The notes under the pieces: generated by a model
Databases searched by the model: none
Told to the model about the DNA's origin: nothing
What the model saw: the letters and a program-made list of their open reading frames with translations, nothing else
In this document: positions 1 to 64,000 of the stretch, one piece after another
Position numbering within the stretch: position 1 is the stretch's first letter
Layout of the letters: each line of letters starts with the position of its first letter
Origin: Watersipora subatra
Lineage: Eukaryota > Bryozoa > Gymnolaemata > Cheilostomatida > Watersiporidae
Assembly: GCF_963576615.1 (NCBI RefSeq)
Contig: NC_088714.1
Span: 64,178,667-64,242,666 of the forward strand
Length of the DNA: 64,000 nt
Direction of reading: 5' to 3'
Translations under genes and position numbers: made by a program

Positions 1-582
1 TGATGCTGTCGGAGATCATAAACGACTGAATAAGGTTTTTCATCAATGACGCAGTGGTTGGATATGCCATCTGCCATATCCGTAAGGTGTTTCCCAAAGC
101 ATAACACATCACTGGATCTTACACTACTGATCAAATACACCACACGATGGAGTGGATTTGGCTTTGTATCAATACGAAAGTATTGATCTGCAACTAGTAA
201 TATCCTGATGACATCGTCTGATGGACGCACCAATCTTCCATCGTATTGTAGCTTGAGTAGAGTATAGAGATGTCGGTACTGGATACTTGACTTAGTGGTT
301 ACCAGCGACTGACGGCCAATGTCACGACAGCACTTTAGTTAGCTTTTGCACAATGTAGCCAGCTATATAGACTATACTGTTGCCTATAATAGAAATTTGA
401 CATCTGAAATCATTGAGTTCCACAAACTGATCAACTTCTGGAGTAGCCTGTATGATGAGAATCTCGTTTTGAGCAGTAACATTACCCGTCTTACTAGCAT
501 CTGATTCTGCACCACATTTGCTGATAAGTTTGCGAAGGTAGCCTTAAACTGAGTAACAATAGGATTATTATTCCAACCACCT
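1..582 (-). pseudogene. P-element/THAP9-like DNA transposase, C-terminal fragment, frameshifted
   Basis: Read on the minus strand, the left edge holds long stop-free stretches in changing frames. The order matches the C-terminal half of P-superfamily transposases: GWNNNPIVTQFKATF (about 574-530), KLISKCGAESDASKTGN, then YIAGYIVQKL (about 375-345), CCRDIGR, and GRLVRPSDDVIRI (about 240-200), after which the frame runs off the window. The 'NP..QF' block, the 'YIAG[YF]VV.KL' block followed by C-C-R, and 'GgLv.PSdDV..I' are recognisable landmarks of this family. At least two frame changes are needed, near 535 and near 338, so this is a broken copy. A T-rich tract and TAG precede the first block at 583-590, which may be an old splice acceptor. 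The rest of the element lies to the left. Family assignment is from motif memory, not a search. Confidence 0.6.
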
Positions 583-2738
583 AAACAAAAGCATCAATTA
601 TAACAATTACATAAAATCAACCAAAATTGATGTCTTATTCACATAAACATAGTACCCTTAATATACAACAATACAACTGATAAAATAAACGAAAATAAAA
701 CAGCTCAAAATGCTACCATATTGCTATGTAAAATGAAAATGTGGCAATTTTCACTGGAAGTCATTCATAACCCATCTTAGGCATAAAGCTTAAAGGTTGA
801 CTTGCAACAAAATTCACATTACCGTTATTTGATTTGAAAAGATTCGCCATGTCTTACTCTGTTGTGTTGTAAGCAGGGTTGTTAAAAATCAATGACTTTT
901 TTTCAAATCAAAAAAATCAATTTCTATTGATTTATTTGATTTTTTTTCATTTAAATCGATTTTTTTTGTTTCAAAAAGATGTTTTGTGTTCTAAATTGCA
1001 AGTTATTGCTATCAATTTGGAATTTACGATTTGCAGGAGTATTATGTAGTTTTATTACAACAATTAGGAAATGAAAAACATTTACACAGTTAACACACAA
1101 CAAAAAGGACAGCATAATTTATGCGTTGGACATTAAATCCTAGAAACGAAGATGAAGAATCACAGGGAACAGATCACACAACTGCTAAGCTGCAAACATA
1201 TTCATAGGCACTTGCTGTGGCAGCTGTCACTGATTTGCGTGCTGTTTGAGGTTTCTAATTTTTTTATAGATATATCTACTTTAAGTTGAGCAACCTTGCA
1301 GCACTGTGCTAGACAATATGGTTCTAAATTCAATCATTGAAAAGTATTATTCAACATTGAAAAATATTACCTTTAAATGACTTCAGTCAAACGTTTTAAC
1401 TTGCTGTCAAAACATAGATCATTGAAATGTTCGTTGCAGATAAGTGCTCAAGGATCAGGCTTATTCACTCTTCTGCGGTTGCGATACCATTGTAAATAAC
1501 GAGAGTACTCAGTTGCTTTGTTTGAAAATATAAAAATTAAAATGAAACTGTAGTAGTTATTTATTATTATTATTATTATATTTCCCACTTAGACCGCACA
1601 GAAGGTGCGTAAGGGGCATGGGAACACGGTGTGTTTACACTAATAAGTGGTTTCAAAATAACATTTTTTTTATTCAAATTATATTGTGTTTTTCTCATCT
1701 TATCAGGATCTTAACTCTCTTAGTGTACGGGGCCGAAAGGACTGATAGAATACATTAGCTCTTATATATGAAGTATAGGTGTTTGATTTTTGGCGGGTAT
1801 TGTATCCTATGTTTTTTCATTTGAATGGTGGTTCTATTTAGTTAGTTAGCAACAGTAGTAATAACAATAGTATTATTACTCTTATCTCCTTACTGCTAGC
1901 TATATCTAGGTACAACAACAAATAATATTATAGGCACAACAAACATTTCCTTCAAATATAAATATTTACAAATAGCCTAATGGTTTGTATTTCCAATATG
2001 TTATTACAAAAGAAATTCCAAATTTAGATAATAAAAACCTTTGCTCTGAAGGAAGAAATTCTCATTCACTAGCTTATAAACTTATCTAATCACCGACAAA
2101 ATACAGTCAAACTCATACACTCAGTAGTGACACTGATCGACTCTCACTCACCCAGTGACTAGTGTAGTAGAACTAACTAGTGGCAGTACTAACTAGTAGC
2201 AGCACAACTATTAGTAGTCGTAGACTTAAGCAATAGTAATATAACTAGTAGTAGAAGTGACTCATTTGAGAAATATCATGCCTTTTCCTTTAAAAGTCCA
2301 TTCTTGCGGTTTTTACAGTTCATGGAATAGCAATAGCCCTGTGCACCTACACCCTTCTTTCTCTTACATAAATTATTAGTAGTAATCTCAGTAATCTGTT
2401 CCTTTGATTGAGCGGTGTATTCGTGATCTTCCATAGCTGTTAAATCTGAAATTAGATTTCTTTCTCACAATGAACATAATGAAGTTAACTCCAACGCTAC
2501 CTGAAAACGGCGTCGGTCGGATTTCCGTATTCGCAAATGACCTCTGCCCTTCCAGGGGTTTTGAGTTCAATGGTGACAAGACTGCTTAGCTATTTATAGA
2601 GTCATTAATTAGACTAATACTTGACCTATGGGGGTCAAGTACTAGTGTTAAATCCGCTTTGCATGGTGTTCATTGAAACCTCATAGCTACATGTAAGTAA
2701 CTCAACTTGCGGATCGGATCGTTCGAATTATGTGAATC
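583..2738. other. Intergenic, AT-rich, no gene recognised
   Basis: No supported coding exon on either strand. It has a poly-T/A-rich patch at 890-990, a short (TTA)n tract at 1558-1580, and a degenerate 'actagtag' simple-sequence patch at 2150-2265. A short hairpin (ACTTGACC/GGTCAAGT) lies at 2620-2641, upstream of the GPCR. A 63-codon minus ORF at 2388-2579 has no recognisable motif. Confidence 0.5.
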
Positions 2739-5700
2739 ATGTGGATTATGCTATGCGAGTCATGGAAACATAGTGATAGGCCTATCACTTCTGGCTTCGT
2801 GATGAATCAAACAGGACATTTTACTGGAGAGGATATACCTTATTATACAACCACACTTACCGCGGCTTTCTTCATTTGTGTGACTATAGTAGGAGTATTC
2901 CTAAACTTACTTACAGTTCTAACTGTAGCGTTTGGACAGAAAATAGGTAAGGGAGTACGAATCCAACTTATTAACTTAGCCGTAGCTGATATGATGATGG
3001 CTGCCTTCTTTCCGACGGCCATGATGACAGACAACATCTTATACCCACCTTTCCGAGGAACTGTTACGTGGTGCGCTGGATCAATCTGTATATCTCTGAC
3101 AGCTGCCCAAGCAAGCATCTACAGCACGGCTGCTATAGGTCTTGAAAGGGCCATCATAGTATTTTTCCCTTTTCGGTCTTCTCGATACGGTAAAAGAGAA
3201 AAATGCACAGTCATCGCACTGATCTGGATACTCTCTGCTGCCCCGATTATGCTGACGGTGTCTAGCAGCAGGTTGTTAACACATCCTAATGGACACATTT
3301 ATTGTGAGATTGGGTACATCATAAACCAACCATATTTCCAATGGTTGGTAAAAATGCAGTACTTTGTACCAACATTTATCACTGTTATTTCATACACACT
3401 CATAATTATAAAGCTCTGTATGAGAAAGAATGATGACACCGTCTCCAATCACCTCTCTAATGCTCACGGCAAGGCAATTTCTAGGGTAATTATTTTGTTT
3501 TTCATTGGCTTTTGGTGACCATTGCTGCTTCTCTTTTTTGTTCAGCGTAAAGGGAGCTGTAATCGTAAATCTCTTGCTATATTGTTATACCGTACATGCC
3601 AATCAAATCTTCACATATAACCACAAAACAAGCAGTTGGTTTAATGCTCTTGGTTTTGCGTTTAGTGCAGAGCAAAGTAGTAATAATACTCACTCTATGT
3701 TATATAGTGAAATATGAATTACTGTTATGTTATCCTTATCATTGTATTACATCTTACCTACTATGATAACACAAGCAATATCGTAGTACCGTTCTACCTA
3801 GTATGATATCACATGTAATATTGTATTACATCTCTACCTAGTATGATAGCACAAGCAATATTGTAGTATAACTCTACCTAGTATGATATCACATGTAATA
3901 TTGTAGTACAACTCTACCTAGAATGATATCACATGTAATATTGTAGTACAACTCTACCTAGAATGATATCACATGTAATATTGTAGTACAGCTCTACCTA
4001 GTATCATATCACATGTAATATTGTAGTACAGCTCTACCTAGTATGATATCACATGTAATATTGTAGTACATACTGCATAACTCTGTCTGATATAAAGCTA
4101 TGGACTGTGCTGAAGTAATGCAAAATGGTTTTGCTGTGAGTAAACCACAAACCAAACATCCAGGAATATCATTCATTGCAAACCATTCACAATTTTAGCT
4201 CAATAATTTGCAGCAATGGAACATTCCAGGCATGACCAAATGTTTTTTACTTAAAGAGTTTCTATAAGTATTATCTAAAGACAAAAGAATGGAAAAAAGC
4301 ATTTCTCATAAAACTTTGATTTTAATGCATCTTTCTATGGCTTTACACTTTTAGCTTGCTGCGAATTTTAAAAGATTATGTCAGCAAAATGAATTAGTCC
4401 ATTCATAAAACATGTTGACATAAATGTTTCTTAAGTTTGTTACCTATTGTCTCCGCAACATACAGATAGTTTTACAAGACTTTGTCAAAAACTTTTAGAA
4501 TTCATCTTATAAAAAGACTGCATACTGTTTTACAGCCAAGTTCATGCCAATTAGCAACTAAACAACATTCAGCCTAATATAACAGTCTATTCTACAAACA
4601 TGTTGTAGAAGCCAGTTTTCTTTTCGATAAACCAATTTTACATATGGACAAAGAGATAAGTATTTTTCACCTCTCTGAGTTTCTAAAGCCTTGGATATGG
4701 TGAAACAATGGTGACTAAACTCAAACAAGAGTACAAATATTTCTCAAGATATTGTAAAGATATTCTGGGATAACAACATGTCACACTCTTCGTTTGATTA
4801 TAGAAACACCATCACAAGTATGTAATAGTGTTGATTCATGGAAACGATTGTCATTCATACTTGTGAGAAACTGAAAGTACATGTAATTCTTCATAAATAA
4901 TAGCCACATTATAAAAGAGGTTGGCTTACATCATGACCCTGGAGTCATGCGGCCAGCCTCTTGTGACAGCTTGTCAAAAAAGATTCTAAAGACTCCATGG
5001 AAAAATTAACACTAACTTAATAAAATAAAAATTAAGAGCGAGTCAACTTTATTTATAAGTTTTAAGTCACCTGATCAGCTTATTAAGTGTGAAAATTATG
5101 AAAGTTGCGAGCTTCGGTCCGTTTAATGTTCAAACCAGACGATTCAAAACCAGACCAACCAGACGCAGCTGTATGTTCAGAAAAATGAAAAGATTACGAG
5201 GTAAAAAGTTAAAACATCTCAAAAGCATGAAATGAGTTTAACTGTTTTTTTAAATAGTTTTAAGTCAGTGTCTAAAAGCATACTGAAATAATATTTTTCA
5301 CCAAAATTTAAGTACGCCAGTTTTTATTATAATAGATCATTACATTATTGGAGCCTTGAGATGCTTTATTCATTGAATATGCCTTACAGATATGTGGCCC
5401 CATTCTACATCACTTTTGAAGTACAAAAGGAATTTAGCTAGTTTTAAAAGGATGGCGGTAGACATAAAGCATAAACCTAAAGACATATTACCAAATGTAG
5501 AGGAAATAGCATTGTCAAATAGACTGGTATTCCACCTCATTTGTTTTCAAGAGAAATTTAAATTTGTTGTTACGTTAGTCAATAATTCATCAGATTTTGC
5601 TAAAGTCTCCGACGAAAAAAATGTTGTTGCCAAAACGCAGTGGGAACTTTCACTCGCAGCAAATAGTAAATAAACAAATAGAAAAACAAACAAAAAAATT

Positions 5701-8460
5701 TTTTCAGCATCAACTTAACCATTCTAATACACCAATACTTTTGCAACACCAATAGAATTTTGTATTGGAATCACTACTGTGTCGACTAAAATGTTGGAAA
5801 AAATAGCCAAACTGCATTTTAAACTTGATTACTTTGCAAATGTCTGCTGGGTTGTGACGGTCAATCAGAGAAGATTGAGTGCAAGTCCATTTTCTTATGC
5901 CAGCATGCATGTATGTATAACCTTTTGTAAGCATTGGTAATCACCCAACAAAATGATCTTCTTCATTCCAAGAGAATACAAAAATAAAAAGACAAAAATC
6001 AGGAATTATCGAGTGAGTTGAACAAACGTGGTTTAAAAGTTTGTAATCCAATAGTATTGCTGAGGAGTCTGGGTAGTGAATTGAAGGTTGTAGTAACAGA
6101 AAGTTTATAATCTAAAACATAAACTAAAACATACAATGCTGGATGTACTTACCCTAGGACACTTATATTTCGCTAGTATTTAGTTTCGTGAGTAGCACAC
6201 AGAGTAAAATTTCGCTGCAACTTAATTTCGCAGCTCTGATGAGTGCGAAAATATAGTGATGTGAAAATAAATACAGTGGAACAAACAAATTAGATTCCTC
6301 AGGTCCGGTCCTCTAGTAAAAAAAGTTTTTATATTTGCGACTAGTTTGTATTTGTAACCCGCAGGTATAAATGTATGGCAGAAATCGATAATTCAACGTG
6401 ATCGCTTGCTGCCATTTGTTTCTTGGACTATCAATGACGTCTCGGTCCTTTCCGTCGTGACCGATATGGTACCAATATTAGATCTCAAGTATTTATAGCA
6501 AGCGATGGCCATGGCACGTTTTGAGTTCACAATATTTCAAATTTAAAAAAAAATCAAATACAGTACATGTCTCATAAAAAAGAAAATAGATAACAACCAA
6601 CATCACAACCAGAACTGTATAACATGGTTGGACCTGGTGAGGGTTGTTATCGTTTTTGGTTGGCAGTAAAATTCATCACTACAATAAGTATTATTTAATT
6701 GTATGACTTCACCTACCAGACTTTCATCCTCATCAGTTACGAATTCGGTGACTAAACTGATATCATCATCTTCTTCGTTTGTCTTGGCTTTTCCAAAAAA
6801 ACTTGTTATCTTAATTTGCTTTGCCATGCTGCTCATTCGGTGTATTAACGAATTTACTAGAAATTTCCCAATGAGCTCAATCACACACAAAATTATCTGC
6901 ATTTCTAATTTTGTTGTGGATATTAATGAACTACAGGGCCGTATTCCCTTGGACAGCTGGCCGGCTAAGACGCCCCAACTTTTAGGAATTTCATAGTCCA
7001 ACGGCTATAGAAAGGTTTTTATCGCTGTAGAATATCACTTTATTCGAAGCCATAGATACAAACATCAACTTTTAGTAGTTCTTAGGCGTCATTATTATCT
7101 TCATCAGCGGCAAAATATTCTTGTTAACGACTTTTATAAAGGTTTGCAAAATATCAAGTTTTAGTAAACATCTGCTTGCCCATATCCTACTTAATGAACT
7201 TGAAATAAAATCGGCAAAAATGATCTTTGTTAAAACGCTTAAAAGAAAAAGATGTCTTCTTTCTGAGCTTTTTAACTGCATACAAGTTTTGCCTGTTTTA
7301 ATTTTAAAACGTTTTGTCAGTCACATCAGCTAAAACAAAGCAAATCTCAAAAAATAGAAAAATGTTGATACTTGCCAATAAAATTTTTTAAAACTTCACG
7401 TGAGAGGCCCGGCTGAGGCCCTACATAAGAGAAACCTGTTGGGAGCTTACAACACCCCCCCTCCTTCTCCACACCCCAGATGTTCATAACTAGTCGTCTA
7501 ACATTAGCCCCCCAACTTGCAACCAGTGAATACAGGCCTGTGTAGAACATAGCTATTTAATTTCGAATTTTCGCTAGTTCGTTATGATAGTTTAGTTTCG
7601 CGCATGAATTTTTCGCGTGATGATGACTCCGCGAAAACGCGAAAGTTAGATGCCGCGAATACTTAAGTGTCCTAGGGTATAACTGATAGGAGTGATGAGC
7701 TACTCGCATCTGTTCATATCAATCTACAGAGTAGATCAGCTGATCAGGTGATTTCTGGAGCAATTGTCAGCCACAGAAATCAGCTAATTACAGACTAACA
7801 GCTAGTCTAAGTCTAGAACGATGTACCTAGATGAAGGCCGGTACAAACCAGTTCAACCAGGAGCCTGTGCAGTCCAATGCTTATTCTTGGTTTTTATTTT
7901 TAGTTGCAGATAATGCTGGTTGTAGATGCATTTCTCACACTTGTCGCCTGGCTTCCACAGAATCTCTACTTTACCATATTTACCAACTATGAAGCAGGAT
8001 TCTCTGAGTTTACAACGCAAAAGTTTGTCCTCGACGCGTGTTTCGCAGCCCTCATCTCTACCAATACCTTCTCCACCCCGATCGTTTACTTTATATTTAA
8101 CAAATATTTCCGAGTGAGTAAAAATTTATTTAATGTTTGGCATAATTTAGAAAAAAAGATTCCTGTTTGAATTTAAATTATTGCTAATATAGTAACATAT
8201 ATATAATATGAATATATAAATATGTATATTACCTATATATATTCTATAGATAATGTATATTTTATATAACATATATTATATATTATGATATATAAATACT
8301 GTAGTAGGCTATGTATATTACAAATAATATGTATTTATAAAGTTTAAAAACAGATATCAAAGTAAGTACTCAATACTGAAAGTTAACATTAAAATATGAA
8401 AATATATAAAACTCTTCTATTTGTTTTCAGGAATACATGCTTTGGTTTGTTCATTGCTGA
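2739..8460 (+). CDS. Class A (rhodopsin-like) G protein-coupled receptor, three exons
   Basis: A seven-helix receptor at the plasma membrane; the ligand cannot be named. Exons are 2739-3485, 7904-8113 and 8431-8460, all joined in phase 0, with donors GTAATT and GTGAGT and pyrimidine-rich acceptors. The product is 328 residues, or 307 from the second ATG at 2802, which is followed by an N-Q-T glycosylation sequon. TM1 has GVFLNLLTV. TM2 has LAVAD with the conserved Asp. TM3 follows WC and ends LER in place of DRY. TM5 has FVPTF...Y. Exon 2 supplies TM6 (LVAWLPQNLYF, the W-x-P region) and TM7 with TPIVY in place of NPxxY, then helix 8 FNKYFRE. Exon 3 adds nine residues ending in Cys, a possible palmitoylation site. 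An ECL2 Cys (HIYCEIGY) can pair with the TM3 Cys. No reading frame is broken, so it looks functional. Intron 1 contains a 40-bp minisatellite and a DNA transposon. Possible neuropeptide-type receptor, but that is a guess. Confidence 0.85.
3738..4071. repeat. 40-bp minisatellite, about 8 copies
   Basis: The unit reads roughly 'ctctacctagtatgatatc' then 'acatgtaatattgtagtaca'. Later copies are nearly identical and the first ones more diverged. It lies in GPCR intron 1. Confidence 0.9.
4917..4960. other. Imperfect hairpin
   Basis: Outer arms GAGGTTGGC (4917-4925) and GCCAGCCTC (4952-4960) pair over nine positions with one G-T wobble. Inner arms CATGAC/GTCATG pair over six around a short loop. 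It is in GPCR intron 1 and its role is unknown. Confidence 0.5.
6150..7679. mobile_element. TIR DNA transposon, complete ends (copy 1)
   Basis: A perfect 14-bp terminal inverted repeat, CCCTAGGACACTTA at 6152-6165 and its complement at 7664-7677, is flanked on both sides by TA, consistent with a TA target-site duplication. Subterminal DNA is rich in TTTCGC/GCGAAA words on both sides (6169-6260 and 7560-7655), as in many DNA transposons that bind their transposase subterminally. Inside is a 6603-6827 minus ORF and a roughly 600-bp block (about 6935-7537) that is in opposite relative orientation in the related copy at 31069-32165. No complete transposase is present, so it is non-autonomous. The superfamily cannot be fixed from ends alone; a TA duplication would fit Tc1/mariner-like elements. 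Confidence 0.75.
6603..6827 (-). CDS. Short ORF within the transposon; possible transposon-protein N-terminus
   Basis: A 74-residue ORF starts MAKQIKITSFFGK, followed by an acidic stretch (EEDDD, TDEDES). The start resembles the 'ITSFF' N-terminal tails seen on some transposon-encoded proteins with BED or MYM fingers, but no finger or catalytic domain follows. The same frame stays open upstream to 7001. It is probably a decayed remnant; I do not recognise the full protein. Confidence 0.25.
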   Translation of the reverse strand: MAKQIKITSFFGKAKTNEEDDDISLVTEFVTDEDESLVGEVIQLNNTYCSDEFYCQPKTITTLTRSNHVIQFWL

Positions 8461-8716
8461 TCATGAGAAGTGTTCTCTTTCAATTTATAAGAAGTTGCAG
8501 TAGTCCTTGCAATCAAATGCCCAGTTTAGTGTTGCTGGACTCCCGCTAGCCAGTTCAGATAATATAGACTTTAGAGCCGTAAAATGCAAGTCTAGAAAAT
8601 TTATATTTCTTCCTATAAACGTCATTTACTTTATAAACAAATATTAGTTGAAACTATGTAAAATAGGAATAACGTAAAATTACATTGCTGCATTTTGAAA
8701 TGCATAATATATTACA
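8461..8716. other. GPCR 3' flank, nothing recognised
   Basis: AT-rich sequence after the GPCR stop codon. No distinct polyadenylation signal can be picked out confidently. Confidence 0.4.
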
Positions 8717-9150
8717 AAATAGTAATTAGCTTTGAAAAGCAAAACAAACACTTTTTATTAAGCTTAAAATATATTTTAATAGATGTTTTTTAACTCCTAG
8801 ATATTTATGATCTTAAAAAGTGAGAAATTTTGTTTAAAGGAAACATCTTAATCACAGAGTTTTAAATCAATTGCTGATAGTTCAATGAATTGCTGATAGT
8901 CCAATGAATTGTTGATTATATAATAGTAAATTAGAAAATAGTAAAATAGAAAATAGTAACTAGCTTTGAAAAGCAAAACAAACACTTTTAATTAAGCTTA
9001 AAATATATTTTAATAGATGTTTTTAACTCCTAGATATTTATGATCTTAAAAAGTGGGAAATTTTATTTAAAGGAAACATCTTAATCACAGAGTTTTAAAT
9101 CAATTGCTGATAGTTCAATGAATTGCTGATAGTTCAATGAATTGTTGATA
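8717..9150. repeat. 234-bp direct duplication
   Basis: The block beginning 'aaatagtaattagctttg' at 8717 recurs from 8951 with a few differences. Both copies include the first units of the 19-bp array, so the duplication happened after the array began to form. Confidence 0.85.
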
Positions 9151-9735
9151 GTTCAATGAATTATTGATAGGTCAATGAATTGCTGATAGTTCAATGAATT
9201 ACTGATAGCTCAATGATTTGCTGATAGTTCAATGAATTATTGATAGTTCAATGAATTGTTGATAGTTCAATCAATTGCTGATAGTTCAATGAATTGTTGA
9301 TAGTTCAATGATTTGCTGATAGTTCAATGAATTGCTGATAGTTCAACGAATTGCTGATAGTTCAATAAATTGCTGATAGTTCAATGAATTGCTGATAGTT
9401 CAATGAATTGCTGATAGTGCAATGAATTGCTGATAGTTCGATGAATTGCTGATAGTTCAATGAATTGTTGATAGTTCAATGAATTGTTGATAGTTCAATC
9501 AATTGCTGGTAGTTCAATGAATTGCTGATAGTTCAATGAATTGCTGATAGTGCAATGAATTGCTGATAGTTCGATGAATTGCTGATAGTTCAATGAATTG
9601 TTGATAGTTCAATGAATTGTTGATAGTTCAATCAATTGCTGGTAGTTCAATGAATTGTTTATAGTTCAATGAACTTCTGATAGTTCAATCAATTGCTGAT
9701 AGTTCAATGAATTGCTGATAGTTCAATGAACTTGA
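8869..9735. repeat. 19-bp minisatellite
   Basis: The unit is 'caatgaattgctgatagtt' with variants (gttgat, acaa, gtgc). It appears as two short patches (8869-8930 and 9100-9150) that continue as one array to 9735. About 35 copies in total. Confidence 0.95.
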
Positions 9736-10124
9736 AGTAATAAAATGCTCAGGTAATAATAAAGCTAGAAATGATTAACAGCTAGTACTCTCCCCTGGGG
9801 TTTTACTCTCAACTTTCATCACCAAGGGCTCAGCAAAAAAAAGGATGTTTTAGGGGCATTTTTTGGTGGCCAGACACTCTAGAGTCTAGGTTGTTTCATA
9901 AAAAAGGGTGTGTCTTTAGCTTTGTGCTATAGGTAGGAGTAAACCCTGTCTCATTGAGTTCCACACAAGAGGAACATGCCAAAAAAGGGGACAATTAGTC
10001 TGCGGTGATGGAGTGATAAGAGTAGTTTTTTATTAATGCGTAAGTCAGTGGAAAGGGTGCATTTTATCACATCTCAGACTAGCCCTTGTGGATGAATAAA
10101 AAAGAGTGAAACTCCTGGGATACC

Positions 10125-10270
10125 CTCGCAGTTTGATACCTCATGAGAGATTGTCAGGAGTGCCGATAAAGCACAGATAAATCCTGTATACGCAGCTAGT
10201 CCAAGGCTTAGAGCCTTAGACCCTGTTTCAATAGTTCAAATCTCGTATAAATCAATTTTTTGTTCTAACC
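10125..10270 (+). mobile_element. tRNA-derived SINE fragment (family S1)
   Basis: It shares the core 'gccgataaagcacagata' with 11190, 14600 and 53785, and has a B-box-like 'agttcaaatctc'. The 3' end is truncated compared with the 11190 copy. Confidence 0.55.
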
Positions 10271-11189
10271 CTCAACCAAAAGGTCAAAATAAGGCCAAAA
10301 TAAAAAACGAACATGTTTTTTATTTTAGTAAAGATTGTTTCCTTTTTATAAAAGAAAAATATTTGACGTTTAAATCATTTATTGCTTATAAATATAAACC
10401 AGTGTTACTTTGCAGTTACTGCAATCTGTAAACTGCAGCTTGGCTTAGAACTTGGTTTATAAAATTGATTTCTGTTAAAATTTGGTGACAAATATATTTA
10501 TTCGACGATATAACCATGTGTTTCAATAAATTAAAATGCATAAAAATACATAAAGACAAATATATAAAAATACATATATAATGTATTGTTATATGTTTAG
10601 TAAACAGTATTTCAACATATTTTAATAAACTAAAATGTATAGAGATACACTATAGTGTATTTTAATGTATATGTCAGATGGTATTACAACTTATTTCAAT
10701 CAATTAAAATGCATAAAAGTACATTTTAATTTATTTTATAAAGCTCATACCTATCAATCTATATTAATGTATTAAAAGATGTTAGAATATAGTAAAGTGT
10801 ATTTATGTCGTATAATATACTCGCATAAAGAACCAGAATGTCTGCTTAACAGATTGATGCGAAGATGCTCCTTCAGAGCCTTAGATGTTCTAAGCTACCA
10901 CCAAGTCAGTCTACAACACCTTCCAGTGGCTCTAAAGGAGTTAACACCAATGTTTAGTTTACTATCAATACTGTTTTATTAAAATTTGCTGTAATATATT
11001 TGCTCTACGTAATTTTGAGAAAAAAAAAAAGTTCAATCTGTAAGTTAATTTACTCTTCTGTACATGTATCTCTTGTAAATATTAAAATAAACACTGTAAG
11101 AACTATATAAATGCACAAGCTGATTGTACATTACCAAAGTTTATATGTTGGCAAATTGTGTATGTTTGTTTAACCGTGAGACTACAAAA

Positions 11190-11445
11190 TTATTATTACC
11201 AGCCCTCTGAACAGGCACCCATGCTGTGAGGGACCGTCAAGCGTGCCAATAAAGCACAGAAAGTAACTACATACACAATAACCCTGCAACAGTTGAAAGT
11301 GACTGGTTGGTGTGCTAGAGTAGTGTGCTGGAAGGAAAGTTGAATATTACAGGTGCAAACCCCTTTTAAAGCAATCTTTTTTCGCAGCTTCTAAGTTTGG
11401 CGTCAGACGGACAGACACGGCTCTAATTACAGTAGAGAAGGAAAT
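11190..11445 (+). mobile_element. tRNA-derived SINE (family S1)
   Basis: It carries the core 'gccaataaagcacagaa', a tRNA-like middle, and the 3' block 'cagacggacagacacggct' also found in the 14600 copy. Sequence between the blocks is diverged. Confidence 0.6.
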
Positions 11446-11902
11446 AGTAAAGATTGTCTGATGTACATCGTAGGATGTCAGAATAACAGAAAAGAATAAG
11501 TTACGGACTTACGGTTTCAAAACTGGGAGTTCAGACCCAATCATTACCTTTTATGATGGCAAAGTTCATATTTACATCCAGCCAATTGCACACACTGACA
11601 AAAATCTCTCTCTTAGTGTTAAATTATTAAGACTTCCAACTCAATTTCAACTCAATACATAAAGGGTGTAGGCTAGCGAGATAATCATGCTGAGGCATAC
11701 TGCTTAGCATCGTCAACCTAAAGCCTGGTTCCCATATCGATTGCAAGACCCCGGTGGCCATGTTGCGCGCAAAAACACTTGCGCCACTAGGCTCGGTGGC
11801 ATCGTCAACCTAAGCTGCACCGCAATCTCAACAAATAACAACTCACCAACTTAAATTGATGCAGTTTGAATGTCAGGCTTTCCATACCAAACCAATTACC
11901 AT

Positions 11903-12684
11903 GAAACCTCTAATAGAACGCCGCTATAGGAGAATGGTTGAACGATACAGCGCCACCCTTTAATTGAGCGCCATCTCCATTTGACCACCACTTTGACATT
12001 CTTTGATTTTCACGAACCCCTAATAAAAAGTGACCAGTAGAAAAGTGTTCACAAAACCGTACTAGTATTGATTTGGTTAAATCAATAACAATTAATGGTA
12101 AAGTGCCTGAGAAGATCGATTGCCACAATCACCAGAACTGCACTCTGATTTAAAGTCACTAAGGTGTAAATCTGATCTTTGGTTTTTAGATCTGTTCATA
12201 ATTTGGTATATAATCTGACTGTTGACTTAGAAGCGTTTTAATGAACATACGGTTAGCATACTTTTTAGGAACAACGTTTATTATGCCGTAACGAAGTCCA
12301 TTTTCCAATTTCAAAACTTAAAGGTTTTTTCTTTAAAATTTTGGAATCGGCATCGTTGAAACAGTTAATAACTGTTTCTGGCTGTTTACTTCAGTCGTCC
12401 CTTGTTTAACTCGATCTGGTACCGCGGTGTGTATGATGAACGTTTTAGCAAAAATACTGAGGCCGACAGCATTAATGTCACTCCGCTTGAAGGAGAGTGC
12501 AAAATATAGATAATATTAGCATCGCTTCATTCATAAAAGATTTAGATTTATCCTCTCAACATTCTGATGAGCTAGTAAAAAAATACAGCACCACCCTCTA
12601 TTTGAACGCCACCTATTATAAACACCACTATAGGGGAAGGGTGGCAAAGTACAGTGCTATGGCGTTTACCTAAATAGAGGTTTT
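11903..12684. mobile_element. TIR element about 780 bp (MITE-like)
   Basis: The left end AAACCTCTA (11904-11912) is complementary to TAGAGGTTT at 12675-12683. The two sides share inverted blocks containing 'acgcc', 'ctataggag/ccctatag' and 'gccaccct'. No transposase ORF is visible. The target-site duplication is not clear. Confidence 0.6.
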
Positions 12685-12773
12685 AAAGAGAACATTGTTT
12701 AGGCATTTGCTTCACACGCTCGAGTTTATAAGAGTTCAGCAGGGGCTATTATTTTTACATCTTTCCTCTGGAG

Positions 12774-12899
12774 AATGCGTCAGCCTGAATATGATTGATA
12801 ATTTAGTCCTTTCAAAATCCGGCAGGACAAATGATGAAGACTTATCTAGGGCGAGTTCTGATAATCTCCTTATAAGCCTCTACAAGTCACGTTCACGAG
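12774..12899 (+). CDS. Candidate upstream exon, possibly of the CPEB gene
   Basis: A pyrimidine-rich tract and CTGGAG acceptor lead into 126 open bases ending at a weak GTTAAA donor. The translation contains NMIDNLVLSKSG and SSDNLLISLYKSRSR, a Ser-rich low-complexity segment of the kind found in CPEB N-termini. The entry and exit phases are both 1, which fits the phase-1 start of the next supported exon at 21386, 8.5 kb downstream. The donor is poor and CPEB N-termini are poorly conserved, so the link to CPEB is only a hypothesis. Confidence 0.3.
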
Positions 12900-12904
12900 G
12901 TTAA

Positions 12905-13406
12905 AAAGGAAGGGCAAGAAATACAGATAATATTTACTTTTATTCTCAACTCCTTATTATAAATTTTTTCCGCCCTTTAACCACGGTAACCAAGCTTTGA
13001 CACAATTCTCTGTTATTACTTTTTAAGCACTGGTTGTCGTAAGTAAAAAGGCAATAATAACAGTTTTAAAAATAATAAGAAAAAAACATTTAATAACAGT
13101 TGTAAAAAGGCGTTTCAAACGCAGACACTGTGTACTTTACTAAATATATATGTACCTAGCGGATCGTAATTACTACATTATGGTTTGATGGATAAATAAA
13201 TTAGTTTCAACTAAAACATCTTACTCGAATAATCAATAACAATTCACAAACTAAAGTTCTATCAAGTTCAAAGGTTCATCAGGCGCTGAGATACACAACC
13301 AATTAAATATTTTCAAGTTATTTGTTTCTTTTTTCCAGTCATTCTTTTGTGGGTGGATTATATTGACTGATTATATGATCTAATGATTATTAGTTCAAGC
13401 AGGTAT
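12905..13406. other. No feature seen
   Basis: AT-rich spacer between the candidate exon and its degenerate duplicate. No coding, RNA or repeat signal supported. Confidence 0.4.
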
Positions 13407-13570
13407 AGCAGGGGCTGTGGTTACAGCATTCCTCTGGAGAATGCCAATGCATAAATATGATTGATAATTTAGTTCTTTTCAAACTTTGGCTAGAAATAGG
13501 TGAAGCCTTATTTGGAGTGATTACTGATAATCTCCATCTAATCTGCAACCAGTCATGTTTACAAAGCTAC
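13407..13570 (+). repeat. Degenerate duplicate of the 12774-12899 exon region
   Basis: 'agcaggggct', 'cctctggagaatgc' and 'atgattgataatttagt' recur in the same order as at 12738-12812, about 650 bp downstream. The same frame remains stop-free to the end of the homology but the protein is strongly diverged. It may be a decayed duplicated exon or simply a duplicated segment. Confidence 0.6.
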
Positions 13571-14599
13571 TAAGAAAAGACAAGAAATTCCAGTGATATT
13601 TTTTATAATATTTTAGAAAAATCCTGAAGGTACGCTACTTAGATTAATGTACAAATAAAGTAGAAACATTCAAATGCAATGTGAGATTACTAAAATGAAG
13701 GCATTCCTAAAGCCTGAGCACACATACTGATGAAATGAACAGGTTATGTTATTAATTTGTAAGGTTTCTAAATAGCACTTTTACAGATAACTCAAAAAGG
13801 GTCAACCGAAATGAAAAAGGCAGAACCACATTTTAGAAATAGTGTCAAGCAATATGTGATGCAAATTTTTTTTACCACAACTTTATACAGAGAGCTCATT
13901 TTTATTAGAGAGTAGAGAAGAAAGGATTTACTTACTTCTCTATAAGAGACTTGTAGAGGATTAGGATGCAGCAATGCAAAGAGCTGAGAACTGCTCAGAG
14001 ACCGCAATGAGTTTTTAGTACAGATGAAACGGGGACTCAAACACACCGTTGTCTAAAAAATATAAAAGTCATAAATTAGACTATACAATGCATCTTTGAA
14101 AAGGGGTTGTAAAGAAAGATAATTTTGAGACAGCTGACCCAGAAGTGCAACAGCCTGTCACAAACTTTTGGTTATTAACTTGAGCCTGTTCGCTACCCAC
14201 CTCTCCAATGTGTCATTCAGTTTTTTATGTATTCCTAGTGGGCCTAGTGGGCAAACAGTATGCCCATCTTCTTAATGAGCCAATGGCAGACATCATAGTT
14301 ACTATTCTCCAAGAAGGTATATTTCCAGAGTTTTGAAAAAAAAACTGAAGCGAGGTCAGTAAATAAAGTGAAATCACCACTGAGCTTCAAGCAGTTAAGA
14401 TCCACATCTTTTTTATTCCATCTTGGAAAGTTTGCTGAAACTGATATCTCTCAGCTCATTGTAGAAGGTCTTCCTAGACTAGATAACCGATTTGCTTATA
14501 CCATGAACCCTAACACTACTGTAACAGATGCAATAATAGTCATTGAAAGCCAGCTTTTATTTCAACCACTCAGACAGCGGTTTAAAAGGAGACAAAGGG

Positions 14600-14870
14600 G
14601 CTAGTACCCTGGCAGTTCGAGATGCCGCGAGAAATCCTCATGTGTGCTGTTAAAGCACAGAGAATAAGCATGTGCACAAGTATTCTAACAAAGTGGAATG
14701 TGAACAGTTAGTGCAGATGGTAGCATGCCTGACTACCAAATCGAATGTTAGATGTTCAAATACTGTACAGTGCAATATTTTTTCCTGACTAGCAACCGTC
14801 TCTTTGGACAGAGAGACAGACGGATAGACACGGCATTTATGATTGTAAAGGTAGATGAACTGAAGAACAA
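14600..14870 (+). mobile_element. tRNA-derived SINE (family S1), longest copy
   Basis: The 5' core 'gctgttaaagcacagaga' is followed by an A-box-like 'gcagatggtagcatgcc' and a B-box-like 'gatgttcaaatac'. The 3' block 'agagacagacggatagacac' comes last. The order matches the copies at 11190 and 53785. Confidence 0.65.
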
Positions 14871-16184
14871 AAGAGAAGGTTTCTATCATTTTTCCGCGTT
14901 GGCTGTAGCTGTAGCCATAAAGCAGCTAATATGATTACTATTGCATGATAACCTGTGAGGCAGGTTGGATCAGTGCTGGAGAATGAAGGCAACATGTAAG
15001 AATGTCTTTTTGGAACAGTAGTAGGTCACTGAATGTTTAAAAATAGTGGTACTTGCTACTGTCCTTCAGGTTTAAGGCAGTCTGGCCTTGAACTGGCTGT
15101 CGGAAGAGTGTATTTTTGGTAGCTGATATAAGTGGTAAAACAAATTACACTAGTTTGTTCAAGTAAATTATGCGGTGTTGTAGATTTATAGTATAAATCT
15201 ATAGCTCAACCATGCCTAAAATTTATAATATAGCTCAACGTAATTAATATAATTTGCTGATAATTTATGTGTGGTTCTTGCTTTGTAAGACTTCTAGTAA
15301 GATGCAAGAACCAGAGATTTGATAGCGGGTGTTGCCCCTGAGTGTGTCTTGCATCAGTGGTTTATGATTGGTAATTAATGATAGCCAATGAGATTTGATG
15401 AATCCATTATTGAGCTTGAATCCCCACAGTGGTTTACCAGACTCATCAATCACAAACTTCAATGTTTAAGAAGATGAAAAGAGGATGCATGCCACAAATT
15501 GTGGTGAGTTCCTCTCAGTAGGAAGCTATTAAGTTTAAAATTTACAAAAACCGAAAAGTTACTAGTAGATATTACCGTAAAAACAAGACATTCCGTTGGT
15601 TCAGCTAGCAATATTTACAGCTTACCTTAGAACGCTATCAGTTGAATATAAAGGCTCGAGAGCTGTATTTATACAGTATCAGTAGAAGAGTTGCACTCCC
15701 ATGGCGTTAGATTTAAACTATGGTTCTAGTTAAACATTTACAATCTTAGAAGGATTTGTCTTCTTATGATGCAAGCTGATAATTTGTATTCCTGTAGTAC
15801 AAACTGCCAAGAGTACCCCAGTCTATGTGCATAAAATTTCTCAAAAGGAAATCTGATAACATGTATCAGAATGTATGGACAGCTCATAGCAGTTTGTCAA
15901 ATACCAGTTTTCAGTGTCGAGACAACTAAAGCACAACACATTTGAAATATTGTTATTATAGTATAGGAAATATTCTGCATTGATGAGCTGGCTGCATTTT
16001 AAAGCATACAGCTTGCAAACTACATGCATTATCATTGAAAATATATACTTTATCTAGAACTTTCTCTCTATGTAAGTCTTTAGTAAGTCTACTAAGCTAG
16101 CCCTATGAGGGCTATAGCTGTATAGCAATACTATACAGCTATTGTCAGCTCTTCTCATTGTTGATAGTAGTTTCATATAATATT
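14871..16184. other. Intergenic, no gene recognised
   Basis: No exon with convincing splice sites and no tandem array. A 65-codon minus ORF (15265-15462) and a 64-codon minus ORF (15841-16035) show no known motif. Confidence 0.4.
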
Positions 16185-16640
16185 ATACTAGCTGTGCCAC
16201 CCGGCGTTGCCTGTGTAATAGAAAAGTATTTGACAGAAAATAGATTTGTATTTAACATATAACAACATTTGCCATTCTAACTTTCAAACTACATATCATG
16301 AGAAAAGTTTTTTGTCTTATAAACAATGAGAAGTAGTGAGAGTTTTGCTATTAGCCAGTTTAATAATGTGAGCGAACAGCTTCTCGTGATGTTATGCGTC
16401 ATACGTAAAGCAGTTAGGTATTGCTCTGATATAATGACTTATATTGGCAGGCTACCAATTCGACTTTTGTAGTCTAGTGGGCTAGATGTAAAGCTGGTGT
16501 ACGGTTTGGTCCGTGATCGAATCCTCTTCGGTACAGATTATTTATTCCAAAATCTTAAGATCTATAGTCAGCTTTCTGATGAACACACAGACGGACTTGG
16601 AGAAATATATTTAAAGAAGAAAGATGTCTGAGTGGATATT
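16185..16640 (+). mobile_element. SINE family S2 (tRNA head, LINE-like 'agctgtgccacccggcgtt')
   Basis: It begins with the widespread 'ctgtgccacccggcgttgc' sequence. It also includes a tRNA-like unit at about 16455-16550 with A box 'tagtctagtgggctag' and B box 'gtgatcgaatcct'. A minus-strand relative at 59690-60055 has both parts in the same relative order, supporting one composite family. Confidence 0.6.
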
Positions 16641-18191
16641 CAGATATTCGCCAGCATCTTTTTTTCTAGCCAAAAAATTAACAAAAATTGAAAGGTTGAC
16701 AGGAGGTTACCCTCAACCTGTCGGTCATGTCCATTATACACCCACTACCAGTTTATTTTAATTCAAATACTCCCTAAAGCGCTTTTCTGATACCCAGAAG
16801 CAAGACCTTAATGTCAAAGATAGCTTCAAAGTTTTCAGTCTTTTTTAAAACTAAAAAGCTGTTTTCATAGCGTTACTATCTGCCAGCAATCTCTCCAACT
16901 TCATGGCTTCAACTAATACCGCTTTTGTCACCCATTTGTAAGCATATACAGTGTGATATACTGTCAAGTCTTGACTAAGGCATGAATTTAGTCACCTATA
17001 TATAAAACAAGAGTGCTTCCCATTGTACCAATACATGCACCCCATTGGTACAATGTAGATGATATATTTAACTAATATTGGAATTGATGGCATTCCTCCC
17101 TAAGGTCATTCTTTTTTAAGCTCTTTTTATAGTATCATCAAAACCATTCCGTGTAGCACCACCATCAGTCATAATTAATTTCCATCTATTTATAAACATT
17201 CATTAATTCATTTGACTCGTGCAGTGAGTGACATAATGATATATCTCTGATGATCTATGCTTCTAAATGTTTGGCAAGCCGTGTATACAAGGAAATTTCT
17301 TAAAATGAACATAATGCTGATTTTCAACTAGTAGTTGAACTCTGTTGCACATCAAGCATTATTCAAGCTCTACACACAAGATGAGTGTAGAAAATGCGAC
17401 AAACAGTAAGACATGTTTGCCGTTTGAGGAAATCTATTGTACTTGCTTTAGACAGAATAAGCTTTATCATTCATAACATGACTGACACAGACTACGTTAC
17501 GGAATACATCGTATCTAAGTTCCGTGATTCTCTGAAAGAAGAACTATACTGCAGTTGTTCAGACATTTTCCTTTAGCACATCTGTTTTCTTGTTGTCAAG
17601 AGTCAAAATTTATCTTTTGTTGAGATTTTAGCAAAAACAGTAGCAGCTGCAGACCAATAATTTATCTTTTTCCTTGTTTTTTTTTGAACTGACAGGGTTA
17701 GTTTAGCCTAAATACTTTCTGCTACTACCGGAGCCGAACCCTTAATCAACAACAAACCTGTTGTTATAAGGGTGGGAAGTATTGACAGGCAATGCATTGC
17801 TTTTACCAAATTACATTCTGGAATAGCAAGTTGTAGACGCAAGCTTTGAAATCTTTGATAAAAATACACATCATGCGTGAAGTATCGGCAAGTATTTGTA
17901 TTTATACAGAGATATGTGAAATGATTTTCCTTGAATACCCTTCCTGTTTGTGCGTGAGAACTCCACTTGCGTACTTGCACTAACAAAAACACATAAAAGC
18001 TTACTAACTACAGCTTTGATTAGAAAATGTGTGTTTCAGACTCAATGTTTTTAGTAGCTAGCTCTCTATGGGCTAAGAGACAGTGAACAGGAGAAGACAA
18101 CCATCTTTTGCAGGAGTTTGGCTGACAAGCTACAACTAACAGGCTGTAGCAAACGTGACTGCTCCTCTTTCATAGCTGGTCTGCTCCAATT
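16641..18191. other. Intergenic, no gene recognised
   Basis: Weak ORFs only, for example 17394-17576 plus and 17708-17992 minus. Neither has recognisable domain motifs or bracketing splice sites. Confidence 0.4.
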
Positions 18192-18555
18192 GTATTAATC
18201 TACATGAGTAATCCATAGGGTATATCATAGTCAACTTATATTAGTCTACGGGAGTAATCTATAGGGTATATCATAGTCAGCTCATATTAGTCTACATGAG
18301 TAATCCATAGAGTATATCATAGTCAACTTATATTAGTCTACGGGAGTAATCTATAGAATATATCAATGTCAAATCATATTAGTCTACATGAGTAATTCAT
18401 AGAGTATATCATAGTCAACCCATATTAGTCTACATGAGTAATTTATAGAGTATATCACATTCAACTCATATCAGTCTACAGAAGTAATCCATAGAGTATA
18501 TCAATGTTAAATCATATTAGACTATAGAGGTTATCCACAGAGTACATCACAGTAA
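18192..18555. repeat. 46-bp minisatellite, about 8 copies
   Basis: The unit contains 'attagtctacatgagtaat' and 'agagtatatcatagtcaac'. Copies differ by substitutions and small indels. Confidence 0.9.
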
Positions 18556-21385
18556 ACAAGAATAATATTTTTTTCGTCTATGGAGCTGTTTACTTAAGTA
18601 GATAGGTTTAGCACACATACAATGTAATTATAAAGACCCAACAAATAGCTCAAATTTTCAAAAGGTTAAGAGTTTTTTCTCTTGCACATAGGACAAATAG
18701 GAATGCAGGCTTTAAAAGTATAAAAATATGATAGTCACTTCTATACAATACTAGATTCATTGCAACACTTACAGTACTTACATCCAGTATTTAAACAGCT
18801 GTGAGCAACTTAATTATACGTAAATAATTGAATTGCATTACCGTGGTTGCTATTGTTACTTTAACACCACATTCCAGCAACATAAAAGATAGAGAAGCTC
18901 AGCTCAACAGCTTATAGATTTAGGTTTATAAAACACCAATTAATTTAAAAGGTGAAAAAATCAAAAATAGTCTTTTAGCCGTACTTGGCCAAGATTAAAA
19001 GGGAAAGAAAAAATGTTACATACAACAAAACTCTTTGCAATAAAAAGTACACCTAAATGCTTATGCTAAAATAGCTATTAGATTTATTAAGTTGAGGAAT
19101 AATTTATTTCTAAATATTTAATACGAGATCAAATTTATAACTATATAAATACAATAAAGCTGAGCAGGTCTTGCGCGAGTCTTGACCTTAAAAAACCTTT
19201 CGAAGGAAAACTTATGAAAGTACAGTGTGAAATAAGTCTGAGAGTGAAGAAGTGCTGCAAAGGTTTAATCAGGATACAAAAGAAAAGAAAATAAGCAATG
19301 ATAACCAGAGCGATAAGATGTAGATATCTTTAAATAGCAACTTTTCATCTCTGGGCAGATAAATGAGTTACAATTATGGTTAGTATAGCTAATATGGCGC
19401 ACTTTAAAGTTTAATTATGACATGACTGCAGTAACCAATGTATCATTGCATCATTACGGATCCTCTGGTTTACACTAATGTTGTCACATACGGTTGATTA
19501 GGCATAACATATATTTTATTCAAATATAATATTTATGCTTGTCAAAACCAAGAAACTACATATAATAAAACAATAACGTTAATCATACAGTTGATCATCT
19601 GTAAAACCATTGATAAAATATAAAATAAAACACATAAAATGAAAGATATGTCATTTACCTTAATAACACATCCAGCAGATTGATAAATAGTTTGTGAATC
19701 TCCTTCTGGTTTATTCTTGATGATGTATGTATATGACATAGGGGTAATGATGGAACATATATACAAGTAGCAAAAAGTATCAGCATGAAAAACAGAGCTG
19801 AAAAAAACTACATGTTGTTGGCTCAAAGGCTGATAGAAAAATGACTTCAAGGACACACCTAATCAACTGTACAACACTATGGCAAGTCAGACAGACCACA
19901 CAAGACAGACCACCCAAAATCAACAGATCAACTGATCAACTAGCATTCATTTTGGGCATGAGCAGTGATATAGGATGTTTGAATCGTGAAGCGCACTATC
20001 AAATTAAGAAAATTAACAGAGACAAGCAGAACCTTACAGTAATATTACCTTAAGAATGACTAGTATAAACTATCTTTATATCTGCTTATATTTGACTTTC
20101 TTGTATCCGATATATGTTATGCATAAAGTCAAATATGCAATACGTAATGTCAAATACGCTATGCCTAATGGCATGTGTCCAACACACACATTTTGCGGAA
20201 ATTTCGATACTTTTTCATGTCTAGATGCAGTGTACTTTTTAATTGATGACATGTCAGAGTACACGTAGTTACATGTACACATGCACATGTAAGCTTTAAG
20301 AAGCTACAACATATGTATAGATCAGTGAAAACAATTCTTTCAGGATAGTTAGTCTCTTTGCATGTTTCATGCTATTAAAAAACCTATAATAATATTTGAA
20401 CATGAACAGTAAAGATGCTTTGAGCAAGGTCTTAGCTAACAAATGTTGATTAGTTGTATTGCTATATTCATATAAATGTATAGCTGTAGCAACAAAGTTA
20501 AAAAGCTAAAAGCACATCGGTAAGCCAAGCACAGAGGTCCAAAGCTATGATATACCGACCCATTTTCGATAATATTTTTGCTTAGTATTACTGTTGTTCC
20601 AGTTGCTTGCTGTATTTTATTGGCAGTGTTTCAAATAGCCAAAAAAGCTAATTTTTTTTATATAAAAAGCATGTGTAGATAGTATGTTTTAACACAATTT
20701 TTGAAGGTTTTTGATCTGAACATGTCTGATAAGCTACCTAAGGTAATATCAGAGATTACATACAGATAGATTACTATACATACAGATAGTCACTGTTTAG
20801 TATAAATATGGTCTTCTCTGTGAGTTTTTAATAACTTTGGTAGATGTTTTATTAGTAAGTTGATTTGGGTAGTTGGATCGCTTCTTGTAAATAGTCATCC
20901 ACTTAAGAATTGTAGGACCTACAACACAAACAGAAAGCTGAAACTTCAAGCCCTTCCACCGCTGAAAGACAAGTCTCCAATTTACATGGCAAGTGCTTAA
21001 AATGCAGCTCTTCATTCCTTGTGATTCTTTCCTAAAATATATTTTCAAAGTGGATGAAGTTTTTATATCATGGCTTTTAACCATGCAAAATATAAGTTTT
21101 TTTTTATATTATAAAAATGTAAAAGAGTCATTTAGTAAAAATTAAGGTATGATCTGAAACAAATAAAATTCAAGTTTAACTTGCATGATGAGTATGAGTA
21201 GGTATCATCTGGAGAGTGATACATTACCCGTCTTATGCTGAAGCCACAAATATATTTTAGAGTTCTGATACATACAACATCATTATTCATATTGGGTTAT
21301 TAGTCTACCTCACAGTTATTTCTAAACATAATTTTGTGTCTTGTGTCTATGTCATGCTACAGTAAGTTTTTGCTATATACTTTAG
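18556..21385. other. Intergenic or CPEB upstream intron, no exon recognised
   Basis: AT-rich. ORFs at 19542-19856 (minus), 19841-20268 (plus) and 20797-21084 (minus) lack domain motifs. A short internal duplication of 'gtcaaatatgc/gtcaaatacgct' lies at 20128-20165. If the 12774 exon belongs to CPEB, this stretch is intron. Confidence 0.4.
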
Positions 21386-24300
21386 TGCCATCACAGCAAA
21401 TTCTGTGCACAGACAAAGGAAATATTTTAGGTAGCTTGGAGTGGAAGATCAACCCTGCAGGATCTATTAGAGGTAAGTTGTGATCTCATATTTCATACTA
21501 TTGTCACACCGTGTAGTAATGTAGATTACCTCTATAAGCTAAATTAGCTGTAGATTAGCTGTATTACTACTGATTTGATTTGATTTTGATTACTACCGTG
21601 TAGTAATCAAAATGTTGATGGTATCATTAATTTTGCTTAGCTTGTTCAGTACTATAAAATACAGAAAGATTTGCTTTCTGTTTATAACTGTTGGTAACAA
21701 TTTTTACATGTTTATTTTGAGCTAAAACTGTGAACTCTTTTGAGTGTGTTTGAGTCTGAATGCCGTCGGGTGTGTCTATATGCCTGAACTTTGTTGTGTG
21801 TTTGAGTCTGAACTCTGTCGGATGTCTGTGAGTCTGAGCTCTGTCAGGTGTCTGAACTTTGTTTGGTGTGTCTATGAGTCTGAACTCTGTAGGGTGTCTG
21901 TGACTCTGAACTCTGTAGAGTGTCTGTGAGTCTGAACTCTGTTGTTTGTGTCTGTGAGTCTGAACTTTGTCAGGTGTCTATGAGTCTGAACTCTGTTGTT
22001 TGTGTCTGTGAGTCTGAACTCTGTAGGGTGTCTGTGAGTCTGAACTCTGTAGGGTGTCTGTGAGTCTGAACTCTGTTGTTTGTGTCTGTGAGTCTGAACT
22101 CTGTAGAGGGCCTGTGAGTCTGAACTCTGTCGGGTGTCTATGAGTCTGAATTCTGTTGTTTGTGTCTGTGAGTCTGAACTCTGTTGTTTGTGTATGTGAG
22201 TCTGAGCTCTGTTGTTTGTGTCTGTCAGTCTGAACTCTGTAGAGTGTCTGTGAGTCTGAACTCTGTCGAGTGTCTGTCAGTTTGAACTCTGTCGAGTGTC
22301 TGTGAGTTTGAACTCTGTTGGGTGTCTGTCAGTCTGAACTCTGTCGAGTGTCTGTGACTTTGAACTCTGCCGGGCTTGTCTGATTTTGATATGTAAAGAC
22401 CCTTTAAGATGAGTAAAACTGTTGATGGCTCAAAACAATACGTTTTCTCTTTAAGCCATGGTGGGCATTAAGTTTAGTAGCGCCGAGTTTTGTTCCTGAT
22501 CTATCGAAGAACAAAATTTATTGTTGTTAAATCTCTCAAGTTATGCCAAAAATGGTGTTAAACTGTTTTGTTTCATGAGATATATACATGTAAGTTAATT
22601 GTTGGATTGCGCACCGCTATTTCGTTATATGTATATGTAGGTTTGAATTTCGTTAGTGCTGTCAAAGTTCAATGAACAAGCTCAGTGTACAAAGTTGTTA
22701 TTAGAAAACTGTAATTTACAAACGTTAAGATTTTGAATAGGCAACGCGAACTAGTATGTTTAGAACAAAAAATATGTTTTTTATTGTTCTTTTTTAAACC
22801 ATAAATCAGATAAAATATGTGTTATACATAATACAGTCCAAAAGTGCTGCAAAACAATCAACTTCAATATGGAAATTGTGTGATATATCACAAGTGTATG
22901 CCTACTCAAGTTTAAAGTAAGCCTACAGCTCTAACCATCAATGTGAATTACTCTGACACAAAAAATAACTGTGCTATTTTGTAGCTAATACACGTTTTCA
23001 CAACTTACATGTCTAGAAAATGAGACGAGTTTTGCTATACATGTTTGCTGTTAATCAGCTAGTAGTTGTAGTCTATAATGTAACTTACCCGTAGGAGGAA
23101 TTTGTTAAGATCCTGCTAACATTGACCAACTATTTTTGCTTAAAATGAAAGTATTCATGACATCATCATTTTTCGAGTGCTAAGAATTTTCTTAGTTACC
23201 GTATATTACACTTTGAATTTATTTACACATTATCTATGTAGCACAAATTTATGATTTCTCGTTGTAATTTGGTTAGACCAAATTTATTTATGTCAAGTTT
23301 TTGTCTTTTCACTTCTTTTGACAATAATAGGCAAGTACTTCATGGAGTACATTACCTTTTGAAATTTAGCGTCACGAAACTCTTTGCTTCTTGCAGTTTT
23401 AACTGGGTAATATATAATTGATACTTCATATACAGAGGCTCTGTCTGGCACCTTCATGTACTGCTTGTTAGCAACAGATAAATATGCTTTTACTACAGTC
23501 TAAGATCCGTTCTCAAGCAGCTAGGATCGCGATAAATTAAAACTAAAATAAAAAATTGGAACTTTTCAGCTTGAAATGTTGAACAGGAATTTAGAATTCA
23601 CATTTTGATGATAGAAGTGCAGCAGGTTTTATAAAGGTTTGATGATAGAAGTGCAGCAGGTTTTATAAAGGTTCGATGATAGAAGTGCAGCAGGTTTTAT
23701 AAAAGTTTGATGATAGAAGTGCAGCAGGTTTTTATAAAGTTTTGATGATAGAAGTGCAGCAGGTTTTATAAAGTTTTGAGGATAGAGGTGCAGCAGGTTT
23801 TATAAAGTTTTGGTGATAGAAGCGCAGCAGGTTTTATAAAGTTTTGGTGATAGAAGTGCAGTAGGTTTTATAAAGGTTTGCTGATAGGATTGCAGCAGGT
23901 TTTATAAAGGTAATATTTTCTTTAGCCATAGTTTTTTGTCTCGAGTGTATTAACTGTAGTTGTAATGGAAGTAAAGTTGATTTGGTGCCTTAGACACTTA
24001 CATAGACTTACTTATCAGGCGAAATTATTTTATTCTATTTTTATAAATTTGCAAAGTTGATAAGATTATCTATGGGCATTTTGTAGTATTAAAAATTAAA
24101 TACTTGAAACACACAATGCGCCATCTCATTGTTTCTTTAAACTAAATTAGATCAAATAAAATAATATTTCATTAGGTCAATATATTGTAAGTTTGAAAGG
24201 ATAATTTTTTATATTGAGCACCTGACAAATGATGACAAAAAAAGTAAAAAGGCAAACATATGCCACAAAAAACTTGTATAACCTAGTTGAGTGATCAAAA

Positions 24301-27300
24301 AATTAAAGATGAATAAATAAAAGTTATATGAATGACTGAAGTTTAACATATGTATAATCATTAAATAACTCTTTAGCAATATAAATGATGTCATGCATAT
24401 TTTAAGATTGAGATAATAAATAGATATTGTCAGCTATGATTGCTAGAAGTAAATCAGACATAGTTTTATCAAAAGTCTTCGTGGCACTAATTATTGTACA
24501 GTATCTTAGCAACCTGCAAGCTTGTTTGAGCTCTAATTGAAATATACATATTTTTATTATGCACTTACGCAAGTTTCTGAGTGAAACGGCAAGTATTGAT
24601 TAAGAATAGCTAGATGACAATAGATGTTCCAGATTTTAGGTCAGGATGCTTGGATCAAAAATTTAGCGGTTGACCTAGTTTGATCTCAAAATCATTGCTC
24701 ATGTCAGGAAGGTGTCGTAATAGTCAGTGCTGATGTCAGGAAGGTGTCATAATAATCAGTACTGATGTCAAAAAGGTGTCATAATAGTCAGTACTGATGT
24801 CAGCAAGGTGTTGTAATAGTCAGTACTGATGTCAGGAAGGTGTCATAATAATCAGTACTGATGTCAGGAAGGTGTCGTAATAATTTGTACTGATGTCAGA
24901 AAGGTGTCATAATAATTTGTACTGATGCAAGGAAGGTGTCATAATAATTAGTACTGTTGTCAGGAAGGTGTCATAATAATTAGTACTGATGTCAGAAAGG
25001 TGTCATAATAATTCGTAATGATGCAAGGAAGGTGTCATAATAATCAGTACTGATGTCAGAAAGGTGTCATAATAATTTTTACTGTCAGAAAGGTGTCATA
25101 ATAATTTGTACTGATGCGAGGAAGGTGTCATAATAATTAGTACTGATGTCAGAAAGGTGTCATAATAATTTGTACTGATGCGAGGAAGGTGTCATAATAA
25201 TTAGTACTGATGTCAGAAAGGTGTCATAATAATTTGTACTGATGCGAGGAAGGTGTCATAATAATTAGTACTGATGTCAGAAAGGTGTCATAATAATTTG
25301 TACTGATGCGAGGAAGGTGTCATAATAATTAGTACTGATGTCAGAAAGGTGTCATAATAAATTGTACTGATGCGAGGAAGGTGTCATAATAATCAGTACT
25401 GATGTCAGGAAGGTGTCATAATAACAATAAAAATACAGCTAAAAAATCTTAGTCATACAGCTTTGATTACAGCGAGTAAATATTTAGTAACACTTTGGTT
25501 CCAGCAATGAGAGCCAAATTATTCTATGTTGTTGTTCATTTCAATTCAAAGTGAACTGGATGTACTTGAAATTGCAAAAGTGGCAAATATTTTAAAGCAT
25601 CTAAAATTTATTCTAATGCATACTTTTCCCTTGTAAATAAGACTTCATCACAAACATGTTTGATTTTTTTTAGTTGACATAAAATTTTCTTTAAAGATAT
25701 TGTCAGGAAACAGCAAGCGGTCATATACTGTATCAACAAAGGTTTTTGTAGGAGGTACTCCCACAGATGTTACGGAAGGTAAAATCTTCAACTCTTTCAA
25801 TGAATGCAAATAGTCATTACAATTCTATTTAGCGAATACCATTGGTCATTGCATTTCTCTTTCAGCAAATACTATTGGTCATTGCATTTCTCTTTTAGCA
25901 AGTACTATTGGTCATTGCATTTCTCTTGCGACCAAACACTATTGGTCATTGTACTTCTCTTTCAGCAAGTACTATTGGTCATTACATTTCTCTTGCGACA
26001 AACACTATTGGTCATTACATCTCTCTTCCAGCAAATACTATTGGTCATTACATCTCTCTTTCAGCAAATACTATTTGTTTACTATTCATAATTGTATATA
26101 CCTTGACTAAGTTTATCTACAAAGAAATAGTCAACAGCATCTCAAGTTGAGTCCAGAGGTATCGCAGTGTTTGTGTTTCTATCTTTGCTTAAAAATGGTC
26201 GATCTTATCGCCACATGACTGAATTGTAAGGTACCTTACAAATGCATGTAATAATATATTTCACTATAATATATTACACTGCAATATATTATACATATTA
26301 TATATCATTATATATTATAATATATTATAGTGACATCTCTGATAGTTTGCCATAACTGAGGCAGCATCTCAGAGGTTCAAGGTTCAGTTGCTGTCTCATG
26401 TGCAGCCTGACAGTACACTTGCCTATAGTTTGTTATCAGTGTAATTTTTTAAAAGGAATTTTGTTTTTAATTTTCATGATTTTTTGTTTAATATTTAAAC
26501 TTGGTTTATTTGGTGATAACCTAAATGCTATCAATTTTATGTAGGGTTTCAATGTGAATGTTGTATCTAAAAAAAGGAATCATTTAGGAAAAATGTTTGG
26601 CAAGTTGATAGACATTTACAAACAGATCAGGCTAGTAGCTTGTAGATTAAAGTAAATCTAGCAGTCAGAAGAGATGCTATCAATAAAAAAAAGCTTGTTC
26701 ATGATTGGTTTACTTAGCTATTGTCCAGACATCCAAGTTCTAAGAACTTAGATGTCTGTCCAGCTGCAGACTGTTTACGTTCATATCAAGAAGAACATAT
26801 AATATCGCTATTTTTTGTCATTGATATATACAAGGTGCTCTCTGATTACTGGAACTGAGGCTATTTCCAATATACACCACTGTTGTTCTTAGAAATTTGA
26901 TGGCTATTTTTACAGAAGGTCTAAAGAGAGAATTCTCTGTGTTTGGTAATGTAGAGGTAGAGTTCCCAGGGTATCGTGGCACTGACAAACACCCCCGCTA
27001 TCAGCAAAAAGGTAAAGTAGACAAAAATGCGAATCAGCATCTCAATTTTGTATTGAAAAGTGACGAGTTGAAAGCACATAAATGGCATTGTGTTAAACAC
27101 TTTAAGACACAAACCACTTTACCTTAAATTAGATTTGCTGCATTTAATGCTCAATGTTAAAGCATAAAGCATAAGCTATACTATGCGCTGTCACAGTCCT
27201 CAAACTGTGATATTTCTAATAGCGTAAACATGGAATTTATTGTTAAACTGCATAAATTGGTAGTTATAAAGCTTGTATTAAACTGCTGACCGGGTACTGC

Positions 27301-30300
27301 CACATCTCTCAACATTTTCCAACATCTCTATTCACAGGATATATTCATCTGGTATTTAAAGAAACAGCCAATGTCATGCAGCTCCTAAGCAGATGTTTAG
27401 TTTCTACGAGTAATGAGCTATCTTCATCTTATCAATATCCTCGTTATCACTGCAGGATTTCAACAAGGATGTTTGAAAGAAAACAGGTATTCATAGTTTG
27501 TTTACAAATAATTTCAAATTTGTTTAATTATCAATAAAAGTTTTCTATTTGTTCATTCGTTTCTGACATTAAATACACACTTTATGACCTTTTGGCCTAT
27601 TTAGTTACAAAGTGTTTTTGACCTGATTAACTAAGCATCGGTGAATCAACTTGAAATGACAGGAGAAGTGAAAAGAGCTCAAAAGTTATCGTTATAGATT
27701 AATACACATTTGACAGCTTGCTAGGATGCTCCATATAAAACTGAGTAAATTGTTAGATTTGATTTTATAATCTGAAACAATACTACTACCTGCTATAATA
27801 TAACTTTGTAAGTCTGTCAGCTGTTATTATACACTCTCTCAAAGCTCTGTAATGTGTTATTATAAAGTCTCACAGAACTCTGTATTATGTTATTATATAG
27901 TCTCACCAATGATATACAGCCCCAATGGGGGCTGTATATCATTGGTCTCACACAGCCCTGTATTATGTTATTATATAGTCTCACAGAACTCTGTAATATG
28001 TTATTATATAATCTCTCAAAGCAAATATTGGCTGTTACTATACTCTCATGCAGATCTATTAGGCTCACACAACTTGGTCAGTAGTATTTGCATAATGCCA
28101 TACACTCTCAGTTGTTCAAGTCAAACAATTACTAATAGATGATACTGGTAGTGAGTACAAACTAAATTGTACATAACTTAGTGACAGTTCAATAATCTTC
28201 ATATAGTAGAATCTAAACTAGAGTAGCTGTTACAGTTGTCAGCTGTTAGAGTTGTCAGCTGTTACAGTTGTCAGCTGTTACAGTTGTCAGCTGTTAGAGT
28301 TGTCAGCTGTTAGAGTTGTCAGCTGTTAGAGTTGTCAGCTGTTAGAGTTGTCAGCTGTTGGAGTTGTCAGCTGTTGGAGTTGTCAGCTGTTAGAGTTGTC
28401 AGCTGTTAGAGTTGTCAGCTGTTACAGTTGTCAGCAGTTAGAGCTGTCAGCTGTTACAGTTTTCAGCTGTTACAGTTTTCGGCTGTTACAGTTGTCAGCT
28501 GATTTAACTGGAGTTGGCTCTGCAGTGTAAGCAAAAGCAGACAATTCTAGTTAAATCTTTGTGGTTCGTAAATAACAACCGAGTGATCGGTGGGTGAACA
28601 ACAAACTGATGTAAGAATGGCAGCTCATTTGATTGTGTGAAAATCAGCATTCATTATTGCGTGTGCAAGTTGAACATTTTAGCTCATTTTTACAGTTTAA
28701 AGTATCATGGATGTGAAGTCATTTTAAGAGTTGTCTGCTAACGGCTCATGAATCCCAATTCTAGTTCAGTTTGAGGCCGACATTATTGCTATTGCAAACA
28801 AAATTTTACTGGTACATAACATGTAGACTCTATTAACTAGACAGAAATTAGTTTCAATTGCCTGACAACATCAATCAGTGCTTGGGGAACATGAGTTGCC
28901 TGACAACATCAGTCAGTGCTTGGAGAACATGAGTTGCCTGACAACATCAATCAGTGCTTGGGGAACATGAGTTGCCTGACAACAACAGTCAGTGCTTGGG
29001 GAACATGAGTTGCCTGACAACATCAGTCAGTGCTTGGGGAACATGAGTTGCCTGACAACAACAGTCAGTGCTTGGGGAACATTCCAATTTCTTTATTTTA
29101 CTAAAACTATTTTATTCTCAAAAATATGTTAAAATCAGTTAACAGTATATTTGAAATGTTAAGCAAAGCACTTTGTTATAATTTTTGTTTAGCTAGTAAA
29201 GAAATCATAATGAGGATACGGTAAAGACTGGAAGGTCATTATTTGAGCTGTCGCTTTTTAATCAATTCACTGGTGCAGGTGGAGATCATTCCTTGGCTAA
29301 TTGAAGATGCTCAGTGGAATCCGTCTTCGAAACCCCCGACAAGCAGCACTTCTGTCTTTGTTGGCGGTCTGCATGGCACCATTACTGCCAGAGGTTTGGC
29401 TATACTCATGGGTGTTTTTGGAAAGATTGTCTATGCCAGAATAGACGTGGATAAGAATAAATATCCAATCGGTACGAGGCTATGACATTTCTTGAGATAT
29501 CACATTTTACCTTTTGTACGATTTTAGCTATTTAAGGTTCAAACTTGTATTTTTCCCACGCCCAAACAAGAGCAAAGCAATTGTTTGGGAGATTTATGAT
29601 AAATGCATATGTGCACACAACTCCCGAAAAATTATACGTTAACAGCCGTGACCAAACTCTTGTACCGAAATCTCTTCAACAAATTTAACCATTTTTGTGT
29701 ATAGCCATTTAAGTATAATAATGATACAAAACACATATAAACCTATTTAAATATGTTACCAAGTATTTGAAAAGTTACTGCAATATCTTAAAACTAACCC
29801 ATCTGATCAGATTATACATAAATAGACAGATTAATTCGGCCTAAACTTTAAATAAAATTTGGACAAGCCTATTTTAATCAAAATTAAGACTGGCCAACAA
29901 AACGCCGATAAGGCAGTGCGACAGAGAGTAGAACTATTAAGTCGTGTGCATTTCACAAAAGTAAACCGTGCACATTTCACCAGTCTATCACATTGTCCAA
30001 TTGCCAAAGGTTTTTGTAATTAACGTAGAAGTACTGAAAAATAATCATTTTTTTCCGATTCTACTGAACTCTAAAATTTTGGACACTTATAATGAGTACT
30101 TTGTTATTCCAACTGATGTTCAAAGCAGTGAAAGCAAAGGAAATGGTGATGATATTTTTCTAAAGATTCTTATAAGATTATTACAATACTTAATTGTAAG
30201 AATAATTATTCGATTTTATACAATTATTACAAGATTTAGCTATAAGAATAATCATTCGAAATTACAAGACCGAAGTATATAGTAACCGATGGTGTGCAAT

Positions 30301-33300
30301 ATGTTACTGATATTATTTTTCTAAAGATTTTGTTGATACTGCGGCTGTGCCCAATATCGCGGTAGCCAATATCGCGGTATACTGCCAAGCCGTTTTTAAT
30401 ATCTGCAAAATTAAGTAATAGGCCTACATTTTCTTGTAGATATACATCTATTTCTATGACAACCAGCTAAAATCTCTTTAGATTTTTAAATTCAGCATAA
30501 TTTTTTAGATATAAATATAGAAATCTAGATAAATATCACAACCTTTTGATATTAGTTGCTATGACCAACGATATACAGCCCACCCAGCCTGTGTATATTA
30601 CACAGCAGCTTGCCATTTTGCTTCTAATATTGCATTTCTCCTATTGCAGGGAAGAGATATAAACATATAATATTTTCCTTTCATTATTGGTGTTTGTTGT
30701 ACATAATAACACCCAGTACATTACAGCTACCATTGCAGCTACCATTGCAGTTCTCCTATTGCACTGCAGTGCCATTTGACTGCTAATATTGCATTTCTCA
30801 ACCGGCAGTATCCTTTCTTTTTCCATTATCACTTTGGTCATGGGCTGTATGACAGTGGAATTTTTAGTAATATTACTACATATGTTAAAATATTAGAGCT
30901 TGTCACCCAAACGAAGCTTGATAACTGGAAGCATAAGTAAGTTTGAGTCAGTTTTTTAAAGGCTTAATTAAATTTAGAAAGTTAAACAAAGAATACCTGA
31001 CTTACTATGCTACAGCACAGTCTGATTACCCTATACATTTGACCCTTATATACCCAATATACCCTTTGACATTTATATTTCAAAAATATTTATTTAGTTT
31101 TGAGAGTAGCATACAGAGTAAAATTTCACTGCAACTTAATTTCGCAGCTCTGAGTGCGAAAATATAGTGATGTGAAAATAAATGCAGTGGAACAAACATA
31201 ATTAGATTCCTCAGGTTCAGTTCACTGGTTGCAAGTTGGGGTGGCTAATGTTAGGCGACTAGTTATGAACACCTGGGGAGTGTTGAGGAGGGCGGTGTAA
31301 GCCCCCAACAGGTTTTTCTTATGTAGGGCCTCAGCCTGACCTCTCAGGTGAAGTTTTAAAAAATTTTATCGAAAAGTATCAACATTTTTCTATTTTTTGA
31401 GATTTGTTTTGTTTCAGGTGATGTGACTGACAAGACGCTTTTAAATTAAAATAGACAAAACTTGACCGCAGTTAAAACACTTAGAAAAAAGACATCTTTT
31501 TCTTTTGAGCGTTTTAACAAAGATCAATTTTGCCAATTATATTTTAAGTTCATACGGAGGTTTCCACGCTTTTGATGGGACATGGCCAAGTGGATGTTTG
31601 GTAAAACTTGATATTTTGCAAACCTTTATAAAGGTCGTTAACAAGAATAATTTGCCACTGATGATGATAATCATGACGCCTAAGAACTACTAAAAGTTGA
31701 TGTTTGTCTCTATGGCTTCAAATAAAATGATATTTCACAGCGATAAAAACCGTCTCCATAGCTGTTGGGCAAATAACTTTTCGAATAAATGATGTTGAGG
31801 TCGAGTTATCTGAAGCAATTTATTATTGCGTGGGAGCAGACCAAACAAATCCGTTCGAGTTCATATTGTGTTTGAGATGAAATGTTACATTTTATCTGAG
31901 GGCGAGTTATCCGAGTTTGACTGTACTTAGCCGCGAAAGGTTCCTAAAAGGTTGGAACGGCTCAGCTGGCCGGCCGGCCGCCCCAAGGAATACAGGCCTG
32001 GTTCACCAATAAGAAAGAAATTTCAATTTAGGACTAATTTGTAATTGTGAACCGCAAGTAGAATGGTGTGGGCAAGGTCGATAATGCAATTTGATCGCTT
32101 GCTGCCATTTGTTTCTTGGACTATCAATGAACAAAGCTATCTAATTTCGCCAAGTATTTAATCAGCCAAGTATTGACAATCTGTTTTATAACAAGTCATG
32201 TTTATCAACACTTGAATTGCTGCCAACCTGTAAGTATGCAATACTCTCATGCGTTTGGTTTGTCTGTAAAAGTGTGCAGTTTGTTAAATCAGCCCTAAAT
32301 GATTTAGTCAGAGTATGGAGTTGTCTTAATTCACAAAAATTAGCTTAATTCCGGCAGTAGCCGTAAAACCAGTTTAAACCTGTTTACATGTTTGACATGT
32401 AATATGTAAAAGAGAACACAACTGACATTTTGCTTGATTAGTTAACTCTACCTAGTTGATTTGTATGTTTTGAATTAAGACTACGAAGCTAGCCAATTAA
32501 CAATCTTTTAAAATTTTTAGAATGACTCGAAATGATTAAATAAACCTGCTTTCTCGATAGTTATTTCTTTTGTATTCCAACTTCAGCCATGCTCAACCAA
32601 GTGGCAAATTCAATAAAATAGTATCGCAAACTTTTAGCGTCTCATTCTTGACGACTTTCAGTTTATTAACTAAAGACTTGAATTTTGTAATTTTATGAAT
32701 GACAATTTTTTCATCTTCAACACTTGTGGGTTGAATGCCATGAAATATGAAATGCAGCGTAGACAAGTATTATTGGACAAAACTCGGAGGTTGATCGTGG
32801 ATGTTTTGCTTGTCCGTTCATGTCTGCCTCCTTTTGATTGGGCAGCACATTAAACTAAAAGATAAACGCGTGCTTGTGAGATGAATCACAAGGTCGAATA
32901 AACTTTTGCGCTCTCTCTATAATGTCTACAATAAAAAACCTCGGCTTATCGTCAAATAATGGTCATTCGAAGATAATTCCTACTTGAATGTTTAGCAAGA
33001 AAATATGCACCCTTAAATGATAAATAAGTATGAAACAGTAATCAGAGAGTTTGTTTTAAGAAAAGCATAAGGCAACTCCATAAATAATATATTTCTAGGT
33101 CATAGTTGTTAAACTAGCATGGGGAAACATGCATCCCTTCTCACAGCGCATACTTGCAGTCAATGCAAAATCACTCCAAAAGACAGACAGCTTTGCTTGA
33201 ATACTTTGAATGATAAAACTTCCTAAAATATTAACACCCTGAGCAAGAATGCTGCAGAATGCTGCAGAATGCTGCATAATGCTGCAAGAATGCTGTAAGA

Positions 33301-36106
33301 ATGCTGCAGAAATACTTTCTTTCATTCAGCGCATTTGAAAATACCAGTTTTTTGGCGGACTATTGAGCTAGAAAATGAATGACAACATATTTTAGCTTCT
33401 GGGAGTGTAGCCTTTGAGGGAATTGAAGGTTTCAGAAAAGCTGTAGCTACCGAATTCCTTCAGGTTACAACTCCTCAATTTGTAAAGCAAGTAAGTTAAT
33501 AAAATTAGTTAACCTATTTTAGCATAGCTTCAATTATTGTATTACGAGTTTAAAATCTTTTCTGTTTGTTTGTTTGTTTGTTTGTCTGCTTGTTTGTCTA
33601 TTTTTTTGCCTGTTTGTGTGTCAGCTTTTCTGTTCATCTTGTTTTCTGTCTGTCTGTTTGTACGTTTGTTTGTTTGTCTTTTTGTTTGTCTTTTTGTTTG
33701 TCTGTTTGTTTGTCTGTTTGTTTGTCTCTTTGTTTTTGTGTGGCTGTCAGTTTGTGTGTCTGTCAGTTTGTTTGCCTGATGGTCTGTTTGTTCTCTTTGT
33801 TAGTTTGTTTGCTTCTCTGTCTGTTTGCTTGTTTGTTTGTTTGCTTGATTGTCTGTTTGTTTGTGTGTTTGCCTTTTTGTTTGTCTGTTTATTGGTCTGT
33901 TTGTCTGTTTATTTGTCTGTTCGTTTGTCTGCTTGTATGTTTTATTTGTTTGTCTGTCTATCTGTTTGTCTGCTTGTTTGTCTGTCATCTTGTCAGTCTG
34001 TCTGCTTGTTTTGCCAACCTACATATCCTTTCTCGGCTAAGAATATCTATGACCTACAGATGGAGATTCTTCCGTATTTGGAGCCTACACCTTGCTCGTG
34101 GTGTAAAAAGTATATCACTTCTTTGTACTGCCGACACCAGGCGTGCCTAAAGGTAAGTGCATGGCTTTTCGGGCTTTATTTATCAGGCAAAAAACAGCAA
34201 CATATTTTACTCAAAAAAGAGTATTACCTCTAGGCAAGCGAAGTAAGCGTAAATATTGGTTACTCCAAAGCTGCGCATATATGTAGTGTAGATACAAATT
34301 CAAACGACTGAGTTATACATTCTCTCATGCAATACCATTGCATCGACAGCAGAAACAAGTTCACTTTCAGTATGCAGTTTGTATATAAAAGAATTGATCA
34401 TATTTTAAGTCTTACATATGCATATGAGTGGCCAGCCAATGAGCTGTGCCTTTTATGACAACTATGGTTATATCTACACCAGTAAAAATAGAATGGCACC
34501 ACGCAGCCACAGGAAGCTGTGATGCACTTTATTTCTTAAGACTGTATTAGTCTGACAGCCATAGTCAGCAAGGTAATGGTATTGCAAAACACTGACTGTC
34601 CGTAGACCTTACATGAGAGAAAGCCTGCTTGTATACACAAATGAGGGGCCGTGCTACCCAAAGGCGTGTACCATAGCAAGTTTAAAAATCAACATTTGGG
34701 TTATGACGCAAACATGAACGAGCTAGTACCAGATTGCTCTCTTATGGTTGTCTGCAAACATGGCTACTGTCAATAGCTTTAGAGCTTTGCTGCTGTCTGA
34801 TATATAAACAGAAAGTGAACACAGATTATCTTCTTTTAAGGTACATAGTCTAATTAGCAAATAGTAATAGTAGTAGTAGTTTAGCAAAAACTATGCTAAT
34901 AAGCCACTTTAAACAAAAATATATTTATCCTTTATACAATTAAACCAAAAAATTAACATGGGAATTGAAAAAATATTCAGCTGTTTGCACATTCTTTTAT
35001 TGTTACCCACAATTCTTTTTTTAATTTCATTTTGAATCTTTAAACATGAAGGTCATTTAAAGGAATAAAGTAAAATTCATACAATTAAATTGTATGAATT
35101 TTACTTTATTGGCTTCTTTAACACATGAGTAGAGTAATTTAATTTTAACTAATGACCTCTGCCACTATTAGAGTTGTCTTCTCATTGTTAACTGTACTGA
35201 ATTCTGTTCATATTATTATAGGCTGTTATCTGCTTGATGTTCACTTTTTATTGCAAAGCACAAAAAATAAAAAGGTACATTTATTCTTAGGCTTTCTAAG
35301 GTGGCAGCCGATAAGCAAAATGTCATGGGTTCTAGTCCCATAGTGGCCAACATTTTGACTGTGTCATTAATTGCATGTACATACTTTTGAGACTGTACAA
35401 AAGTTAGTATATTTGAAACAACTGCTATTGTAATACAAAAATAAAAGGCTTTAACATTGATTTACAAGTCACTTTTTACTAACTACAAATCTGTGAAACC
35501 TTTGAAACAAATCTCAAATGAAATTAATTTTAGAGAGAAGGAATTACAATGAGAATGGTACTCGAATATAAATAGTTTATTTTTCATTCATCAATTACAA
35601 AGGCCTATAGATAAAGAAAGCATTTGCTATCATTTAGTATGATGAATGGTAACAAAATAAACATTCAAAATTATCGTTTTTTAATTTTAATTATACACAA
35701 GCTGGATGATAGGGGTATGACATATACCAGATAACATGTGATTTATATTCTATAATATTCTAATTAAATTTTATTATTTATTAATTAATTAGATAAGTTT
35801 TCTTCAAATAAAAATTAATTGCAATAAAAATTTGAGTTGTAACGTTTTATTAAACTTTAAACTACATTTAAAATCTGAAATGGAATGAAATGGACTCGTT
35901 ATAAAGACTCGTATAATATCACTTATAACTACATTAAAACCAGGTTACAGTATTTTTGTGTTTTTCTTCTTAATGATAACAATTCTGTTAAAATTGTACT
36001 GTACTTTTAGTACTTGTGTGAAAGTTGCTGGAACATAGCGCATGGTGGAGCACCTTCTGCAGGACACTCACGGATTCAAAGATGTCATACAAAACCAATT
36101 TATTAA
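21386..36106 (+). CDS. CPEB1-like: CPEB1/Orb-type cytoplasmic polyadenylation element-binding protein (5' end not found)
   Basis: An RNA-binding regulator of cytoplasmic polyadenylation and translation. Exons: 21386-21472, 25707-25778, 26916-27011, 27338-27486, 29279-29471, 33396-33490, 34060-34152 and 36011-36106 (TAA); about 292 residues here. All splice phases agree (1,1,1,0,1,0,0). RRM1 runs from KVFVGGTPTDVTE (RNP2) through FGNVEVEFPGY and KHPRYQQKG to GYIHLVFKE (RNP1). After the linker VEIIPWLIEDAQW, RRM2 has TSVFVGGLHGT, FGKIVYARIDVDKNKYPI and SGSVAFEG. The C-terminal ZZ-type zinc domain shows CSWC, YCRHQAC, YLCESCW and H, matching the family's Cys/His spacing. 'KYPI' and 'YLC.SCW' favour CPEB1/Orb over CPEB2-4. 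The protein ends soon after the zinc domain, as in CPEB1. The N-terminal regulatory region lies upstream (see 12774). No frame is broken. Nearly every intron carries its own minisatellite. Confidence 0.88.
21742..22375. repeat. 26/28-bp minisatellite, about 23 copies
   Basis: The unit 'gtgagtctgaactctgtagg' plus 'gtgtct' alternates with a 28-bp variant containing 'gttgtttgtg'. CPEB intron. Confidence 0.95.
23603..23911. repeat. 34-bp minisatellite, about 9 copies
   Basis: The unit contains 'gatgatagaagtgcagcagg' and 'ttttataaaggtt'. CPEB intron. Confidence 0.95.
24697..25424. repeat. 32-bp minisatellite with dimeric higher-order structure
   Basis: The unit is 'aaggtgtcataataat' plus 'tagtactgatgtcagg'. 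From about 25080 two variants ('gatgcgagg' and 'gatgtcaga') alternate strictly, giving a two-unit higher-order repeat. About 23 units. CPEB intron. Confidence 0.95.
25810..26075. repeat. 33-bp minisatellite, about 8 copies
   Basis: The unit contains 'agcaaatactattggtcatt' and 'gcatttctctttc'. It starts about 30 bp after the donor of the RRM1 exon. The 95- and 80-codon ORFs across it are produced by the repeat. Confidence 0.95.
26235..26335. repeat. AT-rich quasi-palindromic patch
   Basis: Repeated 'aatatatta' words on both strands, able to form several alternative hairpins. CPEB intron between the two parts of RRM1. Confidence 0.6.
27812..28035. repeat. 33-bp minisatellite interrupted by a perfect hairpin
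   Basis: The unit contains 'tctcacagaactctgtatta' and 'tgttattatatag'. A 40-bp hairpin (27906-27945) sits inside one unit. Confidence 0.9.
27906..27945. other. Perfect 18-bp-arm hairpin
   Basis: Arms CCAATGATATACAGCCCC (27906-27923) and its exact complement (27928-27945) surround the four-base loop AATG. It is the only GC-rich segment in this array. A related 'cgatatacagccca' occurs at 30569. Confidence 0.9.
28225..28503. repeat. 16-bp minisatellite, about 17 copies
   Basis: The unit is 'gttagagttgtcagct' with a 'gttacag' variant. CPEB intron. Confidence 0.95.
28858..29082. repeat. 38-bp minisatellite, about 6 copies
   Basis: The unit contains 'gagttgcctgacaacatcaa' and 'tcagtgcttggggaacat', with very little divergence. 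It ends 196 bp before the RRM2 exon. Confidence 0.95.
31069..32165. mobile_element. Rearranged relative of the 6150-7679 transposon (copy 2)
   Basis: The left end (from 'taccctttgacatttata') matches 6150-6312 in plus orientation. About 31226-31990 matches the reverse complement of about 6935-7535. About 31995-32115 returns to plus orientation, matching 6320-6440. The ORF region is missing and the right end stops near 'ctatctaatttcgcc'. The flipped block is bordered by CAGGTTCA and CTGGTTCA, a possible 8-bp target duplication, suggesting a nested element. It lies in the CPEB intron between the two parts of RRM2. Confidence 0.7.
33247..33306. repeat. 11-bp minisatellite 'aatgctgcaga'
   Basis: Five to six copies of 'aatgctgcaga' and variants, about 90 bp upstream of the second RRM2 exon. 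Confidence 0.85.
33560..34008. repeat. (TTTG/TCTG)n simple-sequence tract
   Basis: About 450 bp of mixed tttg and tctg tetranucleotides. No stop falls in several frames, so ORFs of 194 and 219 codons appear, rich in Cys, Leu, Val and Phe. The tract ends about 50 bp before the zinc-domain exon at 34060, whose frame one of these ORFs happens to join. Confidence 0.95.
35064..35110. other. 47-bp perfect palindrome
   Basis: Two exact 23-base arms (35064-35086 and 35088-35110; left arm begins AATAAAGTAAAATTC) flank a single A. It lies in the last CPEB intron. Confidence 0.9.
35299..35350 (+). mobile_element. Short tRNA-like SINE fragment
   Basis: 'ggtggcagccgataagc' followed by the B-box-like 'gggttctagtccca' about 20 bp later. 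Too short to place in a family. Confidence 0.35.
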
Positions 36107-37924
36107 CTATATACTGCAATTCCTACAGCTCTTACTACCTCTGGTGCCATTTAAATTCATTGTTCTATTATAAAGAAATGGTTTCTAATTTGTTTCCACT
36201 CAAGCTTAACATTCTTTGTGTCATTTTCCATGTTTCTATGAGAATTTAAGTTATCATTTTATGAGAACATCTTAGGCCTTTGTATGTAAGCTGTGCTTGT
36301 TTCAAGGTTGAAGCTATTCTACTCATCATTTTATGTTTATTAAAGAAGCGCTTTATAAAGAAACATAATAAAAGCATATTTGGCAAAAGAAAATTAAAAT
36401 AAACTAATACAGATGCAATTCGGTAAAATACAGTTCAAACTTGCTTAGTACTGAATGTATGCACGTGTTATGCGCTTTACCCTATGCTTGCTTGTAGTCT
36501 AGCAGTTTTACGTTGTGTACTTTGGAGTTGCTTTCCCAATTGTTGCAACAACTGTTTATTATGAATATGGACTTGTTCAGTTAGGTGTATTTAGCTTAAA
36601 TATTTGAGAAAGATTATTAATAATGTTTTTATAAATAATTGTATGATTATATGCAATTACATGAGATTGAAGCGAAGAAGGCCGCAGTCCTGTTCTCCCC
36701 GCTTATATACTGCTCTCTTAACTACCACGTCCTTGGCTTCTTGTAACCTCTCGTGACTTTTCGTAACTACCTGTAACTACCATGACCTCAGACATTAACA
36801 TAGCCCGAGATCCACCAACCCGATTATACAACAATAAAACTTATCATAATGAGTATATATTTTTTGATTGGCTTTGATTGGGCAAACAGCTCTCCATTTA
36901 TTAGAGTTACAAGTTAACAATGCGCTTTGAGCCTACATATAACTGACTACTTATTTAAACCAGTGTAAAAATTAAAGTCATTGAATTAAAACATGCAAAA
37001 CGTGCACAATGTCTTTTATAAGATCTGCTGCTAATTTTGTCTTTAGCATTTCAAGGCCCGTGATTTGTTTTTATCTTAACTTACTTTAGGTGTTACTAAG
37101 CCAGAAATGCTACGAGAAAAATCATTTTAAGCTTTGTATTATATTCGCCAAAGGCTACTCAGGCTGCTTTTCAAAATAAGCAAACTCTTAGAGAATTTCT
37201 ATCATTGCTGTAGATAACCAGAGTTATCAGTCATTGACCCAAGAGAGAACAACTCTGATCTTAATGGTTTGAGTAGCATTGGTTAGTGGCAATCATTTTA
37301 CAAATAAAATTAATTCTCTGCCAGCTAAAATTTTACTAGTAAAGTTTAAGTTTGTGCCAACCAATAACCAAAATGGGTCATTTTATGCAAATTATTCTTT
37401 CTTGCATTTTGATTGGTTGGAAGACCAGGCAGCCTAAAGTAATAGTTTTAGTACAAGTCAGTCATAAACCATACAGCTCAGCTTGAATGTTGTTTCAATA
37501 CAACTAAAAAGTCATATGACATCTATAAACTTTGTTTGTAGTGTTAGTTGTTGCTACAAGTTAAAACCTTAACTTTGCTGTAGATATTTGCTCAAGGTAT
37601 AGAGCTTAGACAGCTATAATTTTTGAATCTCAGAGATCTACCCATTCAACACGATTGATTTTTAGCGATATCTACATTTTAGTACATTTTTGATTTGTAT
37701 CCATTCCGCATTTTCTTAAGGAAAGAAAGAAACTAAGACCAACTCTACTAAATAGTCATTCATGTGTAAGTTGTATCGCATTAAAATGAATCTTGAATCT
37801 TCCTGAGCAGTCATCTAAAAAATCAATATAAGTTCTATAAGTTTCCTTTTAACTGACGATAAAAAATATTTTGAGTGATCAGCAGGTCAAGGTTGATAAT
37901 CAACTCGTGGACACGCTTGTTCAG
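36107..37924. other. CPEB 3' flank, no further gene recognised
   Basis: AT-rich sequence with several AATAAA-like words (for example near 36365) that could serve the CPEB transcript. None can be chosen. No exon seen. Confidence 0.4.
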
Positions 37925-39065
37925 AGTGGGAGAGATACTCTTACTGTGACCAGAGTGGACAAGTGCCATGTCTAAAGATATACCCTTACTGTGACCAGAG
38001 TAGACAAGTGCCATGTCTAAAGATATACTCTTACTGTGACTAGAGTGGACAAGTGCCATGCCTAAAGATATACTCTAACTGTGACCAGAGTGGACAAGTG
38101 CCGTGTCTAAAGATATACCCTTACTGTGACCAGAGTAGACAAGTGCCATGCCTAAAGATATACTCTAACTGTGACCAGAGTGGACAAGTGCTGTGTCTAA
38201 AGATATACCCTTACTGTGACCAGGGTGGACAAGTGCTGTGTCTAAAGATATACTCTTACTGTGACCAGGGTGGACAAGTGCCGTGTCTAAAGATATGCTC
38301 TTACTGTGACCAGAGTGGACAAGGGCCGTGTCTAAAGATATACCCTTACTGTGACCAGGGTGGACAAGTGACGTGTCTAAAGATCTACCCTTACTGTGAC
38401 CAGAGTGGACAAGTGCCGTGTCTAAAGATATACCCTTACTGTGACCAGGGTGGACAAGTGCCGTGTCTAAAGATATGCTCTTACTGTGACCAGAGTGGAC
38501 AAGTGCCATGTCTAAAGATATACCCTTACTGTGACCAGAGTAGACAAGTGCGTTGTTTAAAGATATACTCTTACTGTGACCAGGGTGGACAAGTGCCGTG
38601 ACTAAAGATATACCCTTACTGTGACCAGGGTGGACAAGTGACGTGTCTAAAGATCTACCCTTACTGTGACCAGAGTGGACAAGTGCCGTGTCTAAAGATA
38701 TACCCTTACTGTGACCAGGGTGGACAAGTGCAGTGTCTAAAGATATGCTCTTACTGTGACCAGAGTGGACAAGTGCCATGTCTAAAGATATACTCTTACT
38801 GTGACCAGAGTGGACAAGTGCGTTGTTTAAAGATATACTCTTATTGTGACCAGAGTGGACAAGTGCCGTGTCTAAAGATATACCCTTACTGTGACCAGAG
38901 TGGACAGGTGCTATGTCTAAAGATATACTCTTATTGTGACCAGAGTGGACAAGTGCTATGTCTAAAGATATACTCTTATTGTGACCAGAGTGGACAAGTG
39001 CCATGTTTAAAGATATACTCTTATTGTGACCAGAGTGGACAGGTGCTATGTCTAAAGATATACTC
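37925..39065. repeat. 45-bp minisatellite, about 25 copies, open on both strands
   Basis: The unit contains 'ttactgtgaccagagtggac' and 'aagtgccgtgtctaaagata'. Since 45 is a multiple of three, the reading frame is kept. Plus-strand ORFs (38053-38601 and 38638-39072) repeat CLKIYPYCDQSGQVP, and a minus ORF (38165-39076, 303 codons) repeats ISLDTALVHSGHSKG. No flanking exon or signal peptide was found, so it is listed as a repeat. Confidence 0.9.
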
Positions 39066-40030
39066 ACACTAGACATTCATCTACATTAGTAACTCTAAGT
39101 TTTTCATCGTGTTTATGTGCTAGTGTGAGTAAACACTATGCATTGGCACATTTTGGGGCTGATTTTATCCAAACTTGACACGCTTATGCTCCAGGCCTTC
39201 CCCTAAATTGCTAAATTATTTGGGTTTAGAATTCCATCTAGTTTGTGAGAACCAGTCTTTTAAATACCTACCAGTGGGCTGTCTGCTTGAAAATGACCGA
39301 AATTCTGGGCATCGCCAGACCTACTACTAGTAATAAATATAGTGCTAGAACCTTGATTACATAATCATCAAAACCTCTATAAAACCAACAAAATTTTTGT
39401 TGCTAAAAATTCATTGGCTATAACCAGACATAGAGACAACAAATAAACAAAAAACGAACATACCCTCAGATTTATATACCTGTATAGATTAATCTAAATA
39501 AAAATATTATTTGTAGCGGAGCTGTCAATACTGAACTCATTAAAATTTAATAGCGTACTATTAGCTAGTATCCACAGTCACAGCTTAAAAGTTTAGGATC
39601 TGGCTCAAGACATAGAAACTCTGTAGCTTATCTCTTAGTGAAGGAGTTACAAGTTTCCGTGACAGTCGATGAACTAGAGATTACACAAATCACCTGTTCC
39701 AACATGGCAGCTACTAAAATAAGATTTAGCAGAAAATTGCTCACAAATTCTAGAAGAAAACTGACAAGAGCTTTTAAACAATGCTTTGCCATCACATCAT
39801 TTCACTGCATTCAAAACTAGGTTAGTTAGCATAACAAAGCGCAATGCTCTTTGAATAAAATTATGATAGCTAGATATCACCTTCTATGCAAACCCTACAA
39901 CCCGTGCTATTCATATTGCCAGTTCAGTGAACACAGAGATTTGATTTCTATTTGATATTTGCGATTCGCTATTCTCTATTTGATCTAACAAATAGTCAGG
40001 AGCTATACAATAGCAACTATTTAGTGTACA
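39066..40030. other. Intergenic, no gene recognised
   Basis: Unique AT-rich sequence. A 60-codon plus ORF (39638-39820) has no recognisable motif. Confidence 0.4.
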
Positions 40031-40032
40031 CA

Positions 40033-40160
40033 CTCTCACAGAGAGCTCAACCGAACCAAAGTAAGGGAGCATATACTCATGCTACAGACAATACGGTTTC
40101 GGCTATTGAAACCTCATCAGTGCAGCTCAGAGCAGGCAAGGGAGACAAATCCCATTGCCA
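40033..40160 (-). mobile_element. Retrozyme-like fragment with hammerhead, minus orientation
   Basis: The reverse complement matches the 259-nt retrozyme unit at 62691-63107, from about 20 bases inside 'cccttgcc' through the ribozyme to 'gagcactctgtgag'. It faces the fragment at 40195-40290, forming a snap-back pair. Shared GAGACAAAT/ATTTGTCTC ends make the centre itself an inverted repeat. Confidence 0.75.
40081..40126 (-). ncRNA. Hammerhead ribozyme (type I), mutated stem III
   Basis: On the minus strand: stem I strand GCTGCA, core CTGATGA, stem II GGTTTCAATAGCC, GAAA, short stem III, then GTC and the returning stem I strand TGTAGC. Stem III has a C-U mismatch and a G-U pair compared with the 62798 copy, so activity may be weak. 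Confidence 0.65.
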
Positions 40161-40194
40161 TTGTATATACAGTATATATATTCCACTGCCAATG

Positions 40195-40290
40195 TATATA
40201 AATACATTGGCAATGTGATTTGTCTCCCTTGCCTGCTTTGAGCTGCACTGATGAGGCTTCAATAGCCGAAACAGTAGTGTCTGTATATAT
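40195..40290 (+). mobile_element. Retrozyme-like fragment with hammerhead, plus orientation
   Basis: 'cccttgcctgctttgagctg' continues into the hammerhead and stops in a (TA)n tract right after the cleavage site. It is the inverted partner of 40033-40160. Confidence 0.7.
40242..40287 (+). ncRNA. Hammerhead ribozyme (type I), partly decayed
   Basis: GCTGCA, CTGATGA, GGCTTCAATAGCC (stem II with TCAAT loop), GAAA, then ACAGTAGTGT and C. One stem III pair is lost (G-G), and the 3' strand of stem I (TGTATA) pairs only in its first four positions. Confidence 0.6.
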
Positions 40291-40315
40291 ATATAACAGT
40301 CTGCACTATATATGC

Positions 40316-40342
40316 AATATATATATATATATATATATATAT
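40316..40342. repeat. (TA)n microsatellite
   Basis: An uninterrupted run of TA dinucleotides between the hammerhead fragment and the LINE fragment. Confidence 0.95.
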
Positions 40343-40344
40343 TG

Positions 40345-40514
40345 TATAATTGTTTCTGAATACAAGAATTTTACTGAATACAAGAAACGCCTTCGTCAGG
40401 CCCTACGGAGCCCGCCCAATGCCAAGAACCAAGTCATGGCAATAAATACCTACGCACTGCCAGTAATAAGATATCCAGCAGGCTTAATAAAGTGGACTGA
40501 GGAAGCCGCAGACT
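40345..40514 (+). mobile_element. Non-LTR retrotransposon RT fragment (C-terminal/thumb region)
   Basis: About 56 codons include TEYKKRLRQALRS, AKNQVMAINTYALPVIRY and GLIKWTEE. 'K..AINT.A.PV.RY..G...WT.EE' is a recognisable block just after the RT palm in several LINE clades (R2/R4-like). The fragment has (TA)n tracts on both sides, so only this small piece survives. Confidence 0.65.
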
Positions 40515-40527
40515 ATATATATATATT

Positions 40528-40576
<49 letters not shown>
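40510..40576. repeat. (TA)n microsatellite
   Basis: Long alternating TA tract with one 'tttaca' interruption; it follows the LINE fragment. Confidence 0.95.
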
Positions 40577-40580
<4 letters not shown>

Positions 40581-40869
40581 ACTAAAAGCAGGTGCAAAAG
40601 TATATAAAAAAAGAACTCTACACTAAAAACCTAAAACATAATTAGTGGAGTATTAAATATTTGAAAAACAAATATATATACATGTATTTATGTTAACAAG
40701 TTATAGAGCGACTAAAATTTGTTGCACTGCAATATTGTTTCGTATGGTTTACAGTAAAATCGAAACACAGCTTCAAATCTGAGCAAACAATAATTTTGCT
40801 CCTTTCCAAGTGAAGCACTTTATACATGAAGTCACCACAATCAGAATAATGATATATAGGCCTACATAT

Positions 40870-40870
40870 T

Positions 40871-40905
<35 letters not shown>

Positions 40906-40936
40906 ATATCAATATATATATATATCAATATATAGA
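40870..40936. repeat. (TA)n microsatellite
   Basis: Interrupted TA runs immediately upstream of the hammerhead candidate at 40969. Confidence 0.9.
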
Positions 40937-40968
40937 AAAATTTGCAAAAAGATTAAGAAGGAAGTAAA

Positions 40969-41034
40969 CTTTTAGTAATTGTGCTACAAATTTGTTTCGT
41001 GTGATGCACTCATCAGATGTGGTTGTACTAAAAG
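40969..41034 (-). ncRNA. Hammerhead ribozyme candidate (GTA class)
   Basis: Minus strand: outer stem I strand CTTTTAGTA... wait-free reading gives 9 pairs between CTTTTAGTA and TACTAAAAG. The core is CTGATGA, stem II GTG/CAC with loop CATCA, GAAA, stem III ACAA/TTGT and cleavage triplet GTA. Pairing of stem I right next to the core is poor. It is bounded by (TA)n tracts on both sides, like the other ribozyme elements here. Confidence 0.5.
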
Positions 41035-41049
41035 ATTTTATTATAATTA

Positions 41050-41077
41050 TATATAATAAGATATATATTTTATAGAG

Positions 41078-41112
<35 letters not shown>
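41050..41112. repeat. (TA)n microsatellite
   Basis: TA runs followed by alternating 'acgtacgtatg' purine-pyrimidine sequence to about 41170. Confidence 0.9.
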
Positions 41113-41113
<1 letters not shown>

Positions 41114-41170
41114 GCACGTACGTATGTATATATACGTATGTGCGTGCACACACGAGTACGTGTACATATA

Positions 41171-43297
41171 CAAAGTTTTGCGTAACATCACTGTTGGTAA
41201 ACCACGTTCTACAAACTTGTCATTTTACAGAGTTAAATTGACTTCTTAGCACATTTTTTAAAATTTTAAAATTGACTTCTCTTAGCACATTTTTTAAGCC
41301 ATGCAAAAGTGTAGCTGCTAAGTTGAATAGAGTTTATTAAATTAAAATAAAATAAATAATAATAAATTAGTTAAATTAAATTTTTTTTCAGCAGAGATCT
41401 TTAAACAAACTAAAACGCCACATGGTACAATTAACAAGGGTAAATGTAGCTGTAATTAGACAGAAGTTATCGATCAAACTACTATTGTTCAGGAGAAGAT
41501 AACTCACCATTTTAATAGACAATATTCATTTAAACATTTGAGTATTTTGCTTTTACTGTAGCTCTAGTTTTGACTTGGCACAAAAAAGTTACCTTCTCTT
41601 TGCATAACTTCGACTTTTTGCAAAAGTTTTCTTGCAAACAAAGCTGTTTCATGTTGATAGCATAATGATGGTTTGTTATGAAAGTCTACAGATCAAGTCT
41701 TAGTGTTTGCAAGTCAACCGTTGTAAAGTTGGACTCTAGCAGACTCTTTGCAGACTTTTTGATGTTTTTAAAAGTATGTAAAATTCTCATCGCTTGCCAA
41801 CATCTTACAAAATATTCAATTTTAATAACAAGGAAATATTTTTACCGCAAAAACATTGCAGATTAATTCTCTGTAATCTTTTTCTCTCACATTTTGACAA
41901 TATCACTGCTTTCTTTATGTGTGAGCAAAGTTGCCTTCTCGACTTGAAAAGCAGCATTTTAATATTGGTCAAGCATCAGCCAAAAAGTATCTTTCTCAAT
42001 ATTTCAAAGACAGAGAAAATGTGGGGACCAACATATCATTACAGACTAGATTTGGCCATATCTGGAACAAACCTATATCGCTTTTAGCTAAATTTAGCTA
42101 TAAATAACTCAACGTGGCTCCGTGAAATGCTGGATCGGTGTTGCACTGGCACATATCCTGTAATTGCAGGGTTAATGTGGTACATTTAGGTGCAGCTGCC
42201 TTGCTAGAGAATATTGGTGAAAACCTGGTTTCTAGTCTGATTTCTGGTCTCCTTCATCAGCCTCTCTACTAGCCTCTCTACTACCAGTGAAGCTAGTTTC
42301 AATCAATTACACAATATTTGTATTGTCCAAATTTAAAGCTATGCACTGATGGATATTTAAACAGTCCAGTAGCAGCGAGTACACAGAGCTATGCTCTTTG
42401 TAAAACAGTGAGGCTTTACGGAGACGCTCAACGCACTCTTAAACACTGACAATGCGAGACACTGGGAGGTATGATTTGTAGTGAGTAGCTGGTGAATGAT
42501 CTAAGACTTCATCCACTTCAAGCAGCGTTACACAATAATGTTTACAAACACTGATGACATAATCTGCTGACGCTGAGTTCCGATGTAACTTTGCTCTGCC
42601 AGGGATTCAACTAGTAAGTCTTACTATACTGAATGTAACTGATGTCAAACTGCTGTTTGCTTAGCCTCAGTAGTCACTCGGTGATAATCTTTGGCTTTAG
42701 AAAATGAGTTGAAATCATTTTAAATATATAGAATTGTTTTTGTGAAAGCGCATTATCGAGAATTTATTGAGGATGCAATAGTTGATCAAAACCTTTTTTG
42801 ATAGAAAGTAAGAGCGAACAGGGCATGTTTGGGTGGAAACAAACTTTGCTAACTATCAATGTACAGATATAATAAGTTTTGCAAATCGATATGTTACTAA
42901 TGTTTAAAACTGCATTGTTGTTCAAAGGAAAACGCATAGATTTAAATTTTTACTAGACCCTGGTGCTAAAAATCATCCTCGCTGCCTAGGGAATGCATTG
43001 TAATGTTGACAGCGGTTGGCAGCTTTACAAGGTAGATACTCATTCTGCAACCACTTTATTTAGAGTTGCAAAAATTAGACCGAGCTTTGAATGTAATTTA
43101 GCATTGGCTTAACTATTCACTGATTTTTATGGAGGTAATCGGAAGTTACATTTCTTGACTATAATCTGCTAGGCTGCACTCAATAGCTAGTCTGGCAATC
43201 AGGGCTATGAACGATCATAGCTTTGTACAAGCTTTATGGCCACAATCAAGCAAGCTTTATGGAAAATGATGGCCTTGTTAATCAAATGCTGTTTCGG
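41171..43297. other. Intergenic, no gene recognised
   Basis: A near-repeat of 'aattgacttcttagcacatt' lies at 41237-41292. Two overlapping plus ORFs (41678-41866 and 41794-42087) lack domain motifs. Nothing else supported. Confidence 0.4.
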
Positions 43298-44370
43298 TTC
43301 TTATACCACTGCTGTCTCTGTTGTCATATCAGCTGCTGCCTCTGTTTTTATACCACTGCTATCTTTGTTGTCATATCAGCTGCTGCCTCTGTTCATATAC
43401 CACTGCTATCTCTGTTCTTATACCACTGCTGCCTCTGTTCTTATACCACTGATATCTCTGTTCTTATACCACTGCTGTCTCTGTTCTTATAGCACTGCTG
43501 TCTCTGTTGTCATATCAGCTGCTGCTTCTGTTCTTATATCCACTGCTGTCTCTGTCTTATACTACTGCTGTCTCTGTTGTCATATCAACTGCTGCCTCTG
43601 TTTTTATACCACTGCTATCTTTGTTGTCATATCAGCTGCTGCCTCTGTTCTTATACCACTGCTATCTTTGTTGTCATATCAACTACTGTCTCTGTTTTTA
43701 TACCAGCTGCTGTCTCTGTTCTTATACCACTGCTGTCTCTGTTGTTATATCAACTGATGTTTCTGTTCTTATATCAGCTGCTGTTTCTGTTCTTATATCA
43801 ACTGCTGTCTCTGTTCTTATACCAACTGCTGTCTCTGTTCTTATATCAACTGCTGTTTCTGTTGATATATCCACTGCTGTTTTGGTTCTTATACCAACTA
43901 TTGTCTCTGTTCTTATATCAACTGCTATTTCTGTTGTTATATCCACTGCTGTCTCTGCTCTTATATCAAATGCTGTCTCTGTTCTTATATCAACTGCTGT
44001 CTTTGTTTTCTTACCAACTGCTGTCTCCGTTGTTATTTCAACTGCTGTCTCAGTTCCAGTACTAACTGCTGTCTCTGTTGTTATACCCACTGCCGTTTCT
44101 GTCCTTATATCAAATGCTGTCTCTGTTCTTATATCAGCTGCTGTCACTGTTCTTATACCAGCTGCTGTCTTTGTTTTTATATCAACTGCTGTGTCTGTTC
44201 TTATACCACTGCTGTCTCTGTTCTTATATCCACTGCTGTCTCTTTTCTTATACCAACTGCTGTTTATTTTCTAAAAATCAACTGTGGTCTCTGTTGTTAT
44301 ATCTATTGCTGTCTCTGTTCTTATACCATTGTTGTCTCTGATGTTATATTAACTGCGGTCTCTGTTTTAT
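43298..44370. repeat. 23/24-bp minisatellite, about 45 copies
   Basis: The 24-bp unit is 'actgctgtctctgttcttat' plus 'atca'; the left part uses a 23-bp form ('ttataccactgctgtctctg' plus 'ttc'). The 24-bp part keeps frame and gives a 255-codon ORF of ISTAVSVL repeats. The mixed spacing shifts frames elsewhere. Confidence 0.95.
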
Positions 44371-45680
44371 ATAAACTGCAGTTGCCATTACTTCTATCTT
44401 TATTTTTAAATAACGGCAAGCACTAATTTTATATCAGCTGCTATTTCCATTCTTAGTTATAATATTCCCATAACATGTCTTATCACTATTCTAATAACAA
44501 GTGCGTTTCACCCATGCTTTGCAGTTTTAGAATAATAACCTGAAGCTGTTGCCGACAGGTCTCAAAACTCCTTGACCTAAACAAGCAACCTGTAGAGCCT
44601 GCAACTCTACAATTTCATCATTCAGAGTAAGTGTTTGTAAAGTCTTCTACAAATTACGTCAGAAAGTTAATGATGGAAATTGTGAGAGAAATGGGGCAGC
44701 TAAGTTTAGCCAATGAAATAGGATTTATGCTTGTATTTTACTTTCAGCTATTTACAGTTATGTACGGTTTTTCACCGTGCTTTTTTGCATTAGACGGAAT
44801 TAAGTTACAGATATAGTATAATTATGAAAGTTTGAGAAATTGTCTCACAGATTGTTTTTATACTTTTTGCATATCTCTTTTTGCAATACCTAGCCTGTTT
44901 AGCTTATTTTCGAAGCTATTTAAAGCTCAAAGAGTCAGCCATTTCCTTCGCAAAAAAACTCATTAGACATCTCTTTATTCTCTCTATTATTTTCTCTGAC
45001 TCCCATCTCTAAGCCCATAAATGTCTATCAACCAGTCACTCCCTCAGTATGTTCGCATCATTTATCTTTGAATGTCGCATTGATTATATTACTGAATGTT
45101 TTGTGTCTATTGGGTTCAGATCCCCGCAACATCTTTCAATATGGCAACTTTATCAGAGTAAAATACACAAGCTTGTTTGTACCTTGTATACTAGCCTTGA
45201 TATTTGGTGACACTTTGTGACATTTTCTATATGCTAGGGGACCTGTGTCCTATTTATCAGGTTTGCCACTCTATTAGATGTATCAGGTTACATGTATCTG
45301 TGTCATATATATTACTCTCACTACTCTATCATATACCCTAGTTTCACTGTTTCATAATTTTGCCACACATATGTATATTTTGCTAAGCGCATCATGCCTT
45401 ATTCTGTATGCCTTTCCAGGAACTTTTTTACAGTTTGAGCTCTTCCATGTGATTTCACATTTTGCATAATTTCTTATTTTGTTCCGTTTATTATAATTAT
45501 TATTTCCTATTATATAATAACTAGTGTTGATTAGTGCACAAAAAATCTATGGATGAGCTGAGTTCTTTTATCATTTGATTTGCGTTCTCACTGGTTCCTT
45601 CGCCTTCATTGCTTGTACTCATGTCAGCACCTTGTCTGGCAATACTTCAATACTTCTTTAGTAATGTCACAAATTCATAC
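44371..45680. other. Intergenic, no gene recognised
   Basis: Unique AT-rich sequence. Short ORFs (44631-44816 and 45278-45469) carry no motif. Confidence 0.4.
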
Positions 45681-45772
45681 ATATATATGTACATATATAT
45701 ATACATATATTGGTATATACATATATATATAATTATATATTTTAATATATATATACATATATATATATATCT
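45681..45772. repeat. (TA)n-rich microsatellite
   Basis: TA and 'tatatac' runs abutting the 3' end of Penelope-like copy A. Confidence 0.9.
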
Positions 45773-45805
45773 GAAATATATTAAGAACTGAAAACTTTAA
45801 AAACT

Positions 45806-45852
45806 GTTTACTACTTAAAGTTTCATGGTCGTTATCATTCATCAGGTAAAAC
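45806..45852 (-). ncRNA. Hammerhead ribozyme in Penelope-like copy A
   Basis: Minus strand: GTTTTAC, CTGATGA, a 14-base stem II region ATGATAACGACCAT (ATG/CAT closing pairs), GAAA, a short stem III (ACT/AGT), cleavage triplet GTA and the return strand GTAAAC. Stem I pairs over five to six positions with one bulge. It is identical to the copy B motif over 47 bases. Confidence 0.65.
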
Positions 45853-46144
45853 TAAAATGGTTTGAAGCTCATATGACCGTATGCAAAAACACATCGAGTA
45901 GCTTAACAATAAAAGCCAGCTATATATAATACAACAATTTAATTGGTTCATGTCACAGCATTGCAAATTAAGTGCTTATTTGAATGCCTGCAGTTTGACA
46001 CAAGCTGCTTTCGTGAATTTAAACTTGCAAGCTCAGGTTTGTATAGAATTAAGTACTTCTCCCAAATGCATAAATTACAGCTTTCTTCAATACTCTCCAC
46101 TTGATGTCGTACTGGATGGACCGATCTTTAAGCTGCCATATATA

Positions 46145-47088
46145 ACTACTTAGCTCTGTTGATGTTCATTTTGATAGATTGTTGAAGCTGCTACGATGGT
46201 TGTAATATCTTTTCTTGAATGGGCCCTCTGTCAGGCCAACATATGCTTGTTTGGCAGCATCAGGTTTGTTGGTCATAACTGTAGCCTGATAGATGACAGA
46301 ACTGGACGTGCATGCATTTGGCAGCGGACATGTATTTTTGTCTCGACAGTTGCATGTTACTGTTGGCTTTTCCTTTGATAGCTGCGCTTTGTTGTTATTC
46401 GCAATAATCTGTCCAATATTCTTTACGCAGCTATAGCTAAGTCTTACATTGTTTCTATTAAATATCGAATAAAGCTTGTGATCTTTGGGAAATTCTTTAC
46501 TCAGAGCTCTGAAGAAAAGCTTTCCTATATTGGTGGCAACATTTTTAGAGAAAGGGGGGTTATACCAAAATATATTTCTCCTGCATTTGCTTCGGGTGTT
46601 ATGCGATGTTGTATTCTCACTAAATGTCAATTTATGATGGTATCCACTTCCATTAAGGGCTTCTTGGTGTTCTTTCGTATTTTGTCTAAATATATCTCGA
46701 TTGGATGATATTGTGGAGAGGCACAGGTTGACTGATGCTGGAATGTTTTTGATGAAGGAGGGTGGGTGGTTAGATCTTGTGTGTTTGTATCTAGGCGTAT
46801 TATTGGGCTTGCTGAAGGGTCTATATAATTCATTCTGTAGAGCTAAAGATATATCCAAAAAGTCAATGGTGCTTTTGCATCTACAGCTATTTTTAGCCCA
46901 TATCGATGGAATAATGTGTGCAGATTTTTCTTGAGCTTCTCAGTTTGTTTAGAAGTTGTTCTCCCTACGCCAAGTCCATCATTTCGGTATAATCCAAAAG
47001 TCTCTTTTGTGATCTGGTTTATCTGATGTAGCATAAAGCAGTCAACCAATTCGCATATTTCTGCACCATCATAGGAACCCATAGCCAC
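46145..47088 (-). pseudogene. Penelope-like RT C-terminus plus GIY-YIG endonuclease (copy A)
   Basis: The first frame (47088-46843) has AMGSYDGAEICELV and LYRNDGLG. The second position of the RT catalytic Y-x-D-D box is N, so the polymerase would be inactive. A one-base frameshift near 46858 leads to a second frame with ISLALQNELYRPFSKPN and TRSNHPP, typical of the region after the RT. Then come the Cys-rich CNCRDKNTCPLPNAC, VIYQATV (the GIY position), YVGLTE (YIG) and FKKRYYNH with the catalytic Arg. A TGA at about 46166 interrupts where copy B reads on. The conserved C-terminal CNLC block is displaced by a deletion also present in B. Dead copy; an old genomic retroelement. Confidence 0.85.
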
Positions 47089-47148
47089 ATCTTAATTTTT
47101 TAAGGAAGATGCAGTCTGACATCAGTCAATCTGCGCCTCTCCACAATA

Positions 47149-47910
47149 TCATCCAATCGAGATATATTTAGACAAAATACGAAAGAACACCAAGAAGCTC
47201 TTAATAGAAGTGGATACCATCATAAATTGACATTTAGTGAGAATACAACATCGCATAACACCCGAAACAAATGCAGGAGAAATATACTTTGGTATAACTC
47301 CCCTTTCTCTAAAAATGTTGGCACCAATATAGGAAAGCTTTTCTTCAGAGCTCTGAGTAAAGAATTTCCCAAAGATCACAAGCTTTATTCGATATTTAAT
47401 AGAAACAATGTAAGACTTAGCTATAGCTGCATGAAGAATATTGGACAGATTATTGCGAATAACAACAAAGCGCAGCTATCAAAGGTAAAGCCAACAGTAA
47501 CATGCAACTGTCGAGACAAAGATACATATCCGCTGCCAAATGCATGCACGTCCAGTTCTGTCATCTATCAGGCTACAGTTATGACCAACAAACCTGATGC
47601 TGCCAAACAAACATATGTTGGCCTGACAGAGGGCCCATTCAAGAAAATATATTACAACCATCGTAGCAGCTTCAACAATCCATCAAAACAAATGTCAACA
47701 GAGCTAAGTAGTTATATATGGCAGCTTAAAGATCGGTCCATCCAGTACGACATCAAGTGGAGAGTATTGAAGAAAGCTGTAATTTATGCATTTGGGAGAA
47801 GTACTTAATTCTATACAAACCTGAGCTTGCAAGTTTAAACTCACGAAACGAGCTTGTTTCAAAGTGCAGGCATTCGAATAAGCACTTGATTTGCAATGCT
47901 GTGACATGAA
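47149..47910 (+). pseudogene. GIY-YIG endonuclease region of Penelope-like copy B
   Basis: Post-RT linker residues (TFSENTTSHNTRNKC, PFSKNVGTNIGKLFF) are followed by the Cys-rich CNCRDKDTYPLPNAC, where one Cys of copy A is Tyr. Then come VIYQATV, YVGLTE, and FKKIYYNH, where the catalytic Arg of the GIY-YIG fold is Ile. The frame continues [13 protein letters not shown] to [12 protein letters not shown] and a stop. The family's C-terminal block ([28 protein letters not shown]) follows in another frame up to 47908. Both the missing Arg and the frame break mean the enzyme is not functional. Confidence 0.85.
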
Positions 47911-48004
47911 CCAATTAAATTGTTGTATTATATATAGCTGGCTTTTATCGTTAAGCTACTGGATGTGTTTTTGCATACAGTCATATGAGCTTCAAATCAT
48001 TTTA

Positions 48005-48051
48005 GTTTTACCTGATGAATGATAACGACCATGAAACTTTAAGTAGTAAAC
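48005..48051 (+). ncRNA. Hammerhead ribozyme in Penelope-like copy B
   Basis: Stem I strand GTTTTAC (48005-48011), CTGATGA (48012-48018), stem II region 48019-48032, GAAA (48033-48036), short stem III and GTA with cleavage expected after 48045, then GTAAAC. It lies about 100 bp after the end of the coding region, as in Penelope-like pseudo-LTRs that carry hammerheads. Confidence 0.68.
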
Positions 48052-48146
48052 AGTTTTAAAAGTTTTCAGTTCTTAATATATTTTATGTAAATGCTCTATT
48101 TTAATATTGAGCACTCTCTTCTAGTGAACTGCAACCTTCTTCATCA

Positions 48147-48204
<58 letters not shown>

Positions 48205-48231
48205 TCAGTATATCAGTATATATATATATAC

Positions 48232-48262
<31 letters not shown>

Positions 48263-48300
48263 ATATATATACATGCTACAAGGTATATATATACATATAT
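48147..48300. repeat. (TA)n microsatellite
   Basis: Long TA tract with 'ctcag' and 'catgt' interruptions. ORFs of Tyr-Ile repeats on both strands here are artefacts. Confidence 0.95.
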
Positions 48301-48694
48301 ATACTTGTAGCATCCTATAAGCTTTACCGCCGTTGCATCTCATTATCAATTACGTTAAGAAGCTTGTCAAAGACAGCTTTTTTCTCTTTGTGTAATTTGT
48401 TTGCATAATGCTAAATGGTAGTATAGAGCGGCTTGTATGTCATTTTTCTTGCTATGGAATTGTCTGTTCATACATAATAAATATTGCAGCAAGCAATTGA
48501 TTGCGGCAGATATAAGAATGCAGCTTATCAGAAAACCAACCATCGCAGCTTTAGCTTGTACTGTAGCCTTCACAGTCTTTATACTACCACATATTCTTCC
48601 TATCAAGCCAAAGAAATTCCCTGCTATAACTTCAATAGCTGCAGCTGCTAATAGCAGGAAAGAGGTTAGATGCCATTTTATGTATTTGTCATGT

Positions 48695-49190
48695 CATTTT
48701 CCTACTGTCATCCCATGGGATCTATCGCTTTCATACTATGTGATACTTCGCTCTCATACGGAGGGATCTATTATTGCTGTCATCCCATGTGATCTATCGC
48801 TTTCATACTATGTAATACATCGCTTTCATACAGAGGGATCTATTATTGCTGTCATCCCATGTGATTTATCGCTTTCATACTATGTAATACATCGCTTTCA
48901 TACGGAGGGATCTATTATTGCTGTCATACCATGTGATCTATCGCTTTCATAAAATGTAATACATCGCTTTCATACGGAGGGATCTATTATTGCTGTCATA
49001 CCATGTGATCTATTGCTTTCATACTATGTAATACATCGCTTTCATACGGAGGGATCTATTATTGCTGTCATACCATGCGATTTATTGCTTTCATACTATG
49101 TAATACATCGCTTTTATACGGAGGAATCTATCATTGCTGTCATACGGAGTGATCTATTGATTTCATACTGTGATCTATTTTTTTCTTTCT
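48695..49190. repeat. 72-bp minisatellite, about 7 copies
   Basis: The unit contains 'tatgtaatacatcgctttca', 'acggagggatctattattgc' and 'tgtcataccatgtgatctat'. It is itself built from two similar halves. Sulfotransferase intron 1; it starts about 30 bp after the exon 1 donor. Confidence 0.95.
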
Positions 49191-49348
49191 ATGTGATTTA
49201 CCAATTTCATACCATGCGATCTCCGGCTGGAAGCTTATTGGTTGTCAAAGGTTAATAGACTGCGCATAGAGAATAAAATATATATTTATTGCATAGATGG
49301 GAATATAAAAACATGTTTATTGTATTTGCAATATATATCTGTATATAT

Positions 49349-49349
<1 letters not shown>

Positions 49350-49388
<39 letters not shown>
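49350..49388. repeat. (CA)n/(TA)n microsatellite
   Basis: A short 'cacacaca' run continuing into TA repeats. Intron 1. Confidence 0.9.
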
Positions 49389-49389
<1 letters not shown>

Positions 49390-49547
49390 CTATATACGTA
49401 AAATGTATTAAACCGTAGAGCTAAAACGTTGGCAGCATTTCATTACTATTTAGTAGAGGTTGTACACAACAATTTCACCATATACATGTATATACATATA
49501 TACTATGTATATATACATCTATATATTGATACATATATACACATATA

Positions 49548-49549
<2 letters not shown>

Positions 49550-49615
<66 letters not shown>
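49550..49615. repeat. (TA)n microsatellite
   Basis: A pure TA run of about 65 bases inside intron 1. Confidence 0.95.
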
Positions 49616-49617
<2 letters not shown>

Positions 49618-49639
49618 TTGTCTATATACATATACATGT

Positions 49640-50165
49640 TTATATATAATTTGTATGTATATGTATACGGTATATCTATTAATATATAATATATATGTAT
49701 AATATATGTGTATGTTTTTAAACATACACATATATTATACATAATTATACATATATATACATAAGTACATGTATATATACATATATATGTTTATATATAA
49801 TTTACATGTATGTGTATATGGTATATCTATTAATATATAATATATATGTATAATATATGTGTATGTTTTTAAACATACACATATATTATACATAATTATA
49901 CATATATATACATAAGTACATGTATATACACATATATATGTTTATATATAATTTGCATGTATGTTTATATGGTATATCTATTAATATATAATGTATATGT
50001 ATAATATATGTGTATGTTTTTAAACATACACATATATTATACATAATTATACATATATATACATAAGTACATGTATATATACATATATATGTTTATATAT
50101 AATTTGCATGTATGTGTATATGGTATATCTATTTATATATAATATATATGTATAATATATATGTA
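49640..50165. repeat. 151-bp tandem repeat, each unit with a 42-bp palindrome
   Basis: 'gtatgtttttaaacatac' recurs at 49710, 49861 and 50012. The first palindrome has exact 20-base arms (49698-49717 and 49720-49739) around TT. The rest of the unit is TA-rich with 'gtacatgtatatac'. A fourth, decayed unit ends at 50165. Confidence 0.9.
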
Positions 50166-50624
50166 TTTTTTTAAAGTATATTTGAATAAGGCTTTATAAA
50201 AAGTGTTATCTCATTGGTATTATTTAACAAGCCAGAGAGTGTCACCTTTTGCTTTCTTTTATAATTTAGATAGTGTACAGAGATATATCGCACGGCCTCC
50301 CCAAACCAGAGTACTTCCCAATGTACAAAGGACACTGTTGGGGTCGTTGTAACGAACAGCAAGTGTGTAATGTACCAGCTTCACAGACAGATGTCATTGC
50401 TGGCAGGTAATAGTTTAGATATCATATGCTATTATTGTGTCATTTTTTATCAATGAGGCAGAATAATGGGGTACAACAGGCCGTAAGTTTAATATGTAAA
50501 CTAGAGCATCTCTTACCTCTTTAACACATATCGGTGATATCATCGTCAAGCAGCAATCATTAGCCTTTTGAAGATGAGTAGAAATCTACCTCTTTAACAC
50601 ATATCACACACTCTTTAACACATA

Positions 50625-51716
50625 GTACTCTATCTTTAGTTAGTAATAGTGTTCATCTAACTAGTACTCTATCTTTAGTTAGTAATAGTGTTCATCTAAC
50701 TAGTACTCTATCTTTAGTTAGTAATAGTCTTCATCTAACTAGTACTATTTCTGTAGTTAATAATAGTGTTCATATAACTAGTACTCTATCTTTAATTAGT
50801 AATAGTGTTCATCTAACCAGTTCTTTATCTTTAGTTAGTAATAGTGTTCATCTAACTAGTACTCTATCTTTAGTTAGTAATAGTGTTCATCTAACTAGTA
50901 CTCTATCTTTAGTTAGTAATAGTCTTCATCTAACTAGTACTATTTCTGTAGTTAATAATAGTGTTCATCTAACTAGTACTCTATCTTTAATTAGTAATAG
51001 TGTTCATCTAACTAGTTCTTTATCTTTAGTTAGTAATAGTGTTCATCTAACTAGTACTCTATCTTTAGTTAGTAATAGTCTTCATCTAACTAGTACTATT
51101 TCTGTAGTTAATAATAGTGTTCATATAACTAGTACTCTATCTTTAATTAGTAATAGTGTTCATCTAACTAGTACTCTATCTTTAGTTAGTAATAGTGTTC
51201 ATATAACTAGTACTCTATCTTTAGTTAGTAATAGTGTTCATCTAACTAGTACTCTATCTTTAGTTAGTAATAGTGTTCATCTAACTAGTACTCTATCTGT
51301 AGTTAGTAATAGTGTTCATATAACTAGTACTCTATCTTTAGTTAGTAAAAGTGTTCATCTAACTAGTACTCTATCTATAGTTAGTAACAGTGTTCATATA
51401 ACTAGTACTTTATCTTTAGATAGTAATAGTGTTCATATAACTAGTACTCTATCTAAAGTTAGTAATAGTGTTCATATAACTAGTACTCTATCTTTAGTTA
51501 GTAATAGTGTTCATCTAACTAGTACTCTATCTTTAGTTAGTAAAAGTGTTCATCTAACTAGTACTCTATCTATAGTTAGTAACAGTGTTCATATAACTAG
51601 TACTTTATCTTTAGATAGTAATAGTGTTCATATAACTAGTACTCCATCTAAAGTTAGTAATAGTGTTCATGTAACTAGTACTCTATCTTTAGTTAGTAAT
51701 AGTGTTCATCTAACTA
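50625..51716. repeat. 39-bp minisatellite, about 28 copies (intron 2 array)
   Basis: The unit contains 'agtactctatctttagttag' and 'taatagtgttcatctaact'. Variants such as 'atttctgtagttaat' recur in blocks, so groups of several units were copied together. Confidence 0.95.
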
Positions 51717-53000
51717 GTGGTCCTTGTTTATCCATTCTTCAATGACCTCATTTTTTCATGTTCAGATTCGCATGCTCATTGACCTTTTGACCCCCAGATT
51801 TCTTATTCAGGTGCTTCAATTTGTAAAAAATGTTTCTAAAATTGATTTCATGTTCTTAATTCTTATTATTTAAAAACATTCTACGTAGTGATTTTTGTTC
51901 TAAAATATTTCCTAACAGTTTCTGATTTTTTTAACTTTGAATTGAAAGGAGCTCTAATCTATTGATTATAAATCAAAAATTTCCAAGTATTTTGTCTTTA
52001 AAATGTTAAACACATTCTGTTTTGATTTTGAATAATTTTCAAACGTAGCAGTTTTTCAGTTGTCTTCAGTAATATTACAACACATAAATATTTAAAAAAG
52101 TGTAGCATCAATTTCATGGCTTGTTTCTTCTGTTGCATTCACATGTATTGCGCTGATATTAGCCGGTAGCAAGTGATACTTCTTTCACATTTTGCAACTT
52201 CATAGCTTTTGAGTACTTTGTACATACTACACTGAGGTCCACTTTTAGCTGTTTCTGTTGTTTCTGTACAAGTCTAATGAATAGTTGCTGTGTTAAGTAG
52301 ACTTTAGTTTGGTGATTGCGGAGATATTTTATCTGTAGTCTACATGAAAAAGGCGGGAGGTATCTGCTGCTCAAATAAGATTTTTAAGTTCTACAGGCTT
52401 TGCTCTCAACACTCATCACAACAACTGAATATTTTCAAGCAATTCAGTAGAACCTACCATTAGTCAATTTAACCCAGTTAATCGGTTAAATTTGGGTAGT
52501 TTGATATAAGCTTTGAGAGATTGGTTGGCCTGTTACTTACAGCTAATAAACAATAGCTAAGAGCAAATGGCTATCAACTGTACTGTTTCAGCATTGTTCA
52601 ATTTTAAGAGTTATTCTCTTTTTCTTCTTTTTTGGTCTAAAAAGACGCGCTGCGATACATCTAATAGCGAATTTATAAGTTTTATAGCATGGTCAGTACT
52701 GCTCAGTAGTCATAAAGAGCAGGTAACTCAGAGATTTCTGTTACTTTTTTATTTGCTCTGGCAAGTACATGTAGGTTGTGCATATGATAAAATACAACGG
52801 TTTTTTCTTACTGTTAATTATTTGTTAGGTGCTGGAATTTAGTTTAACAGTTGATTTCATAATATTTAGTATAATTCATAAAAATTTTGTATACAGAAAC
52901 AGAAATGAGTACAATGGAGAAAATTTAGAGCATCAAGAAAGTAACTTGTAGCAGCTCAATAACTATTTCACCACATCCCTCATTTCAAATGACTGAAGCT
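51717..53000. other. Sulfotransferase intron 2, unique part
   Basis: No repeat or exon recognised. ORFs at 52159-52374 (minus) and 52567-52842 (plus) lack motifs. A missing small exon here could explain the phase problem at 53012. Confidence 0.4.
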
Positions 53001-53784
53001 TCCTGTTTCAGGATTTTAGAGTTCTGGATGAAAACTGTCCAATAGAGTGGCTTGAAAACTGTTACAATATAAAGTTCTGCAACAAAAGATATAAACCTGA
53101 AACTTTGAAAGTGGGTTTCTTTCAGAGCTCTCCAGGTAAATATACATAGACTTATTTATTAATAAAACATTTCTAAAGCATTTATATCAGTTTAAAAGGC
53201 TTGTTGGCAGAACAGGAATTACTTAAAAAGTCAAAATCAAATATTCAAAATTAGAATTGCAGTAATTATAGCCAATATTTAGTGTAGTGCAAAAGTCTCT
53301 CTGTCTATTTTAATATTGATTACAGGTAATATCCTAATTAACGGGCAGGTGAATGAGAACTCGACCCATATTACAATAGCCACAGCGATGCAGTACTTGG
53401 GGCACATGGCTACACCGGAAACCATCTTTTATGTACAGCTGAGAAACCCGACTGATAGGTGCTTCATCTGTTAAACTTATGAAATATTTTAAGGTGCATA
53501 CCAGCGCCTTTATTTAGGCGCATACCGGCGCCTAGTTGTTTCCTCGTGAAAAAAAAGTTTCTAAAAAGCAGAAGATTTTCTGTGTCTGGATTCGTCAGAG
53601 TATAATTATATGTCTTTCGCTTAATTATTTTTCCATATATCAGACACATATCTATTTAATATAGTGTATAAATAGCATATAAATATATACTATATATAAA
53701 ATCTGTAATACATAAATTACATAAAAATTCATATCTTTTTATATGTTGAATATATAATAAAGTCATTTTTACAAGTACACTGGC

Positions 53785-54015
53785 AGATCAGCGCACTGTG
53801 AGAGTTCGTAAGGTGTACCGCTAAAGTACAGAGAATAGCTATGAGCACAATTATTTGGTAATGTCCAATGCAGCCAAGTGAGGCAGATGTTAACATGATG
53901 GGCTACTAAGTGTCAGGCTGTGAGTTTGAATCCCACACAACACAAATCTTTTCACAAACTCAAACTGTGGGGTCAAACAGATGAATATTATATATGGCTA
54001 TTATTATAGTAATTA
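53785..54015 (+). mobile_element. tRNA-derived SINE (family S1)
   Basis: The core 'gctaaagtacagagaatag' is followed by a tRNA-like middle with the B box 'gagtttgaatcccaca' and a diverged 3' block. Sulfotransferase intron 4. Confidence 0.65.
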
Positions 54016-54589
54016 ACGATCAAGTACACTTTGTCATTGTGTGCAAAGTGTGTGTTAGTCCGGATAAACATACTTTTTCATAGTTTTATGTTGATTTCAT
54101 CTAAACACCACGCGCAAACTTCCCAGAATGCTCTATGTTGTCTGTTTGTTCAATAACAATATTTGGTTTTAAAACTCTGTCTGGTTCCTGAGAGTCGGCC
54201 TCCTAAACACTCACCAGCGAGATATCTTACCAAAAGAATTCTCCGGGCACGTGGCTTACTGTCAATTGATATTCATTTATGAAGTACACTGTATTTACGC
54301 TGAAATAGCCAGACACAGCTGATACTGAATCTAGAATGTTTTCCCACCAAGAATATAAATGTATTTTCAAACATTTTGAATTTTTGATGTTGTTTCTTTT
54401 AAACATAATGCTAGTGATGGTTTCACATACACCAAAAACCTTTAAGCTAAACTGGTGCATCTGTGCTTTTCAAGCAGAACCAATCTTTTGGATTATATTG
54501 GTACTTGGTACAATCTAGTAGTTTCTTGTTGCGTCTTATATTTGATAACTCTGTAAGCAAGTTCAATTGGCTGGGTTTAGATGTGCCAT

Positions 54590-57205
54590 CACTTAACTTA
54601 CAGTAGATACTGAATTAATAAGGTTTATCACTTACCTGACAGTAGATACTAAATTATTAAAGTTCATCGCGTAACTGACCGTAGATACTGAATTAATAAG
54701 GTTTATCACTTAACTTACAGTAGATACTGAATTAGTAAGGTTTATCACTTAACTTACAGTAGATACTGAATTAATAAGGTTTATCACTTAACTTACAGTA
54801 GATACTGAATTAATAAGGTTTATCACTTAACTGACCGTAGACACTGAATTAATAAGGTCTATGACTTAACTTACAGTAGATACTGAATTAATAAGGTTTA
54901 CCATTTAACTGACAGTGAATAATGAATTAATAAGGTTTATCACTTAACTGACAGTAGATACTGAATTAATAAGGTTTATCACTTAACTGACGGTAGATAC
55001 TGAATTAATAAGGTTTATCACTTACCTGACAGTAGATACTAAATTATTAAGGTTTATCACGTAACTGACCGTAGATACTGAATTAATAAGGTTTATCATT
55101 TAACTTACAGTAGATACTGAATTAATAAGGTTTATCACTTGACTTACAGTAGATACTGAATTAATAAGGTTTATCACTTGACTTACAGTAGATACTGAAT
55201 TAATAAGGTTTATCACTTAACTGACAGTAGATACTGAATTAATAAGGTTTATCATGTAACTTACAGTAGATGCTGAATTAATAAGGTTCATCACTTAACT
55301 GACAGTAGATACTGAATTAATAAGGTTTATCACTTAACTGACAGTAAATAATAAATTAATAAGGTTTATCACTTAACTTACAGTAGAAACTGAATTAATA
55401 AGGTTTATTACTTAACTGACAGTAGATACTGAATTAATAAGGTTTGTAACTTAACTTACAGTAGATAATGAATTAATAAGTTTCATCACTTAACTGACAG
55501 TAAATACTGAATTAATAAGGTTTATCATGTAACTTACAGTAGATGCTGAATTAATAAGGTTCATCACTTAACTGACAGTAGATACTGAATTGATAAGGTT
55601 TATTACTTAACTGACAGTAGATACTGAATTAATAAGGTTTATCACTTAACTTTCAGTAGATACTGAATTAATAAGGTTTATCACTTAACTGACAGTAGAT
55701 ACTGAATTAATAAGGTTTATCACTTAACTGACAGTAGATACTGAATTAATAAGGTTTATCACTTAACTGACAGTAGATACTGAATTAATTAGGTTTATCA
55801 CTTAACTGACAGTAGATACTGAATCAATAAGGTTTATCACTTGACTTACAGTAGATACTGAATTAATAAGGAATATCACTTAACTGACAGTAGATACTGA
55901 ATTGATAAGGTTTATTACTTAACTGACAGTAGATACTGAATTAATAAGGTTTATCACTTAACTTTCAGTAGATACTGAATTAATAAGGTTTATCACTTAA
56001 CTGACAGTAGATACTGAATTAATAAGGTTTATCACTTAACTGACAGTAGATACTGAATTAATAAGGTTTATCACTTAACTTACAGTAGATACTGAATTAA
56101 TAAGGTTTATCACTTAACTGACAGTAAATACTGAATTAATAAGGTTTATCATGTAACTTACAGTAGATACTGAATTAATAAGGTTTATCCCTTAACTTAG
56201 AGTAGATACTGAATTAATAAGGTTTATTACTTAACTGACAGTAGATACTGAATTAATAAGGGTTATCACTTAACTGACAGTAGATACTGAATTAATAAGG
56301 TTTATCATTTAACTGACAGTAGATACTGAATCAATAAGGTTTATCACTTAACTGACAGTAGATACTGAATTAATAAGGTTTATCACTTAACTTACAGTAG
56401 ATACTAAATAATAAGGTTTATCCCTTAACTTAGAGTAGATACTGAATTAATAAGGTTTATTACTTAACTTACAGTAGATAATGAAATAATAAGGTTCATC
56501 ACTTAACTGACAGTAAATACTGAATTAATAAGGTTTATCACTTAACTTACAGTAGATACTAAATAATAAGGTTTACCTCTTAACTTAGAGTAGATACTGA
56601 ATTAATAAGGTTTATTACTTAACTGACAGTAGATACTGAATTAATAAGGGTTATCACTTAACTGACAGTAGATACTGAATTAATAAGGTTTATCATTTAA
56701 CTGACAGTAGATACTGAATCAATAAGGTTTATCACTTAACTGACAGTAGATACTGAATTAATAAGGTTTATCACTTAACTGACAGTATATACTGAATTAA
56801 TAAGGTTTATCACTTAACTGACAGTAGATACTGAATTAATAAGGCTTATCACTTAACTGACAGTAGATACTGAATTGATTAAGGTTTATTACTTATTTGA
56901 CAGCAGATACTGAACTAATAAGGTTTATCACTTAACTGACAGTAGATACTGAATTAATAAGGTTTATTACTTAACTGACAGTAGATACTGAATTAATAAG
57001 GTTTATCACTTAACTTACAGTAGATACTGAATTAATAAGGGTTATCACTTAACTGACAGTAGATACTGAATTAATAAGGTTTATTACTTAACTGACAGTA
57101 GATACTGAATTAATAAGGTTTACCACTTAACTGGCAGTAGATACTGAATCAATAAGGTTTATCACTTAACTTACAGTAGATACTGAATTAATAAGGTTTA
57201 TAATG
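54590..57205. repeat. 39-bp satellite, about 67 copies, 2.6 kb
   Basis: The unit contains 'ttatcacttaactgacagta' and 'gatactgaattaataaggt'. Rare variants recur at fixed spacing: 'cttaactttcagtag' at 55649 and 55961, 312 bp or exactly eight units apart. This shows copying of multi-unit blocks. It fills intron 4 and stops about 50 bp before exon 5. Confidence 0.97.
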
Positions 57206-57837
57206 AAGTTTCCTCAACTACCTTACCATGTTAATAAAGTGTTGGAATTGCAGGGCAATATCCTATTTCTACCACTGGCATACGCTGCACAGCGACCAGC
57301 GTATTTTTACCAACATGACCGTTGAACAAATGAATGCCAAGTTTATGGATGGATTATTACGGCGGCTGCTCAAAGACCTAAAAGACTGTATCGCTGAACG
57401 AGGAGATTTTTACTGCGCTTTTAGGACCACAGGCCGTGATGGTGATTTAGATGTATGTGTTAGTTTAAAACAAATACTATTAGAATGTAAAGATGCAAAA
57501 TAGGTTTGTCTTTTTAGGTATATGTAGAGTTGTTTTAAAGCTTTAAAAATGGATTCATTTCACCTCGTTTTAAAAAGGTAACTATTTCATTCCTAATTTT
57601 TTTGGCATCATCAATCATGTAAGCATTGATTAAATTCAATATTTCAGCACAAAACATTACAATTTAGTTCCTAATTCTTTAGCTATTTTAATTTCAATGA
57701 ATCTGCTCAATTCAATTTATCTAAATAAATGAAATCAATTCTTTATCAATTTTACCAAAGAATTGACTTATGACAATCTATCCAAATAACAATCAACCGC
57801 AATCACTTAACTACCCGTATTAGCTCAGCCACTAGAC

Positions 57838-58083
57838 TGTTTGACACATATACACACATTTGACACTTCTTGACACATATACACATGTTTGACACTCCTT
57901 GACACATACGCACACATTTGACACTCCTTGACACATATATACACACTTAACATTCCTTGACACATATACACACATTTGACACTCCTTGACACATATACAC
58001 ACATTTGACACTCCTTGACACATATACACACATTTGACACTCCTTGACACATATACACACATTTGACACTCCTTGACACACAT
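57838..58083. repeat. 29-bp minisatellite, about 8 copies
   Basis: The unit contains 'acacatatacacacatttga' and 'cactccttg'. Because 29 is not a multiple of three and no frame contains a stop, all three minus frames are open through the array. Confidence 0.95.
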
Positions 58084-58784
58084 ACAGTATATGTGAAAGA
58101 ACTACAGAAGAAATGAGTTCAGTGTATACAATTCTAATAATTAACAATCTAGTGGGAGACTAAATGATATGGTTTTTTCCTAACTTATTTTAGATCGATA
58201 AGTTTTCATCAAAGCTGATAGGCAGCGAAATGGCTGAAGTCTTTGATTTAGCTAGTAATATTCAGCATTTCTAATGCGTCGAACATTTGCGTAATAGTAT
58301 AAGCATACCATAGACATCAACTGCAGGGCAAGTGGTCAGTTCCCCAAATGAATACAACGTATGCTGTGACCTTTTCAGTACAAACAACTATCTCTTTACT
58401 ACTTGGAAACTTTTACCATACAAAGTCTTGACAGCATTGCAAAGCTTTAAAGAGCTTTCAGTGCAGTCATGATGTAGTTATATTTAAATGCATATATATT
58501 TGTTGATTATTGTGTTGAGCTACTGAAATTAACATAGGTGTATTGGTATGTGTTTGGCTAGTGTACATTCTGATATGTTGCCATACATATAGAAATGTTG
58601 TTGTACACACAGATGTGTATATTTAGATAGATTTAGATATTTAAGTCTGTAATAAATGAAGATATGTTATTTGTTGTAAGACAGATTTTTGTGTACCTTT
58701 GTGTATTTATGTATGCATGCAGGTATTTGCGTTTGCATGCAGGTATCTTGGTTTATCTGTAGGCATCTTGGTTTACACATAGGG

Positions 58785-59160
58785 TGTCAGGGTAGTGCAG
58801 TGGTAGCACCTTTGACTTCAACCATGGGATGGGTGGTTCAAGTCCTGCTTAATGCCGATCTGACAAAAAGCTCTCAGCAAGCTTTCAACCCTAAATTGCT
58901 GGGCCTTTCGGATCTAGACCATATCTAGGCCCGTCAAACTAACAATGTGGGCACATTCAAGATTCACCTCTGTCTTTCACACACTGGGCAAGTGAAATGG
59001 CTACCCGGCTTTGTCAGACTCAACGTGTTGCCCTGGCATCCCTTCAGATTAATCTGACAATTTCGGAACTGGTAGATACTGAGAACTGGGCCACCTTTTC
59101 TCTACCATGCTGCTCGACACAAGCATGCATCGCTAAGAAGCAAGTCATTGTCGATTTCTG
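58785..59160 (+). mobile_element. tRNA-derived SINE (family S3)
   Basis: The 5' tRNA-like part 'gtagtgcagtggtagcacc' (A box) and 'gtggttcaagtcctgc' (B box) is followed by about 300 bp of GC-richer tail unlike the neighbouring intron. It is not a tRNA gene because no acceptor stem or anticodon arm closes. Sulfotransferase intron 5. Confidence 0.6.
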
Positions 59161-59332
59161 ACAGACAGTGATACTATTATCGTATGGTTTTAACATAAAC
59201 ATATTGTAATGAATGTATGTATTTTGTTCATGTAATTATAATGAATATTTTTGCAGTGTCTGCTTCCCCACAGCATGTACTCAGTTTACATCAAAGAAGC
59301 CTTCAAGTTCATTCCGCGGAGTCAGTTCAGGT

Positions 59333-59510
59333 TTAACACAACAGATGAGTATAGTGTAGACCCAGTGAGTTGGTACACAGATGTATTACTAGGTGTACAT
59401 ATATAACACAACAGATGAGTATAGTGTAGACACAGTGAGTTAGTACATAGATGTATTACTAGGTGTACATATATAACACAACAGATAAGTATAGTGTAGA
59501 CCCTGCACTA
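59333..59510. repeat. 70-bp tandem repeat made from an exon end and its splice donor
   Basis: Exon 6 ends inside the first unit ('acaacagatgagtatagtg' then GACCCA and GTGAGT). The unit recurs from about 59405 and partly from about 59478, carrying a second GTGAGT and the exon-derived sequence. Confidence 0.85.
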
Positions 59511-59689
59511 TACTTACAGTTACAGATGTACTGTTATATATATTTTGTTATACATGGGCATTAAAATATTGCTTCCTCACTTCTGTTTACCCAATCAGGT
59601 GGCAATGTCTACTTAAGTCAGAGAGGTCTCCTGCTAGAGATTTGAGAGTTGGAGAACTCATTGCTTCAATATATTTAAGCTATATATTT

Positions 59690-60055
59690 CTCAAAGTATG
59701 TTTTATGTCTGCATGTCGTTTGTCTGCATTCCGACTATACCTATTAAAATCTTGGAATAAAGAATCCGTACTGAAGAAGATTAGATCTCAGACCCTAATG
59801 TTCACCAGTTCAACACCCTACCCAATTGGCCACAGAGAATATAGTCACTATATCAGAGCACATACCCAACGGCTTTGCATACCAAGCAGGGTGATTTCGT
59901 AACTAAGTGATTGTCATTATGTAATTATTTTACTAAAATTTTCCATTGGCAATCTGCCAGGCTATTAGCAAGTGTAAGGCAACTCCCATTACTTCTCATT
60001 GTTTATAAGCTGTTTTTTGATACTCGATCAACGCCGGGTAGCACAGCTATTTACA
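59690..60055 (-). mobile_element. SINE family S2, minus orientation
   Basis: The reverse complement contains 'agctgtgctacccggcgttg', 'aaacaatgagaagta' and a tRNA-like region with A box 'ggccaattgggtagggtg', all in common with the 16185-16640 copy. Sulfotransferase intron 6. Confidence 0.6.
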
Positions 60056-60410
60056 TTTATAACGTATAGGCAAACTGTTATGTGAGTTCATGTATATATG
60101 CATACATGTGAATCTTTGCGTGTGCATGCGGTGAACATTCTTGCAATTGTGTGTAATTCATACATAATATTAAAAATCTGTTTTAGGCTGGTTTTGCCAG
60201 ACAATTTGCTCAAAAGTACTTTCATGTCGGTATCCCGGAGAAACTCACACAAGAAACATATTCCAAAAAAAAAACGGGAAAAGGAACGTGTTGTGGATAT
60301 CAACTCTGAAATTGCTTGATGACTTCTATGAACCATACAGCCGAGAACTCGCTCAGCTATTGGGAGATAGCAAATACCTTTTTCCTGTCGATAGGGACGC
60401 ACAATCATAG

Positions 60411-62631
60411 TCAACTTGAGTCGAGAATCAACTTACGCCCGCTCCTGATCAATCTAGATTGCAAGATTGCTGCTATACGAAGATATGTATTTTGCGTGAT
60501 AAGCATTTGTTAAGCACTTGATAAGCATTTTTTACTAGTTGTTTGGGCAAAAGGCAGAAGCTCGCAAAAACTTAAGGGATAGTTCACATTTGAGAGGTTA
60601 GAGAGGTTTGAGAGAGTGAGCTAACACTGCCAGGCTGTCTACTTTTATCTCACATCAGAAATTGCTTGTTATGTGTGATGTACAGCGGTGATGAAAGTGC
60701 ATGTCTGATGCTTCAATGCTTATTCAATATTAACATGTTTACACCTGGTTGGTTATAATTATTTTTTGAATGAAGTATAACATAAAAAACGTGTTTTCCA
60801 TTCTGTTCAATAATAGTACCATTTCTGATTATCACTGTCAACCACAGTTATAAAATAGGGCCAGATCAAAAAATTGTTCATATGTTTGGTTTCCGTCACT
60901 GATGACTGCTGACTACCGTGTGACTATTTCTATTGTCAGGTTCTTACGCATTCTAACAGGCATTAGAGTTGTCTGCCCTCAGAATTATGCAGCTGTCAGT
61001 AAAAACCGTAAGTGAGTTGTGGAGTTGTAACATTCACCAACACGGGCAGTTTCAATACAAGGAATACATGATTCGCAGGGTGAAGCTTCTCAGATTTTTT
61101 CTCACAGCGTTGACACAAGTCGTAACTTAGACAAATTCTAAAACATAATATGGATAGGGGATTGTTAGCTGTCCTTCCTAGCAAGGATGTGTGCATATAC
61201 ATGTATTTTGGGCTAAATAATTGCATTTATAGTGTCCAATATTTACATGTAGAAGTGTTCTAAATGTACTTTATTAGTGTTTGTAGCCTTTCTAATGGTG
61301 CTTACTACAGGATTTTATTCAATTTTCAATTAAATTTAATTTTTTCAAATATCAAATTAATTTCATTTCAATTTAAGTTAAAACCTTTGTAAGGGTGTTT
61401 GCTAAAAAGTTTAATTTATTATAATTATTAAATTATTTTCAATTTAATATTTTATTTTCAATGTTTCTAATGGTTCTTACTAAAGAGTCTAAGTTAAGTT
61501 ATAATTCAATTTTTAATTTAATTTTTGCTTTTATTTAATTTCTCATTTAATTTTCAATTTAACTCTAACAAGGTGCTTAGGTACAATTTAACTTTTCAAG
61601 GAACTTGCAAAAGGTTTTCATTCAATTGCTTTGAAAGGATTACAAATCTGAAATAATGAAACCTGAATGTTCACAAAACCAAACACCATGATATTTTTTA
61701 GACTGGCGTATTAGCAAGCAATGCATTAAATGGAGCAACAAAAGACCAAAATACATGTGTTAAATTGTATCAAATAAATAGCAGATAGGCAGTTTTGCAT
61801 TATAATGATATGTAAAGTTTTATTTCAACAGTACCGTCTAAATTTAAAAAAAATAAAATTAGCGGTACATAGTGTACAATGGTATGTTGAAACTTTCTAT
61901 TTAACTTCATGGTTTATCCATCATGAATAAAACAAGCAACCATTTTGGTAGCAAAACGGAACAAAAGAGAACTTCTTGTGAATAAACTACTTGACCAAGT
62001 TTTAATAGCCACTATGGTTAAAGACATAACAAGAGCACACAACTACGCAATACTAATAGTTGCTATTCTCAGTAGACTACATTAGGCCTGTGAAACAGGA
62101 TAAGGTTACTCACCCACACTTATACCTTGTACCTTTTATTGGATTTTTACCACACGCATCACAGGCGAATGATATTGTGTACTTTTTTTTCTGGTGAGGG
62201 ATGATATGAGTGGTTTCTGCTAACATCTGGTTGTGGCCCATCACAGTTGACTCCTGCATTCAAACATATCGTAATTCAAGTTTATCAGCATTGATCTGTG
62301 GTAGTTGTTGTGATCATTTATATTCCACAGTCATAAACACACACAATAATGACATAAATATAAGATAATAAAAATAATAAATATAATATGTAATTGTTTC
62401 TATTCATTGTATTATTTATTATATTATATTATTTATTATATTTGATTATATAAAATATAATAATTCCAAAGGAAATGTAGTGCTGTAATTATAATATTTA
62501 TGCATATGAGTATACCTACAAATAATTTGTATCAGTGTAATTAATTAGTTTCTGTTGTGTGCAGTTAGAATCTTTATAAGATGCAATGCAGGTCTTTTTT
62601 GCAAGTTATTACTATACGTGTAATTATATAA

Positions 62632-62639
<8 letters not shown>
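60411..62639. other. Sulfotransferase 3' flank and intergenic DNA
   Basis: AT-rich. 61300-61600 is a low-complexity 'aatttaatttt' patch. A 76-codon minus ORF (60996-61226) has no motif. No exon or RNA gene supported. Confidence 0.4.

Positions 62640-62688
<49 letters not shown>
62640..62688. repeat. (TA)n microsatellite
   Basis: A pure TA run abutting the left end of the retrozyme repeat. Confidence 0.95.
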
Positions 62689-62690
<2 letters not shown>

Positions 62691-62797
62691 TGCCAGCACA
62701 TTGACTTTCTTAAAGTCTGCGAGGCAACTTAGTTGTTTCGTGGCAGGAAGTCAACTCTCATGGGTAATGGGATTTGTGTCCCTTGCCTAAGCTCTGA

Positions 62798-62843
62798 GCT
62801 GCACTGATGAGACTTCAATAGCCGAAACAGTACTGTCTGTAGC
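62798..62843 (+). ncRNA. Hammerhead ribozyme 1 of the retrozyme
   Basis: Stem I strands GCTGCA (62798-62803) and TGTAGC (62838-62843) pair over six positions with one G-U. CTGATGA is at 62804-62810. Stem II is GACTTCAATAGCC, with one mismatch. GAAA is at 62824-62827. Stem III is ACAG/CTGT with loop TA. The cleavage triplet is GTC, with the cut after 62837. All core bases of the family are present. Confidence 0.85.
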
Positions 62844-63056
62844 ATGAGTATATGCTCCCTCACTTCGGTTTGGTTGAGCACTCTGTGAGAGGTGCGGCAC
62901 TATTAGCCTTTGTGCAAAGCTCATCACTTTTGTGATTTGAGCACTCTGATGCCAGCACATTGACTTTCTTAAAGTCTGCGAGGCAACTTAGTTGTTTCGT
63001 GGCAGGAAGTCAACTCTCATGGGTAATGGGATTTGTGTCCTTTGCCTAAGCTCTGA

Positions 63057-63102
63057 GCTGCACTGATGAGGCTTCAATAGCTGAAACAGTACTGTCTGTA
63101 GC
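63057..63102 (+). ncRNA. Hammerhead ribozyme 2 of the retrozyme
   Basis: The same fold as ribozyme 1: GCTGCA (63057-63062), CTGATGA (63063-63069), stem II GGCTTCAATAGCT (closed by a G-U pair), GAAA (63083-63086), stem III ACAG/CTGT, GTC with the cut after 63096, and TGTAGC (63097-63102). The repeat ends about five bases later in (TA)n. Confidence 0.85.
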
Positions 63103-63151
63103 ATGAGTATATATATATATATAAAATTTATTCATGTAAAACCTTAGATAA

Positions 63152-63216
63152 AAAACAACTTCATTACTATTAGTTTCATGTCTGTTACACAGACAATCAT
63201 CAGATAAAATTGTTTT
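63152..63216 (-). ncRNA. Hammerhead ribozyme in Penelope-like copy C
   Basis: Minus strand: stem I AAAACAATTTTAT (63216-63204) pairs over all 13 positions (three G-U) with ATGAAGTTGTTTT (63164-63152). CTGATGA is at 63203-63197. Stem II is TGTCTG/CAGACA with loop TGTAA. GAAA follows, then short stem III ACT/AGT and cleavage triplet GTA. All core bases are present; it is the best-paired hammerhead in the window. Confidence 0.85.
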
Positions 63217-63294
63217 GGTCCAACTGAGTTATATATGTAAGAGAGGTGTAATTACTATAACGACTGATAGCTATGTAATTGCATTTCGTAGTGT

Positions 63295-63831
63295 TTATTT
63301 AGCAGAATGTCGGCATGTGGAAGCTAGCTCGTTACGCTTGTTGAGTGAGCTCATTTCTGGCTTTGTGAGGATGATGTACTTTTCTGATAAGCACAGGTTA
63401 CAACGCTTGGTGGCTGGGTCGTATGGCCTTGCGTGTTGAACGATTTTCCATTTAATTGTATACGGTGTGTTCAGGCCTTTTAGCTGCCAGATGTAGTTAC
63501 TAAGCTCTGTGGCAGATTGCTTGTCCTGGTGCCTGAAAGATGATATGTGGCCGCTGAATCGTGTCTTAAAGGTATTTTCTGTGAGGCCAATATAACTTTC
63601 TATAGGTTTGCTACCGTCGTCTGCGGTGACTACAGCTTGGTAGATGAGCGACTTGCTAAGACAGTTTCCTTCGAGAGGGCATTCATTTAGTGCGCGACAG
63701 TTGCATGTATTGTTGTTTGCTGGGTGCGTCGAGGCGTTGTTCAAAAGCTTCTTATTGTGATTGTTGATGGTTTGTTTGATGTTAGGCATGCAGCTGTAGC
63801 CAATCTTTGTGTTGTTTCTATTAAATAGCTT
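63295..63831 (-). CDS. GIY-YIG endonuclease domain of Penelope-like copy C (N-terminus missing)
   Basis: An open frame of about 179 codons. Order: LFNRNNTKIGYSC, the Cys-rich CNCRALNECPLEGNC, LIYQAVV (GIY position), YIGLTE (YIG), FKTRFSGH with the catalytic Arg, SATELSNYIWQLK with a conserved Glu, and the C-terminal CNLCLSEKYIILTKPEM plus RNELASTCRHS. All expected blocks are intact, including the CNLC block broken in A and B. The RT half is absent because the copy is cut at the head-to-head junction, so it cannot move on its own. Confidence 0.85.
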   Translation of the reverse strand, partial: KLFNRNNTKIGYSCMPNIKQTINNHNKKLLNNASTHPANNNTCNCRALNECPLEGNCLSKSLIYQAVVTADDGSKPIESYIGLTENTFKTRFSGHISSFRHQDKQSATELSNYIWQLKGLNTPYTIKWKIVQHARPYDPATKRCNLCLSEKYIILTKPEMSSLNKRNELASTCRHSAK

Positions 63832-64000
63832 CACAAAGATTGGCTACAGCTGCATGCTTAACATCAAACAAACCATCAACAATCACAATAAGAAGCTTTT
63901 GAACAACGCCTCGACGCACCCAGCAAACAACAATACATGCAACTGTCGCGCACCAAATGAATGCCCTCTCGAAGGAAACTGCCTTAGCAAGTCGCTCATC
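63832..64000 (+). mobile_element. Penelope-like element, copy C' (inverted partner, runs off the window)
   Basis: From 'cacaaagattggctacagc' the sequence is the near-exact inverse of copy C, encoding TKIGYSCMLNIKQ, CNCRAPNECPLEGNC and LSKSLI. It differs by a few bases (for example P for L in the Cys-rich block). A 21-base spacer (63812-63832) separates the arms. It continues beyond the window. Confidence 0.9.

Follow-up and report, generated by a model that had tools for sequence, protein, structure and literature searches.

Two questions surround the retrozymes of animals: what moves them, for which the literature offers Penelope-like elements (PLEs) or LINEs (PMC7229834, in the portion consulted), and whether the mover copies circular RNA. 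The same portion defines the non-LTR retrozymes of animals, names tRNA ligase as the likely closer of their circles and calls PLEs strong candidates for the partner and LINEs possible ones; retrozyme repeats are described elsewhere, in an excerpt, as lacking any conserved motif from which their partner might be recognised (PMC7761336). It has also been suggested that retrozymes derive from PLEs by reduction (PMC11722881, in excerpt). The locus studied here, near the end of a 64,000-nucleotide stretch of contig NC_088714.1 of the bryozoan Watersipora subatra (the whole stretch is hereafter the window), sets a retrozyme tail to tail against a PLE end and bears on both questions.

The retrozyme insertion spans 62690..63112 of the forward strand and, by comparison of its repeats, holds 1.63 units with a 259-nt period; its final TATAT (5 nt) is indistinguishable from the TA flank. 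A first, complete unit of 259 nt (62691..62949, forward strand; unit position 1 is 62691) is followed by a second, partial unit of 163 nt (62950..63112, same strand). The direct repeat, 62691-62853 and 62950-63112, measures 163 nt in each copy at 98% identity and 259 nt spacing, and the whole element, laid out as 163+96+163 nt, is enclosed by two (TA)n tracts, the 5' tract lying upstream at 62636..62688 and the 3' tract, at 63108..63123, being common to the retrozyme and the PLE end. No stop-to-stop ORF of at least 90 aa was found over 62690-63112, and since the unit is without an ORF the retrozyme is not itself a PLE and is at most the passenger of one.

The preliminary description had reported two direct copies, each with a type I hammerhead core, matching stem I, a short stem III and a GTC cut site, with the cuts one repeat period apart, and all of this can be read in the sequence. 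Copy 1 lies at 62792..62848 and copy 2 at 63051..63107, both on the forward strand, with predicted cuts after 62837 and after 63096, 259 nt apart. Each has CTGATGA, GAAA and GTC, a stem I of GCTGCA/TGTAGC, an outer stem CTC/GAG plus a stem II of four pairs, and a stem III of three pairs (ACA/UGU) with loop GUAC, set inside the self-complementary ACAGUACUGU; hammerheads with a weak helix III have been tied to action as dimers (PMC7229834, same portion). Stem II reads GACU/AGCC in copy 1, with an A.C mismatch (62812/62822), and GGCU/AGCU, with a G.U pair, in copy 2, GGCU/AGCC being the commonest form among the matches listed genome-wide. It is plausible that a transcript would release a monomer able to circularise, as had been proposed; the window locus, because its upstream ribozyme has the stem II mismatch, may release it poorly. 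The name retrozyme dimer given earlier is a loose one for an element that is only a partial dimer, and the covariance-model check then suggested returned 0 Rfam matches in the window at curated cut-offs, Hammerhead_HH9 appearing below threshold on both copies (18.1 and 19.4 bits; cut-off 52).

The suggested count of genomic copies, made over 783,720,542 bases in 239 contigs, yielded 1009+983 = 1992 ribozyme cores with at most 2 mismatches and 0 in the reversed control, so the hammerhead core is not a matter of chance. With its type I hammerhead, short dispersed tandem repeats, these 1992 cores and no ORF, the element was assigned to the right class: it can be counted, as a new and non-autonomous representative, among the non-LTR retrozymes already known from animals. 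Set beside the descriptions in the available portion of PMC7229834, it resembles the metazoan non-LTR retrozymes of coral, mussel and axolotl in its type I hammerhead, in its unit size (170-400 nt in those), in occurring as dimers to multimers, in a GC content below 50% (46.7% in this unit) and in encoding no proteins, and the amphibian ones in its weak helix III, whereas it differs from metazoan retrozymes in sequence and in its bryozoan host. No paper pairing bryozoans with hammerhead ribozymes was found among the open PMC papers searched. With the plant LTR retrozymes, as that portion describes them (PMC7229834), it shares non-autonomy and, as inferred here, ribozyme-processed circular RNA; these differ in their type III hammerhead, their LTRs and their circles of 600-800 nt, and their mover is thought to be Gypsy elements.

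The core search listed 100 of its 1992 places, which were grouped into 70 clusters, with 40 loci taken at full length and 12 later ones in short form. The 50 insertions counted below come from the 40 full-length loci together with further loci, chosen by a ribozyme-core pattern or for their similarity to the copy in the window, leaving out L044 (a duplicate of L043), L034 (the same place as L006), L004 (the array of L003), L009-L016 (the places of L017-L024) and L050:4892 (which runs off its locus); L057 and L058, taken up on other grounds, stand outside the 12 later loci. Copies are scattered across the chromosomes and range, in the fetched loci, from part-units to arrays of 7 units, the longest insertion there being 1756 nt; 18 of the 50 are shorter than one unit, 23 span one to two units and 9 at least two. 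Most are flanked by (TA)n, which hides any target site duplication of the kind, longer than 4 bp, that some metazoan retrozymes have. Within-array differences amount to 0-3 sites in 15 of the 17 arrays with at least two long units (10/205 and 32/218 sites in the remaining two) and to none among the seven units of L055, and the mean difference between arrays is 6.4% (351 pairs); each array therefore goes back to a single template or was homogenised afterwards. In the region C1:62744974-64135798 several tail-to-tail retrozyme pairs are separated by only ~10-16 nt of TA-like sequence, and some of these pairs, nearly alike at different places, look like a derived repeat of their own.

One end of the insertions is fixed. 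In 46/50 insertions the match to the unit stops on its 3' side within TATAT, at unit 160-163, and in 4/50 at 151-157; in 12/12 of the later loci it stops at unit 162-163; because the flank is also TA, the end is placed no more finely than TATAT itself (unit 159-163; 62849..62853 on the forward strand of the window), the putative start of reverse transcription. A TA run of at least 8 lies within 30 nt 3' of the insertion in 45/50 and on the 5' side in 36/50, compared with 5.7% of 30-mers drawn at random from the loci. Termination of copies at the ribozyme cut was considered and rejected, since no 3' end falls at unit 145-150 among the 50 insertions, nor among 62 with the later loci included, the nearest being that of L051 at unit 151. 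A 3'-end pattern independent of the core found 793+839 places genome-wide (reversed control 6); the first 100 listed comprise 26 internal matches and 74 ends, 65 of the latter running into a TA run of at least 8 or meeting another copy tail to tail. L057 and L058 hold four insertions, of which two end at unit 163, one at 216 and one, against non-TA sequence, at 121.

The 5' ends, in turn, are spread over the unit, and this asymmetry bears on an alternative in which recombination or circular DNA has disseminated the element as a plain satellite and the ribozyme is a relic. Near-equal units in tandem, the presence of TA 5' of insertions also (36/50) and the capacity of unequal crossing-over to even out units would all suit such a satellite, but insertions shorter than one unit (18/50) still share the same 3' point, recombination would not fix one end while freeing the other, and the copies are dispersed over chromosomes; we regard a satellite origin as very improbable.

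Within the spread of 5' ends two heaps stand out, one at unit 148-163 (9/50, expected 3.1, p 0.003; 4/12 of the later loci) and one at unit 214-222 (7/50, p 0.0016; 0/12 of the later loci), both p-values being for stretches picked after inspection. The first corresponds to about whole turns of a 259-nt circle. A PLE partner could also be kept with an uncut linear multimer as the template, the ribozyme mattering elsewhere or not at all; copies do cross the cut site unbroken, as from an uncut transcript, homogeneous arrays would yield homogeneous transcripts, and ribozyme mutants of an anole PLE left insertion in vitro unchanged (PMC11167929, in the part available). The excess of 5' ends near whole turns in both samples, and even the seven-unit array L055 with its near-identical units, speak against a linear template, which we hold to be rather doubtful.

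Immediately past the fixed end stands a hairpin. Hairpin 1, GCTC...TTGAGCACTCTG (62854..62885, forward strand; unit 164-195), starts at unit 164, one base past the mapped 3' end of the insertions, and is shared with PLE ends of this genome; hairpin 2, a second GCTC...TTGAGCACTCTG, lies at 62919..62948 on the same strand (unit 229-258). PLE 3' ends in the window and the loci carry, in an optional tail, a hairpin of the form GCTC-loop-GAGCACT. Six such tails aligned have 13 of 27 columns invariant, nine of the 13 being already required by the collecting pattern (GCTC and GAGCA). The hairpin model was built from these six PLE ends alone, among them the PLE-B tail hairpin of the window (48092..48118, forward strand); two of the tails belong to elements with a PLE ORF (L001 and the window), that of L041 matches the PLE-A 3' end (74% over 99 nt), and those of L048, L002 and L027 are PLE by architecture, not by ORF.

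On the retrozyme the model scores 16.0 bits at 62853-62885 and 15.1 bits at 62918-62948, with rough E-values of 2.0 and 3.0 over 291,842 bases on both strands, which by our own arithmetic come to ~1 in 1000 each per single unit and one strand, the two hairpins not being independent. Randomised units with the same base neighbours carried the motif in 1161 of 200000 cases, with two occurrences in 48 and one placed at unit 158-170 in 58. Plain BLAST of PLE ends against the unit gave only matches of 10-14 nt (E 0.14-0.41). Among retrozyme copies the hairpin columns vary less (p 0.0014), mostly owing to hairpin 2, the mean variation of hairpin 1 alone being 0.029 (one column at 0.30) against 0.030 in the adjoining 195-228. 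The motif is doubled in the retrozyme, and its second copy, unit 229-258, is the least variable among copies. No earlier report of such a hairpin at the start point of a retrozyme was found in the searches made of open PMC papers. A PLE-like hairpin lying directly past the fixed 3' end suggests that a PLE enzyme probably copies the RNA from there.

The PLEs of this genome bear on that suggestion through their own ends. In the window the PLE-A fragment facing the retrozyme (63124..63843, reverse strand) consists of a 3' UTR and a GIY-YIG-type ORF (63295-63843) and is the tailless arm of a head-to-head pair, of which the other arm starts at 63800..64000 (forward strand) and runs past the window in L001, ending with hairpin and tail. 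PLE-B is represented by C-terminal coding matches at 45975..46465 (reverse strand), in the tailless arm of a head-to-head pair, and at 47392..47882 (forward strand), in the arm with the tail. No Pfam family was found in these three window fragments; they are called PLE because listed homologues (120 of 690) include 1 with Pfam GIY-YIG (PF01541) and 10 with PF26215, and partly from what we take to be features of PLE endonucleases. Head-to-head PLE pairs were seen at window 45975-48146 and at L001 1923-3390.

Ten hairpin tails were checked for an inverted partner, which was clear in five and weak in L047 (69%, E 0.086), no convincing one being found for the rest of the ten. In the five clear pairs the match of the tailless arm extends to within 2-10 nt of the hairpin, which the other arm traverses. 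PLE-B ends occur at 46+63 places genome-wide (reversed control 3), and of the 100 listed 42 run into the hairpin, 50 do not and 8 are in other contexts; 9/10 listed head-to-head pairs, the window's included, have one arm of each kind, although two alike pairs on C4 among these nine may be one duplication. The arrangement looks as though each strand had a start site of its own. For an anole PLE the available part of PMC11167929 describes a protein that cuts and extends both strands, a start at a stem-loop inside its own RNA and a tail lying between two start sites, and the available part of PMC3846280 reports pLTRs in inverted orientation, one of which bears a tail. The architecture of these PLEs is thus already known; its placement at the start point of a retrozyme appeared in none of the open PMC papers found by the searches.

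PLE-A ends were found at 86+74 places (reversed control 1); those listed, 100 in all, include 85 with a TA run of at least 6, 1 that runs into the hairpin and 5 from other contexts. PLE-A, like the retrozyme, seldom shows the tail, and from the end counts of both families PLEs enter the same (TA)n type of target as the retrozyme. CTGANGA lies 73-97 nt 5' of the hairpin in 6/8 PLE-type tails viewed, followed in 5 by GAAAC, a hammerhead-like motif and candidate ribozyme; the retrozyme core sits 50 nt before its hairpin.

Measured as a PLE passenger, the retrozyme has an inner 3' end just before a PLE-type hairpin and an AT-rich target, but the optional tail that PLEs show at some 3' ends is present in none of the 62 sampled insertions and at none of the 8 places of a further pattern search spanning part of the possible ends. 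Two candidates for a tail-bearing retrozyme were rejected: L057:746-948 ends at unit 216 but is a fold-back palindrome, and the second retrozyme copy of the window (40033..40159, reverse strand; unit 73-201) ends near unit 201, not against TA. The latter has a head-to-head partner at 40205..40285 (forward strand; unit 69-151), and an internal fragment of an R2-like LINE follows the pair at 40361-40507. Head-to-head retrozyme pairs were likewise rejected as proof of priming on both strands on the evidence of L005 and L035, where the TA between the arms means that two separate insertions suffice. In comparison with PLEs as described in the available parts of PMC11167929 and PMC3846280, the retrozyme shares the hairpin just past the inner 3' end, a hammerhead-like motif upstream, an AT-rich target and tandem and inverted copies, and differs in its 259-nt length, its lack of reverse transcriptase and endonuclease and the want of tail-bearing ends among the insertions sampled. 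A host gene mobilised in trans by pLTR sequences has also been described (PMC3846280, same part).

The R2-like LINE of this genome is the other candidate mover, inserting into (TA)n, in which case the PLE-like hairpin would be chance or a trace of ancestry. Its reverse transcriptase matches Pfam RVT_1, with R2 as the closest PDB proteins, and its C-terminus is presumably a restriction-like endonuclease, the LINE itself being presumably akin to R4/Dong. At L022:2560-5001 and L023:1-1918 it has a long reading frame, preceded by a partial copy in inverted orientation. The LINE 3' end recurs at 2392 genomic places (reversed control 0), with a TA run of at least 6 in 95/100 places listed, so that by sequence it looks like a (TA)n-targeting element; LINE matches occur in 14/47 loci against 4/47 for PLE coding matches (the LINE query being longer), and in L008, L022 and L046 the 3' ends of a LINE and a retrozyme face each other over a single short TA tract. 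The available part of PMC4640811 describes R2-superfamily LINEs with microsatellite targets, which the retrozyme resembles in its (TA)n-type target, whereas those LINEs are autonomous and have no ribozyme unit. Yet the (TA)n target is common to PLE-A, PLE-B and the LINE, and being shared by both PLE families it does not decide between the two kinds of mover; the 3' end of the LINE is unlike that of the retrozyme, with only a 7-nt match to the unit, none of the hairpin-model matches over the 291,842 bases is a sense-strand LINE 3' end, and no ribozyme was seen at that end. We therefore consider a LINE an unlikely mover and a PLE a probable one.

Put together, the locus is probably a non-LTR retrozyme whose circular RNA a PLE enzyme copies into (TA)n from a start next to the hairpin. 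Copy number, the fixed 3' end, the varying 5' end, the (TA)n flanks, the uniform arrays and the place of the hairpin are observed in the DNA, and from sequence of this kind we infer cleavage, a circle, a PLE enzyme and recognition through the hairpin. An array would be transcribed and its transcript cut by the hammerheads into 259-nt units, which a host ligase, by analogy with published retrozymes, would close into circles. A PLE reverse transcriptase-endonuclease would recognise the GCUC/GAGC hairpin, cut a (TA)n tract and begin the cDNA at UAUAU just 5' of the hairpin, ~16 nt beyond the sealed cut. Copying round the circle would last from part of a turn to several turns, with frequent stops near whole turns, and TA microhomology may seal the 5' side.

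A wider reading, to which we give not quite an even chance as a whole, is that animal retrozymes are stripped-down PLE start modules, holding ribozyme, start site and hairpin on one circle. PLE target-primed reverse transcription round such a circle would then give head-to-tail arrays with a broken number of units directly in (TA)n, the 5' ends near whole turns would reflect the polymerase meeting its own start, and the weaker heap at 214-222 might mark bound protein or RNA structure.

Beyond the metazoan retrozymes described in the available portion of PMC7229834, the bryozoan element has a start point that is fixed and is accompanied by a PLE-like hairpin: within one genome, the start point of a retrozyme is marked by a hairpin resembling the one that the PLEs there carry. 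What is new is a start-site module common to the retrozyme and the PLEs, which makes the question of the partner testable in any genome that holds both retrozymes and PLEs. If this reading is true, it would tie ribozyme-made circular RNA to PLE transposition.
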